Source: Planctomycetota bacterium
Lineage (GTDB): Bacteria; Planctomycetota; Planctomycetia; Planctomycetales; Planctomycetaceae
NCBI GenBank assembly: GCA_022600195.1
Contig: JAHZKX010000049.1
Location: 1-64,000, forward strand
Length of the DNA: 64,000 bases
Reading direction: 5' to 3'
Numbering within the stretch: the stretch's first letter is position 1; each line of letters begins with the position of its first letter. A program made the translations under genes and the position numbers. The notes beneath the pieces are model-generated. The model searched no databases. It had not been told where the DNA came from and was given only the letters and a program-made list of their open reading frames with translations. Of the stretch, positions 1-64,000 are shown piece by piece.

Positions 1-62
1 TCAACATCGGCACGACGCAACATTGGGATAATCTGGTCTACACCATAACGTTTCTGAGGCAT
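1..62 (-). CDS. IS3-family transposase OrfA, N-terminal fragment (runs off left edge)
   Basis: Reading the minus strand from an ATG at 62 gives MPQKRYGVDQIIPMLRRADV and then leaves the window. This closely resembles the start of IS3-family OrfA proteins, the helix-turn-helix subunit that binds the insertion-sequence ends; the K-R-Y-x3-Q-I-I pattern is typical. A GAAAGGA ribosome-binding site lies about 9 bases upstream. Only 20 complete codons are visible, so the subgroup and the state of the rest of the element cannot be judged. It sits directly downstream of a small membrane protein whose last residues overlap the leader of this gene, suggesting the element inserted there. Confidence 0.7.
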   Translation of the reverse strand, partial: MPQKRYGVDQIIPMLRRADV

Positions 63-63
63 C

Positions 64-342
64 TTAAAAAATCCTTTCCGGGCTTCGCCCGGGATGGATT
101 CTCTCATAATCACTGGTACTATTCACGGGGATAAGGTCAGCGAGACCAACATAAATCGCGCAGCCCACCAAAGGCGAAACAGCATCTCGCTTCCAGTTTG
201 CGATGTCGGCCCGGCGATCCATGTCATAAGTCTCATTGAAGTGCCAGTACAAAAGAGTGTAGAGACCAATCACCAGCACAGGCACAACAACACCCAACAC
301 TGCCCCAATCAAACCGGCAATGATTCCACGACCAATGTTCAT
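64..342 (-). CDS. Small membrane protein, 3' end probably replaced by IS sequence
   Basis: A 92-residue protein of no recognised family. Residues 5-31 form a strongly hydrophobic helix rich in Gly, Val and Leu. A second weakly hydrophobic stretch lies near residues 56-70. The last ~20 residues are encoded by DNA containing a CCGGGC/GCCCGG hairpin and the leader of the adjacent IS3-like orfA. A possible IS end (TGAATAG on the minus strand) starts at 125. The native protein may therefore have been longer or different at its C-terminus. I infer truncation by insertion; no uninterrupted homologue was available for comparison. Confidence 0.45.
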   Translation of the reverse strand: MNIGRGIIAGLIGAVLGVVVPVLVIGLYTLLYWHFNETYDMDRRADIANWKRDAVSPLVGCAIYVGLADLIPVNSTSDYERIHPGRSPERIF

Positions 343-604
343 TCCATCTTTTCATGTTGAAATTTAGGAACCAAGAATATCGAACCTCGTCAGACACGTT
401 ACAAACCGGAATCAGACTCATTCTCACATGATACTTGACGAATCTTTACTCAACAGTGAAGTGAAAGAATAAGGATCCTCTAAACTCAGAAACCTGGCAA
501 ATTGAAATCCCAACGGAATTACCCAGAACGGTGAAGAGAGAGAAAAATAATTCTCTACTTCATGTGGAGTGTGTGCCTGAGTTAAAGTAATTTTCACAAA
601 CACC

Positions 605-2113
605 TTACGGCAATTCGGTCGCGCCCATCAGATACCGGTCGCACTCGCGAGCCGCACCGCGGCCTTCGTTGATGGCCCACACAATCAGGCTTTGGCCGCG
701 TCGGCAGTCGCCGGCAGCGAACACGCCTTCGATGTTTGTCGTGTACTGCTCGTGCTCGGCTTTGAAGTTCGAGCGGGCATCCGTTTCCAGATTGAGCTGC
801 TCGCTGATGATATGCTCGGGGCCTAAGAACCCAAGCGCCAGAAAGACCAGATCACATTCCAGCACTTTTTCAGAACCGGGAACCACGCTGAACGGAGGAC
901 CGTTCTCGACCGGTTTGGACCAGTCGACTTCGCAGATCTTGAGACCCGTCAAATTGCCTTGCGCATCGCCGGTAAATTCGACCGTTGACATCTGGAACAT
1001 CCGCGGATCTTTTCCAAAGGTGGCAGCTGCCTCTTCATGACCGTAGTCAACACGGAATATTTTCGGCCATTGAGGCCAGGGGTTATTCGCGGCACGTTCA
1101 TCCGGTGGTTGTGGCACAATTTCCAGGTTGATCAGGCTTTCGCATTTCTGCCGCATCGCGGTCCCCAGGCAGTCATTTCCTGTATCACCACCGCCGATAA
1201 CCACAACTTTCTTACCTTCCGCGTTGATAAAGTTTTCCACGGGTGAATTCTGAAAATGGGTATTATTCAGACCCGATTCCAAAAGGCTCTGCGTATTCTT
1301 CGATAAATATTCCATCGCAAAATGCACGCCTTTAAGATCCCGTCCCGGAATTGGCAAATCGCGAGGTTTGGTGGCACCGGTGCAAATCACGACAGAGTCA
1401 AAGTCTTTCATCAGTTGATCAGCCTTGATGTCCACGCCGATAGAAGTATTGGTGACAAACTCCACCCCTTCGTCGACCAGCAAATCAACGCGTCGTTGAA
1501 CAATCCATTTTTCCAGCTTCATATTGGGGATACCATACATCAGTAATCCACCAATACGATCATCGCGTTCATAGACGGTCACGCTATGGCCAGCCTGGTT
1601 AAGCTGAGCGGCAGCAGACAGTCCTGCAGGACCAGAGCCGATTACAGCCACTTTCTTGCCAGTACGAACCTGGGGAGGATTCGCCACGACCCAACCCTGA
1701 TCAAAAGCAAAATCAATAATCGAATTTTCGATATTCTTAATCGTTACCGGCGGCTCATGAATTCCCAGGACGCAGGCCCCTTCACAAGGTGCCGGGCAAA
1801 CCCGACCGGTGAACTCGGGAAAGTTATTGGTCTTGTGCAAACTGTGGATGGCATCACGCCAGCGCCCATGATAGATATGATCATTCCACTCGGGAATCAG
1901 ATTATTGATCGGACATCCAGACGCCATGCCGGCCAGAGTACTCCCTGTATGACAAAAGGGAATGCCGCAATCCATGCATCGCGCACCCTGATTTTTCAAC
2001 TCGTCTTCTGTCAGATGATCGTGGAATTCGTTCCAGTCAAGAATACGCAATTCTGGTTTTCTATCTTCACCCAGTTCTCGGGGAAATTCCATGAAGCCTG
2101 TTGGCTTGCCCAT
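605..2113 (-). CDS. gltD: Glutamate synthase (NADPH) small subunit
   Basis: Supplies electrons from NAD(P)H through FAD and [4Fe-4S] clusters to the large subunit, which makes two glutamates from glutamine and 2-oxoglutarate. The N-terminal part carries the cluster cysteines (CMDCGIPFC, later CPAPCEGAC). Two Rossmann motifs follow: an FAD-binding [12 protein letters not shown] near residue 155 and an NADP-binding [11 protein letters not shown] in the second half. The C-terminus has the FAD-contacting [16 protein letters not shown] segment. The 502-residue length is normal for the family. It lies 105 bp downstream of gltB on the same strand, so the two are almost certainly cotranscribed. Both subunits look intact. 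Confidence 0.97.
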
Positions 2114-2218
2114 AATTCTATCTCACTCAAAAAATATATTTGCTCTTATCTACCGAGGATGAAATGCGCTCTGAAAGACGTTCTATACTTTGATGGCACA
2201 GCAACGCCTTCTCAAAGA

Positions 2219-5200
2219 TTAGACGACAACCTCTGCCTCTTCAGCCGCCAACTCCTCTAAAGCCCGTTTGTAATCGATGGGCATGACTTTCTTGAACTGC
2301 TCAAGTTCCGTCACCCAGTTATCAAGGATCGACTTGGCAACCGTCGAACCGGTAAATTTACGATGATTATCAATCAGCGTTTTCAGTTCTGCGATATCTT
2401 CCACATCTTTTACACTTTCCAAAGCAACGGTTTCCAGATTACAGTTTTGCAGCAGTAAACCGTGTGGATCGTAGACGTATGAAACACCGCCCGACATACC
2501 GGCTGCAAAGTTTCTTCCGGTTTCACCCAGAATCACAGCACGGCCGCCAGTCATATATTCACAACCGTGGTCACCAATTCCTTCCACAACCGCATGGGCA
2601 CCAGAGTTTCTCACACAGAATCGCTCTGCCGCCTGCCCGCGAATATAAACCTCGCCTTCGGTCGCACCGTAAAGGTTCACGTTCCCGACGATGATGTTTT
2701 CCTGTGGCAGAAATGTGGAATTGACAGGTGGGTAAATGATAATTCTCCCCCCACTGAGTCCTTTACCCACATAATCGTTCGCATCCCCTTCATGTTCAAT
2801 CGTGATGCCGTGTGCCAGCCAGGCGCCCAGACTTTGTCCGGCTGACCCTTTACTGTTGATGTGGATCGTTTCATCAGGCAAGCCGTCAGGTCCATTGTGT
2901 TTGGAAACTTCATGGCTCAGCATCGTGCCGAACGTACGGTCGGTATTCTTGAGTTTGATATCAACCACCACCGGCTCACCATTTTTGATCGCAGGCTGAC
3001 ACTGATCAATCAGGACATTATCCAATACGATTTCCAAGCCATGCTCTTGATCCCGCGTGCAGAATGTGCCGACATCAGGATGTGGTTTCTCTGCCACTCT
3101 TAAAATGGGTGTCAGATCCAGATGTTTCGCTTTCCAGTGTGTGATGCCCTCATCTAATTCCAGTACATCACTGCGACCCACCATCTCATCCATCGTACGA
3201 AAGCCCAGTTCCGCCATCAGTTCGCGGGCTTCTTGCGCCAGCAGGAAGAAATAATTCACCACATGATCGGGCTGACCGGCGAACTTTTTGCGAAGTTCCG
3301 GATTCTGTGTGGCAATTCCCACGGGACAGGTATTGAGGTGACACTTACGCATCATGATACAACCCATGGTAATGAGCGGACCTGTTGAGAAGCCGAACTC
3401 TTCGGCACCCAGTAAATTCGCAATTACAACATCGCGGCCCGTTTTTAACTGGCCATCGGTTTGCAATCGTACGCGGCTGCGTAAATCATTCATAACCAAT
3501 GTCTGGTGTGTCTCAGCAATCCCCAATTCCCACGGTAAACCCGCATGCTTCACACTGGTTAATGGAGAGGCTCCTGTTCCACCAGAGGCACCTGAGATCA
3601 GAATATTGTCGGCGTGACCTTTGGCAACACCAGAGGCAATCGTTCCCACACCCACTTCCGAAACAAGCTTCACACTGATCCGCGCGCTCGGGTTCGAATT
3701 CTTCAGGTCGTAGATCAACTGAGACAAGTCTTCAATCGAATAAATGTCATGATGCGGAGGCGGACTGATCAACCCCACACCCGGAGTCGAATGTCGGACC
3801 GAGGCAATAATTTTATTGACCTTATGTCCGGGCAATTCGCCCCCTTCTCCCGGCTTGGCACCCTGTGAGATCTTAATCTGTAATTCATCCGCATTGGTCA
3901 AATACCAGCTGGTAACACCAAATCGACCAGAGGCGATCTGCTTGATCGCGGAGCGTTTGGAATCTTTGTTTTCCAGAGGTGTAAAGCGGCTGTAATCTTC
4001 GCCCCCTTCTCCCGTGTTACTTTTGCCGCCCAGTCGATTCATGGCAATCGCCAGCGATTCATGTGCTTCGGCAGAGATCGATCCATAGCTCATGGCGCCT
4101 GTGCAGAAACGCTTCACGATTTCTTCAACAGGCTCCACTTCTTCCAGGGGGATCGACGTCCGTGATTTGAATGTCAACAAACCTCGCAGGTGGCAATCGC
4201 GGGTCGTCTGTTCGTTGACCTCTTTTGCAAACTGCTTGTAAGCGTTTTTGTCACCAGAGCTGGCGGCTGCCTGTAGATTGGCAATATTTTCGGGTGACCA
4301 GGAATGCTTTTCACCATTCGCACGCCAATGATAGACGCCCGGATTCTGCAAACCAGGCACTTGATACTGATCTCGCTCGGGATAGCCGATCTCATGCCGC
4401 ATTTCGCATTCCTGAGTGATCACATCGAAACCAATGCCCTTAATGCGACTGGCAGTTCCCGCAAAACAGGCATCGATGACTTCCTGATTCAAACCGACGG
4501 CTTCGAAAATCTGCGCACCTTTATAACTTTGCAGAGTCGAAATCCCCATTTTGGCCATCACTTTCAGCATGCCTTTGCTTACACCCATACGGTAAGCGGC
4601 CACGATGGAATCGCGATCCCATTCTGCGGCATCGAGTTCTCCGACTTCCAGTGAATGCCATAAAGATTCAAACGCCATATAAGGGTTGATCGCATCAGCA
4701 CCGTAACCGAACAACAGACAATGATGATGCACTTCCCGAGCTTCACCCGTTTCCAGCACAATCCCAATTTGCGTTCGCTGTTCGTTACGTACGAGATGAT
4801 GGTGAATCGCACCACAGGATATAAGGGTCGGTAATGCAATTCGATCTTTATTCACAGCACGGTCTGACAAAGTAACTAAACTGAAACCAGCGACAATCGC
4901 CTGTGATGCCTCTTCTCGAATCCGATCTAAGGCGGCTCGAAATCCGGCTTCCCCTTCTGACTTGGGATAAGTCACATCGATCGTTTTATTTTTCCAGCCT
5001 CGGTAATTCATTGACTTAATGGCTGCCAACTCTTTATTACTGATGATCGGCTCTGGAATTAAGAGACGGTGGCACTGCGACTCCGTTGATTCCAGCAGGT
5101 TTCCTTCCGGGCCGATATAACACTCGAGTGACATAATCACTTCTTCACGAATCGAATCGATGGCCGGGTTCGTCACCTGTGCAAACAGTTGGTGGAAGTA

Positions 5201-6829
5201 ATCGTAAAGCAAACGTGATTGGTCACTCAGACAAGCCAGAGCCGCATCATTGCCCATAGAGCCAATCGGATCCTTCTTGGCTTTGATCAGAGGAATCAGC
5301 ATGAATCTGAGAGTTTCAAAGGTAAACCCGAATGCCTGCATGCGCGAGAGTAGCTCTGCTTCTGGAATTTCCTCCAGTTCATCAGCCGGTGGAATATCCT
5401 GCAGATGAATTCGCTGATTCTGAAGCCATTCATGGTAAGGACGCTTGGTAGCATACTTTTCCTTGAGCTCTTCATCGGGAATCAGACGGCCTTCTTCGAA
5501 GTCTACCAGGAACATTTTCCCGGGTTGCAGCCGACCTTTTTCCTTCACGATCTTGGGATCGACTTCCAGCACACCAACTTCGCTGGCCATGATGACACGG
5601 TCATCATGCGTCACATAGTAACGGCTGGGTCGTAAACCATTCCGGTCCAGGACAGCACCAATACACTGGCCATCGGTGAAAGAGACCGAAGCAGGCCCGT
5701 CCCATGGTTCTTGAAGTGAAGAGTAATATTCATAAAAGGCGCGCTTGGCTACCGAAATCGAATGATGATTCTGCCAGGCTTCGGGAATCATCATCATCAT
5801 GACTTCCGGCAAAGGACGGCCGGACATCAATAACAATTCCAACGCATTATCAAAGTTTCCAGAGTCGGAACAGTGAGGCTCAATAATCGGGAATAACTTG
5901 TTGATGTCTGACCCAAACAGATCACTGGACATCTTGCCCTGTCGTGCATACATCCAGTTCGCATTGCCACGCAGCGTGTTGATTTCTCCATTATGTGCCA
6001 TGAAACGACAAGGCTGTGCGCGATCCCAACTGGGAAACGTATTCGTCGAAAATCGCGAGTGCACCATTGCCAGATGACTTTTGAAGTCTTCGTCCTGTAA
6101 GTCCGGATAGAATGGCATCACCTGATCGGGGGTCAGCATTCCTTTATAAACGACCACTTTGGTAGAAAGCGAACAGAAGTAGAACATCAAACCCTGCGGT
6201 AGATCTCCTTCTCGCAACTGGCGGCTGGATAACTTCAGAATAATATAAAGCTGTCGTTCCAGATCATCCTGATCAGACACTTTTCCATTTGGCGTCGAGA
6301 TAAAAACCTGCTCCATATGAGGCATGGCACGCACTGCGGACGGGCCGATGTCCGCTTTTTCGGGAGAGACAGGCAACTCGCGCCATCCACGAATCACAAG
6401 ACCCTGATTATGGACGGCTTCTTCGACGACCTTTTTACAATGCTCACGCTGCGCGACATCGGTGGGTAAGAAGACGACCCCCATGCCGTAATTTCCCTGT
6501 TGGGGGAGCTCAAAATCCAAGTCCTGTTTGACAACCCTGCTCAGAAACTCATGAGGCATGGAAACCAGAATACCGGCACCATCGCCTGTATTTTCTTCAC
6601 AGCCACACGCACCGCGGTGAGTCATATGGCGCAGCATCTCATCGGCATCAAGCACAATTTGATGCGAACGCTCGCCTTTAATGTGGGCTACAAACCCAAC
6701 CCCGCAACTGTCATGCTCGAATTCCGGATCGTAAAGTCCATGCGCTTCCGGCAAACTCCCTGTCCGGAATAGGGAATTGCGATCATTCTTGCTGGAATCA
6801 GTTCCACGTCGAACGGTTCGACTCTTCAT
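2219..6829 (-). CDS. gltB: Glutamate synthase large subunit
   Basis: Catalytic subunit of ammonia assimilation, 1536 residues, the normal length. The class II glutamine amidotransferase domain begins at Cys42 within HDSCGVGFVAHI. In this family the residues before the cysteine are removed as a propeptide, here about 41 residues. The central domain is followed by the FMN-binding synthase barrel. The [3Fe-4S] ligands are visible as C-x5-C-x4-C in CIMMRKCHLNTCPVG. The C-terminal Gly-rich beta-helix (GxxG repeats such as GGRAVILGETGRNFAAG) is complete. It is followed by gltD and preceded by a LysR-type regulator on the same strand, a plausible local controller like GltC of Bacillus, although GltC is divergently transcribed. 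Confidence 0.97.
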   Translation of the reverse strand: MKSRTVRRGTDSSKNDRNSLFRTGSLPEAHGLYDPEFEHDSCGVGFVAHIKGERSHQIVLDADEMLRHMTHRGACGCEENTGDGAGILVSMPHEFLSRVVKQDLDFELPQQGNYGMGVVFLPTDVAQREHCKKVVEEAVHNQGLVIRGWRELPVSPEKADIGPSAVRAMPHMEQVFISTPNGKVSDQDDLERQLYIILKLSSRQLREGDLPQGLMFYFCSLSTKVVVYKGMLTPDQVMPFYPDLQDEDFKSHLAMVHSRFSTNTFPSWDRAQPCRFMAHNGEINTLRGNANWMYARQGKMSSDLFGSDINKLFPIIEPHCSDSGNFDNALELLLMSGRPLPEVMMMMIPEAWQNHHSISVAKRAFYEYYSSLQEPWDGPASVSFTDGQCIGAVLDRNGLRPSRYYVTHDDRVIMASEVGVLEVDPKIVKEKGRLQPGKMFLVDFEEGRLIPDEELKEKYATKRPYHEWLQNQRIHLQDIPPADELEEIPEAELLSRMQAFGFTFETLRFMLIPLIKAKKDPIGSMGNDAALACLSDQSRLLYDYFHQLFAQVTNPAIDSIREEVIMSLECYIGPEGNLLESTESQCHRLLIPEPIISNKELAAIKSMNYRGWKNKTIDVTYPKSEGEAGFRAALDRIREEASQAIVAGFSLVTLSDRAVNKDRIALPTLISCGAIHHHLVRNEQRTQIGIVLETGEAREVHHHCLLFGYGADAINPYMAFESLWHSLEVGELDAAEWDRDSIVAAYRMGVSKGMLKVMAKMGISTLQSYKGAQIFEAVGLNQEVIDACFAGTASRIKGIGFDVITQECEMRHEIGYPERDQYQVPGLQNPGVYHWRANGEKHSWSPENIANLQAAASSGDKNAYKQFAKEVNEQTTRDCHLRGLLTFKSRTSIPLEEVEPVEEIVKRFCTGAMSYGSISAEAHESLAIAMNRLGGKSNTGEGGEDYSRFTPLENKDSKRSAIKQIASGRFGVTSWYLTNADELQIKISQGAKPGEGGELPGHKVNKIIASVRHSTPGVGLISPPPHHDIYSIEDLSQLIYDLKNSNPSARISVKLVSEVGVGTIASGVAKGHADNILISGASGGTGASPLTSVKHAGLPWELGIAETHQTLVMNDLRSRVRLQTDGQLKTGRDVVIANLLGAEEFGFSTGPLITMGCIMMRKCHLNTCPVGIATQNPELRKKFAGQPDHVVNYFFLLAQEARELMAELGFRTMDEMVGRSDVLELDEGITHWKAKHLDLTPILRVAEKPHPDVGTFCTRDQEHGLEIVLDNVLIDQCQPAIKNGEPVVVDIKLKNTDRTFGTMLSHEVSKHNGPDGLPDETIHINSKGSAGQSLGAWLAHGITIEHEGDANDYVGKGLSGGRIIIYPPVNSTFLPQENIIVGNVNLYGATEGEVYIRGQAAERFCVRNSGAHAVVEGIGDHGCEYMTGGRAVILGETGRNFAAGMSGGVSYVYDPHGLLLQNCNLETVALESVKDVEDIAELKTLIDNHRKFTGSTVAKSILDNWVTELEQFKKVMPIDYKRALEELAAEEAEVVV

Positions 6830-7071
6830 CTTACTTCACCATTCAAACTAATGTTTAACAAAATCGATGCCGAACGGCACCCTGTTATTGCGAACGAATT
6901 TCGCACTCTTTTTCAGGAATCACATCAACTCTCCATCAAAATGATGTCTTCCTTCACCAGCCTGCGCCGGTACTTTTTTCTGCCGAAGATTTACCAGTGG
7001 TTTCCTGAGCTGCTTTTATCGGGAACGTTCCCGCAACTCAAAATCACTGGATCCATCAGAATCTCTTCTGA

Positions 7072-8061
7072 TTACTCACGCGCTATCAAAGGACCGAACG
7101 AAAAAGCATCTTTACTGGAAGACTGATCTCTTCCAGATGCGGATGCCTCGGCCGATTCTCTGCGAGCGAGAGAGAAATTAGCGGGGTCTTCATGCAAGAC
7201 TTCTATGAACTTCGAAACCACATCGGGTATCGATTTCTGCTTTTTTTGAATGATTCCGATCGGGCGAAACCATTCGACCTGTTCCAGGTGTACCACATTC
7301 AATGAATGATCCTGAACTTCCTTCATCACCGTAGGAAGAGGCAGAATAGCGAGGCCTGCTTCCGCTTCGACGGCACGTTTAATGTTTTCAATGTTATCAA
7401 ATTCATGAATCAACTGGACATGCACACTGGATTTTCTTAACCAGCGATCTATCTTCTGTCGAACGACTAATTCAGATGTGAATGCCACGAAAGGCTCATC
7501 TTCAATCTCACTGACCGCACAACTTTCTCGATCAGCCAGATTATGATCCGGGTGAACTACAAGCACCATTGGCTGTTCCTGCCACAAGATACTCGTAAGA
7601 TCTTTCTCTTCTTTGGGAAATGAAACCAGACCCAGATCTGCCTGGTTTTCACATACTCTCTGATACACTTCATCCGGATGCAAATAATCTAATGTGATCA
7701 TGACTTCAGGATAAAGATTTTGAAAATGCTCAACATAGTCAGACATCTGAGCCAGACCCACCGAGTAGATCGCAGCGATTCTCACTCGGCTTTTCGTTTG
7801 ACCCACAGTGCTTCTAACTTGCGCTTCCACCTGCTCGAACGACCTTAACAACTGCTGGCAACCATCAAAATAAATCTTACCAGCCGGAGTGACTTCAAAG
7901 GGCCGCTTGGAACGATCGATCAACTGCGCACCGAGTCGTTTTTCCAATGCATGTACTGCCTGACTGGCTGCAGATTGAGACACACGACGAACCTCAGCAG
8001 CTTTAGAAAAGCTGCCTTGAACGACGACATCACAAAAAAGCTCAGCATTACGAAGGTGCAT
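7072..8061 (-). CDS. LysR-family transcriptional regulator
   Basis: A 329-residue LysR-type regulator. The N-terminal winged helix-turn-helix (residues 1-60) shows the family pattern GSFSKAAEVRRVSQSAASQ. A two-lobed effector-binding domain runs from about residue 90 to 290. The last ~35 residues are Ser/Ala-rich and look disordered. It is encoded upstream of gltB on the same strand with a 242 bp gap, so control of glutamate synthase is a reasonable guess, but effector and targets cannot be read from sequence. A 7-bp inverted repeat in its own upstream region (8234-8252) could be its operator. Confidence 0.9.
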   Translation of the reverse strand: MHLRNAELFCDVVVQGSFSKAAEVRRVSQSAASQAVHALEKRLGAQLIDRSKRPFEVTPAGKIYFDGCQQLLRSFEQVEAQVRSTVGQTKSRVRIAAIYSVGLAQMSDYVEHFQNLYPEVMITLDYLHPDEVYQRVCENQADLGLVSFPKEEKDLTSILWQEQPMVLVVHPDHNLADRESCAVSEIEDEPFVAFTSELVVRQKIDRWLRKSSVHVQLIHEFDNIENIKRAVEAEAGLAILPLPTVMKEVQDHSLNVVHLEQVEWFRPIGIIQKKQKSIPDVVSKFIEVLHEDPANFSLARRESAEASASGRDQSSSKDAFSFGPLIARE

Positions 8062-8690
8062 AAGAGACGAAACCGGTTCGATTTATAAGGAAAACTAATA
8101 ATGATATGATTGAAGTATCTTAATTTCGAATACGAGCCAGTTTAAATATCAAACATGCGATAAGTCAAGCGCACGCACTCCTGAAAATAACTGGGTTAAA
8201 CCTTATGAAATTGCCTATTTACACAAATCCAATATGATAAAACACTTATCATTGAGAGTCTGAGTCGAAACTAGACTCAAAAACGCCCCTTCACACGACA
8301 AACTCTTCCACAAATGAAGCAATAGCAGGGTAAAAGCACTCATTGCTCACCACTTACTTTAATCCGGACACCGATGATTGGCGTTGGTTGTATTAATAAT
8401 ACTGATAGTAACGCCAACAGGCAGGTAGATCCGATCTCCCCGCCATCCCCGAACTCTGGTTCTGTTCTGAATTCGTAAAGTCAACTACTCGAAACAGAGA
8501 GATCTGAAACGAAGACAGAAATACCGAGTCGAACCAAATTTATGAATTGTAAAAGACAATATAGTCTGCAAACCTACTCAACTCGTTCTGACATGGATAA
8601 CATCAGTATTCAGTACAGTAAGGGAATGCCGTAACCATGTTCATACCCCGTCTTTCTCTTTCACTCGATCATTCGAATTAAGGAACTCTG
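8062..8690. other. Divergent intergenic region between LysR gene and lipoprotein gene
   Basis: About 630 bp without a convincing gene. It separates two divergent genes and must hold both promoters. The only structured element I can support is the inverted repeat at 8234-8252. No tRNA or riboswitch motif was recognised. The ribosome-binding site AAGGAA for the lipoprotein gene lies at its right end. Confidence 0.5.
8234..8252. repeat. Inverted repeat, candidate operator
   Basis: ATGATAA, a 5-base spacer, then TTATCAT: a perfect 7-bp dyad. It contains a T-N11-A core of the kind LysR-type regulators recognise and lies about 175 bp upstream of the LysR start. The operator role is inferred only from symmetry and position. 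Confidence 0.3.
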
Positions 8691-9944
8691 ATGAAGAAAC
8701 ACTTCTCATTTTTGACCCTGTTAATCTTGGCGGTAACGCTTCCCCTGCTCTCTGGATGTAGTAAACCTGCCGAAGAAAGTGCACAAAAACCGGTTCAGCC
8801 TCCAAAAGCACTGGGTCCCGATGAGACCATGCAGGCCTTGATCGATGGCGTTAATAACCAGCAAATGGAAGCCCTCTGGAATTTTCTTCCCGCCAGTTAC
8901 CAGACTGATGTGAATGGGCTGGTACACGAATTTGCCGGCAAGATGGACCTTGAAATGTACAACGGCACATTTCAGACCCTTCAGCGTGTCACCAAACTTT
9001 TGAAAGACAAAAAAGAATACATCCTCAAAAACCAGACGATGAAGGGACTTCCCGTACCTCCCGAAAAAGTAACCGAATTCTGGGAGCCAACCGTAGGGTT
9101 GTTAAGCGCAATTGCCCAGAGCGATCTTTCCAGCCTGGAGAAGCTCAAAAGTTTTGATGGCGGAAAATTCCTCTCCACCAGTGGCAACCAGATCGCAAAA
9201 CAGGTTGTCAGCATCTCAGAGATGCTTCCCAAGAAAGAAGGGGCACTCAGTTTTTCCGAAAAAATGAAACAGACGAAAATAACAGTCGTCTCCAGCGAAG
9301 GCGATACTGCGACGATTAAAATCGAAGCGCCGGGAGAAGAGTCCAAGGAAGAAGCGATGGTGAAAGTCGAAGACAAATGGATTCCCAAAAACCTGGCAGA
9401 TAACTGGAATTCCAAAATGGATGACGCTCGCAAAAAACTGGCAGAACTGACGCCAGAAAAAGTGACCGCTCAGAAAGAACAAACACTGGCTGGCATCAAA
9501 AAAGTAAATGAAGTTCTGGCTTCGCTGGAAACCGCCAAAACCGAGGAAGAGTTTAACAAAACTCTCAATCCGATCGTTGCCCCGGTTGCGATGCTCGCCC
9601 CGATGCTCATGATGCAGATGGGGCAATCAATGATGGGCGCGCCTCAGAATCAGGGTGGACCCAGTCTGGGACAGCCTGCTCCCGTCGATCCAAATACAGT
9701 TGTGTCAATTGTGATTGCTAAAAAACTGTCGAATGCAGAGCAAGATCCGATAATCGAACAAATTCTGAAAACAGCCGATGATTCGAATAATATTAGAATC
9801 GCACCGATTGCGGCAGGTGACCTTACCGTTTTCCGAGTTTCTCCCGTAACGGATCTGGATGGATTTGCCAAGAAGATCAAATTTGGCAAGACTACCAAAG
9901 TCGATCCCAAGTCGCGGACGATTACCGTGGAACTTAGTAAGTAA
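8691..9944 (+). CDS. Secreted lipoprotein of unknown function
   Basis: A 417-residue protein with a lipoprotein signal peptide: Lys-rich start, hydrophobic core and an LSGC lipobox with the acylated cysteine near residue 23. The mature part is rich in Lys and Glu and mostly helical. It contains a Met/Gln/Gly/Pro-rich low-complexity stretch around residues 300-335 and ends in a beta-rich domain. The start is fixed by AAGGAA upstream. It is a single gene with its own upstream region and meets a bidirectional-looking hairpin downstream. I recognise no catalytic motif. Similar lipoproteins are common in planctomycetes, probably attached to a membrane facing the periplasm. Confidence 0.7.
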   Translation: MKKHFSFLTLLILAVTLPLLSGCSKPAEESAQKPVQPPKALGPDETMQALIDGVNNQQMEALWNFLPASYQTDVNGLVHEFAGKMDLEMYNGTFQTLQRVTKLLKDKKEYILKNQTMKGLPVPPEKVTEFWEPTVGLLSAIAQSDLSSLEKLKSFDGGKFLSTSGNQIAKQVVSISEMLPKKEGALSFSEKMKQTKITVVSSEGDTATIKIEAPGEESKEEAMVKVEDKWIPKNLADNWNSKMDDARKKLAELTPEKVTAQKEQTLAGIKKVNEVLASLETAKTEEEFNKTLNPIVAPVAMLAPMLMMQMGQSMMGAPQNQGGPSLGQPAPVDPNTVVSIVIAKKLSNAEQDPIIEQILKTADDSNNIRIAPIAAGDLTVFRVSPVTDLDGFAKKIKFGKTTKVDPKSRTITVELSK

Positions 9945-9977
9945 ACATCCCTGTTTACTTACTCTCCAATACGAAAA

Positions 9978-10011
9978 AAGGCCACTTCCCGTGAACAGGG
10001 GAAGTGGCCTT
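9978..10011 (-). terminator. Rho-independent terminator
   Basis: A 13-bp stem (AAGGCCACTTCCC paired with GGGAAGTGGCCTT) with a short loop, followed on the minus strand by a run of six Ts. It ends transcription of the acidic small-protein gene. The stem lies only 34 bp after the lipoprotein gene and may also serve it in the plus direction, where the T-tract is poorer. Confidence 0.85.
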
Positions 10012-10058
10012 AACTTTTGCTGGTTTGCGCAGCAATCACTTAAATTCGCTGGGGAATA

Positions 10059-10316
10059 TTAAGCAGCCTCTGAGATGTCTTCTCCACCTTCATCAGAGGC
10101 TTCTACTTCCCACTCATCTTCAGCTGATTCTTCAGATGTTTCTTCCTCAGTCTCTTCCTCGTAAACGAGATAGTAAATCTCATTCATTGCTTCTTCGAGA
10201 AGGGAGCTGATATTTTCGCTACCAGTAGATTCGATCAATGTCTCCAGTTGGGCGACCACACGATCGACTTCTTCACTGGTGATTTCTTCAAACTGCTCTT
10301 CAACTTCTTCTGACAT
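10059..10316 (-). CDS. Small highly acidic protein
   Basis: An 85-residue protein in which about 40% of residues are Glu or Asp. The N-terminal half is predicted helical (SEEVDRVVAQLETLIESTG); the C-terminal half is an almost pure Glu/Asp/Ser tail. The start is assigned to the ATG at 10316 because GGAGGT lies just upstream of it and overlaps an alternative upstream ATG. No family is recognised. The composition suggests a disordered acidic protein that binds a basic partner. The next gene upstream on the same strand encodes a very basic small protein. Confidence 0.65.
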   Translation of the reverse strand: MSEEVEEQFEEITSEEVDRVVAQLETLIESTGSENISSLLEEAMNEIYYLVYEEETEEETSEESAEDEWEVEASDEGGEDISEAA

Positions 10317-10497
10317 CGTTACCTCCATGTCCTGTGTTTGATAACCATAAGCAGGAAAACCATGAATAATTTATCGGTTTTCCTAGCTTAAAGCATTAGC
10401 ACTGCCCTGTGCAAAAATTACCAGGCAAATCAACAAACAATCCATTTTAGAGATTTGCCTTCCGAATTAATTTTCAACTGACTCTGTCGGAAAAAAT

Positions 10498-10656
10498 TCA
10501 CGACTTCTTTTTCTTTTTTGAATCTTTCTTTGCGGTTGTTTTTTTCTTGGTTTTCTGTTTCTTTTTCTCTTTTTTGACGGACTTTTCACCAAAAATCTGG
10601 TCCCATCCTTTCGAATAGTCATCTGTCGAACCTGTGTGGACCGTATATCCCGTCAC
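10498..10656 (-). CDS. Small lysine-rich protein
   Basis: About 52 residues starting from a GTG at 10656, chosen because AGGGAG lies nine bases upstream; the longer TTG-initiated reading lacks such a site. The N-terminal ~25 residues (TGYTVHTGSTDDYSKGWDQI) look like a short conserved domain. The rest is a nearly pure Lys/Thr/Ser tail, as in DNA- or RNA-binding tails. I believe similar short proteins occur in other planctomycetes but cannot name a family. The charge is opposite to that of the neighbouring acidic protein. Confidence 0.6.
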   Translation of the reverse strand: MTGYTVHTGSTDDYSKGWDQIFGEKSVKKEKKKQKTKKKTTAKKDSKKKKKS

Positions 10657-10826
10657 TTGAGCTTTCTCCCTAAAAAAATACAATCGAAGTTGGTTTACCA
10701 GTTAGGTAAATTATTTATGAAAGCAGAATTTGTGGCAAGCCTAATTATGGGTCGGGCCACTGGCAAAAATCTGTTTCAGAGAAATTGATATCAGTCTGTC
10801 AAAAAGAGCAAGATCAGGATCCCGGC

Positions 10827-11180
10827 ATGGACAAAACACGAAAATACCCCTGTTACGCCGTCATTTTCAGATCCACACAGACCGATTGTCAGGAAGGATA
10901 TACCGAAACTGCAGCTCGCATGGAAGAACTGGCCCGTCAACAGGCAGGATTCCTCGAAATACAGTCCTTTCGTTCACCTGCAGGAGAAGGTGTCACGATT
11001 TCGTACTGGAAGGACCTGCCTTCCATTCAAGCCTGGAAACAGAACCCAGAACACCAGACAGCACAACAACTTGGGAAGAAAAAATGGTACGAGAACTATA
11101 CGATCGAAGTGGCCAGAATCGAATCTGCTTCCCACTTTTCACAGAACGGACCTGAGCTGGATACACCCCGTTCTTCTTGA
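10827..11180 (+). CDS. Antibiotic biosynthesis monooxygenase (ABM)-domain protein
   Basis: A 117-residue dimeric alpha-beta barrel protein of the ABM type. The pattern is a first strand (CYAVIFRSTQT), a helix with ARMEELARQQAGFLEIQSF, then a strand with VTISYWKDLPSIQAWKQN and a terminal H-x-TAQQLGKKKWYENYTIEVAR. These are the usual family signatures. The in-frame ATG at 10827 is preferred over an upstream ATG at 10785, because the family starts just before the first strand. The substrate is unknown; members include heme-degrading and quinol monooxygenases as well as non-enzymatic proteins. It converges on the M1 peptidase gene with a 12 bp gap. Confidence 0.8.
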   Translation: MDKTRKYPCYAVIFRSTQTDCQEGYTETAARMEELARQQAGFLEIQSFRSPAGEGVTISYWKDLPSIQAWKQNPEHQTAQQLGKKKWYENYTIEVARIESASHFSQNGPELDTPRSS

Positions 11181-11191
11181 TCAGCTTTCGA

Positions 11192-13603
11192 CTATTTTTT
11201 CTTCTTCTTTTCCTGCCCCGCTTTCTTGGCCTTGTCTTGCTCTGCTTTCTTTTCCGCTTTCTGCTTCTGCATTTCGTTCTTTGACTTTTTCGATTTTTCT
11301 AACTGGAAAAACGATTTTCCAATCGTGCGAGGGAACTCATTATTCGAAAGTTGTGTATCAGCGGTCTCCCGATGTGGGTCAAGCGACAACTTCTTCAGAG
11401 GTTTCTCGGTTAAAATCAATTTCGAGACACTCTGATTATTATGACGCCAGATCTCCGCAGGAATTCTCAGCATCTTCGTCGAATCATCGTTAAATGTCAG
11501 CTTTAAAACTACCGGCATCACTAGACCACCGTGATTTTTCAGATCGACCAGATAGAAGTACTTCTGCGTTTCAAGGAGTTTCTTTTCTTCTGCTTTCAAC
11601 TGTTTGAGATGAGATTCGAATTTCTTTCGATCTGCATCGGTCACATTCAGATCATCAAACTCATTATAAAAATCTTTCAACTCCGGAAACTGATCGGTTC
11701 GTTTCGCAAGCTTTTTATTACGAATTTTGGAAAGTGATTCGGGTTCTTCCTCTCGTGCCTTTTTACGACGCACCTTATCAACATACGGATCCCCAGTTTC
11801 CAGTTGGTATTGCCTGATATTCTCTATCGCGAGGTCCGTGTGATCTGTCGTGTAAAACCAGCCTCGCCAGAACCAGTCCAGGTCCACGCCGGAGGCATCT
11901 TCCATCGTCCGGAAAAAATCGGCCGGTGTCGGACGCTTGAACATCCAGCGCCGCGAATATTCTTTGAATGCATAATCGAACAATTCCCGGCCCAGCACCG
12001 TTTCACGCAGAACGTTCAATGCGGTGGCCGGTTTGCCATAGGCGTTATTCCCAAACTGCAATATCGATTCCGAATTTGTCATGATGGGAACTTGATAACT
12101 GCCTTTCATGTAATTCACAATATTACGAGGCTCACCACGACGCGAGGGATAATCCGGCTCCCACTCCTGCTCTGTGAGGAATTGCAGGAAGGTGGTAATG
12201 CCCTCATCCATCCAGGTCCATTGCCGTTCATCACTGTTGACGATCATCGGAAAATAATTATGTCCTACCTCGTGAATGATCACTGAAATCAAACCATATT
12301 TGGTACGCTTGGAATAAGTGCCATCTTTTTCCGGCCTTGGGCCATTGAAACAGATCATGGGGTATTCCATGCCGCCTACAGGACCATTTACAGAAATCGC
12401 CACCGGATACGGATAAGGAAACGTGTATTTCGAAAACACATTCAGAGTATGAATGATGGCATGTGTGGAGTACTTGCTCCAGAGCGGCTCCCCCTCCTTA
12501 GGGAAATACGACATCGCCATCACTGGTTCTTTCTTCCCTTTCAGCCGATGTCCTTGTGCATCCCAGATAAATTTGCGCGAACTGGCAAAAGCAAAATCAC
12601 GCACTCGATCCGCTTTAAAGATCCAGGTCTTTTTACCTTTCGGCTTTGATCCTTCGTTCTTTTTTGCTTCAGCGGGTGTCACGATAAACATCGGTTTCTT
12701 CGCCGTTTCCGCCTGCTTCAAACGTTTTTGCTGCTCTGCAGTCAACACCTCTTCTGGATTTTGCAAGCGACCTGTTGCCGCCACAATATGATCATCGGGC
12801 ACGGTAATGCGCGTCAGATAGTTTCCAAACTCAAGCGTAAACTCGCCGCGTCCGAGAAACTGTTTGTGCTGCCAGCCGGTGTTATCCGTGTAAGCCACCA
12901 TGCGCGGGAACCAGTGAGCGATCTCATAGAGAAAGTTTTTATCTTCTTCAAAGTATTCATACCCGGTTCGCGCAGGTCTGCTTTTGGAATCATTGATCAG
13001 ATAACTCCAGGCAACCGAGAACTGCGTCTTTTCGCCACTTGCCAGTGGCCGTGGCAGATCGATGCGCATCATGGTTTTGATGATCGTATAAGGCAAAGGC
13101 TCCCCTTGAGCGTTGCGAACCGCCTCGATTTTCATGCTGCCATCGAAAACCTCTTTGGCCAGCAATTGCTTCATGGATTTATAACCCACTTTTCCCAGTG
13201 GCGAACTGGTGCCTGTACGATGCGCATCAGAATCATAAGAAAGAATATTGGTATCCAGTTGCAACCAGAGATAGCTCAAAGAGTCGGGAGAATGATTCGT
13301 ATAGGAAATTTTTTCTGAGCCGATAATTTTCTGCAGTTTGTCATCGAGTTCCACATCGATTTCATAATCGGCCTTCTGCTGCCAATATTTTTGCCCCGGC
13401 GCTCCGGAGGCTGTTCGAAATCCATTTGGCGTCGGCAGAACTTCGTCTAACTGCCGGAATTTATCTTCCTGTTTGAATTTATTATTACTGACAACCTGAC
13501 TTGATACGGTGGTCGCGCTGATCAACACCATCACCAGAGACATCAGTCCCGTAATCGAAGTCGTGCGATTGAAAGAATAGAAGTTCGTTTTCTCGGAATT
13601 CAT
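11192..13603 (-). CDS. Secreted M1-family metallopeptidase
   Basis: An ~800-residue aminopeptidase-N-type zinc peptidase. The zinc site HEVGH lies near residue 443 and the third ligand Glu follows after 18 residues in WMDEG, the M1 spacing. The substrate-binding motif is GGMEYP, corresponding to GxMEN in the family. An N-terminal hydrophobic segment (residues ~19-36, ending in SSQ) is a signal peptide, so it probably acts in the periplasm or outside the cell. The C-terminal ~30 residues are almost entirely Lys, Glu, Ala and Gln. The ATG at 13603 is preferred over the adjacent GTG at 13606. It is transcribed alone. Confidence 0.9.
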   Translation of the reverse strand: MNSEKTNFYSFNRTTSITGLMSLVMVLISATTVSSQVVSNNKFKQEDKFRQLDEVLPTPNGFRTASGAPGQKYWQQKADYEIDVELDDKLQKIIGSEKISYTNHSPDSLSYLWLQLDTNILSYDSDAHRTGTSSPLGKVGYKSMKQLLAKEVFDGSMKIEAVRNAQGEPLPYTIIKTMMRIDLPRPLASGEKTQFSVAWSYLINDSKSRPARTGYEYFEEDKNFLYEIAHWFPRMVAYTDNTGWQHKQFLGRGEFTLEFGNYLTRITVPDDHIVAATGRLQNPEEVLTAEQQKRLKQAETAKKPMFIVTPAEAKKNEGSKPKGKKTWIFKADRVRDFAFASSRKFIWDAQGHRLKGKKEPVMAMSYFPKEGEPLWSKYSTHAIIHTLNVFSKYTFPYPYPVAISVNGPVGGMEYPMICFNGPRPEKDGTYSKRTKYGLISVIIHEVGHNYFPMIVNSDERQWTWMDEGITTFLQFLTEQEWEPDYPSRRGEPRNIVNYMKGSYQVPIMTNSESILQFGNNAYGKPATALNVLRETVLGRELFDYAFKEYSRRWMFKRPTPADFFRTMEDASGVDLDWFWRGWFYTTDHTDLAIENIRQYQLETGDPYVDKVRRKKAREEEPESLSKIRNKKLAKRTDQFPELKDFYNEFDDLNVTDADRKKFESHLKQLKAEEKKLLETQKYFYLVDLKNHGGLVMPVVLKLTFNDDSTKMLRIPAEIWRHNNQSVSKLILTEKPLKKLSLDPHRETADTQLSNNEFPRTIGKSFFQLEKSKKSKNEMQKQKAEKKAEQDKAKKAGQEKKKKK

Positions 13604-13760
13604 CACAGTTAATTTTCTTTAATAATGCATTGAAAAATGAATACAAAGTCTCAAAACATGAGAACAGGCCCATTCTAACCGGATTCAGAAGGGAAATGGC
13701 AGGGTTTTTCCAGTGGACCACTCAACTTTCCCATGATGTCTTACGTTCAAATTACAGAAT

Positions 13761-14783
13761 TTAACGGGCAAGAATTGTCAGGATTCTTTCCCAGGGCTGC
13801 ATATAAGTCAGAAATGGAAGTCCATCCACTGTTGCTTCCCGTTGTTTCGTAACACCATCGACGGCGTTTGCCTCGCGCACCATCGACTCAAGTACCGTTA
13901 GCTGTTCCTCGCGCTGCCATTGAAACAGAACGTCCGTTTGATCATTCAAGAGTGCCACCGCAGCAGCCAGCGCCGAGGCACCCCAATTACTGGTACCCGC
14001 CACAATATTCCAGTCGGTAGCTACCCGGCAGGGAATCAGTCCGGAATAATCGGAGTCAATCCGACGATCCAGTTCTTCCCAGGAAACGGTGCCCATCCCG
14101 ATTTCATTTCCGCCATCGCCCACACCGATCGTTCTGGCTTCCGGAAAAGATTCAGGCAACCTCTCAAATAATTGATGCAAAGGGGCAGTAAACTCATCGA
14201 TGATTTCGCCGCGCATATTATGACAACGATCAAAATGGTCTCGAGGCACTTTCTTCTGAAATGCAGCTCGAGGAATATCAGAACAGATATCCGTTGATTC
14301 TCGCTCCTGAAGATCGAACGAATCCGGTGTATGGCTCGGACCCACTCGTTCGACAGAAATCAGATGACTGATGCTCTGTCGACTGAAATATGATTCCACC
14401 CACTCTGACTGATCCATTGAGAGAACATTGAGTTTGGAAGTGGGATAGGAAAAAGCCTCCACAGTCGATGCCACTACTGGCGCACACAACTCATCGGTGA
14501 CGACTGATGTATTGATCCCACATGCCTCCAGGACCAGTGCCAGCAGGATGGCTCCTGGTGGTCCATCCGTTTCAGCAGCGGGTATCTCTGAGGAAGGAAC
14601 ATAAAATCCAGTGGTAATCACGACTTGTGAAGCATTTTGCTTCAATTCAAGAGCCGATTGAAGTAAATGATCATGACAGAGAGGCCCCGAGTGAACTTCC
14701 GAGCTTATCAGACCGCGTTTCCCCGGATCTCGGCGGATCAATCGATCAAATTCGCGAATGATTTCTGTGTGCGTATTGCCCAT
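13761..14783 (-). CDS. D-glutamate cyclase-like protein (DUF4392)
   Basis: A 340-residue protein matching the C-terminal domain of D-glutamate cyclase, which converts D-glutamate to 5-oxo-D-proline. Recognisable segments are VITTGFYVP near the N-terminus, ETDGPPGAILLALVLEACG, a VERVGPSH loop and the central GVGDGGNEIGMG. The last is the most characteristic motif. The fold binds a carboxylate substrate near these Gly/Asp-rich loops. No signal peptide is present, so it is probably cytoplasmic. It stands alone between the M1 peptidase and the divergent oxidase operon. Substrate assignment rests on family membership only. Confidence 0.8.
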   Translation of the reverse strand: MGNTHTEIIREFDRLIRRDPGKRGLISSEVHSGPLCHDHLLQSALELKQNASQVVITTGFYVPSSEIPAAETDGPPGAILLALVLEACGINTSVVTDELCAPVVASTVEAFSYPTSKLNVLSMDQSEWVESYFSRQSISHLISVERVGPSHTPDSFDLQERESTDICSDIPRAAFQKKVPRDHFDRCHNMRGEIIDEFTAPLHQLFERLPESFPEARTIGVGDGGNEIGMGTVSWEELDRRIDSDYSGLIPCRVATDWNIVAGTSNWGASALAAAVALLNDQTDVLFQWQREEQLTVLESMVREANAVDGVTKQREATVDGLPFLTYMQPWERILTILAR

Positions 14784-15344
14784 TCAAACCTGTTCACTTC
14801 CACCGGGCTCTGGAATATCTAACCAGAGCACGAGAGATCAGTGCGACTACAAATTGTCAAAGCCCATTCCCAGAGAAGTCGAAAAAAAACAGAGGAACTC
14901 TCTATTTGATCAGTTTACTCAGGTTTGTATTGAAACAATAGCCTGTGCCGATTGAAAAAAAGCGAGAAAAAAAATACCATATTACAAGTGTTTTTCCCGC
15001 GATTGGGACCACCTGCATTCAGACCTTCCTGCTTGTGAGAAAAGGTTTGCTTAAAGGAATCGCTGGTTGTCATAATGCCTGAGCATTGCCAGAATTACTT
15101 AAGTAATCAGGCTGTAGAGCCTCCCACCTCGCGCAAGCAAACCTGTCAGAAAATTTGTTGTGGTTATGAGTAAATCGGCCACAGTCATTTTCTCTAACTA
15201 AATGAAATTGCTAGCGTTACTGCTCTCCATGTGAGCAGGGGGGATCAGCGAGAGCCTTGGGGACTCCAGTGTACCCGGATGGAACCGTTTCCATCACAAT
15301 CAGATTCGTTCATCTGTCATAATATAAAATGAGGATTCACTTCT
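14784..15344. other. Divergent intergenic region ahead of the oxidase operon
   Basis: About 560 bp without a convincing gene, between the D-glutamate cyclase-like gene and the cytochrome operon. It must hold the oxidase promoter. Near its right end is a short imperfect hairpin (GATGGAA/TTCCATC around 15278-15296) of unknown meaning. GAGGA at 15331-15335 is the ribosome-binding site for the first operon gene. Confidence 0.5.
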
Positions 15345-16700
15345 GTGAGATTTGGGTTAAGTCGTCTTATCTTGTTGCTCCTCGTTCCGCTGATCAGCCT
15401 GCCGGGTTGCGAACAACCGCAAGTTGAGTTTGTGTTCTCGAAAAAGACCAATGAACTCATGCCGCAAGCTGCTAAACCGGTCAAAGAAGCATTGCTGAAT
15501 CATTTTGGTAATCCCTTTGCGCTCACGCAGTTTGAAGGGCTGCCCACTGACTTTGGAGATATTCAGGGGACAGTGAAATCTGTTGAACCTTCCGAAAAAG
15601 ACCAACCCTTAATTCGCTTTCATGTCACAGGTCTGGAAAACACCTACCATAAATTACAGGGACTACCCCTGAAATGGACTTCCGGCAAAGGACAGGGGCA
15701 GGTTTTACGAATCAAATCCTACAAATATGAAACAAGCACGGTCGCCGTCGAAAAATCCGCAGAGATCACGCCTCAGGCAGGCGATACATTTCTGGTCGAA
15801 TGCGTCCGCCTGCAGCAGGGCCGTGATCTCTACAATCGGCACTGCATGCACTGTCACGGCATGAGCGGCGAAGGAACCGGCCCGACATCGCGTTATCTGA
15901 ATCCTCCTCCCCGTGACTTCCGCCTGGGAATTTATAAATACACATCGACCAAACCAACCAAAAAAGCACAAAATGCTGACCTGGCTCGTACGGTTAAAGA
16001 AGGCATTGCAGGCACCTACATGCCCTCCTTCAAATTATTGACCGACGATGAAGTTTCTGCCATCGTCAACTATGTCGTCTGGCTTTCGATTCGGGGAGAA
16101 ACCGAAAAGAAAATGGTCGACGAACTCTTTCAGGAGTATTCCAAAGAAGAACTGGCCGAACGCACCAGCGAAGAAGGTGGCGAGACAAAGGAAGAAGTCC
16201 TCGAAGAATTAAAAGATTTCATGGAAGAGGACTTTCCCGACACGGTCGAATTTGCCACTTCAAGTGTCGCGGATGCCTGGGAAGAAGCCAACCTGGAAGA
16301 CTCTGTTGTCGTACCCAGAGAGCCACGTGTCGCCGACACTCCGGAATCCCGAGAGCGAGGTCGCAAGCTTTATCTCAGCGAAAGAACCAAATGCGCCACG
16401 TGTCATGGCCCCCAGGGACGCGGCAATGGAACAGCCACGCAGGATTTCTGGACGAATCCGGTCACCAACCAGAAATATCCCGATCGAGGCCTGCATGATA
16501 TCTGGGGGAATCAACTCTCACCGAGAGATCTCCATCGCGGAATCTATCGAGGTGGCAGAAGACCAATCGATTCTTACCGTCGCCTATTTTCCGGTATTAA
16601 AGGTACCCCGATGCCAGCCTTTGGTGGCTCACTGTCTGATCAGGAACTATGGGATCTGGTGAATTACGTCATGAGCCTGCCCTACGATGGGAATCGTTGA
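15345..16700 (+). CDS. Diheme cytochrome c lipoprotein of the terminal oxidase operon
   Basis: A 451-residue electron carrier expected to deliver electrons to the oxidase encoded next. GTG is the start, with GAGGA nine bases upstream. The signal peptide ends in the lipobox LPGC, so the protein is lipid-anchored. After an N-terminal beta-rich region of ~140 residues there are two class I heme c sites: CMHCH near residue 168 and CATCH near residue 350. Each is followed by a Met-containing segment (TYMPSF; TPMPAF) giving the axial ligand. The two heme domains are joined by a Glu-rich linker of about 60 residues. The separate cytochrome fits with CoxB lacking a fused cytochrome domain. Confidence 0.92.
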   Translation: MRFGLSRLILLLLVPLISLPGCEQPQVEFVFSKKTNELMPQAAKPVKEALLNHFGNPFALTQFEGLPTDFGDIQGTVKSVEPSEKDQPLIRFHVTGLENTYHKLQGLPLKWTSGKGQGQVLRIKSYKYETSTVAVEKSAEITPQAGDTFLVECVRLQQGRDLYNRHCMHCHGMSGEGTGPTSRYLNPPPRDFRLGIYKYTSTKPTKKAQNADLARTVKEGIAGTYMPSFKLLTDDEVSAIVNYVVWLSIRGETEKKMVDELFQEYSKEELAERTSEEGGETKEEVLEELKDFMEEDFPDTVEFATSSVADAWEEANLEDSVVVPREPRVADTPESRERGRKLYLSERTKCATCHGPQGRGNGTATQDFWTNPVTNQKYPDRGLHDIWGNQLSPRDLHRGIYRGGRRPIDSYRRLFSGIKGTPMPAFGGSLSDQELWDLVNYVMSLPYDGNR

Positions 16701-16798
16701 CATCACACAAACCGGCCGATGGAACCGAATGAATGATCCTCAAAATTTAATGAAAACCAATTGTATCCTCAACATGAAATTCGAACGGGAGACCTGTA

Positions 16799-17635
16799 GT
16801 GGGTAAAGGATGGTGTTTATTTTTTCTATTCTGGCCAGTGGCGGCTGTCGCGTCTTGCGCGATGGCTCCCTTCGTGAACTGGTCGTTTCCCTACGATAAT
16901 GCGCAAGCCGCCAGCAATCTGGGCATTCGCATTGATGGGTTATTTTATTTAATACTGGTCATCACAGCGATTGTTTTCATTGGCACACAGGCTGTCCTGG
17001 TTTATGCCTTGTGGCGCAGTGTAAATAATCGCGAGAAACGCGCCATGCATATTCATGGCAACCATAAACTGGAACTGATCTGGTCCATTATTCCCGGCGT
17101 GATCCTCCTGTTTCTCTCGATTTACCAGATGAATATCTGGGCGGATTTTCGAATCAAAAAATACTTTCCAGAGGCAGCAGTGAAAGCTCCGCTGGCGGAA
17201 GTGACCGCACGCCAGTTTGAATGGCGATTTCGTTATCCTGCCATCGGCAAAAAATTGCAGCAAAAACCCCAGTCTGATGATCTGTATTCCGTGAACGAAC
17301 TGCATGTTCCTTTTGGGAAGCCTGTGCTCATTCAGTTACGCAGCGACGATGTACAACATTCATTCTTCCTGCCCGCTTTAAGAGTCAAACAGGATGCCCT
17401 GCCCGGTTTGCAGATTCCCGTCTGGTTCGAAGCAAACAAACCCGGGATTTATGATCTGGTCTGTGCAGAACTCTGTGGCTGGGGGCACTATAAAATGAAA
17501 GCCCATGTGATTGTGGAATCTGATGGCGAGTATCAGAAATACCTGAAGAACCTCACACAAAAACAATTTTATGATGGCCTGGGAAAAATTGCCTCGAAAG
17601 ACAGCAGCAGAGAGAGTGAGGCAGCAGAGAAATGA
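16799..17635 (+). CDS. coxB: Cytochrome c oxidase subunit II
   Basis: Carries the binuclear CuA centre that accepts electrons from cytochrome c. The CuA ligands are seen in CAELCGWGHYKM (Cys222, Cys226, His230, Met233), with an upstream His in DDVQHSFFLP. The N-terminus holds a signal-like hydrophobic segment and two membrane helices (around residues 45-70 and 88-110). No C-terminal cytochrome c domain is present, unlike many caa3 enzymes. Translation starts at GTG with GGGAG upstream. The stop codon overlaps the coxA start in ATGA, indicating translational coupling. Confidence 0.95.
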   Translation: MGKGWCLFFLFWPVAAVASCAMAPFVNWSFPYDNAQAASNLGIRIDGLFYLILVITAIVFIGTQAVLVYALWRSVNNREKRAMHIHGNHKLELIWSIIPGVILLFLSIYQMNIWADFRIKKYFPEAAVKAPLAEVTARQFEWRFRYPAIGKKLQQKPQSDDLYSVNELHVPFGKPVLIQLRSDDVQHSFFLPALRVKQDALPGLQIPVWFEANKPGIYDLVCAELCGWGHYKMKAHVIVESDGEYQKYLKNLTQKQFYDGLGKIASKDSSRESEAAEK

Positions 17636-19461
17636 GTGTATTGAATCACCCCCCTACCGGACTGCAACCGATCCTGAAACCTCAGGCACACCACGCTCCC
17701 GGAAACTTTATCACAAAATATATCTTTTCCACCGATCATAAAATCATCGCCGTGCAGTTTCTCTTCACGACATTGCTGATGATGATTGTCGGCGGAGCTT
17801 TGGCTCTTGCTGTTCGCTGGCAGCTGGCTTTTCCCTGGGAATCCATGCCTATTGTTGGCCCCTGGCTGTTTGCCGCCGAAGGGGGACAGATCTCGCCCGA
17901 GTTTTACACCATGCTCTTCACGATGCACGCCACCGTGATGATCTTCCTGGTCATTATCCCGATCCTGGCGGGAACGTTCGGCAACTTTCTGATTCCGTTG
18001 ATGATTGGTGCCGACGACATGGCCTTTCCCAAGCTCAATATGTTGAGCTACTGGTTTATGTGGCCCGCAATTGCCTGCTTTGGTCTTAGTTTTGCGTACG
18101 CTGGCGGTCCTGCCGCTGGTTGGACTTCCTATCCGATTCTGGCAGATCTGGCGCAAGCAGCCCCCGGTTCCGGAAACGCACAAACTCTCTGGCTGTTCGG
18201 AGTCACCTTTATTGGTTTCTCATCAATGATGGGTTCCATCAATTACATGACCACCATCATTAATATGCGTGCCCCGGGCATGACCTTCTTCCGACTGCCA
18301 ATGACTATCTGGGGATTGTTCATCACCGCCATCCTGCAGGCGTTCGCCCTGCCCGTACTGACCGCCGGCGGTTTCATGCAAGTCGCCGACCGTTTACTGG
18401 GAACCTGTTTCTTTTATCCGTCCGGTCTGGTCATCAATAACGCGGCTCCCACTGTAGGTGGCGGACAGGCACTGTTATGGCAGCACCTGTTCTGGTTCTA
18501 TTCGCATCCCGCTGTTTATATCATGCTGCTCCCCGTCATGGGCATGGTTTCCGACATGCTAAGCTGCATGTGCCGCAAACCTTTGTTTGGATACAAACCA
18601 ATGGTGATCTCGATGTCGGCGATTGCCAGCCTGGGATTCATCGTCTGGGGACACCACATGTACACAAGCGGAATGAACCCCGCTGTCGGCATGGCATTCA
18701 TGGTTGCCACCATGATGATTGCACTCCCCTCCGCCGTAAAAACCTTCAACTGGACCGCCACCATCTGGGGCGGAAAACTGGAATTCAATACCGTTACCTT
18801 AAACTGCATCGCCTTTTTATCGATGTTCATCGTTGGTGGTTTAAGTGGTATCTTCATGGCCGCGGTTCCCGTTGACGTTTATTTTCACGACACGTATTTC
18901 ATTGTCGCCCACTTTCATTATGTATTGTTCGGGGCGACTTTATTTGGAGTTTTTGCCGCCATTCAATTCTGGTTCCCAAAAATGTTCGGGCGGATGATGA
19001 ATGAAAAACTGGGAAAAACTCACTTCGTGCTGACATTTATCGGTGCCAACGGAACCTTTTTCCCAATGCACTTTCTGGGAATGCAGGGCATGCCCCGTCG
19101 CTATGCGGACCCTTACCTGCACGGTTATCTCGAACATCTGGTGCCCATGAATCAATTCATGACCATCTCGGCAATCATCATGGGACTCGCACAAATCCTG
19201 CTGTTCATCAATATTTTCTACAGCATGTTCTGGGGCCCCAAAGCGGGTCGAAATCCTTGGAATGCCACAACTCTGGAATGGGCGGCTCCCTCGCCTCCCG
19301 GTCATGGAAACTTTGATTTTGTCCCCATGATCTATCATGGCCCCAACGAATATGCCGTCGAAAATGGAGACAAAGACTTTCTGATGCAATCGGAAAAAGA
19401 GTGTCTTCCACCAGACAAAAAACACGAAACTGATACAGATGAAACCGAAACCTCTGAATAA
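17632..19461 (+). CDS. coxA: Cytochrome c oxidase subunit I, A2-type
   Basis: Catalytic heme-copper subunit reducing O2 to water while pumping protons. The helix VI motif is YSHPAVY (residues 290-296). His292 is the CuB ligand, Tyr296 the cross-linked tyrosine, and the usual Glu of HPEVY is Ala294. A preceding Tyr-Ser pair replaces it, the signature of the A2 subfamily known from Thermus/Rhodothermus caa3. Further CuB and heme ligands appear in WGHHMYTSGMN and in HDTYFIVAHFHYVLFG. About 12 membrane helices are evident. The 609-residue length is slightly long owing to hydrophilic ends. It overlaps coxB by 4 bases. Confidence 0.97.
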   Translation: MSVLNHPPTGLQPILKPQAHHAPGNFITKYIFSTDHKIIAVQFLFTTLLMMIVGGALALAVRWQLAFPWESMPIVGPWLFAAEGGQISPEFYTMLFTMHATVMIFLVIIPILAGTFGNFLIPLMIGADDMAFPKLNMLSYWFMWPAIACFGLSFAYAGGPAAGWTSYPILADLAQAAPGSGNAQTLWLFGVTFIGFSSMMGSINYMTTIINMRAPGMTFFRLPMTIWGLFITAILQAFALPVLTAGGFMQVADRLLGTCFFYPSGLVINNAAPTVGGGQALLWQHLFWFYSHPAVYIMLLPVMGMVSDMLSCMCRKPLFGYKPMVISMSAIASLGFIVWGHHMYTSGMNPAVGMAFMVATMMIALPSAVKTFNWTATIWGGKLEFNTVTLNCIAFLSMFIVGGLSGIFMAAVPVDVYFHDTYFIVAHFHYVLFGATLFGVFAAIQFWFPKMFGRMMNEKLGKTHFVLTFIGANGTFFPMHFLGMQGMPRRYADPYLHGYLEHLVPMNQFMTISAIIMGLAQILLFINIFYSMFWGPKAGRNPWNATTLEWAAPSPPGHGNFDFVPMIYHGPNEYAVENGDKDFLMQSEKECLPPDKKHETDTDETETSE

Positions 19462-19484
19462 AACATACTAAAAGTAGTCTTTTT

Positions 19485-20444
19485 ATGAACAACCAACAAT
19501 ATCATCCCTGGCTATTCAGACTGGCTTTAGCGACCACTGTCGCTACTCTGCCATTGATGATTATGGGTGGGCATGTCACCACCGAAGGATACGGCATGGC
19601 AGTTGATGGCTGGCCAGGATCTGACGGACAAAATATGTTTACGTACCCCGTGTTTGGTTTACCCACTGATAAATTTTTTGAGCATGTGCACCGTCTGCTA
19701 GGGACGTTGGTTGGTTTTTTATCCATTATTCTCGTGATTGTTGCATATAAAGTCGAACAGAAACGGTGGATTAGAAACGTCGCGATCGGGGTCCTGGTTT
19801 GTGTGATAATCCAGGGCGTTCTGGGAGGCACACGCGTCACAGAAAACAGTAAAGCACTGGCGATGGCACACGGACTCTTCGGTGCCTGCGTCTTTTCATT
19901 AATGGCCTTTCTAACCATGATCACCGGCAAGCGCTGGATCGCAATCGGCAACGATCCTCCTGCACTGCCCGCAGGATACGGACGCCGTCTGGCGATCACC
20001 GTTCCGCTGCTCGTGCTCTTCCAATATTTTCTAGGCGGTTGCCTCAGACACTTTCATGTCGGACTCCACCCGCATATGAGTTTTGCTTTTGTGGTATTGA
20101 TCTTTGTGATTATCGAATTTCGCAGTGCTCGTAAATCCGGAATCAAATGGTTGAAACGACCGGCAATGGGCATGCTCCACATTGGCATTTTTCAGATTAT
20201 TTTAGGATTTACTGCCTGGATTACAAAATTAGGACTCCCTTCCCAGGGAAATGTTGTCGTAGCCGGTTCGTGGGAACAAAGCCTATCACGTACTGCACAC
20301 CTCCTAGTGGGAATCCTGTTTCTGACAACAGTCGTTTTATATTCCGTGAAGGTCTTTCGCCTTCATCAATTAAATAAAAATTTGCAGTCGGACCAATCTC
20401 TCTCCGCTACTGATTCATTACCGAATACTGAAGGTAACGTTTAA
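19485..20444 (+). CDS. ctaA: Heme A synthase (COX15/CtaA family)
   Basis: Oxidises the C8 methyl group of heme O to a formyl group, giving heme A for CoxA. The 319-residue membrane protein has eight predicted helices in two similar halves. Conserved heme-ligand histidines appear in EHVHRLLGT, in AHGLFGACVFS, in CLRHFHVGLHPHMSF and in RTAHLLVGIL. It is 23 bp after coxA and 2 bp before the heme O synthase gene, so heme A is made from the same transcript as its user. No anomaly seen. Confidence 0.9.
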   Translation: MNNQQYHPWLFRLALATTVATLPLMIMGGHVTTEGYGMAVDGWPGSDGQNMFTYPVFGLPTDKFFEHVHRLLGTLVGFLSIILVIVAYKVEQKRWIRNVAIGVLVCVIIQGVLGGTRVTENSKALAMAHGLFGACVFSLMAFLTMITGKRWIAIGNDPPALPAGYGRRLAITVPLLVLFQYFLGGCLRHFHVGLHPHMSFAFVVLIFVIIEFRSARKSGIKWLKRPAMGMLHIGIFQIILGFTAWITKLGLPSQGNVVVAGSWEQSLSRTAHLLVGILFLTTVVLYSVKVFRLHQLNKNLQSDQSLSATDSLPNTEGNV

Positions 20445-20446
20445 CA

Positions 20447-21379
<933 letters not shown>

Positions 21380-21449
21380 TGATCCAACAAGAGTCGTTTC
21401 AGGTAGCAACCACCGGTTGTTAGCCTGTGATGTGAAGTGAAAGATTACA

Positions 21450-22463
21450 ATGAGTCAAGATAGTAAATTGCCACAATATCGAATGGGACTTCCCATACCA
21501 CATTCCAAATTGGGGATGTGGCTTTTTCTGGCGACAGAAATCATGTTCTTTTCCGCCTTTATTGGCGCCTACATTGTCCTTCGCGCTGGCTCACCAGGTT
21601 GGCCCACTGATGCAAACATCACCCATATCCATGTCTGGGCAGGAGGTCTCAATACCTTCGTGCTCATTCTCTCCAGTTTCTTTGTGGTGCTTGCTCTGGA
21701 AGGCATGAAAGCAGAAAACTTTGCCAAAGCGCGACGTTATCTTTGTTTGACGTTTCTGCTCGCCTGTGTCTTTTTAGGTATCAAGACTTACGAATATTAC
21801 GGGAAATTTTCACATGATATTCTGCCAGGACATATTCCCGAAACACCACGCATGGCAATCGACAAATCCATGCGGGAAATGAAACAGGTTGTTGACAGCC
21901 GCACCATCGCATTAGCGAATTTCAAACCCCCGGCAAAATCAGAGCCTGCGAAAACAGAAGAATCTGTTGAGCTAGCAGGGGTTACCGATGAAAAAACAAA
22001 AGAAATCACCCCACCTGTTGAGATACTGAGACAAAAGCTGCAAGCTGAACTGGAAGCACCAGATACCTCAGAGTCCCGCAAAAAAGAACTCGCCGCTTAC
22101 TTCGCCCTCGAGACTAAATTTATAGATTTAAATAAACGCGCCCTCAATGAATCAATTACTCTGACAGAGATGAATCAGGAGCTTGATGCACTCAGAAAAA
22201 ATCCTGACTACGGAGTTTTCCTCGCACCGGTGCATCACCTGCAACCCATTATTTACGGAAACCTGTTTGCATCCGTTTACTTCCTGCTGACCGGCTTTCA
22301 CGCTCTGCATGTCGTCATTGGCATGATCATGTTTGTAATTGTGTTGATTCAGGGAAAACGACTATGTGAGAAATGGAATGACTACGTCGAAAATATTGGC
22401 CTGTATTGGCACTTTGTTGACCTGGTCTGGATCTTCCTCTTCCCACTGATTTATATTATTTAA
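21450..22463 (+). CDS. coxC: Cytochrome c oxidase subunit III with large hydrophilic insertion
   Basis: An integral membrane subunit that stabilises subunit I. The seven-helix pattern is recognisable: [17 protein letters not shown] at the N-terminus, [14 protein letters not shown] and [17 protein letters not shown] at the C-terminus. Between helix 3 (ends near residue 117) and the next helix (starts near 265) there is a polar insertion of about 130 residues. It is rich in Lys, Glu and Pro and probably partly coiled-coil ([14 protein letters not shown]). The protein is therefore 337 residues rather than about 200. The reading frame is intact across the insertion. Confidence 0.92.
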
Positions 22464-22548
22464 CCGAGTTGAACCATCTGAGTTCGCGTGAAAAACCACT
22501 AACTGCAACTGTCCTGTTTTCTTCTTGAGACCGAGAGTAATCAGTAAG

Positions 22549-22959
22549 ATGTCTGAACAACAATCTCACTCGTACGTCAAATATTCCACGATCTTTTTCG
22601 CGCTCTGCATCTGCACTGTGCTTTCGATTCTTTTTGATTTCATCGACTTGCGCGAAAAAAGTCTGCTGGGCCTAAAAGGCGTCGTTTTACTGTCGCTAGT
22701 TGTGCTTTCCATTGCCTGTGCCAAGGCACTGTTCGTCATGATTTATTTCATGCACTTGAAGTTCGAAGGAAGATGGAAGTACGTGTTGCTCAGCCCGACG
22801 ATCATTTTGGCGATGGGACTTACAATAGCTATGACTCCCGATATCGGCATTCATTACTATGTGGATGAATCGCCACAAGTTGACTACCTTAAACAGGCAC
22901 AGCAGGCAACTCCTGAAAATGGTTCTGCCAACAATGCCGAAAAAAGTCATGTTGAGTAA
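22549..22959 (+). CDS. coxD: Cytochrome c oxidase subunit IV (bacterial type)
   Basis: A small membrane protein of about 136 residues with three hydrophobic helices. It matches the bacterial oxidase subunit IV pattern, with KALFVMIYFMHLKFEGRW as the most typical segment. ATG at 22549 is preferred because the upstream in-frame TTG lacks support and the first helix begins soon after. It follows coxC by 85 bp. Its end overlaps the start of the ABC transporter ATPase gene by about 11 bases. The role is accessory: assembly and stability of the oxidase. Confidence 0.85.
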   Translation: MSEQQSHSYVKYSTIFFALCICTVLSILFDFIDLREKSLLGLKGVVLLSLVVLSIACAKALFVMIYFMHLKFEGRWKYVLLSPTIILAMGLTIAMTPDIGIHYYVDESPQVDYLKQAQQATPENGSANNAEKSHVE

Positions 22960-23917
22960 TCCAAAAATCCAGGAAACCATTACCGCATCCCGTATCAGTG
23001 TTGCTGAAATTTCGCATAACTATGGTGAGCGGCGCGCCCTCAACCAGCTCAGCTTCGAAGTTCGTCCCGCTGAAATCTTTGGTTTACTGGGCCCGAATGG
23101 CGGTGGAAAAACAACCCTGTTTCGATTGCTTTCCACTTTACTCCCACTCCAAACCGGCTCTGCAACAATTGCCGACTACGACCTGGCAACACAAGCAAAA
23201 CAGATCCGCAATCTGATTGGAGTCACTTTTCAATCACCCAGCCTGGATGGCAAGTTAACCGTTCAGGAAAACCTGAAACATCAGGCACACCTGTATGGAA
23301 TTTCCGGCGCAGCAATGTGGAACCGTATCGAAAATGCTCTTCAACACCTGGGACTGACCGACCGCAAACATGATCTGGCAGACTCGCTGTCGGGCGGTTT
23401 GAAACGACGCGTCGAAATTGCCAAAGGTTTATTACACGCGCCACAAGTATTATTACTCGATGAACCCAGCACAGGCCTCGACCCGGGTGCAAGACATGAT
23501 CTCTGGAAATATCTGAAACAGTTACAACAACAAGACGGCGTGACCATTCTGATCACAACACATTTAATGGAAGAGGCAGAACACTGCGACCGACTGGGAA
23601 TTCTTCATCTGGGAGAACTGGTGGCGGTGGGAACTCCCGATGAATTACGCGCGTCCGTCGGCGGCGATTGCCTGACGATTCATTCTGAGAATCTGGACAT
23701 GCTGTACGAGAAAATGACAGAGAAGTTCGGCGTCGCTCCCCAGATTGTTAACCACAGCCTGCGATTAGAACATCCGCGCGGACACGAATTCCTCAAAGAT
23801 CTGATCGACGCATTTCCGGAACTTGTCAGCTCAGTTTCACTCGGCAAACCGACACTGGAAGATGTTTTCATTCACGAAACCGGTCATCAATTCTGGCAAC
23901 AGGAGCAGACGTTATGA
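22949..23917 (+). CDS. ABC-2 type transporter ATP-binding protein
   Basis: An ATPase of the DrrA/NatA type, about 320 residues. Walker A is GPNGGGKTT, the signature is SGGLKRRVEIAKGLL, Walker B is VLLLDEPSTGLDPGA, and the switch His is in LITTHLMEEAEHCD. A C-terminal extension of ~90 residues ends in the usual LEDVFI motif. ATG at 22949 is the most likely start, overlapping the coxD stop; 22934 is an alternative. The downstream permease overlaps by 4 bases. Its placement inside the oxidase operon suggests a role in oxidase biogenesis or heme/copper handling, but no substrate can be read from the sequence. Confidence 0.9.
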   Translation: MLSNPKIQETITASRISVAEISHNYGERRALNQLSFEVRPAEIFGLLGPNGGGKTTLFRLLSTLLPLQTGSATIADYDLATQAKQIRNLIGVTFQSPSLDGKLTVQENLKHQAHLYGISGAAMWNRIENALQHLGLTDRKHDLADSLSGGLKRRVEIAKGLLHAPQVLLLDEPSTGLDPGARHDLWKYLKQLQQQDGVTILITTHLMEEAEHCDRLGILHLGELVAVGTPDELRASVGGDCLTIHSENLDMLYEKMTEKFGVAPQIVNHSLRLEHPRGHEFLKDLIDAFPELVSSVSLGKPTLEDVFIHETGHQFWQQEQTL

Positions 23918-24783
23918 ACCAGCCAACGTCCACTTTGCCACTCCCGCCGATCGGGCCAGTGAAACGATTTCTATTACCTGTCTTCACGCTCGCGCAGCGT
24001 GAAATCGTCCGTTTCTTGCGACAGAGAACCCGAGTCACAGGCGCCCTGGTGCAACCGATTCTGTTTTGGATTCTGTTCGGGGCAGGCTTGCGAGGTTCTT
24101 TCAAGCCACCGGAATGGGCGGCTTCAGGCATGACTTACCAGGAATACTTTTTTCCCGGCGTGACTGTGATGATCTTAATGTTTACAGCCATTTTCTCCAC
24201 GATCTCGATCATCGAAGATCGAAAAGAAGGCTTCCTGCAAGGTGTACTGGTCTCTCCCATTCCCCGTATCTCAATTGTGCTCGGAAAATTACTCGGGGGT
24301 ACGATTCTGGCCGTCTTACAAGCTGTCCTGTTTATTTTTCTGGGACCTCTCTTAAAAATTGTGGGATTAGCGCCCGACTTCCAAACGGGAATCACCCTCG
24401 CCAGTTTGATTCCATTGATTCTGTTTCTGTTCCTGCTCGGCTTCAGCCTGACCGCTCTCGGCTATCTGATCGCCTGGCCCATGGAATCCACACAAGGCTT
24501 TCACGCGATCATGTCGGTCTTTTTAATGCCGATGTGGTTGCTTTCCGGCTCTTTTTTCCCGGCAGCAGAATCTGGCTGGCTTTCCTGGATCATCCGTGCC
24601 AACCCCTTAACGTATGGTGTCACAGGATTACGCCGCATTCTGGCTCCGGAATCCAGCCTGACCAGTGCACCGGGAAATCCTTCAATGATTGTCTGCCTGA
24701 CGGTCACGACGCTCGTGTGTATAATATATGTAACAATTGCTGTCTGGATGACCCAACGACGATCAACCAGAAATGCCAGATAA
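23914..24783 (+). CDS. ABC-2 type transporter permease
   Basis: A 289-residue membrane protein with six predicted helices of the ABC-2 family, partner of the preceding ATPase (4-base ATGA overlap). Typical features are the N-terminal amphipathic AQREIVRFLRQR segment and the PILFWILFGAGL helix. The central conserved ABC-2 motif is visible in EDRKEGFLQGVLVSPIPR. A late MPMWLLSGSFFPAAESGWL stretch precedes the last helix. It works as a dimer with two ATPases. It is unusual to find such an exporter embedded between coxD and a Sco-type copper chaperone; see findings. Confidence 0.9.
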   Translation: MNQPTSTLPLPPIGPVKRFLLPVFTLAQREIVRFLRQRTRVTGALVQPILFWILFGAGLRGSFKPPEWAASGMTYQEYFFPGVTVMILMFTAIFSTISIIEDRKEGFLQGVLVSPIPRISIVLGKLLGGTILAVLQAVLFIFLGPLLKIVGLAPDFQTGITLASLIPLILFLFLLGFSLTALGYLIAWPMESTQGFHAIMSVFLMPMWLLSGSFFPAAESGWLSWIIRANPLTYGVTGLRRILAPESSLTSAPGNPSMIVCLTVTTLVCIIYVTIAVWMTQRRSTRNAR

Positions 24784-24835
24784 GATAACGCATACAAATA
24801 TTGAATCATTTGAGATCTGAATAAAGAATTTTAGT

Positions 24836-26209
24836 ATGAACGAAACACAACCAATCCGACGTATTCCCCGGTTTTTGATAGTAGCGCTCTGGTTACTGGT
24901 CGCCATCAGTGCTTTTGCCACTTGGAAATTAAAAACCCAGCGTGATCTGGCGCTTGAGCAAATGAAACGAAAGCAAGAAGTGGTGGTTCAAGCCGATGAG
25001 AATCAGGCAGGAGATACAGAAATCAGCCTACAAGCAAAAGGCTCCATCTGGCCTGAGGAGGGCATCGAAGATTTCTCCTTGACGGAACGTAGCGGCCGCA
25101 CCGTAACCAAAAAAGATCTGCTCGGAAAACCGTGGGTCGCCTGTTTTGTCTTCACACGTTGCGCAGGCCCCTGCCCGCGTGTTTCGCTCCAGTTTTATCA
25201 GTTACAGAAAGACTTGAAAGATCTCGATTTCAAGCTGGTCACATTTACCGTCGATCCAAAAAATGATACACCCGAAGTGTTAACACAGTATGCAGAATCG
25301 GTGGGCGCTGACCCGGAAAAATGGCTCTTTCTGACAGGTGATCAAAGCAAAATTTATCATCTGATCGAAAAAAGTTTCCTGATGCCCGTTCAGGAAAATA
25401 CAGGAGCTGCCCGCCAACCCGGTTTCGAAGTCATCCACACCACGAATGTAATGCTGGTCGACAAAGATGGTCGCGTACTCGGAAAATACAACGCCGGCAA
25501 TGATGAAGAAATGGCGTCACTCAGAAAAGCCGTTAAGAAAGAAATCAAAAAAGACGAAAAGAAATCGGAAACGAACGAACCAGAACAGGAATCCAAACCA
25601 AAACCGGTGACGCCTCCTAAAGCAGGCATGATTTCATTAAGTCCCTTATTCTCTCATCACATTTCCAGTATGCTCTCCTCGGCGCTGGTTGCTCAAACAG
25701 ATAGGGAACCACCAGTCTCAGAGAAAAAGCCTCTCTTGGAAGCAGCCGCTGTGAAGCAGGCTCCTGCCTGGGTTCTGCAACTTCCTGCCGTCAATGCTGC
25801 CTTGAACGGATTAGCGACGATACTACTGATGGTCGGTTATGGGTTCATCCGCAAAGGTGAAAAGGAAAAGCATAAAAAAACCATGCTGACCGCGTTTGGA
25901 ACGTCGATTCTGTTCCTGGTTTTTTATCTGCTCTATCACTTTGCATTGCAAAGTTACACGGGAAATGCTTCACGGAAATTTGAAGGGGAAGGACCCATCA
26001 GAACCGTTTATTTCATCATTCTGATCACGCACGTTGTACTGGCAGCAGCGGTTCCCATACTGGCCTGGGTGACCATTCGTCGCGGGTTGAAAAAACAGTG
26101 GGAAGCACACCGGCGTATCGCCAAAATCACGTTTCCGATCTGGCTATATGTCTCTATTACCGGAGTGGTGATCTATTTTATGCTTTATCACTTTAACGGT
26201 ATTGCCTGA
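24836..26209 (+). CDS. Fusion of Sco1/SenC copper chaperone and DUF420 membrane domain
   Basis: A 457-residue protein. It has an N-terminal anchor helix (residues 12-30). A thioredoxin-fold Sco domain (about 75-225) follows, with copper-binding Cys109 and Cys113 (CAGPC) and His201 (in EVIHTTNVM). A Lys/Glu/Pro-rich linker leads to a C-terminal four-helix DUF420 domain (about 310-457), with histidines in FYLLYHFAL, ITHVVLA, EAHRRIAK and MLYHFN. Sco proteins insert copper into CuA of subunit II. DUF420 proteins are commonly encoded with oxidase genes, with unknown role. The last gene but one of the oxidase operon, 52 bp after the permease. Confidence 0.88.
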   Translation: MNETQPIRRIPRFLIVALWLLVAISAFATWKLKTQRDLALEQMKRKQEVVVQADENQAGDTEISLQAKGSIWPEEGIEDFSLTERSGRTVTKKDLLGKPWVACFVFTRCAGPCPRVSLQFYQLQKDLKDLDFKLVTFTVDPKNDTPEVLTQYAESVGADPEKWLFLTGDQSKIYHLIEKSFLMPVQENTGAARQPGFEVIHTTNVMLVDKDGRVLGKYNAGNDEEMASLRKAVKKEIKKDEKKSETNEPEQESKPKPVTPPKAGMISLSPLFSHHISSMLSSALVAQTDREPPVSEKKPLLEAAAVKQAPAWVLQLPAVNAALNGLATILLMVGYGFIRKGEKEKHKKTMLTAFGTSILFLVFYLLYHFALQSYTGNASRKFEGEGPIRTVYFIILITHVVLAAAVPILAWVTIRRGLKKQWEAHRRIAKITFPIWLYVSITGVVIYFMLYHFNGIA

Positions 26210-26295
26210 CTGGTGAACACGAATCAGTTTGAATTTCATACGGTTTTTGTTATCGTTTAAGAGATCACTACAGTTCGTTAAAAGAGTTTTTGACC

Positions 26296-26607
26296 ATGTT
26301 CAAGCGATTCACATTCATTCGATCCTGTTTACTGGCAATCGTGATGCTGGGCTTGATGAGTGCGCCCTCTGCAATCAACGAAGCTGCCGCCTGCCCGATG
26401 TGTAAACAGTTGAACGATACCGACGATAATAAACCGCGCGCTTACATGTATAGCATCACATTCATGTTGACCATGCCGGCGATTATCTTCTCCTGTTTCG
26501 GTGTCGCCTTTTATCGCATGAATCGCCGGGAACAGGCCACGTTGCTCGAAAACGAAAACAGCCGGGACCCGCATACGAATGATGCAGATTCCGGCTTGAA
26601 TGAGTGA
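26296..26607 (+). CDS. Small membrane protein with CPMC motif at end of oxidase operon
   Basis: A 103-residue protein. The N-terminal hydrophobic helix (about residues 8-30) may be a signal peptide. It is followed by CPMCKQLNDTDDN, then a second helix near residues 50-73 and a charged tail. The CPMC pair could bind a metal or act in thiol exchange. The start is the ATG at 26296; an in-frame TTG lies two codons upstream. The position 86 bp after the Sco-DUF420 gene suggests a role in oxidase assembly, for example copper delivery. I do not recognise a named family. Confidence 0.6.
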   Translation: MFKRFTFIRSCLLAIVMLGLMSAPSAINEAAACPMCKQLNDTDDNKPRAYMYSITFMLTMPAIIFSCFGVAFYRMNRREQATLLENENSRDPHTNDADSGLNE

Positions 26608-26639
26608 TCATCAATCAGTAGATTGAAAACTGATTCAAT

Positions 26640-27548
26640 TTAATATTTTCGGCGTGGCGTATTCCAGACGGTCGCAGCCGACGGAGCGGGAACAAAAGCT
26701 CCTTTCGCCGATGCCGTTCTCGCAGGAGAGTCATCATACGCAGATTGTGTTTTGATGTACGCATTCCGTGACGGAATCGTCTGCCATTCTGAATTAGCCT
26801 GTGCTTGCGGCATCTGAAGTACAGCCGGGTTGGGTGCCAAAACAGGACCCGAACTCGCATAGGAAGGACTTGTCGTTCCCCCCCAGGCAGCAACAGGTTG
26901 AGCTGCCAACGTTGGAGCAAGTGTCGGATACGCCCCCAGATCTAATGAAGTGGAAGACATCGGGGTTGGCACTGGAACCGTAGAAGGAACAGGTGTCGTA
27001 GAGGGAGTTGAAGGAACCACATAAGGTTGCAGTGTCGGTCCCGAATTCATTATCGAAGGCTGTGCTCCCATGCAATCCGTACAAGTCGATTGTGGTGCCA
27101 TCACTGGAACACGGCGTCTTACTTTATAGGGCTTCCTCACATAACTTGTCTGTTGACGATATTCTGTGCGTGGGACTTGTCGGGTCACCATGCGAGGCAC
27201 CCAGACTTTCTGCCAGCCACCTTCATCAACAGTCACCTGCTGATAGGTCGTTACTGGAACTGTACATGTTTGTGGAACCATGCGGTATTCAGTGCAAATA
27301 ATGTCCTGATAACATACGCGCGGACGAGGAGCACAAAGTCTTCGATTGCATAAAGTCCGCGGGGCACAGCGTCGGAAATAACGCCTCGCTAATTTTCGGC
27401 AGCGATGGCCACATCGTTTATGCTGTGGATAGTAACATCTGGTACCGCACCGATTGAAAAGATTCCGAAACAGATGCGCTTCAGCATCACTCGTAAAAAT
27501 CAGTAATAAAGATGTTACGACGATAAAATTTCGAACCCAAAGGGACAT
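26640..27548 (-). CDS. Secreted Cys/Arg-rich and Pro/Ser-rich protein
   Basis: A 302-residue protein with a signal peptide (residues 1-24, cleavage near AEA). The mature N-terminal part (25-100) is rich in Cys and Arg. It is followed by a region with repeated VP and TY/TV pairs (YRMVPQTCTVPVTTYQQVTV; further VPRMVTRQVPRTEYRQQ). The second half is Pro/Ser/Thr/Ala-rich low complexity. Such architecture is frequent among planctomycete secreted proteins of unknown role, possibly cell-surface or stalk/matrix components. AAGGAG lies seven bases before the start. It converges with the oxidase operon and is divergent from the Dabb gene. Confidence 0.65.
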   Translation of the reverse strand: MSLWVRNFIVVTSLLLIFTSDAEAHLFRNLFNRCGTRCYYPQHKRCGHRCRKLARRYFRRCAPRTLCNRRLCAPRPRVCYQDIICTEYRMVPQTCTVPVTTYQQVTVDEGGWQKVWVPRMVTRQVPRTEYRQQTSYVRKPYKVRRRVPVMAPQSTCTDCMGAQPSIMNSGPTLQPYVVPSTPSTTPVPSTVPVPTPMSSTSLDLGAYPTLAPTLAAQPVAAWGGTTSPSYASSGPVLAPNPAVLQMPQAQANSEWQTIPSRNAYIKTQSAYDDSPARTASAKGAFVPAPSAATVWNTPRRKY

Positions 27549-27862
27549 CGAAAAACTCCTTTTTATGATGTGTGCTTTATGGCACTTCTTTTATTCGTTC
27601 CTGTCTCAAACAACAGACACGACCAGGATCTTTGGCCAGAACGAAATTCCCGCTGTTCTTATTTATCGGCATAATCGTTAAAGTCTCTTTATCTTAATTT
27701 TCGTCATTTACAGAATTCATTACCCCCTCGTTCCCGTGACTTTTAACTCACTTTTTGAGAAGATAGGCAAATAATCTTCCAGGTCACAATCTAGGACCAA
27801 TCTCCTAAGACTATATTTGAAAACAACTTAATTAACCGAAGACAATCCAAAGGGATATTCAA
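27549..27862. other. Divergent intergenic region
   Basis: About 310 bp between the Cys-rich secreted protein gene and the Dabb gene. It holds both promoters and the AAGGGA ribosome-binding site of the Dabb gene. I see no structured RNA or other gene in it. Confidence 0.5.
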
Positions 27863-28183
27863 ATGGCTGAGACGCAACTGGCACACATGGTCTACTTCAC
27901 ACTGAATGATGATTCTCCCCAAGCCATTGAGGCCATGGTGCAAGCCTGCCACAAATATTTGAAGAATCATCCGGGAGTACTTCACTTCTCTGCCGGAACT
28001 CGGGGAAAAGAATTTCAGCGGGATGTGAATGATCAAGAATATCATGTTGCCTTGAACGTGATATTTGATAACAAAGATTCTCACGATATCTATCAAACTT
28101 CCGCTGATCATCTCACATATATCGCAGAAAATAAGGCGAAGTGGGCGAAGGTTCGCGTCTTCGACAGCTATGTGACCAGCTAA
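27863..28183 (+). CDS. Dabb (stress-responsive alpha/beta barrel) domain protein
   Basis: A 106-residue protein with the ferredoxin-like Dabb fold. It starts with the strand LAHMVYFTLNDD and has a helix with AIEAMVQACHKYLKNHPGVL. A central FSAGTRGKEFQRDVND segment follows, and it ends with the typical H-x-x-Y region (SADHLTYIAENKAKW) and the strand VRVFDSY. Members form dimers; functions range from plant stress proteins to polyketide cyclases, so no reaction can be assigned. It is a single gene, convergent with btuD 20 bp away. Confidence 0.85.
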   Translation: MAETQLAHMVYFTLNDDSPQAIEAMVQACHKYLKNHPGVLHFSAGTRGKEFQRDVNDQEYHVALNVIFDNKDSHDIYQTSADHLTYIAENKAKWAKVRVFDSYVTS

Positions 28184-28203
28184 AAAAGATCCGAGGATTC
28201 GGA

Positions 28204-28980
28204 TTACAATACGGGAACAATGAACGGAGTCTGATACTCCGGGTGTGGCAAGACTTTCACTTTGGTCTGATATACATCGGAGAGCCGCTCTTCAGTCAGA
28301 ACTTCTTCCCCGGTTCCGGTTGCCGCAATGCGTCCCTGGCTTAATAACACGATCTGATCTGCAAAACAGCTCGCCAGATTCAAATCGTGCAGTGTCAGAA
28401 CGACGGTCAAATCCCGCTCGTGTGCCAGATTGCGTATCAACGAGAGAATCTCGACTTGATATTTTAAATCGAGTCCTGTTGTTGGTTCATCCAGGCACAG
28501 TACATTGGTCTGTTGCGCCAAGGCACGCGCAATTAATGTACGCCGCCATTCTCCACCGGAAATTTCTGTAATTTTCCTCTGGCTCAATTCCGCCAGACCC
28601 GTCTGTTGCAATGCCGTATCAACAATCTCGGTATCTTCTGCCTGGAAGGGTTGAACCCACCCTCGGTGAGAACTGCGGCCCAGCTGGACTGTTTCCTCAA
28701 CAGTCATCGGCCATTGAGGCGCTTCCATTTGTGGTGAGAGAGCCAGTTTTTGTGCGATCTGTTTCCGTGAAAGCTGATTCACCGCCTGACCTTCCAGCAG
28801 TACTTTTCCCTGATTGACGATCACCAGATTGAATAAGGCGCGCAATAACGTTGTCTTCCCCGAACCATTGGGGCCCAGTAAGACGAGAACCTTTCCCGGC
28901 TGGATACACAGCGAAATCTGCTTTAAAACTTCCCGTTGTGAATAGCCACAGGAAACATTATCGATTTCAATCTGATTCAT
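28204..28980 (-). CDS. btuD: Vitamin B12 ABC transporter ATP-binding protein
   Basis: The 258-residue ATPase of a BtuCDF-type importer. Walker A is LGPNGSGKTTLL, the signature SGGEWRRTLIARAL, Walker B VLCLDEPTTGLDL, and the switch His is in LTLHDLNLAS. It belongs to the FecE/BtuD group, which also contains iron-siderophore transporters. The B12 assignment comes from the binding protein and from the position in one operon with metE. It starts 12 bp after btuC. The last gene of the metE-btuFCD unit. Confidence 0.85.
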   Translation of the reverse strand: MNQIEIDNVSCGYSQREVLKQISLCIQPGKVLVLLGPNGSGKTTLLRALFNLVIVNQGKVLLEGQAVNQLSRKQIAQKLALSPQMEAPQWPMTVEETVQLGRSSHRGWVQPFQAEDTEIVDTALQQTGLAELSQRKITEISGGEWRRTLIARALAQQTNVLCLDEPTTGLDLKYQVEILSLIRNLAHERDLTVVLTLHDLNLASCFADQIVLLSQGRIAATGTGEEVLTEERLSDVYQTKVKVLPHPEYQTPFIVPVL

Positions 28981-28992
28981 AGCTTGTGCCTG

Positions 28993-30030
28993 TTACTTTG
29001 TCTGTTGTCCGCGGCTGATCAACAGGAACAGAAAAAAGGGACAGCCCATCATGGCAGTCACGATTCCCACGGGTATTTCTGCCGGTGCAATCACGGTTCG
29101 CGCCAGCGTATCCGCCATGACCATTAATCCAGCGCCCAATAAACAACTGCCCGGAATCAGCAATCCATGCCGCGGACCTAACATGATGCGTGTCATGTGA
29201 GGCGCCATTAATCCTAAAAAACCAATCACTCCCGATACGGCTACACATGCCGCCGTACACATCGTGGCTGCAACCAGAATGATCACTCGGAATTTTCCAG
29301 TCGCCAGCCCCAGCGTTAACGCGGTCTCATCACCAAATGAAAGCAGATCTAAAGGACGAGACATGAGCCATATTAATCCTCCACTGAAAAGTATCACAGG
29401 CACAACCAAACTGATTTCATCCCAGTGTCGCCCCGAAAAACTACCCAACAGCCAATTGAAGATTGTCGCCAGCATTTCATGGTTTAAAAACATGATCAGC
29501 GAAACCAGCGCTCCCGTAAAACTGCTCAACGCCATTCCCGCCAGAATTAATGTGAGTAAAGGGGCATTTCGACCGGTTTGACTCAAGGCAGCGATAATAA
29601 ACACAACACCAACCACAAGTAGTGCGCCGAGAAACGCAGACAAAATCAACCAGGGAATCTGCCAGGTCGCAGAGAGAATCGAAACGCTGCCCGAGAGACA
29701 CAACAATGCAATCGTCGCGCCCAGCGCAGCACCGGTCGAAGCACCAATCACAAAAGGATCTGCTAAGGGATTCCGAAAAACTCCTTGAAATGCCGCCCCC
29801 GCGACAGCCAGCCCGCCACCAACACAGGCAGCCAGAATGACGCGTGGCAAACGGATTTCCCAGAGGATTAAACTCATCTGCGAGTCTTCGGAGGGATTCC
29901 ACAAATTCTGACGGATCTCGCCAAATGAAAGTTCCACGGCACCCCAGTGAATACCCACCAACAGCGCCACCAGCAGAAAACCGGCCAGCGGTAGGAGTCG
30001 CCAGATCAGAAAAAGTTGTCGGGACTGCAT
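28993..30030 (-). CDS. btuC: Vitamin B12 ABC transporter permease
   Basis: A 345-residue FecCD/BtuC-family permease with about ten membrane helices. Family segments visible are LPRVILAACVGGGLAVAGAAFQGVFRNPLADPF (positions ~57-90), GASTGAALGA, and the C-terminal GVIGFLGLMAPHMTRIMLG with the coupling-helix region. It assembles as a dimer with two BtuD. It lies 24 bp after btuF and 12 bp before btuD. The family also imports siderophores, so the cobalamin assignment is contextual. Confidence 0.85.
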   Translation of the reverse strand: MQSRQLFLIWRLLPLAGFLLVALLVGIHWGAVELSFGEIRQNLWNPSEDSQMSLILWEIRLPRVILAACVGGGLAVAGAAFQGVFRNPLADPFVIGASTGAALGATIALLCLSGSVSILSATWQIPWLILSAFLGALLVVGVVFIIAALSQTGRNAPLLTLILAGMALSSFTGALVSLIMFLNHEMLATIFNWLLGSFSGRHWDEISLVVPVILFSGGLIWLMSRPLDLLSFGDETALTLGLATGKFRVIILVAATMCTAACVAVSGVIGFLGLMAPHMTRIMLGPRHGLLIPGSCLLGAGLMVMADTLARTVIAPAEIPVGIVTAMMGCPFFLFLLISRGQQTK

Positions 30031-30054
30031 AACCTCAAACGTCCGCTCTGAAAG

Positions 30055-31098
30055 TTATTGTTCCTGAAATGCTTCAGGGTACAATGCCTGAGCTATTTTT
30101 TGTAGTCCCTGTACCACACGCGGACCGGGTCGGGAGATTAAATCATCCTCAATCAGATAAACGCGTTTATTTTTCACCGCATTCATCTGTTTCCAACCAG
30201 GTCGTTGACTCAATTTGAGAAGTGTCGCAGCGGGGTCGGTCGAACCTTCTTTCAACTGAGGTATCAGAATCACATCTGGATTACGCAAAATCAGTGTTTC
30301 CTCACTGACTTGCGGATAAGCGATTTTGACATCAGCGAAAATATTCTCACCACCAGCCAGCTTGATGAGCGCGCCAATAAAAGATGTCGGCCCGGCGGTC
30401 ATCAACGGCTGATTCCACACTTGATAAAACACAAGCGGCTTTCCCTTTTTTTGATAAGGCTTCAGCTGATCCTGGATCGCCTGGATCTCCCGCTCTATTT
30501 TGTAGACCAGCAGTTCTGCTTTATCTGCGTGTCCGGTCGCAGCTGCAATACCTCGAATCGAACCTTTGATATCCAGCAGCGATTGCGACTCAAATGACAG
30601 CACCGGAATCTTCAACCTCGTCAGCTGTTCCGAAATCTCCCGATGATAGTCTCCCCCCGTTAACACCAGATCGGGTTGCAGTTCCACTAATGCTTCCAGA
30701 CTGATCTTACCCGGATTGGCAATCGTAATTTTTTTCAACCCTTTTGTTTCCGGCGGATAGTTACAGAGTGAAGTACAACCCACCATCTGATCTCCCGCGC
30801 CGAGAGCAAATAGCGTTTCTGTATGTGAGGGCAACAGAGAAATGATTCGCTGAGGCTGATTTACAATTTCAATATCCTGCCCACGATAATCTTTGACAGT
30901 GGCAGGAAATGAGGGGGCATAATTCAGATCCGCTTCATTTATCCCAGAGGTGGGCAACGGTAAAGGCTGCCGATCTGTACTTTGGGGAAGTGAATCATGA
31001 CCTGAAAACTGTTGACCGGCTGGCTCCGGGTCGCATCCCGTAATCTGAACCAGAATCAGAGACAGCAATATCAGTCTGAAACAAAATAAATTCTTCAT
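30055..31098 (-). CDS. btuF: Cobalamin-binding lipoprotein BtuF-like
   Basis: A 347-residue class III solute-binding protein. The signal peptide ends in the lipobox ITGC, so it is lipid-anchored in the periplasm. The binding domain starts with PQRIISLLPSHTETLFALG, typical of BtuF/TroA-type proteins. It contains PDLVLTGGDYH and the BtuF-like PLMTAGPTSFIGALIKLAGG. A long helix connects the two lobes. A linker of ~45 residues follows the cysteine. It is the first transport gene after metE (136 bp gap containing a hairpin). Confidence 0.85.
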   Translation of the reverse strand: MKNLFCFRLILLSLILVQITGCDPEPAGQQFSGHDSLPQSTDRQPLPLPTSGINEADLNYAPSFPATVKDYRGQDIEIVNQPQRIISLLPSHTETLFALGAGDQMVGCTSLCNYPPETKGLKKITIANPGKISLEALVELQPDLVLTGGDYHREISEQLTRLKIPVLSFESQSLLDIKGSIRGIAAATGHADKAELLVYKIEREIQAIQDQLKPYQKKGKPLVFYQVWNQPLMTAGPTSFIGALIKLAGGENIFADVKIAYPQVSEETLILRNPDVILIPQLKEGSTDPAATLLKLSQRPGWKQMNAVKNKRVYLIEDDLISRPGPRVVQGLQKIAQALYPEAFQEQ

Positions 31099-31158
31099 AT
31101 CACCATTGGTATCTGATCATCATAGAAATTGAAAGTGGTAGACATGCCTGATTATAAC

Positions 31159-31199
31159 ATCAGCCCGGAACGCCCGACAACGAGCATTCCGGTGCTGAT
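31159..31199 (-). other. Intercistronic hairpin between metE and btuF
   Basis: Arms ATCAGC-CCGGAA and TTCCGG-GCTGAT pair with one bulged base each around a loop of about ten bases. There is no T-run after it on the minus strand, so it is not a classical terminator. It may protect the 3' end of metE mRNA, mark a processing site or cause partial termination. Confidence 0.55.
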
Positions 31200-31234
31200 T
31201 TCATTAGCGTGTACTAAATCACTACACTGAAGAA

Positions 31235-33553
31235 TTACTGCGCGAGTTTTACTTTTTCACGCAGTGCTTTCGCAGCTTCCACCATGTTTTTCAATGATGG
31301 TTTTACTTCTTCCCACTTGCGCGTCTTTAATCCGCAATCCGGATTCACCCAAACCTGTCGAGGCTCCAGAACTTCCAGCGCTTTCTCAAGCAGGTTTTCC
31401 ATCCACTCAACCGTCGGAACCCGTGGCGAGTGAATATCATAAACCCCCGGACCAATTTCATTGGGGTATCGGTATTGGACAAACGCATCCAGCAATTCCA
31501 TATTACTGCGCGAAGTTTCAATGGAAATCACGTCGGCATCCAAAGCGGCAATAGCTTCAATGATATCATTGAACTCCGAATAACACATGTGAGTGTGAAT
31601 TTGCGTCTCGTCTTTCACTCCGGAAGCAGCCAGACGAAAACTATCAACCGACCATTTCAGATACGCGGCCCAATCAGTACGTAATAAAGGCAACCCTTCG
31701 CGTACTGCTGGCTCATCGATCTGAATGATCTTAATGCCGTTCGATTCAAGATCCAATACTTCATCTCGAATCGCCAGCGCAATTTGTTGACAAGTTGCAC
31801 TCCGTGGTTGATCATCTCGTACAAACGACCATTGCAAAATGGTCACAGGACCAGTCAACATACCTTTCATCAATTTTGATGTGCAAGACTGGGCATACCT
31901 TGACCATTTGACTGTCATCGGTCCCTTACGCTGAATGTCACCAAAGATGACAGGTGGTTTGACACAACGCGAACCATAACTTTGAACCCAACCATTCCGG
32001 GTGGCAACAAAACCTTCCAGCTGTTCGCCGAAATATTCGACCATGTCATTTCGTTCCGCTTCACCATGTACGAGAACATCTAAGCCCACTTCTTCCTGAT
32101 ATTTGATATCCGCGGCAATGCACTCTTTCAAAAACTGTTCATACAAGGCATCAGTCAGCTCCCCATTCTTATAAGCGGCGCGTGCCTTACGAATTTCATC
32201 CGTTTGAGGAAACGAGCCGATCGTCGTTGTGGGAAACGCCGGTAGCTTCAAGGCACTCACCTGTACTTGATGCCGCTCCGCATAAGGGCTATTACGAGTC
32301 AGTATCGACTCGGTCACAGCGCCGCAACGTTGCTTCACCTCCGTTCGATGAACTCGCGGCGAATTGCGACGCGCATCCAGGGCTGCCTTATTCTCTGACA
32401 ATTCACGCGCTACACTCTCGCGTCCCTGATTCACGGACTGAGTCAGAATGCCAATTTCCCGTAACTTTTGTTTGGCATACGCCATCCATTGTTTGATCTC
32501 AGCATCCAGTGTGGTCTCGTTATCCAAATCTACGGGACTATGTAATAAAGAGCACGAAGCACCAATCAAAGTTCGCTCAGAGCCAATGCGATCGACTGTT
32601 TTTTCGATGAGGTCCAACGATTTTTCGAAATCGTTCTTCCAGATATTGCGACCATCGATAACGCCGATCGAAAGCAAAGTTTCTGCCGGCAACAGATCTA
32701 ATACTTCCTCTAACTGTTCCGGTGCACGCACTAGATCAATGTGTATTGCGGCAACCGGAAGCGAGACGGCCGTTGGCAGATTCTCCTGCAGATGACCAAA
32801 ATAGGTAGTCAGAGCAATTTTCAATCCACCGATTTTTTCCGAAAGTACAGCATACGCCTTTTGATACGCGCTGCGCTGTGTTTCCGTTAAATCAAGTACC
32901 AGGCAAGGTTCATCGATCTGAACCCACTCTGCACCCGCTGCTGCCAGTTTCGAAAGGAGTTCCGTATAAACGGGCAGGAGTTTGTCCAGCAAACTCAATG
33001 GATCGACCTGCTCTTCCCATGTCTTGCCAAGCAACAGAAACGAAACCGGTCCCAGAATCACCGGTCGGGTTTCAACTCCCAGCGCTTTGGCTTCCAGATA
33101 TTCATCCACGGGTTTTGTGGATGACAGCTTGAATTGCTGCTGTGCTTCAAATTCAGGAACCAGGTAATGATAGTTCGTATCAAACCATTTGGTCATCTCC
33201 TGCGCAGAAACACCTTCGGTAGATGCGGTAACCGACTTGCCCCCTTTGCCACCACGGGCCATTGCGAAATACGTAGACGAATCCACATTTTCTCCTGACC
33301 AGCCATAACGTTTGGGAATCGCGCCGACCATCGCCGACGTATCGAGTACCTGATCGTACATTGAAAAATCATTGGAAGGAATATGCTCAATGCCCGCGGC
33401 TTGCTGTAACCTCCAGTGTGCTGCTCTTAGTTCGCGGCAGACTTTTAACAATTCCGCTCCTTCCATTTTTCCAGACCAGAATTTTTCAACAGCCCGCTTT
33501 AATTCACGCTGGGCACCAATACGGGGAAATCCAAGATTTACTGCAATAGCCAT
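31235..33553 (-). CDS. metE: Cobalamin-independent methionine synthase
   Basis: Transfers a methyl group from 5-methyltetrahydropteroyl-triglutamate to homocysteine without B12. The protein is about 772 residues, the normal length. The start MAIAVNLGFPRIG follows AAGGAG with ideal spacing, so the longer ORF reading is rejected. Both barrels are visible: an N-terminal pterin domain (GSVSFLLLGKTW-like segment, EWVQIDEPCLVLD) and a catalytic C-terminal domain with zinc ligands. The zinc ligands lie in IHTHMCYSEFND (His and Cys), in DADVISIETSRSN (Glu) and in VNPDCGLKTRKW (Cys). It heads the operon metE-btuF-btuC-btuD, behind a long structured leader. Confidence 0.96.
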   Translation of the reverse strand: MAIAVNLGFPRIGAQRELKRAVEKFWSGKMEGAELLKVCRELRAAHWRLQQAAGIEHIPSNDFSMYDQVLDTSAMVGAIPKRYGWSGENVDSSTYFAMARGGKGGKSVTASTEGVSAQEMTKWFDTNYHYLVPEFEAQQQFKLSSTKPVDEYLEAKALGVETRPVILGPVSFLLLGKTWEEQVDPLSLLDKLLPVYTELLSKLAAAGAEWVQIDEPCLVLDLTETQRSAYQKAYAVLSEKIGGLKIALTTYFGHLQENLPTAVSLPVAAIHIDLVRAPEQLEEVLDLLPAETLLSIGVIDGRNIWKNDFEKSLDLIEKTVDRIGSERTLIGASCSLLHSPVDLDNETTLDAEIKQWMAYAKQKLREIGILTQSVNQGRESVARELSENKAALDARRNSPRVHRTEVKQRCGAVTESILTRNSPYAERHQVQVSALKLPAFPTTTIGSFPQTDEIRKARAAYKNGELTDALYEQFLKECIAADIKYQEEVGLDVLVHGEAERNDMVEYFGEQLEGFVATRNGWVQSYGSRCVKPPVIFGDIQRKGPMTVKWSRYAQSCTSKLMKGMLTGPVTILQWSFVRDDQPRSATCQQIALAIRDEVLDLESNGIKIIQIDEPAVREGLPLLRTDWAAYLKWSVDSFRLAASGVKDETQIHTHMCYSEFNDIIEAIAALDADVISIETSRSNMELLDAFVQYRYPNEIGPGVYDIHSPRVPTVEWMENLLEKALEVLEPRQVWVNPDCGLKTRKWEEVKPSLKNMVEAAKALREKVKLAQ

Positions 33554-33964
33554 GTGTTGGCTCCTTTTATTTTTCATTGTTATTTTTTTGAAATAGAATT
33601 ACCGACACAATTCATTTTTGAATTTGCGCACCGGTAGCCTTAACGCATCTGTGAAGTTTTTCGAAACTGCCTGGCGCGCGATGCGCGCAGACCGTAACTG
33701 CTTTCACAGACCGTGATATAAAAAATGGAAAGAGACTCTGATCAGATCAATTGACTGATTCAGAGTATTGCACCACTATTCAGACAACGCCCGATAATAT
33801 TTGGTTACCGGATTTATTGTCGTAACGCGCAGGAGACAGCTCCGTTTTCTCACTCAATGAAGACGCCATTCTCAAAACCACATGCGTTTGACACAACAAC
33901 CAAAGGGGTTTGAGACAGATCGCCTTAAGAGCGCGATGCGCGCAATAGGGGCGCAGATTTTAGC
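33554..33964 (-). other. Long metE leader with GC-rich hairpins
   Basis: Some 410 bases between the riboswitch-like element and the metE start, with no credible gene. It holds a GGGGC/GCCCC hairpin immediately after the B12-box-like motif (about 33946-33965). A 14-base sequence GCGCGATGCGCGCA occurs twice, at 33676-33689 and 33931-33944, each able to form a GC-rich stem. AAGGAG close to the start codon is the ribosome-binding site. The stems could be expression-platform elements, but no terminator U-tract is visible. Confidence 0.45.
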
Positions 33965-34115
33965 CCCGGCGCTGATCTGGCTCGTCCGCGTCTCCAACCC
34001 GTCTGTATTCGGGTGAGACATACAGCCGGTCACACCAATGGACGCGCTGCATATAAAGAGTCATACCTGTTTTCCTATGAAAACGAAAAGGTGAATGGAA
34101 CCAAGACCGCCAAAG
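33965..34115 (-). promoter_or_regulatory. Candidate cobalamin riboswitch
   Basis: Read on the minus strand, the region contains in order: GGCGGTC (possible P1 5' arm, 34111-34105); GGTTCC (34102-34097); ATAGGAAAA (34078-34070), like the AGGGAA core; GGTATGACTC, like GGTGCGAATCC; and GCAGCGCGTCC followed by GTGTGACCGG (34035-34026), like CCGCNACTGTGACCGG. Next come a CTGTAT/ATACAG hairpin (34025-34003) and GAGCCAGATCAGCGCC (33983-33968), resembling the B12 box. The order matches known cobalamin riboswitches, but several conserved positions differ and the GCCACTG loop is not seen. Position ahead of metE-btuFCD makes B12 repression logical. Confidence 0.5.
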
Positions 34116-34210
34116 AGGCGCTCTCTCAGTTCCGATTGAGAAAAGACTAACAAGCGAATTGTATCGCGTCAACCTGATCTTCAAACAATTTACTTGATCA
34201 TCCCTCAAAC

Positions 34211-34241
34211 AAAAAAGGGACCACGCGAAGTGGTCCCTTTT
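34211..34241 (-). terminator. Rho-independent terminator of nrdAB
   Basis: A 12-bp stem AAAAGGGACCAC / GTGGTCCCTTTT with a five-base loop, followed on the minus strand by TTTTTTG. It lies 56 bases downstream of nrdB and insulates the following metE leader. Confidence 0.9.
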
Positions 34242-34296
34242 AGCATCGTTATAAACTCACAATGTTGATGAGTTTAATTTATTTCTAACTGATGAA

Positions 34297-35379
<1,083 letters not shown>

Positions 35380-35457
35380 AACACCTTTATGAAATCCATT
35401 TTTAATTTAAAATAAGCACACTTGCAGCCGATGGCTGCAGGAAAGCATTACGATTAT

Positions 35458-38319
35458 TTATTGGCACGCTTCGCAGTCACCATCGAGATTACAGGACTCG
35501 CCTGGAGTGACCATCGTAGCGGGGGGAGCCGGAGTCGGATCTCGTTCGACTTGAATGTCACCTGAAGCACTTGCGTTCTTCATCCAGCGAGGCTGAATTC
35601 CAAACTTGTTGACATCCACAGTTGATTTCTCAACCTGAGTGGCCGCCAGAGTTCGCAAGTAGTAGGTGGTCTTCAATCCACGCTCCCAAGCCAGCATATA
35701 CATATCATGTAATTTTTTGCCGGAAGGCTCTTCCAGATACAAGTTGAGCGACTGTCCCATATCGATCCATTTCTGGCGATGGGCGGCACACTCAATTGTC
35801 CACTTGGGCTCGACTTCGAACGCAGTCAGATAGCGGGCCTTCAAGTAATCAGGGATACGTTCAATCTCGGAGACAGAACCATCGTAGTACTTAAGAGCTT
35901 CCAGCATATCCGCGTCCCACAAATTCTCGGCTTTCAGGTCAAGAACCAACTGATGATTAACCTGGGTAAACTCGCCGGAAAGATTGCTCTTCACATACAA
36001 ATGCTTATAAGAAGGCTCTATCGATTGAGAAACACCAATGATCGTGGAAATAGTGGCTGTAGGAGCAATCGCCATCACGTTACTGTTACGAATCCCGTTT
36101 TGTGCAATCGAGTCACGGACCACTTGCCAGTCAAGACGGGTCTGACGATCCACTTCAATCGGAACACCACGTTCTTTTTCGTGCAGATCAAGCGTATCGA
36201 TCGGCAACAAACCGCGGTCCCACTTCGAACCGGCATAAGACTCATAACGCCCACGCTCTCCCGCTAATTCAGAAGAAGCCAGAATGGCAAAGTAGGAAAT
36301 GGCTTCCATGCTCGCATCTGCAAACTCAACAGCCTGCATACTGGCATAACTGATTCCCTGTGCGAGCAGAGCATCCTGGAAACCCATGAGTCCCAACCCA
36401 ACAGGACGATGACGAGTGTTGGAATTGCGAGCCTCATCTGTCGGATAGTAATTGATATCAATCACGTTATCGAGCATTCGCATCGCAGTCCGTACGGTCT
36501 CTTCCAACATTCCCAGATCGAGCTGGCCATCCACAATATGCAGCTTGAGATTCACCGAACCCAGGTTACAGACAGCCGTTTCATCCTTCGATGTATTCAA
36601 CAGGATTTCCGTACAGAGATTACTGCTATGAACAACGCCCGCATGATCCTGAGGGGAACGCAGGTTAGAAGGATCTTTCCAGGTAATCCAGGGATGACCT
36701 GTTTCGAATACACGTGTCAACATTTTGCGCCACAATTCGACAGCAGAGATACGACGGAAGAGTTTGATCTCACCGGTTTCCGTCATCTGTTCGTATTCTT
36801 CATAACGCTTATCGAAGGCCTGACCGTAAAGATCATGCAGATCGGGCACATCGTTAGGACTGAATAAAGTCCAGTCTCCATCTTCGCGTACACGACGCAT
36901 AAACAGATCGGGAATCCAGTTTGCGGTATGCATATCATGGGTGCGTCGTCGGTCATCGCCTGTGTTCTTACGCAGATCGAGAAACTCTTCGACATCCATA
37001 TGCCATGTTTCCAGATAGGAACAGACGGCACCTTTGCGTTTGCCACCCTGATTCACGGCAACGGCAGTATCGTTCACCACTTTCAGGAACGGAATCACAC
37101 CCTGGCTCTGCCCGTTAGTACCACTAATGTGCGAATTCGTAGCCCGGATTTGGGTCCAGTCATTACCCAACCCGCCAGCCCACTTCGAGAGCTTCGCATT
37201 GTCGGCAACACATTTGAATATGTGGTCGAGATCGTCATTCACCGTTGAGAGATAACAGGAACTCAACTGTGGATGCAGCGTCGCAGAGTTAAAGAGCGTT
37301 GGTGTTGCCGATGTAAATCGGAACGTGGAGAGAATGTTATAAAACTCAATTGCTCTTCCTGTGGCATCGCCGGCTTCCTGAATGGCTAATCCCATTGAAA
37401 CACGCATCCAGAAATACTGAGGTGTTTCAATGCGTCGGCCATCAATGTGCAGTAAATAACGATCAAAGATTGCCTGCAATCCCAAGTATTGAAACAGGTG
37501 ATCTCGCTCTGGTTTGAGAGCAGAAGAAATGCGTTTTAAATCAAATTTACGCAGATCAGGTGTCAGGCGTTTGGCTTCAATGCCATCATTGAGGAACTGC
37601 TCAAAACGATCCACATACAATTGATTCAGTTCACTGACGTCAGCGGGAGCATTTCCCAAAGCGTCGTTGTAGATAATTTTCAGCATCAATCGCGAGGCAA
37701 CCGTATCATAGGCGGGATCACGTTCGATACGCGTCCGGGCGGCCAAAATCATGGCGCGGTACAACTCTTCGACTGAAATACCATCAAAGATGGAACGCAT
37801 GACTTCTTCAAGCAACTCTTCAGCCGAGCAATCTGTTCCCAGGCCACGACAGGCTTCGGAAAGACGAGCTAAAATTCGTGCTTCATCAAAGGGAGCCTTC
37901 GTTCCATCCATGAGAATCACATGGAATCGGGGAGCCGTCGATATGATTGTTTCAGACTCTTCCACCAGATCAGTGGAACCACGTAAAGCACGAAGCTTCG
38001 CGCGGTCTGCACGGTAGACAATATAGCGACGTGCAATGCGATAGTGTCCCAGTCGCATCAGCGTCATCTCGACAACATCCTGAATTTTTTCTACTTCAAT
38101 ACCAGCATCACTGCTGGCTGCTGCAGCGATTTCGTTCGCAACTGACTCGACCATTTCCGGAATTTCCATCCGGATTTCATCATCGAGGGGCTGGTTATCC
38201 GCAAGATTCAGTTCCGCGCGGAACGCGTTAGAGATTGCACGACCGATCAACGAAGCGTCAAATGAGGCCGTTCTACCTCCACGCTTTGTGACGATCCATT
38301 CTGTTTGCGCTCGAATCAT
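35458..38319 (-). CDS. nrdA: Ribonucleotide reductase large subunit, two ATP-cones
   Basis: Catalytic subunit making deoxyribonucleoside diphosphates; 953 residues. The N-terminus has two ATP-cone allosteric domains (about residues 1-110 and 130-225, the second with [15 protein letters not shown]). The ten-stranded barrel follows, with the redox cysteines in [11 protein letters not shown] and [10 protein letters not shown] and the thiyl radical site in NLCTEI. The radical-transfer tyrosine pair is in [10 protein letters not shown]. The C-terminal tail [11 protein letters not shown] carries the shuttle cysteines. A single NrdR-like box lies ~480 bp upstream of the start. It is followed by nrdB on the same strand. 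Confidence 0.97.
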
Positions 38320-39117
38320 TCGATTGCCTCCTTAAAATGGAATGCTAAAAATTAGGGCTGCGTCCATGCCGACAACAGCTTGATGTATTCAAACAGGAAT
38401 GCGGTGAGACAATGGGAATTGCACACACTGCTTCCATAATAAATGGTGCTCTCGCGCCAGGATTGGCATAACAGAAAATGTGGGGGAACATAAAGAGGCT
38501 GGGACAGACAGACAAAATCACCTTGGTGCATGAATGGCAACTCCTTTTGCTCTTAAGAACCCTCACGGCTCTGAAATTCGATTTCTGAATACCATCTGAA
38601 GTGAGAGCTAATGATCCATCAAAACAAGTGAGGCAGGTTTTTCGAGAGATATTGGGGCATCTTTCGCGCTCTTACCAGAGTCTGAAACACAGGCCACATC
38701 TATTCAAAAAAACACTGCTCTAAGGTTTGATAAATCATACTCAAATCTGAACCCAGAACGAAACAAATGAACATTGTTTCCACTGAGTCACTTACTCACA
38801 ACACCCAATATAGTGTGTATATTTCGGCAGTCAATACTAAATGTTGGACATCGTCAAAAGTTGTTAAGAATCATTAACAAGACTCCGAAAAACACTGTAT
38901 TTGTAGAAATTACACACAATTTTAATTGAAATTCAATCGACAGATCATGAAAAAACACAAAAGATTTCTTTCTCAATTTGCTAATCCGCAAAGTTAAGTA
39001 GGCCTCTTCAGTTTATACGAAAGCGCCATGTTCTAAGAAAGTAAAACGGTGCATACCGAAAGGGTGGCAAGAACTGAAAAGCACTCATATTGTGAAGAAA
39101 GCATGAAAAAATTTCTG
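38320..39117. other. Long upstream region of nrdA
   Basis: About 800 bp without a convincing gene; short ORFs here lack ribosome-binding sites and domain features. AT content rises in the middle. The NrdR-like box at 38801-38816 is the one element I can support, placing the nrdA promoter roughly 480 bp before the start codon and implying a long 5' leader. Confidence 0.5.
38801..38816 (-). promoter_or_regulatory. NrdR box
   Basis: ACACCCAATATAGTGT matches 13 of 16 positions of the NrdR consensus ACACWATATATWGTGT. A weaker 10/16 match, AGTCAATACTAAATGT, lies at 38829-38844, about 28 bp away; NrdR usually binds tandem boxes roughly three helical turns (about 31 bp) apart. NrdR represses ribonucleotide reductase genes, which fits the downstream nrdAB. 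Confidence 0.6.
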
Positions 39118-40098
39118 CTATTTTCTGCTCACCATACGCAAAAGCCGCCTAAGAAAACTTTGCAAGAGCAAGAGCGTAAAATCGAAACGGGAAACAACAG
39201 GGCGTTTTTTCCAGACATCGAACTGCAACCCTTCGATGCGATTCAGAATGTTCAAACCACCTCGCGCAAACAAATCGATATCCATTTGCAAACGCCCTGG
39301 CAAATGAGGTATCAGCGGCAGACCATCCAGAAGAAACTGCCGCGCTCGATGCACTTCAAACTGCATCAGTTTCTCAAAATGCTCGTTATACTCATTGCTC
39401 TCTAATTGCGCTCTGGTATAGCCAAATCGCTGGCAATCTTCCACAGGCAGATAAACGCGCCCGATGGCAAAATCGCGCGAAACATCCTGCCAGAAATTTG
39501 CTAATTGCAGTCCAGTACAAATCGAGTCAGACCACGCCAGTGTATGCGGCGAAACGGTCCGACAAAGATGAAGCACGAGCCGTCCAACGGGATTCGCACT
39601 CTTTTGACAATACTCCAGGAGTTGCTCAAAGGTCTGGTACTCACAAAGTCGTTGATCCTGCTCAAACGCTTGAATTAAATCTTCGAACGCCTGCTGAGGC
39701 AAATCAAACTCAACGATAGTCGGTTTCAAAGCAATAAATACGGGATGCAGACGCATGTCAGGAGACCCCGGATCGTCGTCGCCCTGAGTACCAGAAATCA
39801 TTTGATAACAGTGCTCTAATTGCGACCGCCACCAGTTGAGCAGCTTCAATGAGGCATCCGCCCCCTGAACTTCATCGCCCAGATCGTCGGCCCAGCGACA
39901 AAAGGCATACACGTTAAAAAAATGGGAACGCAATTCACGAGGCAAAGCCCAGCTGACAACGGGAAAGTTTTCATAATGCCCCAGAGCAACCTTACGACAG
40001 TAGTGCTGAGCCTGTTTCAGGCTGACAGGAGCATCCGTTCCCTGAAAATAGGGAGATTCAGGCCCCCAGGCGGTCAATTCTTGTTCAAATACAGCCAT
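39118..40098 (-). CDS. hpnC: Squalene synthase HpnC (squalene/phytoene synthase family)
   Basis: A 326-residue isoprenoid enzyme. In the three-enzyme route to squalene, HpnC acts after HpnD, converting presqualene diphosphate to hydroxysqualene. The N-terminal segment ALGHYENFPVVSWALPREL is characteristic of HpnC. The two Asp-rich motifs are present as NVYAFCRWADDLGDE and NFWQDVSRDFAIGRVYLP. No signal peptide. The C-terminus ends in a basic helix. HpnD and HpnE are not in the window, so the pathway genes are dispersed here. It is transcribed alone, with ~320 bp upstream. Confidence 0.9.
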   Translation of the reverse strand: MAVFEQELTAWGPESPYFQGTDAPVSLKQAQHYCRKVALGHYENFPVVSWALPRELRSHFFNVYAFCRWADDLGDEVQGADASLKLLNWWRSQLEHCYQMISGTQGDDDPGSPDMRLHPVFIALKPTIVEFDLPQQAFEDLIQAFEQDQRLCEYQTFEQLLEYCQKSANPVGRLVLHLCRTVSPHTLAWSDSICTGLQLANFWQDVSRDFAIGRVYLPVEDCQRFGYTRAQLESNEYNEHFEKLMQFEVHRARQFLLDGLPLIPHLPGRLQMDIDLFARGGLNILNRIEGLQFDVWKKRPVVSRFDFTLLLLQSFLRRLLRMVSRK

Positions 40099-40420
40099 TT
40101 AGCCGGAAGTTCCCAAACGCATGGCTCCAGTTGATTAACAATCCTCTGCTAACTGGATAACCTATGATAAATATGACTTTGTCGATTGAAGTGCCAAGAC
40201 CGTGAAAATGGCCTGCAGAGTTCTGTAAACTGCCGCCTGATATGAGCACTGACTTGCTGATTAGCATACAATACCAATAAAGCCGAATCGACGGACGCTC
40301 GACATATTCTGATACGATCACACTCTGGGATACAACCCCTTTGTCTGAAAATCAAGCGAGCAATCCAAATCCCGTCTGATTCAAACTGCAATATGAGTTC
40401 TTGAGAGAAACGTGTAAATC
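40099..40420. other. Divergent intergenic region hpnC-der
   Basis: About 320 bp between divergent hpnC and der. It holds both promoters. Short ORFs in it have no features of real genes, and I see no structured RNA. Confidence 0.5.
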
Positions 40421-41833
40421 ATGGCCATACCCAAAATTGCTATCGTGGGACGTCCCAACGTAGGCAAAAGTTCAATTTTCAACTGGCTCGCAGGACATCG
40501 TGTCGCCATCGTCGACCCGACAGCCGGAGTCACCCGCGATCGTGTTACCTACATGGTTCATGAAGGGGACCGCTATTTCGAACTGGTTGACACGGGTGGA
40601 ATCGGTATCACCGACAGTGATGATTTATCGGAAGATATTGAACGCCAGATTCAGGTCGGAATTGAGGAAGCAGATCTGATCCTGTTTGTTGTCGATGGTA
40701 CAATGGGCGTTGCGCATCTGGATGAAGAAGTCGCCCAGCGACTTCGTTCGATTGAAAAACCAAAAATCCTGTGTATCAATAAATGTGACTCGACAAAAAC
40801 GGATGACGAAGCGGCACAGTTTTTCCGTCTCACCAATGCCCCCGTGGTATTGACGAGCGTGAAAGGAAACCGAAATCGCAACGAGTTGCTCAATACTATT
40901 CTGGAGCACTTACCCGAGGCCGAAGAGTTAGAAGATGATGAAGGAGAGGCGCTTTCTGCTGATCCCGAACTGAAAATCGCCATCGTAGGCCGTCGTAATG
41001 TTGGTAAAAGCACATTTATCAACGCGCTCGCTGAATCAGAACGAATGATTGTCAGCGAAGTGGCGGGTACGACACGCGACAGTGTTGATATTCGTTTTGA
41101 GTTTGACGAAAAATCGTTTCTCGCCATCGATACGCCCGGCGTTCGTAAACGGAAAAGCCTGGCTAACGATATCGAATTTTACGGATTAACACGCGCCAAA
41201 CGCAGCATTCGTCGAGCCAATGTCGTGCTGATGTTTTTTGACTCGCAAGAAACGATCTCCAAAGTCGATAAACAACTGGTCGCAGAAATCGAAGAAAACT
41301 ACAAACCCTGCATTTTCGTCATTAACAAATGGGATCTGGGCCGTGACCAAAAAATGACATCTGAAAAGTGGGATGAATACCTGACGTCTCAATTCAAAAC
41401 CATGCGACACGCTCCCGTCGCCTTTGTGACTGCCCGCGATTCCCGGAATATCAAGCAGGTTGTCAATTTAGCACAAACGATTTTCAAGCAATCGCGGATC
41501 CGCGTTTCGACTGGCCGAATGAATAAAATCGTCCGGGCAGCGATCCAGAATCATCAGCCCCCCCATTCAAAAAACAGGCGTCCCAAAATCTTTTACGCGA
41601 CTCAGGTCGCCACCGAACCACCGACGATCGTCCTGAAATGTAACGATTCAAAACTGTTCACGGAGTCCTGGAAACGCTATCTCAGCGGCGTCTTGCGGGA
41701 ACAACTCCCATTTAAAGAGATCCCCATCAAACAATACTATCGATCCAAAGATCTCAGAGATGAGTCTATTCCCAGTCTGGATATGGTCGAGAGTGATGAG
41801 TTTCTGGAAGACTTTTCTCAGGAAAAATCATAA
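40421..41833 (+). CDS. der: Ribosome biogenesis GTPase Der (EngA)
   Basis: A double GTPase needed for 50S subunit maturation; 470 residues. G-domain 1 has GRPNVGKSS, DTGGIG and NKCDSTK. G-domain 2 has GRRNVGKST, a TTRDSV switch, DTPGVRKRK and NKWDLG. A C-terminal KH-like domain follows from about residue 350. An acidic linker (EAEELEDDEGEALSAD) joins the two G domains, a common Der feature. The 3' end overlaps the convergent amidohydrolase gene by six bases. Confidence 0.97.
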   Translation: MAIPKIAIVGRPNVGKSSIFNWLAGHRVAIVDPTAGVTRDRVTYMVHEGDRYFELVDTGGIGITDSDDLSEDIERQIQVGIEEADLILFVVDGTMGVAHLDEEVAQRLRSIEKPKILCINKCDSTKTDDEAAQFFRLTNAPVVLTSVKGNRNRNELLNTILEHLPEAEELEDDEGEALSADPELKIAIVGRRNVGKSTFINALAESERMIVSEVAGTTRDSVDIRFEFDEKSFLAIDTPGVRKRKSLANDIEFYGLTRAKRSIRRANVVLMFFDSQETISKVDKQLVAEIEENYKPCIFVINKWDLGRDQKMTSEKWDEYLTSQFKTMRHAPVAFVTARDSRNIKQVVNLAQTIFKQSRIRVSTGRMNKIVRAAIQNHQPPHSKNRRPKIFYATQVATEPPTIVLKCNDSKLFTESWKRYLSGVLREQLPFKEIPIKQYYRSKDLRDESIPSLDMVESDEFLEDFSQEKS

Positions 41834-42706
41834 CGGCTCCAAGCCGTAAAAGGTGAACGCGTTATCGTGAAATAATTTACGCTGAAATGATTCGGGACGT
41901 TCTTGCACAACCCATTTCAAAGCGTTGAACCATGATTCAAATGTCGCGGTCAACGTGCAGACAGGCCAGTCACCACCAAAAAAAACACGATCTTCCCCAA
42001 ACGTATCCAGGCAGAAATCAATATTTTCTTTTAAATCAACCGGTTGCCATGCGCCCCTTGTTGCCGTCACCACGATACCCGAAATCTTGCACACAACCTG
42101 CTCCCGCTCTGCCAAAAGTCGCATGCCTTCTTCCCAGGCGTGACGAGCGCTCTGTTCATTCGGCTGCACGCTCATATTCCCGCAGTGATCGACAACAAAT
42201 CGGGTCTGCGGACAGGCATCGACCAGCTCTACCGCGTCTCTGATTTCATCTGGCCGCATACACAAGTCGAAGCGCAATCCAAGCTCTCCTAAAAGTTTGA
42301 TATTCGATTTGAACTGCGGCGTGAGACACATGCCTTGTGGACGGTCCGGGTCGTGCAGCACCGTTCTGACACCCTTTAAAAAAGGATTCCCGGCAAACTC
42401 TTCGAGATAGTGGCCAAAACTGGCTTCACCCGGCTGGCCACCAATGACTGCGCCAGACATCGGATTGTCCGCCTGGCCGCATAATTCAAGCACATACCGG
42501 GCTTCCTGTTGCTGAAAGTCCGGATGAACATTCACTTCCATATATACGGTCTGGTTGATCTGACAACTTCGTGTGGCCTCTAAGTAATCAGCCATCAAAA
42601 AACTGTGACGTAACGGAGCAACACCATTAAATTCCAGCCACGGCAGTTGAAACTGTTCCAAATCCCACAAATGCTGGTGCGTATCGATCACGGGGTTTTG
42701 ATGCAT
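41828..42706 (-). CDS. Amidohydrolase-2 family hydrolase
   Basis: A 292-residue TIM-barrel metal-dependent hydrolase of the amidohydrolase-2 (TIM-barrel fold hydrolase) group. The N-terminal metal motif is IDTHQHLWD. Later ligand-bearing strands are visible as RFVVDHCGN and VFFGGDWPVC. Relatives act on lactones, such as L-fucono-lactonase or 2-pyrone-4,6-dicarboxylate lactonase, so a sugar-lactone substrate is possible but not shown. It converges with der (six-base overlap) and is divergent from the MutS-like gene. No signal peptide. Confidence 0.88.
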   Translation of the reverse strand: MHQNPVIDTHQHLWDLEQFQLPWLEFNGVAPLRHSFLMADYLEATRSCQINQTVYMEVNVHPDFQQQEARYVLELCGQADNPMSGAVIGGQPGEASFGHYLEEFAGNPFLKGVRTVLHDPDRPQGMCLTPQFKSNIKLLGELGLRFDLCMRPDEIRDAVELVDACPQTRFVVDHCGNMSVQPNEQSARHAWEEGMRLLAEREQVVCKISGIVVTATRGAWQPVDLKENIDFCLDTFGEDRVFFGGDWPVCTLTATFESWFNALKWVVQERPESFQRKLFHDNAFTFYGLEPL

Positions 42707-42864
42707 GGCCGTCCTTCCCTCAAAAAAAGAATTCTCTTCCGTTTTTACACAGATGAGAGACTCAATGCAAATCAGATTTCATCTAGTTTACGCTGGCATT
42801 GAAGGGTTCAATACGTTAGAAGTGAGCTTTACCCGACGAATATTTTCGACGAAATCATAGCTCG

Positions 42865-44712
42865 ATGCAACCTTCCTCAACCCAGCAAAACCCCCAGACA
42901 GAATACGAAAAACGGCTCGAAAGCCGAGCAAGTAACGTACGAGTACTGGCAAAACAGAGCGATCATTTTTCAAGCCTGAGAGGCATCGCTTTTCTGGTTG
43001 CTGTGGCGCTGCTGATGGCATCTACCATCTGGGGCCTGCTGAGCCTGCAATGGATCTGGTTACCGATTCTGGCGTTTGTAATGCTCATTATTTTGCACGC
43101 ACGCTGTGTGCGACGTTTGAAACAGGCCCGACAGGCAGAAGCCTATTATCAAACTTCCATTGACCGACTGAACGATCAATGGATTGATGTTCGGCCCACC
43201 GGTGAGGAATATTTTGACCCACAACACATGTATGCCGGCGACCTGGATCTTCTGGGACGAGGCTCGCTCTTCCAGCTCATTTGCAGTGCGCGCACAAAGT
43301 TGGGTGAAGAGACCTTGGCCCGCTGGTTGCTCTCCCCCGCTACAACAAAGGATATCAAAGAGCGACAACAGGCCGTTGAGGAACTTCGAAATGAGTTGGA
43401 TTTTCGTGAAGAACTGGAATTGCTCGAAGCAGAAACTCACAGCGAAATCGAGCAGACCCATCTGGCCGAGTGGGTTCAACAGCCACTCACAACGATTCCC
43501 GCCCCTTTGAAATGGGCATCCATGATTACAGGCATCCTGGCTGCACTATCCGTCATTAGCTGGGTCTGTTCTTATACGGGCATTGCCCCCATTTGCGTAG
43601 CCATTATCATTCAAGTCTGCCTCTTATTTTTTATCGGACCTCGAATCCGTGAGCTGCTCAATCAAACCGACGAAGTTCGCAATGGTTTATCAGTGCTTTC
43701 GGATGTCTTGTTTCTAATTGAACAACGACAATTTGAGTCTCCCCATTTAACAGAAATTGTTTCCGCTTTAAAAACAGACGGTATCCTCCCTTCGCAAAGT
43801 ATTACACAGCTGCGCAGACAAATTCAGGGACTCAACAACTGCTTTCGCAACCAGTTTTCCGCACCATTGGCGGTTTTGCTGGGAATCCCCTTTCACTATG
43901 TCTACGCCATCCAGCGATGGATCATGCTGGTGGGCCCACATTGTCCCCAATGGCTGTCGGCTGTCGGAGAGTTTGAAGCACTCTGCTCGCTGGCCGGTTA
44001 TGCTTACGAACATCCGGACGATCCGTTTCCTGAGATTGCTGAACTCGAAGCGGGCCCACGATTTGAAGGATCCAATTTAGGTCACCCGCTGATCCCCCTT
44101 GATCAGGTCGTCCGCAATGATGTTATATTAAATACTGAAAACCGGCTGCTCATGATCAGCGGCTCGAATATGTCGGGCAAAAGCACCTTGATGAGGACCG
44201 TGGGCACGAATTTCGTACTCGCGATGGCCGGTGCCCCCGTCAGGGCGTCCAGTTTGACCGTTTCGCCGATGCAAGCGGGAACAGCCATGCGGGTTCAGGA
44301 TTCGCTTCAACAGGGAGCCTCGCTGTTCTATCAGTCTGTGGCGCGACTTTCCGCTGTAGTCCATCTGGCAGATCACGCACTGCCCGTTTTGTTTCTCCTG
44401 GATGAAATCCTGCAGGGTACGAATTCCCACGACCGCCGTATCGGTGCGCAGAGTGTGATCGAAACTCTGATCGAACGGGGCAGTATTGGAATCGTGACGA
44501 CTCACGATCTCGCTCTGACTGAAATTACAGCTCAGTTTGGTGACCAGGCAAAGAATGTGCACTTCGAGGACCAGTTAGTCGATGGTAAAATGACGTTTGA
44601 TTACCGAATGCAGCCAGGTGTTGTTGAGCACAGCAACGCTCTGGAACTGATGAAGATGATGGGAATCGTGCTGAAAGAAATCGACATCGAAACCGATCAG
44701 AACAGGGTCTGA
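42865..44712 (+). CDS. Membrane-anchored MutS-like ATPase
   Basis: A 615-residue protein with a C-terminal MutS ABC-type ATPase. Walker A is GSNMSGKST (433-441), Walker B LFLLDEILQGTNSHDRR, and the His switch TTHDLALTE. The clamp/lever helices of MutS are present in reduced form, but the mismatch-recognition domain is absent. Instead there are two pairs of hydrophobic segments, near residues 39-78 and 218-256, predicting a membrane protein. It belongs to a poorly characterised MutS-related group, and mismatch repair is unlikely to be its role. Upstream gap is short (158 bp), shared with a divergent amidohydrolase. Confidence 0.85.
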   Translation: MQPSSTQQNPQTEYEKRLESRASNVRVLAKQSDHFSSLRGIAFLVAVALLMASTIWGLLSLQWIWLPILAFVMLIILHARCVRRLKQARQAEAYYQTSIDRLNDQWIDVRPTGEEYFDPQHMYAGDLDLLGRGSLFQLICSARTKLGEETLARWLLSPATTKDIKERQQAVEELRNELDFREELELLEAETHSEIEQTHLAEWVQQPLTTIPAPLKWASMITGILAALSVISWVCSYTGIAPICVAIIIQVCLLFFIGPRIRELLNQTDEVRNGLSVLSDVLFLIEQRQFESPHLTEIVSALKTDGILPSQSITQLRRQIQGLNNCFRNQFSAPLAVLLGIPFHYVYAIQRWIMLVGPHCPQWLSAVGEFEALCSLAGYAYEHPDDPFPEIAELEAGPRFEGSNLGHPLIPLDQVVRNDVILNTENRLLMISGSNMSGKSTLMRTVGTNFVLAMAGAPVRASSLTVSPMQAGTAMRVQDSLQQGASLFYQSVARLSAVVHLADHALPVLFLLDEILQGTNSHDRRIGAQSVIETLIERGSIGIVTTHDLALTEITAQFGDQAKNVHFEDQLVDGKMTFDYRMQPGVVEHSNALELMKMMGIVLKEIDIETDQNRV

Positions 44713-44746
44713 GACCGTAAGGCTCTCGTGCTGGAAGTCCTCGTTT

Positions 44747-46093
44747 TCAGCTTACCATTGCCATGGCGACCTGAAAGTAGATGATCAGCCCGAGGATATC
44801 AACCAGCGCTGTAATAAAGGGATTGGACATTAATGCCGGGTCCATCCCCAAACGCCGGAACCCCATTGGCAACATCCCCCCCGCTGAAATGCCGATTAAT
44901 ACCACTAAAAAGACAGCTAGTCCCACAACGGTTGCCTGAATCATTTGAGTAGTGAAAGCCAGCGCGACGGTAAAGCTGATCAGAGCCAAAGCACCTCCCA
45001 GCAACACACCCAGTTGAATCTCTTTACGCAACAATGCAGTCAGATCGCCTTTATCAATATTCGTCTCCAGCGCCATCGCCCGAATGATTAACGTCGCTGA
45101 TTGTGAACCGGCATTACCACCGCTGGCGAGAATCAAAGGAATAAATAAAACCAGCCATTCATACCTGTCTGAAATTCCTTCGTAATGCTGTAAAACTTTC
45201 GCAGCTAAAAAAGAGGGCACCAGTAAAAAAATCAGCCAGCCAATCCGTTTCTGAATGACGGTCTTAAGCGAAGTGGAGAGATAGCTGTCTTCCAATGGTT
45301 CGACCGCCGCCAGACGATAAGTATCCTCCGTGGCCTCCTCCTGCATAATATCGATCGCGTCATCGTGCGTGACAATGCCAACCAGTTGATTTTGATTATC
45401 GACTACAGGAATCGCCACAAAGTCAAACTTTGCCATTTGCTGTGCAACATATTCCTGGTCGTCGTCCACGCGCACAGAAATCACATCCCGATTAATCAAC
45501 TCGGAAAGCGGCCTTGTCGGTCGGGCGAAGATCAACTCGCGTAAAGAAACAATGCCCTGCAGCCGACGACCTTCATCAACGACATATATATACGAAATAA
45601 TTTCGCTGTCAGGAGCCTGGTGTCTCAACTTCTCCAGTGCCTGTGCGACTGAAAGATCTTCAGGCAGAGAAGCATACTCGGTCGTCATGATGGCGCCGGC
45701 ACTATCTTCCGGATAGGAAAGCAGCTTACGAATATCACTGCGTTCTGCTTGCGCGATCAAAGGTAACAGCTCTTCAACGCGCTCATCATCCATTCGCGAT
45801 AACAGGTCAACACGGTCATCTGGTGCCATCTCTTCAATCAGCTTCGATAGTGGCCCGCGCTCGACGACACCCACAATTTCTATTTGTTGCGGCAAATCCA
45901 GAAACTGAAAAATTTCTGCCTGCTTCTCGGGGCTGTTGCAGGCAAGGACGCGCCAGACATTCTGACTTTCAAGCTCAGAAAGGATTTCCGCAGTCACGGC
46001 AGGATAGAGGGCATCACAAAACTCCTGGATGCCGGTGATATCGTTCTCAGCCAGCAACACTTGAAGTTCTGGCAGCATTAATCGCCCATACAT
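44747..46093 (-). CDS. mgtE: Magnesium transporter MgtE
   Basis: A 448-residue Mg2+ channel of the MgtE family. The cytoplasmic N-domain (about 10-130) contains the superhelical repeats (LLSRMDDERVEELLPLI). Two CBS domains follow (about 135-255), with acidic residues that sense Mg2+. Five membrane helices lie from about residue 285 on; the selectivity-filter helix region is LILASGGNAGSQSATLIIRA. AAAGGGG lies upstream of the start. No M-box riboswitch was recognised in the ~110 bases available before the rpsI terminator. It converges with the MutS-like gene. Confidence 0.94.
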   Translation of the reverse strand: MYGRLMLPELQVLLAENDITGIQEFCDALYPAVTAEILSELESQNVWRVLACNSPEKQAEIFQFLDLPQQIEIVGVVERGPLSKLIEEMAPDDRVDLLSRMDDERVEELLPLIAQAERSDIRKLLSYPEDSAGAIMTTEYASLPEDLSVAQALEKLRHQAPDSEIISYIYVVDEGRRLQGIVSLRELIFARPTRPLSELINRDVISVRVDDDQEYVAQQMAKFDFVAIPVVDNQNQLVGIVTHDDAIDIMQEEATEDTYRLAAVEPLEDSYLSTSLKTVIQKRIGWLIFLLVPSFLAAKVLQHYEGISDRYEWLVLFIPLILASGGNAGSQSATLIIRAMALETNIDKGDLTALLRKEIQLGVLLGGALALISFTVALAFTTQMIQATVVGLAVFLVVLIGISAGGMLPMGFRRLGMDPALMSNPFITALVDILGLIIYFQVAMAMVS

Positions 46094-46202
46094 TGTTGAT
46101 GCCCCTTTCTCTAAAAGATGTTGTTATATCAACAAACTTCTCTCGGGCGAATTGCCTGTCTGAATCACGAACACGATTGCGAATCTATCGGAAAATTAAC
46201 AT

Positions 46203-46243
46203 AAAAAAACACCCTCACTGGAAAACGTCGCCAGTCAGGGTGT
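46203..46243 (-). terminator. Rho-independent terminator of rplM-rpsI
   Basis: A 13-bp stem ACACCCTCACTGG / CCAGTCAGGGTGT with one mismatch and a nine-base loop, followed on the minus strand by seven Ts. It lies about 58 bases downstream of rpsI. Confidence 0.88.
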
Positions 46244-46300
46244 CGATGACTTCATGCAGACAATGCGGATGAGGATTGTCTGAAAAATTCTAAACGCAGA

Positions 46301-46909
46301 TCATCGCTTGGAGAACTGAAAACTCTTACGTGCTTTCTTGAAACCAAATTTCTTACGTTCAACCATGCGGCTGTCTCGGGTCAGGAATCGGCCTGCACTC
46401 AAGGTTTCATGGAATTGATTATTGTATGCTTCCAAAGCACGCGCGATACCCAATACAATCGCACCTGTCTGCCCTGTTGTGCCTCCCCCATTCACACGCA
46501 CCCAGACATCGACATTGCCGTAGGTCTCGGTTGCCTTGAGTGGAGCTTCAACCATCTGACGGTCTCGCTCGACTTTGAGATAATCTTCGAGAGAAACACC
46601 GTTGATCGTCAGACTGCCTGAACCAGCTTTCACGCGGACTCGTGCGACAGCTGTCTTACGACGTCCTGTTCCCATCGCAACGCCGTGCTTATCCAGCTTT
46701 CCACGAATGACAGGCTCTGGTTTGATAATATCTTCTTCTTCACCCTCGGTCGCCAGATTCGCTCCCAAAGTCAATTCAGGAACCCCTGAATCAGTGACTT
46801 CTTCCGTGGCAACGACTTCTTCCGCGGCAACGACTTCTTCCGCAGCGGGAGCTTCTGTCGTTTCGGGTGTTTCTTGTGTGATTTCTTCTTCCGGAGTCTC
46901 ATTTTCCAT
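46301..46909 (-). CDS. rpsI: 30S ribosomal protein S9 with acidic N-terminal extension
   Basis: The C-terminal ~125 residues are a normal S9: GTGRRKTAVARVRVKAGSG near residue 80, then GQTGAIVLGIARAL and the basic tail KFGFKKARKSFQFSKR that reaches the decoding centre. The first ~75 residues are an extension rich in Glu, Thr, Val and Ala, containing three near-identical six-residue units (AEEVVA type). ATG at 46909 is preferred to an in-frame TTG nine bases upstream. The protein is therefore 202 residues instead of about 130. It follows rplM by 60 bp, the usual rplM-rpsI operon. Confidence 0.95.
   Translation of the reverse strand: MENETPEEEITQETPETTEAPAAEEVVAAEEVVATEEVTDSGVPELTLGANLATEGEEEDIIKPEPVIRGKLDKHGVAMGTGRRKTAVARVRVKAGSGSLTINGVSLEDYLKVERDRQMVEAPLKATETYGNVDVWVRVNGGGTTGQTGAIVLGIARALEAYNNQFHETLSAGRFLTRDSRMVERKKFGFKKARKSFQFSKR
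46797..46850. repeat. Three 18-bp tandem repeats within rpsI
   Basis: The unit ACTTCTTCCGYGGCAACG occurs three times in register; the third copy is diverged at its end. It encodes the repeated Glu/Val/Ala units of the S9 extension. The unit length keeps the frame, so copy number could vary without inactivating the gene. Confidence 0.8.
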
Positions 46910-46968
46910 AACGGTCAACTACTTTTTATAATTCTGAAAAAGGGAAGTTTGTATTTTGTAGTACCAAA

Positions 46969-47457
46969 TTAAGGCAGCAGGTGGGCTGGCATTTCCTGTG
47001 GCTGTTGCGATTGATGCTCGTGAGTCGGGCCCGCGAACAACTTGAGTTTCTTCAACATTTGCCGTCCCAACTTATTCTTGGGAAGCATCCGCCGAACGGC
47101 CTCGGAAAGGACCTGTGTCGATTGACCTCGCTCAAATTTCTTTTCGGCTGTCACCAATTTCAAACCACTGGGGTAGCCACTGTATTTCGAATAGTTTTTC
47201 GATAACATTTTCTTCGAGAAATAGGGGTGAGATTCGTGAGCAAGCTCTTTACCAGAAAACCTTACCTTGTCACAGTTTACGACGATCACGTAATCACCCG
47301 TATCCACATGGGGCGTATAGGTTGGCTTATGCTTGCCCATCAAAACAGTTGCGATCTTTGTGGCAAAGCGACCCACGATCTGATTGTCGGCATCAGCGAC
47401 GAACCACTTCTGATCGACGTCGGATGCTTTTGCCATGTAAGTTTTTGTCGTAGACAC
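46969..47457 (-). CDS. rplM: 50S ribosomal protein L13
   Basis: A 162-residue early-assembly 50S protein. Typical segments are KWFVADADNQIVGRFATKIA, LMGKHKPTYTPHVDTGDYV and AVRRMLPKNKLGRQMLKKLK. It begins at GTG with GAGGA seven bases upstream. The C-terminal ~20 residues (after FAGPTHEH) form a short Gln/Pro-rich extension. It is the first gene of the rplM-rpsI operon. Confidence 0.96.
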   Translation of the reverse strand: MSTTKTYMAKASDVDQKWFVADADNQIVGRFATKIATVLMGKHKPTYTPHVDTGDYVIVVNCDKVRFSGKELAHESHPYFSKKMLSKNYSKYSGYPSGLKLVTAEKKFERGQSTQVLSEAVRRMLPKNKLGRQMLKKLKLFAGPTHEHQSQQPQEMPAHLLP

Positions 47458-47734
47458 GGGTTATTCCTCAAACGTAAACGATATAGTATTATACACTTAT
47501 GTCAATATGCACTTCGGGCATCTATGACAGATTATCTCGGAGCTTCCAGTGATTGATTAGAAAAACGCCGACAAAGCGAGCGCATACCAACCGCAAGGGA
47601 GCGGATAACAGTAACCTTTTTAGTTCACAGCTTCAACTTCTGTGAGCAGGAAAATCTGAGCTGGAACACAAAAAAGCATAGAAAACTCACTTTTCACCAG
47701 TATTTGCCGTGAGGCAGAACGGCATCAATACGGT

Positions 47735-49996
47735 TTAGAGGAAGGACAGCAGCGACAACTGTAGTGCCTGAGATGTGACTTGCAGATTGGCCTCAAAGGC
47801 AGTCTGGCGCTGTGTCATCTCGACAATCACCTCAGTCAGATCGGTGTCAAATTCCTGTGAAATTGACTCTCTGAGTTTGACTTCCTGATCTTTCAGACGA
47901 TTATCAGCTTCTTCGAGTACTTTCAGGCGGCTGCCAATTTCGCCGCGAACCTGATTCATCCGGCCGATCTCTGCATCGAGCAAGACTCCAACCCGTTCCA
48001 GATCCCGATCATCGCCATTTCTCAAAGCCGTTTCCAGGCGAGTCAACAAGCTGATCACGCCCGTTGATTCTTTGGGATTTGGTTCTTTCCCCACTAAACC
48101 AACAAGAGAGTCATTTCCGGTTTCTACACCGGCAATCCCCAGAGCAAATGCAATTTCGATCTCAGGAATTTCCAAAGGCCCAGTTCCCGAAGCATCAAAA
48201 ATCGTAATCCCGTTTCCTGTCGCATTGAGTGTCGCCTGTAGTTTAATGGGAACAAAATTTCCCTGTAAGGGAATCGTATTGTTCGTTCCCGGCTCAGTGA
48301 CTGCCAACCCCAGTGCATCAGAAACAGCATTACTGGCGATGCTCAATGGACCCGCGCCGGAATTATCAGTAATCTGAATTGCGTTCGTGGTCGGATCGAT
48401 ACTCGCAACCAGATTTCCAGGATCAATGGCATTGATAGAATCGAGAGCATCCTGCACAGTGACATCACCGGCTAGACTGACATTCACAACAGATGTATCT
48501 CTGCGGGTAATATCCAGCGTAGCCGCCCCTACGGGAACACCCTGACCCAGATTCAAGTCTGCAAGAAGCGTGGTTCCGTCGAACGTTTCAAAATCATTGA
48601 TTTTGTCGATCACATCCTGCACGGTGGCTGAACCGCTCAAATCGAGATTGATGGTTGAAGCATCACGGCGGATGATTTGTAACTGATTTGAAGAATCGAC
48701 ATCAACACCACGCCCGTAGTTCAATTCGGAAAGAGGCGTACTTCCTGAAAAGGTGCCAATCCCAAGTCCGGCTGCATTCGTCCCACCATTGTTCTCTCCA
48801 ATTGAGAAATCGGCACCGCTGATACGACTGGAAACCGCCAACCCATTCTGGTTCTTGTTAATACCGAAATTTAAATCGGGATCAAGCGTGCGTATCAGGT
48901 TGAACACATCTTCAATGGTATTGGCTGTCGAAAGGTCGATGGTTTCTGTTTTTCCACCGTTATTAATTGTCAATCCGGTACCGGTTGTCGAACCGATGCC
49001 TGCTCCACCATTCAGAGAAGCGATTGTGGTTTGCAGGGTAATACCAGGGTCGATATCCAACCCGTTTATTTGAGCCGCAGCAGCACTGGCAATTCCCAGG
49101 TCGGATGCAGAGGTTGAACCCGGCAAATTGGAAACCGCGACAGTACCCGCTGAGGGTGTTAATCGCAGACCATTTAGACTTGCAGGGTCAATATCCACCG
49201 TCAAAGTCAAAGGACCTGCCGCGAATGCATTTTCCAGAACGGTTTTGAGATCCTGAATCGTTTCCGCGCCAGACAGATCCACTGTTTGAGATTGAGGAAC
49301 TCCATTATCCAGAGTGATCGAAATAGATCCCAGATTCAAACCGCGACCACTATTCAAATCTGAAACTTTGGATTGCAGAGTCAGTGCCGGATTGATGTCG
49401 CTCCCGAACTCAGGTGTGATGGCTGAAAAAGCCTCTATTCCATTAAAATTATTCGGCAGTAATGTTTGCGCATCGATATAGGATTGAATCTGATGAATAT
49501 CACCACGATAGGCAACCTGCCCGTCAGAGCGTTCCTCAAATGGAGCGTTATCTGTGTAACTGCCGGAAAATAGATACTGCCCGCGAAACTTAGTATTGCC
49601 TGCGTTCACAACCTGGGTTCTCAGAGAAGCCACTTCATTAGCCAAAGCCAGTCGCTCAGCACCGGTCACTGTATCACCGATGCCAGTCAGTGAAAGAGAT
49701 TTTGCCTGATTTAAAGCTTCACCTACATTGCCTAAAGCCGACTCACTTGTAGCCAACAAACTGAAACCAGTGCCGATATTTGTCTGGTAATGTTGCTGAC
49801 GTTCTAATGAACTCTGCAAAACAATCGTGCGCAGTGCCGCTCCAGGAGACTCGCTGGCAATGTTAAATTTCTGACCTGTTGCAACCTGCTGCTGAAGTTT
49901 CACTAACTGGCGAGCATTCTCATTCAGAGAAACCTTCAACCGCTCAGAGAGCATAGTAGAAGGCAGGCGGCCTGGTAATAGGGGACCAATACTCAT
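47735..49996 (-). CDS. flgL: Flagellar hook-filament junction protein FlgL (HAP3), enlarged
   Basis: Connects hook to flagellin filament. The N-terminal (1-150) and C-terminal (about 655-753) regions form the coiled-coil D0/D1 core, with the flagellin-like LVKLQQQVATGQKFNIASESPGAAL. The 753-residue protein is more than twice the usual ~310. The extra middle part carries at least four repeats starting with S/D-LN-x-G-x-G near residues 213, 327, 423 and 480. Each is followed by a DLSGA-x-T-QD-like segment, corresponding to flagellin hook-IN-type motifs. It is the last gene of the flagellar operon, 86 bp after flgK. Confidence 0.88.
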   Translation of the reverse strand: MSIGPLLPGRLPSTMLSERLKVSLNENARQLVKLQQQVATGQKFNIASESPGAALRTIVLQSSLERQQHYQTNIGTGFSLLATSESALGNVGEALNQAKSLSLTGIGDTVTGAERLALANEVASLRTQVVNAGNTKFRGQYLFSGSYTDNAPFEERSDGQVAYRGDIHQIQSYIDAQTLLPNNFNGIEAFSAITPEFGSDINPALTLQSKVSDLNSGRGLNLGSISITLDNGVPQSQTVDLSGAETIQDLKTVLENAFAAGPLTLTVDIDPASLNGLRLTPSAGTVAVSNLPGSTSASDLGIASAAAAQINGLDIDPGITLQTTIASLNGGAGIGSTTGTGLTINNGGKTETIDLSTANTIEDVFNLIRTLDPDLNFGINKNQNGLAVSSRISGADFSIGENNGGTNAAGLGIGTFSGSTPLSELNYGRGVDVDSSNQLQIIRRDASTINLDLSGSATVQDVIDKINDFETFDGTTLLADLNLGQGVPVGAATLDITRRDTSVVNVSLAGDVTVQDALDSINAIDPGNLVASIDPTTNAIQITDNSGAGPLSIASNAVSDALGLAVTEPGTNNTIPLQGNFVPIKLQATLNATGNGITIFDASGTGPLEIPEIEIAFALGIAGVETGNDSLVGLVGKEPNPKESTGVISLLTRLETALRNGDDRDLERVGVLLDAEIGRMNQVRGEIGSRLKVLEEADNRLKDQEVKLRESISQEFDTDLTEVIVEMTQRQTAFEANLQVTSQALQLSLLSFL

Positions 49997-50082
49997 TGTG
50001 CATTACACCAAAAGGAAAAGAAAACAGAATTAGACAATGGAACCAAGCTCAACAACAGGGAACCAATCTCAACAATGTCATT

Positions 50083-51783
50083 TCAAATATTCAGTAGAAT
50101 CGTAAATAATTCATCTATCGTACTCACCAGTCGCGCAGCGGCCTGATACGCTCTCTGATAGGTTAATACATTGATCGTTTCTTCATCGATGCTGACTCCG
50201 GAAAACTGCTCCCGCTGACCCAACAGTGACTCTCTGAAAGCCAGAGCCCCCTCAGAAAGTGCTTCCTCGGATGCAGAAGCCTGTGCGACATTGGAGATCA
50301 CTTTTTCATAAAAGCTATCCAGAGTGATATTTCCCAAACTCTCAATGGGATTATCAGCAAATGCAGCCATCAACACAGCATTGCTGCCATCGGAAGGGCC
50401 TCCTCCCTGACCGGTTGCCAGAAATTGTTGATTCTGCTTGACTACGGAATTGATCTGGATGTCGTTCGAGTCGTTACCTGTGAATAATGTATTAATGCCA
50501 ATCGTCGCCAGCGTATTACTGGTATCGTTTGCAAATTGAAATTCGTAATCAGAGCTGGCGCTAATGGTAATCAAGCCATCAGTTGAGACGGAGGAACTTA
50601 AATTTGCAACACCTCCAATGTCCGCTGATAAACTGTTTAATGTCGTATCTACACCAATACTGTCCAGGTCGACATTAATGGTCGTCGTATTTGTCTGCCC
50701 AGTCGTTTTGTTGGTTACCTTGATTTGAAAACTGCCATGCCGGGGCTGAAATGCAAGGCCCGTCTGTGAGGAATTTAAACTGACCGTCGGATCAAGCACA
50801 TTCGATGCTGATGTCAGTTGGTCGAAACCAGCCGTCCCCTGACCCGATGCATGAATCTTATTAAACTCGAAAATCAAATTGGAAGTGTAGGAATCGAGCT
50901 GATCAACAAAGCTACCCAGAATATCATCCCGACCCTCAATAATCCCCTTCAGTTCGCCTCCCGTACGTGAGATATTGCTGTTCGTCTGACTGAGCAGCAC
51001 ATCGTGTACTACCACGCCTCGATCTGTGTCGGTTTTTAAGGTCAGTTTTTGTGAGGTCCCCGCCAGAACCAGATAATCTGAGCCGGTAAAAACATCGATG
51101 GCACCATCATTTCGTTCCCGGTAGCGAATGGGAACCAGTTCTGAAAGTCGATTCAATGCGGTGTAACGCTGATTTCTGAGCGCTCCGGCATCACTTTGCA
51201 GTAAACCGGATGCTTCCAGTTTGGAAATCTTGGGGTTCAGATCAACGATCGTATCGATCAGTTCATTGGCTTCTGTAACCAGATTCTCAACATTAATCGA
51301 TTGCGTATCTCTCAGTTCATTGATTCGTAATCGTAATGACCTGATTTCCGCAGCAAACTTCTCAGCTTCAGTGACGACAAACTCGCGATCGGGAATCGAA
51401 CTGGGTTGAGTCACGACATTATTGAGCGTGGATAAAAAATCATTCAGTCCTGACGAAAGGTCACCCTCTGATAATTCCCGTATCTCACTTTCCAGTTGTT
51501 TGTAAATCAGATTCCGCTCTGAGATTGTGGAGGATTCTGTATTAGCCGAATGGATACGCGTTTCCAGAAACAGATCAATCTGCTGCTGAATGCCGGAAAT
51601 TTCAACACCCGTTCCCAGAACGAGTGCCCCCTGGCGATACGGGTCTGATGGATTAAGCACCATTTCTTCGCGGATATATCCGGGAGTTCCCGCGTTAGAA
51701 ATATTCTGGCCGGCTACCTGGATTCCGGTCCCGAAGATCTCAAGCGACTGCTTGGCCATTGATAGTGATGCATTAAGTCCCAT
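50083..51783 (-). CDS. flgK: Flagellar hook-associated protein FlgK (HAP1)
   Basis: First junction protein between hook and filament, 566 residues, normal length. The N-terminal rod/hook motif appears as MAKQSLEIFGTGIQVAGQNI followed by SNAGTPGYIRE. The C-terminus has the matching SIDEETINVLTYQRAYQAAA and a helical end. The middle is beta-rich with several TT and SS runs. It is encoded between the FlgN-like chaperone and flgL; FlgN normally protects FlgK and FlgL before export, so the broken flgN next to it matters. Confidence 0.92.
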   Translation of the reverse strand: MGLNASLSMAKQSLEIFGTGIQVAGQNISNAGTPGYIREEMVLNPSDPYRQGALVLGTGVEISGIQQQIDLFLETRIHSANTESSTISERNLIYKQLESEIRELSEGDLSSGLNDFLSTLNNVVTQPSSIPDREFVVTEAEKFAAEIRSLRLRINELRDTQSINVENLVTEANELIDTIVDLNPKISKLEASGLLQSDAGALRNQRYTALNRLSELVPIRYRERNDGAIDVFTGSDYLVLAGTSQKLTLKTDTDRGVVVHDVLLSQTNSNISRTGGELKGIIEGRDDILGSFVDQLDSYTSNLIFEFNKIHASGQGTAGFDQLTSASNVLDPTVSLNSSQTGLAFQPRHGSFQIKVTNKTTGQTNTTTINVDLDSIGVDTTLNSLSADIGGVANLSSSVSTDGLITISASSDYEFQFANDTSNTLATIGINTLFTGNDSNDIQINSVVKQNQQFLATGQGGGPSDGSNAVLMAAFADNPIESLGNITLDSFYEKVISNVAQASASEEALSEGALAFRESLLGQREQFSGVSIDEETINVLTYQRAYQAAARLVSTIDELFTILLNI

Positions 51784-51854
51784 GACAGCATTTCCGTAAC
51801 GACAGACGCGCGATTAACAATTGGAATTGCATTTCTTTTTACCGGGAAAAAGAA

Positions 51855-52229
51855 TTACGCCGATGCGTCAAATATCGCTCCCCCTGTGTTACTTTCATTT
51901 TGACCGCGTGAATAAGTCGGAACTTTTTGCCCTGCATTCGCAATCAGTTCCAGAATTTGCGAGTAATGTTGATAGGACCGTTGCGAAACAATCCACTGCA
52001 CCCAGCTTTCGTGTCTTAATTTTTTGGATCGCTGTTCTGCATCATCGATACGCTGAAAGACTAAGTCTGCTTCAGCAACATCCAACCCGGAAAGTAAATC
52101 CTTCATCGTCTGGGAAGGTAATCCGTGCTGTTCTGCTTTCTGAAGCAACTGTTGTCGGGACAGCAACACAAATTGAAGCTCTCGAGTCAGTTCTTCTTCA
52201 ATAACTCCAAACTGCTCGAAGCGGGCCAC
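51855..52229 (-). CDS. flgN: FlgN-like chaperone, C-terminal part after an in-frame TAG
   Basis: A 124-residue helical protein starting from GTG at 52229. Helices such as EELTRELQFVLLSRQQLLQKA fit FlgN, the export chaperone for FlgK and FlgL, and its location before flgK-flgL is the usual one. The same frame continues upstream beyond the GTG through ten more sense codons to an amber codon at 52262-52260. Beyond this it remains open to an ATG with a strong ribosome-binding site at 52376. The intact protein would be ~172 residues. This segment may be made by restart (weak AGCAGG before the GTG), by readthrough, or not at all. Confidence 0.65.
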   Translation of the reverse strand: MARFEQFGVIEEELTRELQFVLLSRQQLLQKAEQHGLPSQTMKDLLSGLDVAEADLVFQRIDDAEQRSKKLRHESWVQWIVSQRSYQHYSQILELIANAGQKVPTYSRGQNESNTGGAIFDASA

Positions 52230-52259
52230 ATTAACCTGCTTGAGTGCCTTGGATTTTTC

Positions 52260-52376
52260 CTAGTATAGATCGAGCAATTGTTTTTGGATGGGTTCCAAAT
52301 CGTTCAGAATCCCCACCATCTGACTCAGCAATTGCTGTTGAATGCTTTGCGCGGACGCGTTCTGTCCTGCATGCAT
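52260..52376 (-). pseudogene. flgN: FlgN-like chaperone, N-terminal fragment ended by amber codon
   Basis: From ATG at 52376, with AAAGGGGG five bases upstream, the frame encodes 38 residues (MHAGQNASAQSIQQQLLSQM..., ending LLDLY) and then TAG. The next in-frame codons (EKSKALKQVN) join directly to the 124-residue downstream ORF. A single C-to-T change (CAG to TAG) would explain it. The N-terminal fragment alone is one helix and unlikely to function. A sequencing error cannot be excluded. Confidence 0.7.
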
Positions 52377-52515
52377 GGGAGCCCCCTTTCTCCCTGATTA
52401 TAAAATCCACCCTCACGGATGGAGAAAATCGCCTATCGTTATAATCGGCATAATCGGACCCACTCTCGCGTCTGATTTAATCAGAATCTGATTTAGATAC
52501 GTAATACCTTGAAAT

Positions 52516-52890
52516 TTAAGGTGTTACACTCGAAGAGAGTTCCAGAGATTGGGCAGACTTCGCATTGATTTGCCGCGAAAATGCGGAAAACAGCGTATCG
52601 GCAAGTCCGCCTCCTTCACGTGTGGCCAGATCTTCAGAAATTTGCTGATCCAATTGGGACTGAAACATTTCTTCCGCCTGACCACCGTGGAAATAGGCAG
52701 GCTTATTCTGCCCTTCCCGCATCGCTTTGAACATCTGCTTGTAAAACGTTCCAGCGACGAACTTCTGAAATGCTTCTTTCAGTTCAGTGGATTCTTTCCT
52801 GGCCTGATTTAATTGGGAGGGTGCCTTGGCCACATCCGATAAAAGTGATGTGTGATTGATTGAAGGTTGAATTCCAGACAAGGGGGTCAT
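52516..52890 (-). CDS. flgJ: Flagellar rod-binding protein, FlgJ N-terminal type
   Basis: A 124-residue protein corresponding to the rod-binding domain of FlgJ/CheL. The signature is LKEAFQKFVAGTFYKQMFKA, then GGQAEEMFQSQLDQQISED and GGGLADTLFSAF. The muramidase domain found in enterobacterial FlgJ is absent, as in many other phyla, so rod cap and wall digestion must be split between proteins. It lies between flgI and flgN in the operon. Confidence 0.85.
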   Translation of the reverse strand: MTPLSGIQPSINHTSLLSDVAKAPSQLNQARKESTELKEAFQKFVAGTFYKQMFKAMREGQNKPAYFHGGQAEEMFQSQLDQQISEDLATREGGGLADTLFSAFSRQINAKSAQSLELSSSVTP

Positions 52891-52962
52891 GGCTGGTTTC
52901 CCTGAAAAAAGGTTTAAAATATCAAAACTGAAAACTCTGAAACAGTTTGTTGTGAGTTCAAC

Positions 52963-54045
52963 TCAATGCTCATCGTACTCGGCGTGAAGTTTACCCGAAC
53001 GGTGCAATTCACGAATGATACTGATGACATCTTCTGTAGGAACTCGCAATTGATTTAACGCCTCAACTAACTGCTGCAGACGTTGAGTACTCTGTTGTCC
53101 CTGCTGACCATTTATCGGCACAAAGCCTCCTGGTAATCCCCCCTCAGCATTTCCAACACCAATCGTAAGATTCCTGTGCGAGATCACAACCGGACTGATT
53201 TCCACTTCGCCGGTAACAATCACTGTTTGTGATTTTGGATTGACTACAACGCGTGCCTGCTGATGCGGTCGATCGATTCCCACTTCCATCACGGCCGCGA
53301 CAAACTCGACCGGTGATTCCGTATATTGTTTGGGAATTCTAATAAATACTCGTCCCGGTCCCTGTGCTATTGCCAACTGCTGATTACCCGCTTCAAAACT
53401 GAATTCGGAATTAATCACTCGAGCCACTTCGCTGGCTGTATGAAAACCGGTATGCTGTTTGTCGACGAGCAGAGTAATCGAACGGGTTTTACGGTCAATA
53501 AAAGGAAGCTCGAAATTCCGCTCCATCACCAGTCCATTAATGATTTTTCCGGATGCCTGTGAGGTTTCATCTTCCAGAATGATGGCTCCGGAACAGAGAC
53601 CCGCTCCCACGCCATTTCCAATTCCCGGAGTTGCCACTGGAGCGATCAGGAGTCGACCCCCGCGTAAACTTTTGGCACCCAGCATGGAACTGACAAAACA
53701 ATCCAGCTTTTGCCCTTTGCGAATTCCACTGGCGGGAATTGTAGCTTCAATCATGACAAGAGCCACATTATTGGCACCAGACAGATCTTTTAAATCAACA
53801 ATCGGATTGTTCAAATGTCTGAGCGCTGCTGCCAGACTGCGAATGGTTGCCAGATTTTTGCTTCCATCACCCGTGCCATCCAAACCGACAATCAGGCCCA
53901 TGCCGGTCAGTTTAATTTCTTTCATGCCGTAAACTGTGCAGATATTTTCGACACGTGTACGCGCCCATAAGTCAGTCGCAGAATTCTGCAGGATGACAAT
54001 GGATGCAATCAGAAGCCAAACAAGTTTTTTTGACCGGGATCTCAT
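52963..54045 (-). CDS. flgI: Flagellar P-ring protein FlgI
   Basis: Forms the P-ring around the rod in the periplasm. The 360-residue length is normal. The signal peptide covers residues ~1-28. Characteristic segments are LTGMGLIVGLDGTGDGSKN, GLCSGAIILEDETSQASGK, VDKQHTGFHTASEVARVIN and the C-terminal LNQLRVPTEDVISIIRELHR. It is encoded directly after flgH and is intact. P-ring presence implies peptidoglycan-associated flagella, relevant to the debate on planctomycete cell walls. Confidence 0.95.
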   Translation of the reverse strand: MRSRSKKLVWLLIASIVILQNSATDLWARTRVENICTVYGMKEIKLTGMGLIVGLDGTGDGSKNLATIRSLAAALRHLNNPIVDLKDLSGANNVALVMIEATIPASGIRKGQKLDCFVSSMLGAKSLRGGRLLIAPVATPGIGNGVGAGLCSGAIILEDETSQASGKIINGLVMERNFELPFIDRKTRSITLLVDKQHTGFHTASEVARVINSEFSFEAGNQQLAIAQGPGRVFIRIPKQYTESPVEFVAAVMEVGIDRPHQQARVVVNPKSQTVIVTGEVEISPVVISHRNLTIGVGNAEGGLPGGFVPINGQQGQQSTQRLQQLVEALNQLRVPTEDVISIIRELHRSGKLHAEYDEH

Positions 54046-54083
54046 AATATTTTCTCGTGGCTGATCAACAGCAGAACATGGAA

Positions 54084-54734
54084 TTAAAAGGGAAAGATCA
54101 AATCGTACAATATCACTCCCCAGGGTCTTTTCGTGCTTTCATATACTTTACCTCTCTGATGTTTCACAATATCCAGATTGGCAATGTTCTCACTTAAAGC
54201 GCTATTGTCTCGGTTCACATCTTTACTGCGGATTTCACCCGTCAATCGATACTCCCAGACATCGCGATTCGTTCGAATGCTTTTTCGGGCTTCCAGAATC
54301 AAATTTCCATTCGGCCGAATATCCACCACGATCGCGGCAATTCGATATTGGATTCCTTCGCGATCCTCCACCTGACCTGTACTTTGCAACCGTCCTTGAA
54401 GCTGTGCATCTATCTTAGGACTGTTTAAAGCAGCAGGTGCCAGGTTGCCTGCCTCATCAATTCGCAAAAATTCCTTCAGCTCGGCTTTTAATGTCTCGGA
54501 CCGATTCCGATTGTAACGCGAATCAATAGTCACACTGGACTTTTCATCAACCAAAATTGAAATGATATCGTGCACCTTCACAACAATCGGCTCCGGCGCC
54601 GGAACATAGATCAGAGAATAATCCTTGACTAATGGCGGCTTCGGAGAATCCAGGTAAATATCACCCTGACCAAAAGTATTTGCCAGGGATGATGTTAACT
54701 GGAGTGGCTCTGCTGAATAACCAAATTCATCCAT
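54084..54734 (-). CDS. flgH: Flagellar L-ring protein FlgH, main body lacking a signal peptide
   Basis: A 216-residue reading frame covering the FlgH body: IISILVDEKSSVTIDSRYNRNR, LQGRLQSTGQVEDREGI, RNDVWEY-like core with LTGEIRSKDVNRDNSALSENIA, and the end GVILYDLIFPF. FlgH must be exported to the outer membrane, yet this frame has no signal peptide. The signal peptide is in the preceding ORF (54695-55030) in the -1-related frame. This frame is open upstream to at least an A8 run at 54782-54789, so a -1 shift there would join the two. The ATG at 54734 may therefore not be the true start. Confidence 0.8.
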   Translation of the reverse strand: MDEFGYSAEPLQLTSSLANTFGQGDIYLDSPKPPLVKDYSLIYVPAPEPIVVKVHDIISILVDEKSSVTIDSRYNRNRSETLKAELKEFLRIDEAGNLAPAALNSPKIDAQLQGRLQSTGQVEDREGIQYRIAAIVVDIRPNGNLILEARKSIRTNRDVWEYRLTGEIRSKDVNRDNSALSENIANLDIVKHQRGKVYESTKRPWGVILYDLIFPF

Positions 54735-55030
54735 GTTGGAAGCAATTTTTTCAGGAGACTTTGATCGCTTGCTTTGATTTCTTTTTTTTCTTTCACATTA
54801 TCAGCGTCGGAAGTACCCTGGGATGATCGGATTGTCTTGGTCGGATTTGCTAACGCTGTACCTGGCACGACTGGAGCTTGTGCCTGAACAACCGAAGAAC
54901 AAAACAATACGATACATCCCAGGGAAATCGCCTCCCGTAGTACTGCTAGCACACAATGGTGCTGGCAGATTCGCTCACTGTTTCTAAGAACCCCAATGGC
55001 AGTTCGCCACGTTCTGATTTCATTTTTCAT
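54695..55030 (-). CDS. flgH: Probable N-terminal part of FlgH (signal peptide), out of frame with the body
   Basis: A 111-residue ORF coupled to flgA by a TAATG overlap, exactly where flgH should begin. It has a long basic n-region. A hydrophobic core follows (LGCIVLFCSSVV), with a cleavage-like AQA near residue 52, then a polar segment. After a GAAAAAAAAG run the frame goes on for ~30 residues and stops at 54695, overlapping the FlgH body by 40 bases. Joining the frames at the run gives one protein of about 315 residues. It could be a homopolymer sequencing error, a true frameshift mutation, or programmed slippage. Confidence 0.6.
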   Translation of the reverse strand: MKNEIRTWRTAIGVLRNSERICQHHCVLAVLREAISLGCIVLFCSSVVQAQAPVVPGTALANPTKTIRSSQGTSDADNVKEKKEIKASDQSLLKKLLPTWMNLVIQQSHSS

Positions 55031-56175
55031 TATCGAATTCCCCCACTTCGAATGATCGGCCCAGCCTGATTTCGCCCCACGTCTCTGCGAATAACAGATC
55101 GTTTCGTTCCTGAAGAACCGGAAATAAATTGAATCCCGGAATTACGTTGAATTTCATTAGTGGGACGATAGTTCACTTCAGCCTGGTTATAACCTGTGAT
55201 GGTGGCCGTTAATCGGTCTCGACCTTCCAGCGCGATCAGCGTGATCGGATCACCCATACCACCCGTGCCGCGCGCCCGCATTTCTCTTTTCACCGAAATG
55301 GCGCCTCGTCGTGAAGAAACCGTAACGATCGCACCATCACGAATCAGAGGCACTTTTATCAAATCCTGGCTTCGCACTATGTTCGACTGATGCACCGTAC
55401 GTGTGAGTTCCCTGCCGATCACCAGTCGGGGATCAGAAATACCTGCTTGATTTTGCTCGGGTTTGATCCAGATGAGATCATCCGCTCGAATCACAGTTCC
55501 TTTGTTCAAGGTATATTTTGTAGCCAGGATTTCAGGAATTTTCTGCAGTCGACAGTAAATACGTGCCTGACTGCTTGATCCGCTGGAATCGCTTAATTTT
55601 AAAGCAACTTCCTGCTCTGTCTCTACTGTTCTGGCCAATCCGGGAAAACGAAAAGAGTCTGCTCTACTCTTGAGGACCAACGCAATATCTTCGGGATGAA
55701 TCCGCACAGTGACTGAGTAGTGGCTCTCATCGGAAAAATAACGTTTCACCCATTCAGAAAGGGCCCGTTCTACTTTTTCTTCGGCCGTTTTTACATCGTG
55801 TTGTGTTGCAACAGGAGTTCGTGTCTCACGTTGTTCTGGCTGCTTCAGACTGACGCGAACCTGACTTTTTCCTGTCAGTTCCAGCTGGCTCAAATCGACG
55901 CCCAAAGCCTGCAAGCGACTTCGAATTTGAGAAATCGTGATCAACAATGTGCGCCCCTGAGCGGGTGCTGGTTGTAATGACATCGCTTCCATGCGGGCCA
56001 CCTGATCTGCGTCGGCATTCAAAACATCCGCAACATCTCCCAGTCGCACAACTGGTGAGTCAACGACAGCTGTCGCCTTCAGTCGCAGAATCTCTGCGTG
56101 CAGTACGCCACCACTGCTAAAAAAGCAGATGACCGGCGTTAAGCTCAAAAGCAAATTGATCCAGTAGCGAGACAT
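55030..56175 (-). CDS. flgA: Flagellar P-ring assembly chaperone FlgA
   Basis: A periplasmic chaperone for P-ring formation, 381 residues. A signal peptide covers residues 1-27. The N-terminal domain shows VRLGDVADVLNADADQVARM. Two SAF-type domains follow, with LNKGTVIRADDLIW and IGRELTRTVHQSNIVRSQDL. The C-terminal AGSF-like segment reads GAIVTVSSRRGAISVKREMRA. It is longer than the usual 220-240 residues because of the N-terminal domain. It lies 43 bp after flgG, and its stop overlaps the start of the flgH N-terminal ORF by one base. Confidence 0.9.
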   Translation of the reverse strand: MSRYWINLLLSLTPVICFFSSGGVLHAEILRLKATAVVDSPVVRLGDVADVLNADADQVARMEAMSLQPAPAQGRTLLITISQIRSRLQALGVDLSQLELTGKSQVRVSLKQPEQRETRTPVATQHDVKTAEEKVERALSEWVKRYFSDESHYSVTVRIHPEDIALVLKSRADSFRFPGLARTVETEQEVALKLSDSSGSSSQARIYCRLQKIPEILATKYTLNKGTVIRADDLIWIKPEQNQAGISDPRLVIGRELTRTVHQSNIVRSQDLIKVPLIRDGAIVTVSSRRGAISVKREMRARGTGGMGDPITLIALEGRDRLTATITGYNQAEVNYRPTNEIQRNSGIQFISGSSGTKRSVIRRDVGRNQAGPIIRSGGIR

Positions 56176-56218
56176 AAATACAAACTTTGAAATAATTATT
56201 CTATGTTTTGTTTTCAGA

Positions 56219-57019
56219 TTAGAAACGACGCATATTAGCTACAGTTTGCAAAGCCTGGTCAGCGGCTTGAACCACCTGGCTGTTCAGTTCAAAATTTCTC
56301 TGTGTTTTGATTAGTTCTACTAATTCGCGAACCGGTTCAACATTGGATTGTTCGAGAAACCCCTGACGCAATTGTCCACGGCCTTCTAACCCCGGAACCC
56401 CAACTTGAGCATCACCTGAACCCGTAGTTGGTGCAAACAGATTGTCTCCCTGACGCAATAGACCCTGGTTATTAATAAACCTCGCAATTTGGATTTCGCC
56501 GGCAGTCTGAATCTGATTGGATCCCTGTTGCTGATAACTGACAACACCATCGCCGGAAATCGAAACATTGACTGCATCCTGTGGGATGGAGATATTCGGT
56601 TCAAGCAGATAACCTTTATCTGCAGAGGCCATCACAATGTTGCCATTGGCATTCAGCGAAAAGTTACCGGCACGAGTGTATAAGGTTTGAATTCCATCAT
56701 TTACCTGAAAAAAACCATCGCCTACTATTGCCAGGTCATACGTACCACTTGAGGTTACAAGTGACCCCTGGCTAAAGTCTCCTTCCGTACTTTGGACCCG
56801 CGTTCCCATACCAAGACTGATTCCGGTCGGAGTGATATTACCGGCGTTGTCCTGTACTCCGGGCAATTTGAAGTGTTCATAGAACAGGTCTTCAAAATTG
56901 GCGCGACTTTGCTTGTAGGCCGTCGTCCCCGAGTTAGCCAGATTATTGGCAATCATGTCGAGATTAAAACTGTTGGCGGACATTCCCGTGGCACTGGTAT
57001 AGAGGGCTCTTACTCCCAT
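56219..57019 (-). CDS. flgG: Flagellar distal rod protein FlgG
   Basis: A 266-residue distal rod subunit, the family's standard length. The N-terminal rod motif is LDMIANNLANSGTTAYKQSR, followed by the L-stretch FEDLFYEHFKLPG. The central TYDLAIVGDGFFQVNDG and the C-terminal RELVELIKTQRNFELNSQVV match FlgG. It lies 72 bp after flgF. Intact. Confidence 0.95.
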   Translation of the reverse strand: MGVRALYTSATGMSANSFNLDMIANNLANSGTTAYKQSRANFEDLFYEHFKLPGVQDNAGNITPTGISLGMGTRVQSTEGDFSQGSLVTSSGTYDLAIVGDGFFQVNDGIQTLYTRAGNFSLNANGNIVMASADKGYLLEPNISIPQDAVNVSISGDGVVSYQQQGSNQIQTAGEIQIARFINNQGLLRQGDNLFAPTTGSGDAQVGVPGLEGRGQLRQGFLEQSNVEPVRELVELIKTQRNFELNSQVVQAADQALQTVANMRRF

Positions 57020-57091
57020 GTGTTGTCTCCTTACTCCCTCAATTTCTGTAATCGGTTACAGCAGATTCCATTGATGTTAAAAAGTGTGTCC

Positions 57092-57868
57092 CTAACGACG
57101 AGGCATGCTTTGCAGCAAACGTCCCAAAGAATCGTCCTGTAACTTAATCATATTGATATTGGATTCAAACATTCTGGAAGTCGTCACCAGTTCCATCATT
57201 TCTTCGATGGAATTGGTTCCGGAAGCTTCCAGAGTACCCTGCTTTATATTGACGGTATCATTAACTCCTGTGATGCGCCCTTCAGTTGAATACAGGCCGA
57301 TACCATTTTTTACTAATTCGTCCAGCGAGCTCGGCATCACGACGGCCACCTGAGCGATTGATCCCAGCGACTGCCCGTTCGCATTAAAGGGAGTCAGTAT
57401 GCCATCTGTGGAAAATTCAATCCGAGTCGTTCCGTCAGGAATTTCAATCTCTTTTTCATCGACTGAGAGAACCGGTAAACCTTGATCGGCAGTGACGAGC
57501 AGACCATCAGGATCGATTGAAAATGAGCCATTGCGCGTCAGAAAATAATCTTGTCCACTTCCTACCTGAAAGAAGCCCTGACCTTGTATCGCTAAATCCA
57601 GATCGCCATCTGTTGTAATAAACGAGCCTGGTTCAAAGTCGGTACGAATCGTTTCTAGAGAGATGCCACCGGTGTGATTTTCCAGATCTCCGGGCAGCGG
57701 CGCGTTGAGACCACCTTGCTGCGCATCGAAAGGTGGGTTCATGCGAAAAATAGGAACGTCTCGCTTAAACGACGTCGTATTCGCATTCGCCATATTGTTG
57801 GACAGCACATCAAGCCGCACCGAATTTGCATCGGCTCCTTGTGCTGAGAGGTACATGCCGTAAATCAT
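57092..57868 (-). CDS. flgF: Flagellar proximal rod protein FlgF
   Basis: A 258-residue rod subunit related to FlgG. The N-terminal motif is LDVLSNNMANANTTSFKRDV. The core shows DLAIQGQGFFQVGSGQD and FSIDPDGLLVTADQG. The C-terminus EEMMELVTTSRMFESNINMI is typical. The Ala-Gln-Gly-Ala start (LSAQGADAN) and divergence from FlgG support FlgF. It is the first structural gene of the operon after csrA, with 438 bp between them. Confidence 0.9.
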   Translation of the reverse strand: MIYGMYLSAQGADANSVRLDVLSNNMANANTTSFKRDVPIFRMNPPFDAQQGGLNAPLPGDLENHTGGISLETIRTDFEPGSFITTDGDLDLAIQGQGFFQVGSGQDYFLTRNGSFSIDPDGLLVTADQGLPVLSVDEKEIEIPDGTTRIEFSTDGILTPFNANGQSLGSIAQVAVVMPSSLDELVKNGIGLYSTEGRITGVNDTVNIKQGTLEASGTNSIEEMMELVTTSRMFESNINMIKLQDDSLGRLLQSMPRR

Positions 57869-57962
57869 CTTGATACCTGACTTGATCCACTGTCGGTGAA
57901 TTCAAAATCTTCCGACAACGAGAACAATGAGTTTCGATAGACAGTTCCCCCCGTTTATCTAT

Positions 57963-57997
57963 CGGATCGCTACAATAGGTATCTTTAACGTAATCCT
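57963..57997 (-). promoter_or_regulatory. Weak sigma28-like promoter upstream of flgF
   Basis: On the minus strand TTAAAGAT is followed by CCGATAG, resembling TAAAGTTT-N11-GCCGATAA, but the spacing is about two bases too long. Position upstream of the flagellar operon is the main support. Confidence 0.2.
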
Positions 57998-58259
57998 CAA
58001 ATATCGAGCACTCCCCCTACTTTCACATTAGGCGAAAAACCAGACAGGAATGTCAGATGCACGACAGTCAACCAACTTGGAAACACAACAGCATCACATC
58101 TGAAGCTGGAAAACAGGCACATTACTTTAGAAAGCTAAGGAAATAGCAGGCGGGTAGAAGTAAGATGAGACTTCAATCGGGCATGACAAAAAAGCAGCAA
58201 CTTGATTACATCGGCATAACAGAGATATTAATGGAATTCCAAGAATCTCGATCAGCGAA

Positions 58260-58280
58260 ATAAGCAAACCAGCTGCTTAT
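58260..58280 (-). terminator. Possible terminator after csrA
   Basis: ATAAGCA and TGCTTAT form a perfect 7-bp AT-rich stem with a seven-base loop, 27 bases after csrA on the minus strand, followed only by TTTCGC. The stem is weak and the T-tract is short. Confidence 0.3.
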
Positions 58281-58306
58281 CAATGAGGCGGACCTCTCTA
58301 ATTCTC

Positions 58307-58507
58307 TCAAAAACCACAGCTCTGAACCGGAACAGCTTCTACTTCAAATTCACAGAGGAATTTTTGTACTTCTGCACGATTCACTTGTACGTCATCAGGT
58401 GCTTCCACTCCCAGGCGAACTCGATTCCCCTTAACTGAAAGCACTTTGATCGAGATGTTGTCGTTGATCAGAATTTCTTCATCCTTGCGTCTTGTGAGCA
58501 CTAACAT
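58307..58507 (-). CDS. csrA: Carbon storage regulator CsrA
   Basis: A 66-residue dimeric RNA-binding protein that represses translation by binding GGA motifs near ribosome-binding sites. It often controls flagellin and other flagellar genes. The N-terminus [16 protein letters not shown] is diagnostic. The start is ATG at 58507, with AAAGGAG seven bases upstream; a longer in-frame reading is rejected. The conserved C-terminal helix motif is [10 protein letters not shown]. It lies at the head of the flagellar cluster, as in many bacteria. Confidence 0.95.
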
Positions 58508-58936
58508 TAGTGAACTCCTTTCTTCAGAGTACATTCCTTTGAAAAACTAATAGGCCCTACACTCATGAACCAGGAATCATTTCCCAACTCATAATATTAT
58601 ACGCAGCAAACATGGTTCCAGTGAGAAGAAAAATCAGAAAAATTAAAATTTTTATAATAACCCTTAAAGTTGAATGAACTTCGTTTCAAATCACAGTTTA
58701 TGAAACTACCTATTTTAAAGTTGCGAAATCACCTAACGCAAGATCATACATAATTGTTCAAATATACGTGAAGCAATTTGCAACAATGCGTAAAACGTAT
58801 CCTCAGTGGCCAAACTAAACCGCTCAGCAAATTCGACATAAGATCCTTATAAGAAGATAGCCGATAAACTCTGATATCACTTAGATTCAGAGATCGATTC
58901 TCATTCGATAGACTTTAGGGAGGAGTTCACCTCACC
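58508..58936. other. AT-rich divergent intergenic region
   Basis: About 430 bp, distinctly AT-rich, between csrA and the divergent secreted-protein gene. It must hold both promoters. I see no gene or convincing structured RNA. A GGAGGAG sequence at its right end serves the following gene. Confidence 0.5.
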
Positions 58937-59605
58937 ATGTCTTTTTTTCACAGTCCATTTTTCACTCAATCTTTCAGTGGGATCCTTTCTATAACCCTGT
59001 TTTTTTCTTCACAGGTGTACTCAGCGGAACCGAAAGAGGGAGCTTCCTTACCAGAGATCATCCCTGAAACGAAAACACAGCCCAAACTTCCCTCTCTGGG
59101 AGAAGTGTTAAAAATCACTCAGGAGTATTTTCAAGGCTTCAAGCAGTATCAACCGGGAGATTTGATTACCCGCAATCAGATGAAGCCCTTATTCAGGCAA
59201 CTTCAGAAGGCAGGTTGGAGCGTGAAATCAGAACCAAAAATCCTGAGTCGTCTCCATTCAGAATCTGATTTTTTGGCCGCTCAACTAAAGACGGCTAAGG
59301 GCATCAAGTTTATGCGGAAAATCTCCCAGTTGCCGGGAGGTTATGATCGTCTGGATCATATTCTGGCGATGCCTTACGGAAAACGGCGGATCAAGGAATT
59401 TATCAATTCGCCCGGCGGTAATCTGATGATTGAATATATGACGACCACGAAAGGTGGAAAGAATCTCGGGAAATATCTCTCCAAAACGAAGACGGGAAAG
59501 GGGTTCAATAAACCCACAAGCCGCATTTATACGGAAAAGCAATTGATTCAAGAGATCAAACGGACTTACGAAGAGGAAACGGCAAAGAATAAAAAGAAAC
59601 GCTAA
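58937..59605 (+). CDS. Secreted basic protein of unknown function
   Basis: A 222-residue protein with an N-terminal signal peptide (Phe-rich hydrophobic region, cleavage near YSA at residue ~30). The mature part is basic and mostly helical. It has a conserved-looking central block (LPGGYDRLDHILAMPYGKRR, then FINSPGGNLMIEYM) and a Lys-rich C-terminal end. No family is recognised. GGGAGGAG lies upstream of the start. It converges with the HDOD gene, the two ends being 7 bp apart. Confidence 0.65.
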   Translation: MSFFHSPFFTQSFSGILSITLFFSSQVYSAEPKEGASLPEIIPETKTQPKLPSLGEVLKITQEYFQGFKQYQPGDLITRNQMKPLFRQLQKAGWSVKSEPKILSRLHSESDFLAAQLKTAKGIKFMRKISQLPGGYDRLDHILAMPYGKRRIKEFINSPGGNLMIEYMTTTKGGKNLGKYLSKTKTGKGFNKPTSRIYTEKQLIQEIKRTYEEETAKNKKKR

Positions 59606-59612
59606 TCTCCGA

Positions 59613-60476
59613 TTATCCTTCCAGGTTCACTCCGAAAAAATCAGCACTCTCGGCAATATCCTGCTTGCATGCTTCAATCATCGTTTCAATTTGCTCGACA
59701 CTGAGATCGAAAAAAGAAATCAGAATCTCTTCTGCTTCCAGATACTCATCTGAAGAACAGTTCCATAATGAGCCAGCCAGCAGGCTGCCTGTTCGTAATG
59801 CAATACCCAGGGGACAAGCATGTTGTCCGGTCCCGTGATGATTTTCAACGGCTGTCACGATCTCCTGTGGAATATCCCAATGATTGAGCAGACGTGACCC
59901 CAGTAGCGCATGATCAAAACCAAAGAACTGCTGTTCCCCGTTAATCAGTGCTTCTCCGTGTGGATGACTTTCATATATCAGACTGTATTCATCTCTATCA
60001 ACCTGTGAAAAAACCAATATGCCCACATCCGCCAGGAGACCCGCTGTATACGCTTCATCTTTTTTCAAACACTTATGATGTGAGGCCAGATGCGAAGAAA
60101 TCGAAGCGATCGTTAATGCGTTCTGCCAATAATCGACAAAAATTCGGCCCTTACTTCCCTTTGACAGTGACTCAACCATGGAAAAGCTGATCGTCAGCAT
60201 CCGAATGGTCTCTTTTCCCAGATAGGAAACCGCGTGCTTGATACTCGTAATCTTCCGTGAAACTCCATACCTGGCTGAGTTGACTACCTGTAAAATCTTG
60301 GCAGCCAGACCGGGATCATGTTCGATACATCTTACAAGATCATCGATATTGCTACGGGGATCCCTCGTTATCTGCAGAACCTGTTGCGCCACTTTGGGAG
60401 CAGAATGTAAACGATCCAAACGTTGTACGAATTCATCAGCAAGATCAATTTGGTCTACACGATTCTCTACTAACAT
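59613..60476 (-). CDS. HDOD-domain signalling protein
   Basis: A 287-residue protein that is nearly all HDOD domain (about 15-215), related to HD phosphohydrolases but lacking the metal-binding HD pair. Typical segments are LHSAPKVAQQVLQITRDPRS, CIEHDPGLAAKILQVVNSA and SRKITSIKHAVSYLGKETIR. The later GLLADVGILVF corresponds to the region where HD-GYP proteins carry catalytic residues. Such proteins act in signalling networks, often with chemotaxis or motility, which would suit the neighbouring flagellar genes. Confidence 0.88.
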   Translation of the reverse strand: MLVENRVDQIDLADEFVQRLDRLHSAPKVAQQVLQITRDPRSNIDDLVRCIEHDPGLAAKILQVVNSARYGVSRKITSIKHAVSYLGKETIRMLTISFSMVESLSKGSKGRIFVDYWQNALTIASISSHLASHHKCLKKDEAYTAGLLADVGILVFSQVDRDEYSLIYESHPHGEALINGEQQFFGFDHALLGSRLLNHWDIPQEIVTAVENHHGTGQHACPLGIALRTGSLLAGSLWNCSSDEYLEAEEILISFFDLSVEQIETMIEACKQDIAESADFFGVNLEG

Positions 60477-60725
60477 GACGGCCCTTCTTTTTTATTGCTA
60501 CCTGAGTTATCTGGAAAACCCTTAATCAGGGTTGAAATACCACGGTGCCTGCAGGCAAACCTATCTTGAAGAAAAAGAAGTGACAGATTTAAACTGACAT
60601 TAGAAATCCAATTTTTCCGTTCTCAAATTCGACTGTTCCAGTAATAACAATCAGATGTGTTATTACGAGATCAGACAGCAATTCCACTACATTGAAATAC
60701 CTCCTGATCGAGCCCATCACCGGGA

Positions 60726-61610
60726 TCAGGTGAGAAGTTCAATGCCAGATTCCTGGATTTCGAACGGTATAAGCGACTCATCGACGGCGCTGCCGCGATG
60801 TTTAGCAATGTGCAGCGCACGACTCATTCGGTTTCCTTCGCGAATTTTTCCCATCAGGATTATGGTATTCGCATTCGATAAAACATCACCACTTTCAATG
60901 GGACGTTGAATTAAGTCGTCAAGCATCACTTCATGAGTGGTCAGCAGCAACAGACAGCCGATCTCCTGAAAATCATATCGGTGCTGGTCTATCTGCTCTT
61001 GATTTTTACGAAACTGAGCGCGAAACAGATCGCGGGCAACCCAGTCACATTCTTTCCGCAGGATCTGATGGTAAACGTATTCAAAGGCATGAAACTGAAA
61101 AGATTCACTGGCTCGTTCCGTTGGTTCAATCCCATCAATGACCGTGCGTCTCACCCCATGCACAAAATTGGCATAAAAATAGGCAATCGCGGCATCCAGT
61201 TTTTTAACAAATTCCAGTTTCCATTCTTTCCATTCATCCAATTCCATATCACGTCGGGTCACTCTGCGACCACTTTGTCGAAACAGGTGTTGATAATCTT
61301 TCCGCGCCTGACTTGAATTCCAAATCTGTTCCAGATCGAAGGGCACATCGACCCTCTGTTCCCGAATCTTCCACTCAAACAACCGTTGGGCATACTCACT
61401 ATGGCTTTGAGAATCGCCGCGCGTTGCCATATCAAATAAAATACCGGTCTGACCCTCCTGTTGAAGACCTGCCTGTGCGTATTGCAGTCCCAGTTGAGTT
61501 TTACCAATGCCGGTGGCCCCTAACACAACAGTCAGCTTGCCGGGCAATAAACCGCCCGAAAGCATATCATCCAGTTGAGGGATTCCCGTTTGTTGTCGTA
61601 AATCTGCCAT
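60726..61610 (-). CDS. KaiC-like RecA-superfamily ATPase
   Basis: A 294-residue single-domain KaiC/RadA-type ATPase. It starts with [20 protein letters not shown], the usual KaiC opening. Walker A is [15 protein letters not shown], and a Walker B strand lies in [11 protein letters not shown] late block with [10 protein letters not shown] and [20 protein letters not shown] corresponds to the family's C-terminal strands. A helical insertion of ~90 residues (about 75-165) separates the Walker sites. Only one ATPase domain is present, unlike cyanobacterial KaiC. Role unknown; signalling is likely. Confidence 0.82.
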
Positions 61611-61688
61611 GCTGGTATTCGATTTCGCGGAGAATCAATCCACGCCTTGCTATCTAGATGGAATTAGTGGTTGCCTGACTTTCAGAGA

Positions 61689-62804
61689 TCAAATTGAGAT
61701 AAAGCGATCTCGAGCGGCAACATTCCAATGGTCTACAACACGTCCACCACTGACAATCGTGACTGACTTGTGTAATGCCGATGTCGGGCAGACGTGACGG
61801 GGAATGGCCAGTAATTCATCACCAGGCTGAAATTCACTGGCACGCTGAGTCAAAACCACCAAATGCTCTTCATTCTGCAGGACCGCTTTCGCATCCGGCA
61901 AATCAGGAAAGGAGCAGCGATTTTCCATCGCCGGATCAGAAGCAATCGCCTTATATCCTAAATCCAACGTGATTCGATTCGCATCCGGGCGACTGATCAC
62001 ACGCGTTAGTACCAGAGCAGCGGGAGTGAAGTTCAAGTCGGGAAATAATTCTCCGTAACCCACATCATGCAGTACGCAGGTTCCCGGGCAGACTTCAATA
62101 TCCGGATCATCAAAACCGGCAAAAATTGGAAACGATCCCGTTGCCCCAGCCACAATCCGTGGCACCGACAAGCCTTCGGTAATCAATTGATCTCGCAGGC
62201 GGGACACATTCTCCCAGACAGCCCGCACAGCGACTTCGCGTTCCTTAAAATCAACCTGATGATTCTGGCCATCATAGACGTGCAAACCGGCGGCAACCAA
62301 CCCCGGAGTATTCGCAATCATCTGATACAATTCAACAGCGGCTCCTTCCGGTTCCAGACCCGTTCGATTCTGCCCCGTGTTCAAGTCGAGTAGCACTTCG
62401 ATCTCAACGCCCGCAGCAGACATGGCCTCGCCTAACTGCTCAATCGGCACCGGATGATCGGCGGTAACTTGAATCGAAACCGTGGGCCAGCGTTTTCGAA
62501 ATTCGACAGCCCTTGCGATATTCGGACCCACCATGTTGTAGGCCAGACAAATATCTTTCACTCCCACTTCAGCCAGCATCTCTGCTTCGGGAAATGTTGC
62601 CGCTTTATGTTTCTCAATGCCCAGTGAAAGCTCTAACTCAATCACTTCGCGCATTTTGTGAGTTTTGCAATGCGGTCGTAATCGGCTGGTATCGCCGACG
62701 ATGGAGATCATCTTCCGTAAATTGTCTTCAAGTAACTCCTTGAAGATAATCATGCCCGGCGAAATAATCTGACTCGTATCATCTATCTGATAACATGCAT
62801 CCAT
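61689..62804 (-). CDS. D-threonine aldolase / D-serine dehydratase-like PLP enzyme (DSD1 family)
   Basis: A 371-residue PLP enzyme with the alanine racemase-type N-terminal barrel. The PLP-lysine is in RPHCKTHKMREV, the most typical motif. Barrel strands include EVLLDLNTGQNRTG and the GATGSFPIF phosphate-binding loop. The C-terminal domain has the metal-binding DLGYKAIASDP and the H-x-C site in AIPRHVCPTSALH, as in D-threonine aldolases and D-serine dehydratases. It acts on a D-beta-hydroxy amino acid; the exact one is unclear. It lies 27 bp after an amidohydrolase gene in one operon. Confidence 0.9.
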   Translation of the reverse strand: MDACYQIDDTSQIISPGMIIFKELLEDNLRKMISIVGDTSRLRPHCKTHKMREVIELELSLGIEKHKAATFPEAEMLAEVGVKDICLAYNMVGPNIARAVEFRKRWPTVSIQVTADHPVPIEQLGEAMSAAGVEIEVLLDLNTGQNRTGLEPEGAAVELYQMIANTPGLVAAGLHVYDGQNHQVDFKEREVAVRAVWENVSRLRDQLITEGLSVPRIVAGATGSFPIFAGFDDPDIEVCPGTCVLHDVGYGELFPDLNFTPAALVLTRVISRPDANRITLDLGYKAIASDPAMENRCSFPDLPDAKAVLQNEEHLVVLTQRASEFQPGDELLAIPRHVCPTSALHKSVTIVSGGRVVDHWNVAARDRFISI

Positions 62805-62831
62805 AGGAGGACCTGAAACAAATTTTTCTTT

Positions 62832-63671
62832 TTAAATGCCCTGGAAGAATACTTTTTCTGCCGTCTTTTCCAAAATCCAGTTTTTATCATTCTCGGAAAG
62901 AAACGGTAAACCATTCTGGATTAAATCGATAGATGCTTTATAGGTATGATCGCCCTGTACCTGATAAGGGCAGTCCGTGGCCCACATCAGTCGATTGGCA
63001 CCAAACGCCTGATACACTTTTTTGATCAGGGAAGCCAGGTCATGATAAGGCATCTTCTTTTTCCCCAACGCATAAAACGCGGAGACTTTGACATACACAT
63101 TCGGATGCTTTGACATCTTACACAACATATCAACTTCTGCAGGATCGATTTTACCAGAGACCCCTATTCGGGCAATATGATCAATCACAACGGTTGTGTC
63201 CCGATGTTTTTGACACATCTTGTCTAAAGCCGGCAAGTAGACGGCATCCATCAGGCAGCACATGGCCATCTCTTCTTTGGCACCCGTTTTCCACATTTGT
63301 TCCATGCAATCCCCATCCAGCCACTCATCGGCTTTTTTGGTTTTAGGAGCAATTCGGAATCCACGCACGCCTTTCTTTTTCAGAGACTGCATTTCCGGAG
63401 TTGGATTGTCACCATTCTGATTGATCACAGCCACACCCGAAAACATGCCCGGATATTGAGCCATGCAATCCAACATATAGCTGTTATCAAATCCATAAAA
63501 CGACATTTGAATCAACACGACCCGATTCACGCCAACAGGCATCATCTGCGCCTGCAATTGTTCCGCGGTAAAACTGGGTGGCTTCATCTCAGAGAGTTTG
63601 CGTCCCGGAGCCAACGGATATTTTTTAATATCAGGAGTCCAGACATGCGAATGTGCGTCGATATATTCCAT
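62832..63671 (-). CDS. Amidohydrolase-2 family protein
   Basis: A 279-residue TIM-barrel hydrolase or decarboxylase. The N-terminal metal motif is IDAHSHVWTPD. Later ligand strands are DTTVVIDHIARIG and LMWATDCPYQ. The family hydrolyses lactones or decarboxylates aromatic acids. No signal peptide is present. It sits between a sodium/solute symporter and the DSD1-type enzyme, all on the minus strand with small gaps, suggesting a catabolic set for one imported compound. Confidence 0.88.
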   Translation of the reverse strand: MEYIDAHSHVWTPDIKKYPLAPGRKLSEMKPPSFTAEQLQAQMMPVGVNRVVLIQMSFYGFDNSYMLDCMAQYPGMFSGVAVINQNGDNPTPEMQSLKKKGVRGFRIAPKTKKADEWLDGDCMEQMWKTGAKEEMAMCCLMDAVYLPALDKMCQKHRDTTVVIDHIARIGVSGKIDPAEVDMLCKMSKHPNVYVKVSAFYALGKKKMPYHDLASLIKKVYQAFGANRLMWATDCPYQVQGDHTYKASIDLIQNGLPFLSENDKNWILEKTAEKVFFQGI

Positions 63672-63716
63672 AGCATGATCCTCTGATGGTCAGGTGATTA
63701 AGTGAATAAGCCAGCT

Positions 63717-64000
63717 TCAGGAGTTGGCTTTGTTTATGTAAAAATATTTTTGTACTAATTCATCTGAAGGCGGAGCCGTCAGCTTCGTCACAACAAAACC
63801 GGAAATGAATGAAACAAACAATCCAATGATGATCGGATCAAAGTTGAACAACTGGTAAGGCTTGAAGAAACTGCCATTCACAAAATACCCGGTAACATAC
63901 ATCGCAAGATGCACAGAGAAGCCTCCAATCATCGCTCCCATTGCACCCGCCGCATTGACGCGTCTCCAGTAGAGACCATAGACAACCGGTGCCAGAAAAC
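63717..64000 (-). CDS. Sodium/solute symporter, C-terminal end (runs off right edge)
   Basis: The reading frame is open to the window edge and encodes the last ~93 residues of a membrane protein. They begin LAPVVYGLYWRRVNAAGAMG, a typical SSS-family helix/loop pattern near the C-terminus. Two hydrophobic helices follow, and a short polar tail. The family imports sugars, amino acids or carboxylates with Na+. The substrate cannot be told from this fragment, but the downstream catabolic genes suggest it feeds them. Confidence 0.7.
   Translation of the reverse strand, partial: FLAPVVYGLYWRRVNAAGAMGAMIGGFSVHLAMYVTGYFVNGSFFKPYQLFNFDPIIIGLFVSFISGFVVTKLTAPPSDELVQKYFYINKANS

Follow-up and report, generated by a model that had tools for sequence, protein, structure and literature searches.

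The flgN-like gene of a Gimesia-like planctomycete carries an in-frame TAG where its same-genus relatives have a sense codon, and comparison of the sequences makes it probable that this is a recent nonsense lesion, a sign that motility is in the first stages of loss or differs between strains. The most likely account is that a gene for swimming is beginning to be lost in the ordinary manner, not that the code is read in a novel fashion, and the TAG leaves views of the genetic code unchanged. The assembly comprises 6.58 Mb in 84 contigs; the window, that is, the whole stretch of DNA analysed, is the first 64 kb (64,000 nucleotides) of contig C75, and the features discussed below are collected in Table 1.

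Table 1. Features of the flagellar gene run, in window coordinates
Feature	Position	Strand	Remark
flgN-like frame, codons 1-173 and TAA	51855..52376	minus	interrupted at codon 39
In-frame TAG	52260..52262	minus	codon 39 of the flgN-like frame; Gln/Glu codon in 14/14 full-length congener copies
Shine-Dalgarno block GGGAGAAAGGGGG	52382..52394	minus	precedes ATG 52376; in 14/14 full-length congener copies
GTG, first possible in-frame restart	52227..52229	minus	codon 50, start of model helix 2
flgL-like gene, flagellin N and C domains	47735..49996	minus	no break seen
flgK	50083..51783	minus	no break seen
flgJ-like gene, rod-binding domain	52516..52890	minus	no break seen
flgI	52963..54045	minus	no break seen
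flgH 3' part, Pfam FlgH domain	54084..54734	minus	-1 frame
flgH 5' part, signal-peptide-like	54695..55030	minus	frame 0, stop at codon 112
A8 tract	54782..54789	minus	junction of two flgH alignments with relatives

The interrupted frame and its congeners

Translation of the minus strand from 52376 to 51855 gives 174 codons that include a single internal stop and end in a TAA at 51857-51855, which bears out the initial annotation of a single frame running from ATG 52376 to 51855 with the TAG as its sole break; the length, put there at about 172 codons, is 173 when the TAG is counted and the TAA left out. The strong ribosome-binding site that had been claimed for the ATG corresponds to a Shine-Dalgarno block retained at all 14 full-length congener loci, and its duplex energy (computed, like the other such energy given here, with an anti-Shine-Dalgarno core) is -11.0 kcal/mol, a value reached by about 0.3% of 2000 random 16-mers drawn from the window. 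Ten sense codons do lie, as had been noted, between the TAG and the first possible restart at GTG 52229, where the Shine-Dalgarno match is weaker (-5.0 kcal/mol, within the best tenth of random sites). In a structural model of the read-through protein, helix 1 covers residues 3-46 and helix 2 residues 50-83; a restart at the GTG would give 124 residues comprising helices 2-4, without helix 1.

The protein is FlgN-like by its gene neighbourhood, by the fold that it matches best and by a Pfam match below threshold. The read-through frame matches the FlgN profile PF05130 at E 3.7e-4 and 21.4 bits, under the curated cut-off of 30.5 bits, and the profile matches 23 of the 24 alignment members at E up to 1 (best E 1.9e-11). 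Neither piece of the interrupted frame, searched alone with Pfam, matched FlgN, and the interrupted locus was not among the matches when the whole genome was searched with PF05130. The genes flgJ, flgN, flgK and flgL (domains by Pfam) follow one another on one strand, in the same order as in the relatives G002 and G013, so that in the flagellar operon the locus sits beside flgK and flgL, the expected client genes. By analogy with FlgN chaperones, which bind the C-termini of FlgK and FlgL and assist their export, the flgK product would be a client of FlgN. Tyr155 of the read-through frame is invariant in all 24 aligned members and lies in the C-terminal part that a GTG restart would keep; it is a possible counterpart of the conserved Tyr-122 with which Salmonella FlgN contacts FlhA (PMC8527033). 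A second FlgN/FliT-like gene, unbroken, occupies the minus strand at L001:1456-1908 on contig C66 of the source genome (G000), about 3 kb from fliF; it matches PF05130 at 28.8 bits, just below the cut-off, matches FliT weakly, and adjoins a gene that by eye resembles a sigma54-type regulator. Its candidacy as a newly gained flgN substitute was rejected, as G002 has an orthologue too.

Matches to the downstream flgN piece were obtained in 32 of the 59 genomes searched and in 16 of 17 same-genus genomes, the source genome being counted in both; G010 had no match to either flgN or flgK. Among the 15 other same-genus copies, 14 are full length, and L003 (G006) ends at a contig end before the TAG site; this locus was left out of the count, together with L032 and L033, which repeat L004 and L003. 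Alignment A1 includes 23 of the 31 other-genome loci and omits, besides these three, L015-L017 (protein identical to L014) and L023 and L024 (doubtful starts). In all 14 full-length congener copies the frame is open throughout from the same ATG, over 173 codons (nine copies) or 175 codons (five copies). When they were aligned for a sense codon at the TAG position, as the initial annotation had suggested, 10 had CAG (Gln) and four had GAG (Glu), so a change from a sense to an amber codon in a FlgN-like gene fits the relatives; the four copies with GAG share one protein sequence and therefore count as about one lineage. It had also been considered that the orthologues might naturally begin at the GTG. 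This was rejected, since each of the 14 has the upstream ATG in frame with its Shine-Dalgarno block, and only two have GTG at codon 50.

Age of the stop and the break in flgH

Summed over the comparisons with the 14 congeners, differences at codon positions 1/2/3 number 113/103/272 in codons 1-38 and 407/221/953 from codon 50 onward, and because they concentrate at third positions on both sides of the TAG, the frame is not open by chance. Pairwise dN is well under dS on either side where defined, although the ratio is only rough because dS approaches saturation and several of the values are undefined. On a fixed tree of 13 taxa, the share of the total tree taken by the source-genome branch is 10.8% for FlgN, 11.5% for FlgJ and 13.3% for FlgK; the branch is thus not accelerated relative to FlgJ and FlgK, which argues against a long pseudogene phase. 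Of the columns that do not vary among the other 12 taxa, the source copy differs at 4 of 78 in FlgN, 3 of 58 in FlgJ and 9 of 309 in FlgK (first 475 residues), a rate in FlgN that resembles FlgJ and exceeds FlgK and that is at most a weak sign. Protein-like evolution on both sides together with an unaccelerated branch indicates that the stop is recent or is, at least partly, bypassed. An inactivating change absent from orthologues, one mark of a pseudogene, is present, with a sense codon in all 14 full-length congeners; relaxed selection, another, was not found on the FlgN branch, which excludes an old pseudogene and is compatible with a recent one.

The flg stretch consists of nine genes (47735-57868; the names flgA, flgF and flgG were assigned by eye), and a second gene in it is also broken. 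About 2.5 kb upstream of flgN in the same gene run, flgH is frameshifted at an A8 tract in the source copy and forms one continuous frame in all 14 congener loci examined; its 5' part was assigned to FlgH by tblastn and by-eye similarity, outside Pfam. At the tract the zero frame reads GAA AAA AAA, and slippage is known at sequences of this type. Among a subset of flagellar genes, namely flhA, fliF, the flagellin gene on contig C74, flgL and the FlgN/FliT-like gene on C66, no break was seen. The flgI frames of G002 and G013 start upstream of ATG 54045, near 54123, overlapping the end of flgH, so the start of flgI is uncertain within the region 54045-54123.

With flgH broken in the same gene run, gene decay is more likely than an isolated oddity, and two lesions among otherwise unbroken compared flagellar genes point to a motility that is in early loss or varies between strains. 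Translation initiated at ATG 52376 would release a helix-1 fragment of 38 residues, so that full-length FlgN, the hook-filament-junction chaperone, would be scarce or absent. Going by flgN nulls of Bacillus and Salmonella, FlgK and FlgL would then be exported inefficiently or not at all, and the same would hold for the building of the filament: flgN deletion renders B. subtilis non-motile (PMC4054197), and about 35% of cells of a Salmonella flgN deletion have a single filament (PMC8527033). A flgH frameshift, affecting the L-ring, beside the flgN stop would make a normal filament unlikely. We infer that FlgN function is lost, that motility is defective and that both lesions are real in cells, the FlgN activity of the interrupted gene itself being presumed from its sequence. 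Either lesion could nevertheless be leaky or an error, and the conservation of the other flagellar genes examined suggests that motility may still be under selection.

Broken genes elsewhere and rival readings

The frequency of broken genes was surveyed with ORFs (120 aa or longer) taken from 580 kb of G002, a single-contig relative, and compared with stretches of five source-genome contigs (C70, C75, C44, C66 and C74, about 633 kb). Orthologues were accepted at 60% identity and 80% coverage, and stops within 10 residues or 8% of either end were ignored, so defined that the survey is blind to genes with large deletions or early stops. In a raw list of stops, many lay in antisense or overextended ORFs; the best non-overlapping matches were kept, and a few leftover stops, close to the ends of alignments or inside small overlapping ORFs, were discounted by eye. 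Four of 267 orthologues were flagged as broken, and after inspection flgN and flgH remain; the flags at C70:48083 and C66:21508-22356 were set aside as overextended starts, with stops upstream of a plausible start. In a reverse control, source ORFs were compared with the DNA of G002; 7 of 230 were flagged, with stops at query residues 14 to 40, and these too are probably overextended starts. Because the flgN TAG at residue 39 falls inside that range, the upstream part of flgN was tested separately. The chance that two random breaks among the 267 would both fall in the nine-gene flg stretch is about 0.001, a post hoc figure. The 441 mechanical ORFs of the same contigs contain 46 A8/T8 runs, and with only two orthologues broken despite these runs the assembly shows little sign of frequent errors; accordingly, neither general genome decay nor an error-rich assembly is supported. 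In L140 (G013), the orthologue of C70:224877-228761, the match covers residues 2-1292 with one internal TGA.

That the whole species reads UAG as Gln, by recoding or as a suppressor strain, deserves almost no credence and is largely contradicted already, even though Gln is the commonest residue at the TAG site among relatives. The genome tRNA search, in which 150 of 355 candidates were scored, gave 62 matches, 60 of them named by ARAGORN and the other two read by eye as Ser and Arg; none of the 62 has a CUA anticodon, at a depth of scoring that an atypical tRNA could escape. TAG ends 67 of 441 mechanical ORFs (at least 120 aa; stretches of C70, C75, C44 and C66), and after inspection flgN holds the sole internal TAG among the 267 orthologues. 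The lack of a CUA anticodon among the tRNA matches and the use of TAG as a terminator argue against recoding, which was rejected on these counts and on the single internal TAG among the orthologues, and general UAG suppression in the source genome appears very unlikely from the same searches. Compact arrays of 11 tRNA genes (L064:6260-7448, contig C34 of G000) and five tRNA genes (L065:2508-3073, contig C36 of G000), both as called by ARAGORN, also contain no CUA anticodon. The C34 array has two further tRNA-like segments by eye, with anticodons CAT and probably TGC, and the tRNAs of both arrays have mostly low scores with RF00005; compact low-scoring arrays resemble those of mobile elements or phages.

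An assembly or base-calling error, with a sense codon in the cell and a normal flgN, is an unlikely explanation. The TAG is one base away from the commonest congener codon and the flgH break sits at an A8 homopolymer, a usual place for indel errors, yet the survey left so few orthologues broken amid so many A8/T8 runs, and both breaks lie within one flg gene run. It is similarly doubtful that leaky expression, through near-cognate readthrough of UAG or restart at GTG 52229, keeps flgN working at a low level. Conservation of both halves without acceleration would suit such leakage, as would the position of the GTG at the start of model helix 2, which preserves the C-terminal part with the invariant tyrosine, and bacterial in-frame stops are reported to be widespread with dN/dS below 1 (PMC7918605). 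However, a recently arisen stop would leave the same conservation, the tRNA matches lack a CUA anticodon, and the restart has the weaker Shine-Dalgarno site, is rare among congeners and would give a product without helix 1. The UAG, perhaps open to near-cognate tRNAs, and the flgH A8 tract, where slippage of ribosome or polymerase might join the two frames, are both of leaky kinds, so a brake on the operon is conceivable; that the two act as a translational brake on the motile stage, giving low and cell-to-cell variable assembly of the L-ring and the junction, is nonetheless highly improbable. A within-species polymorphism, in which a motility-off variant lives alongside motile strains or was acquired during laboratory growth, accounts for the same data as the early-loss explanation, including the lack of long decay and the placement of both lesions in one functional unit, but it is a narrower form of that explanation and has a small chance of being the right one.

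Significance and known systems

If confirmed by reads, the early-loss explanation would mean that a flagellar operon has been observed shortly after its inactivation in Planctomycetaceae, a family in which the described members produce swimming daughter cells (PMC10923784). Confirmation would also caution against inferring strain motility from gene content. Among the matches listed for flgN in Planctomycetes, for non-motile flgN premature stops and for amber readthrough there was no report of this flgN lesion, and no Gimesia work was among those listed for stop codons, readthrough and amber.

One of the closest known systems is the FlgN export chaperone (PF05130), represented by P. aeruginosa PA3352 (PDB 2fup), Salmonella FlgN and B. 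subtilis YvyG; compared with these, the planctomycete copy is interrupted at codon 39, its read-through frame falls under the Pfam cut-off, and its binding to FlgK and FlgL is putative. Bacterial in-frame stops of this kind are described in PMC7918605 as widespread and mostly short-lived, and a TAG/CAG example there resembles flgN in having TAG where relatives have CAG and a frame that evolves like a protein; unlike the stops described there, the flgN TAG occurs in one genome only and has a second lesion in the same gene run. The flagellar decay of Citrobacter rodentium is similar in that premature stops lie beside largely intact flagellar genes (PMC3072379). In C. rodentium, however, the damage includes prophage, IS and deletion events and no flagellin was detected, whereas the planctomycete presents only two small lesions.
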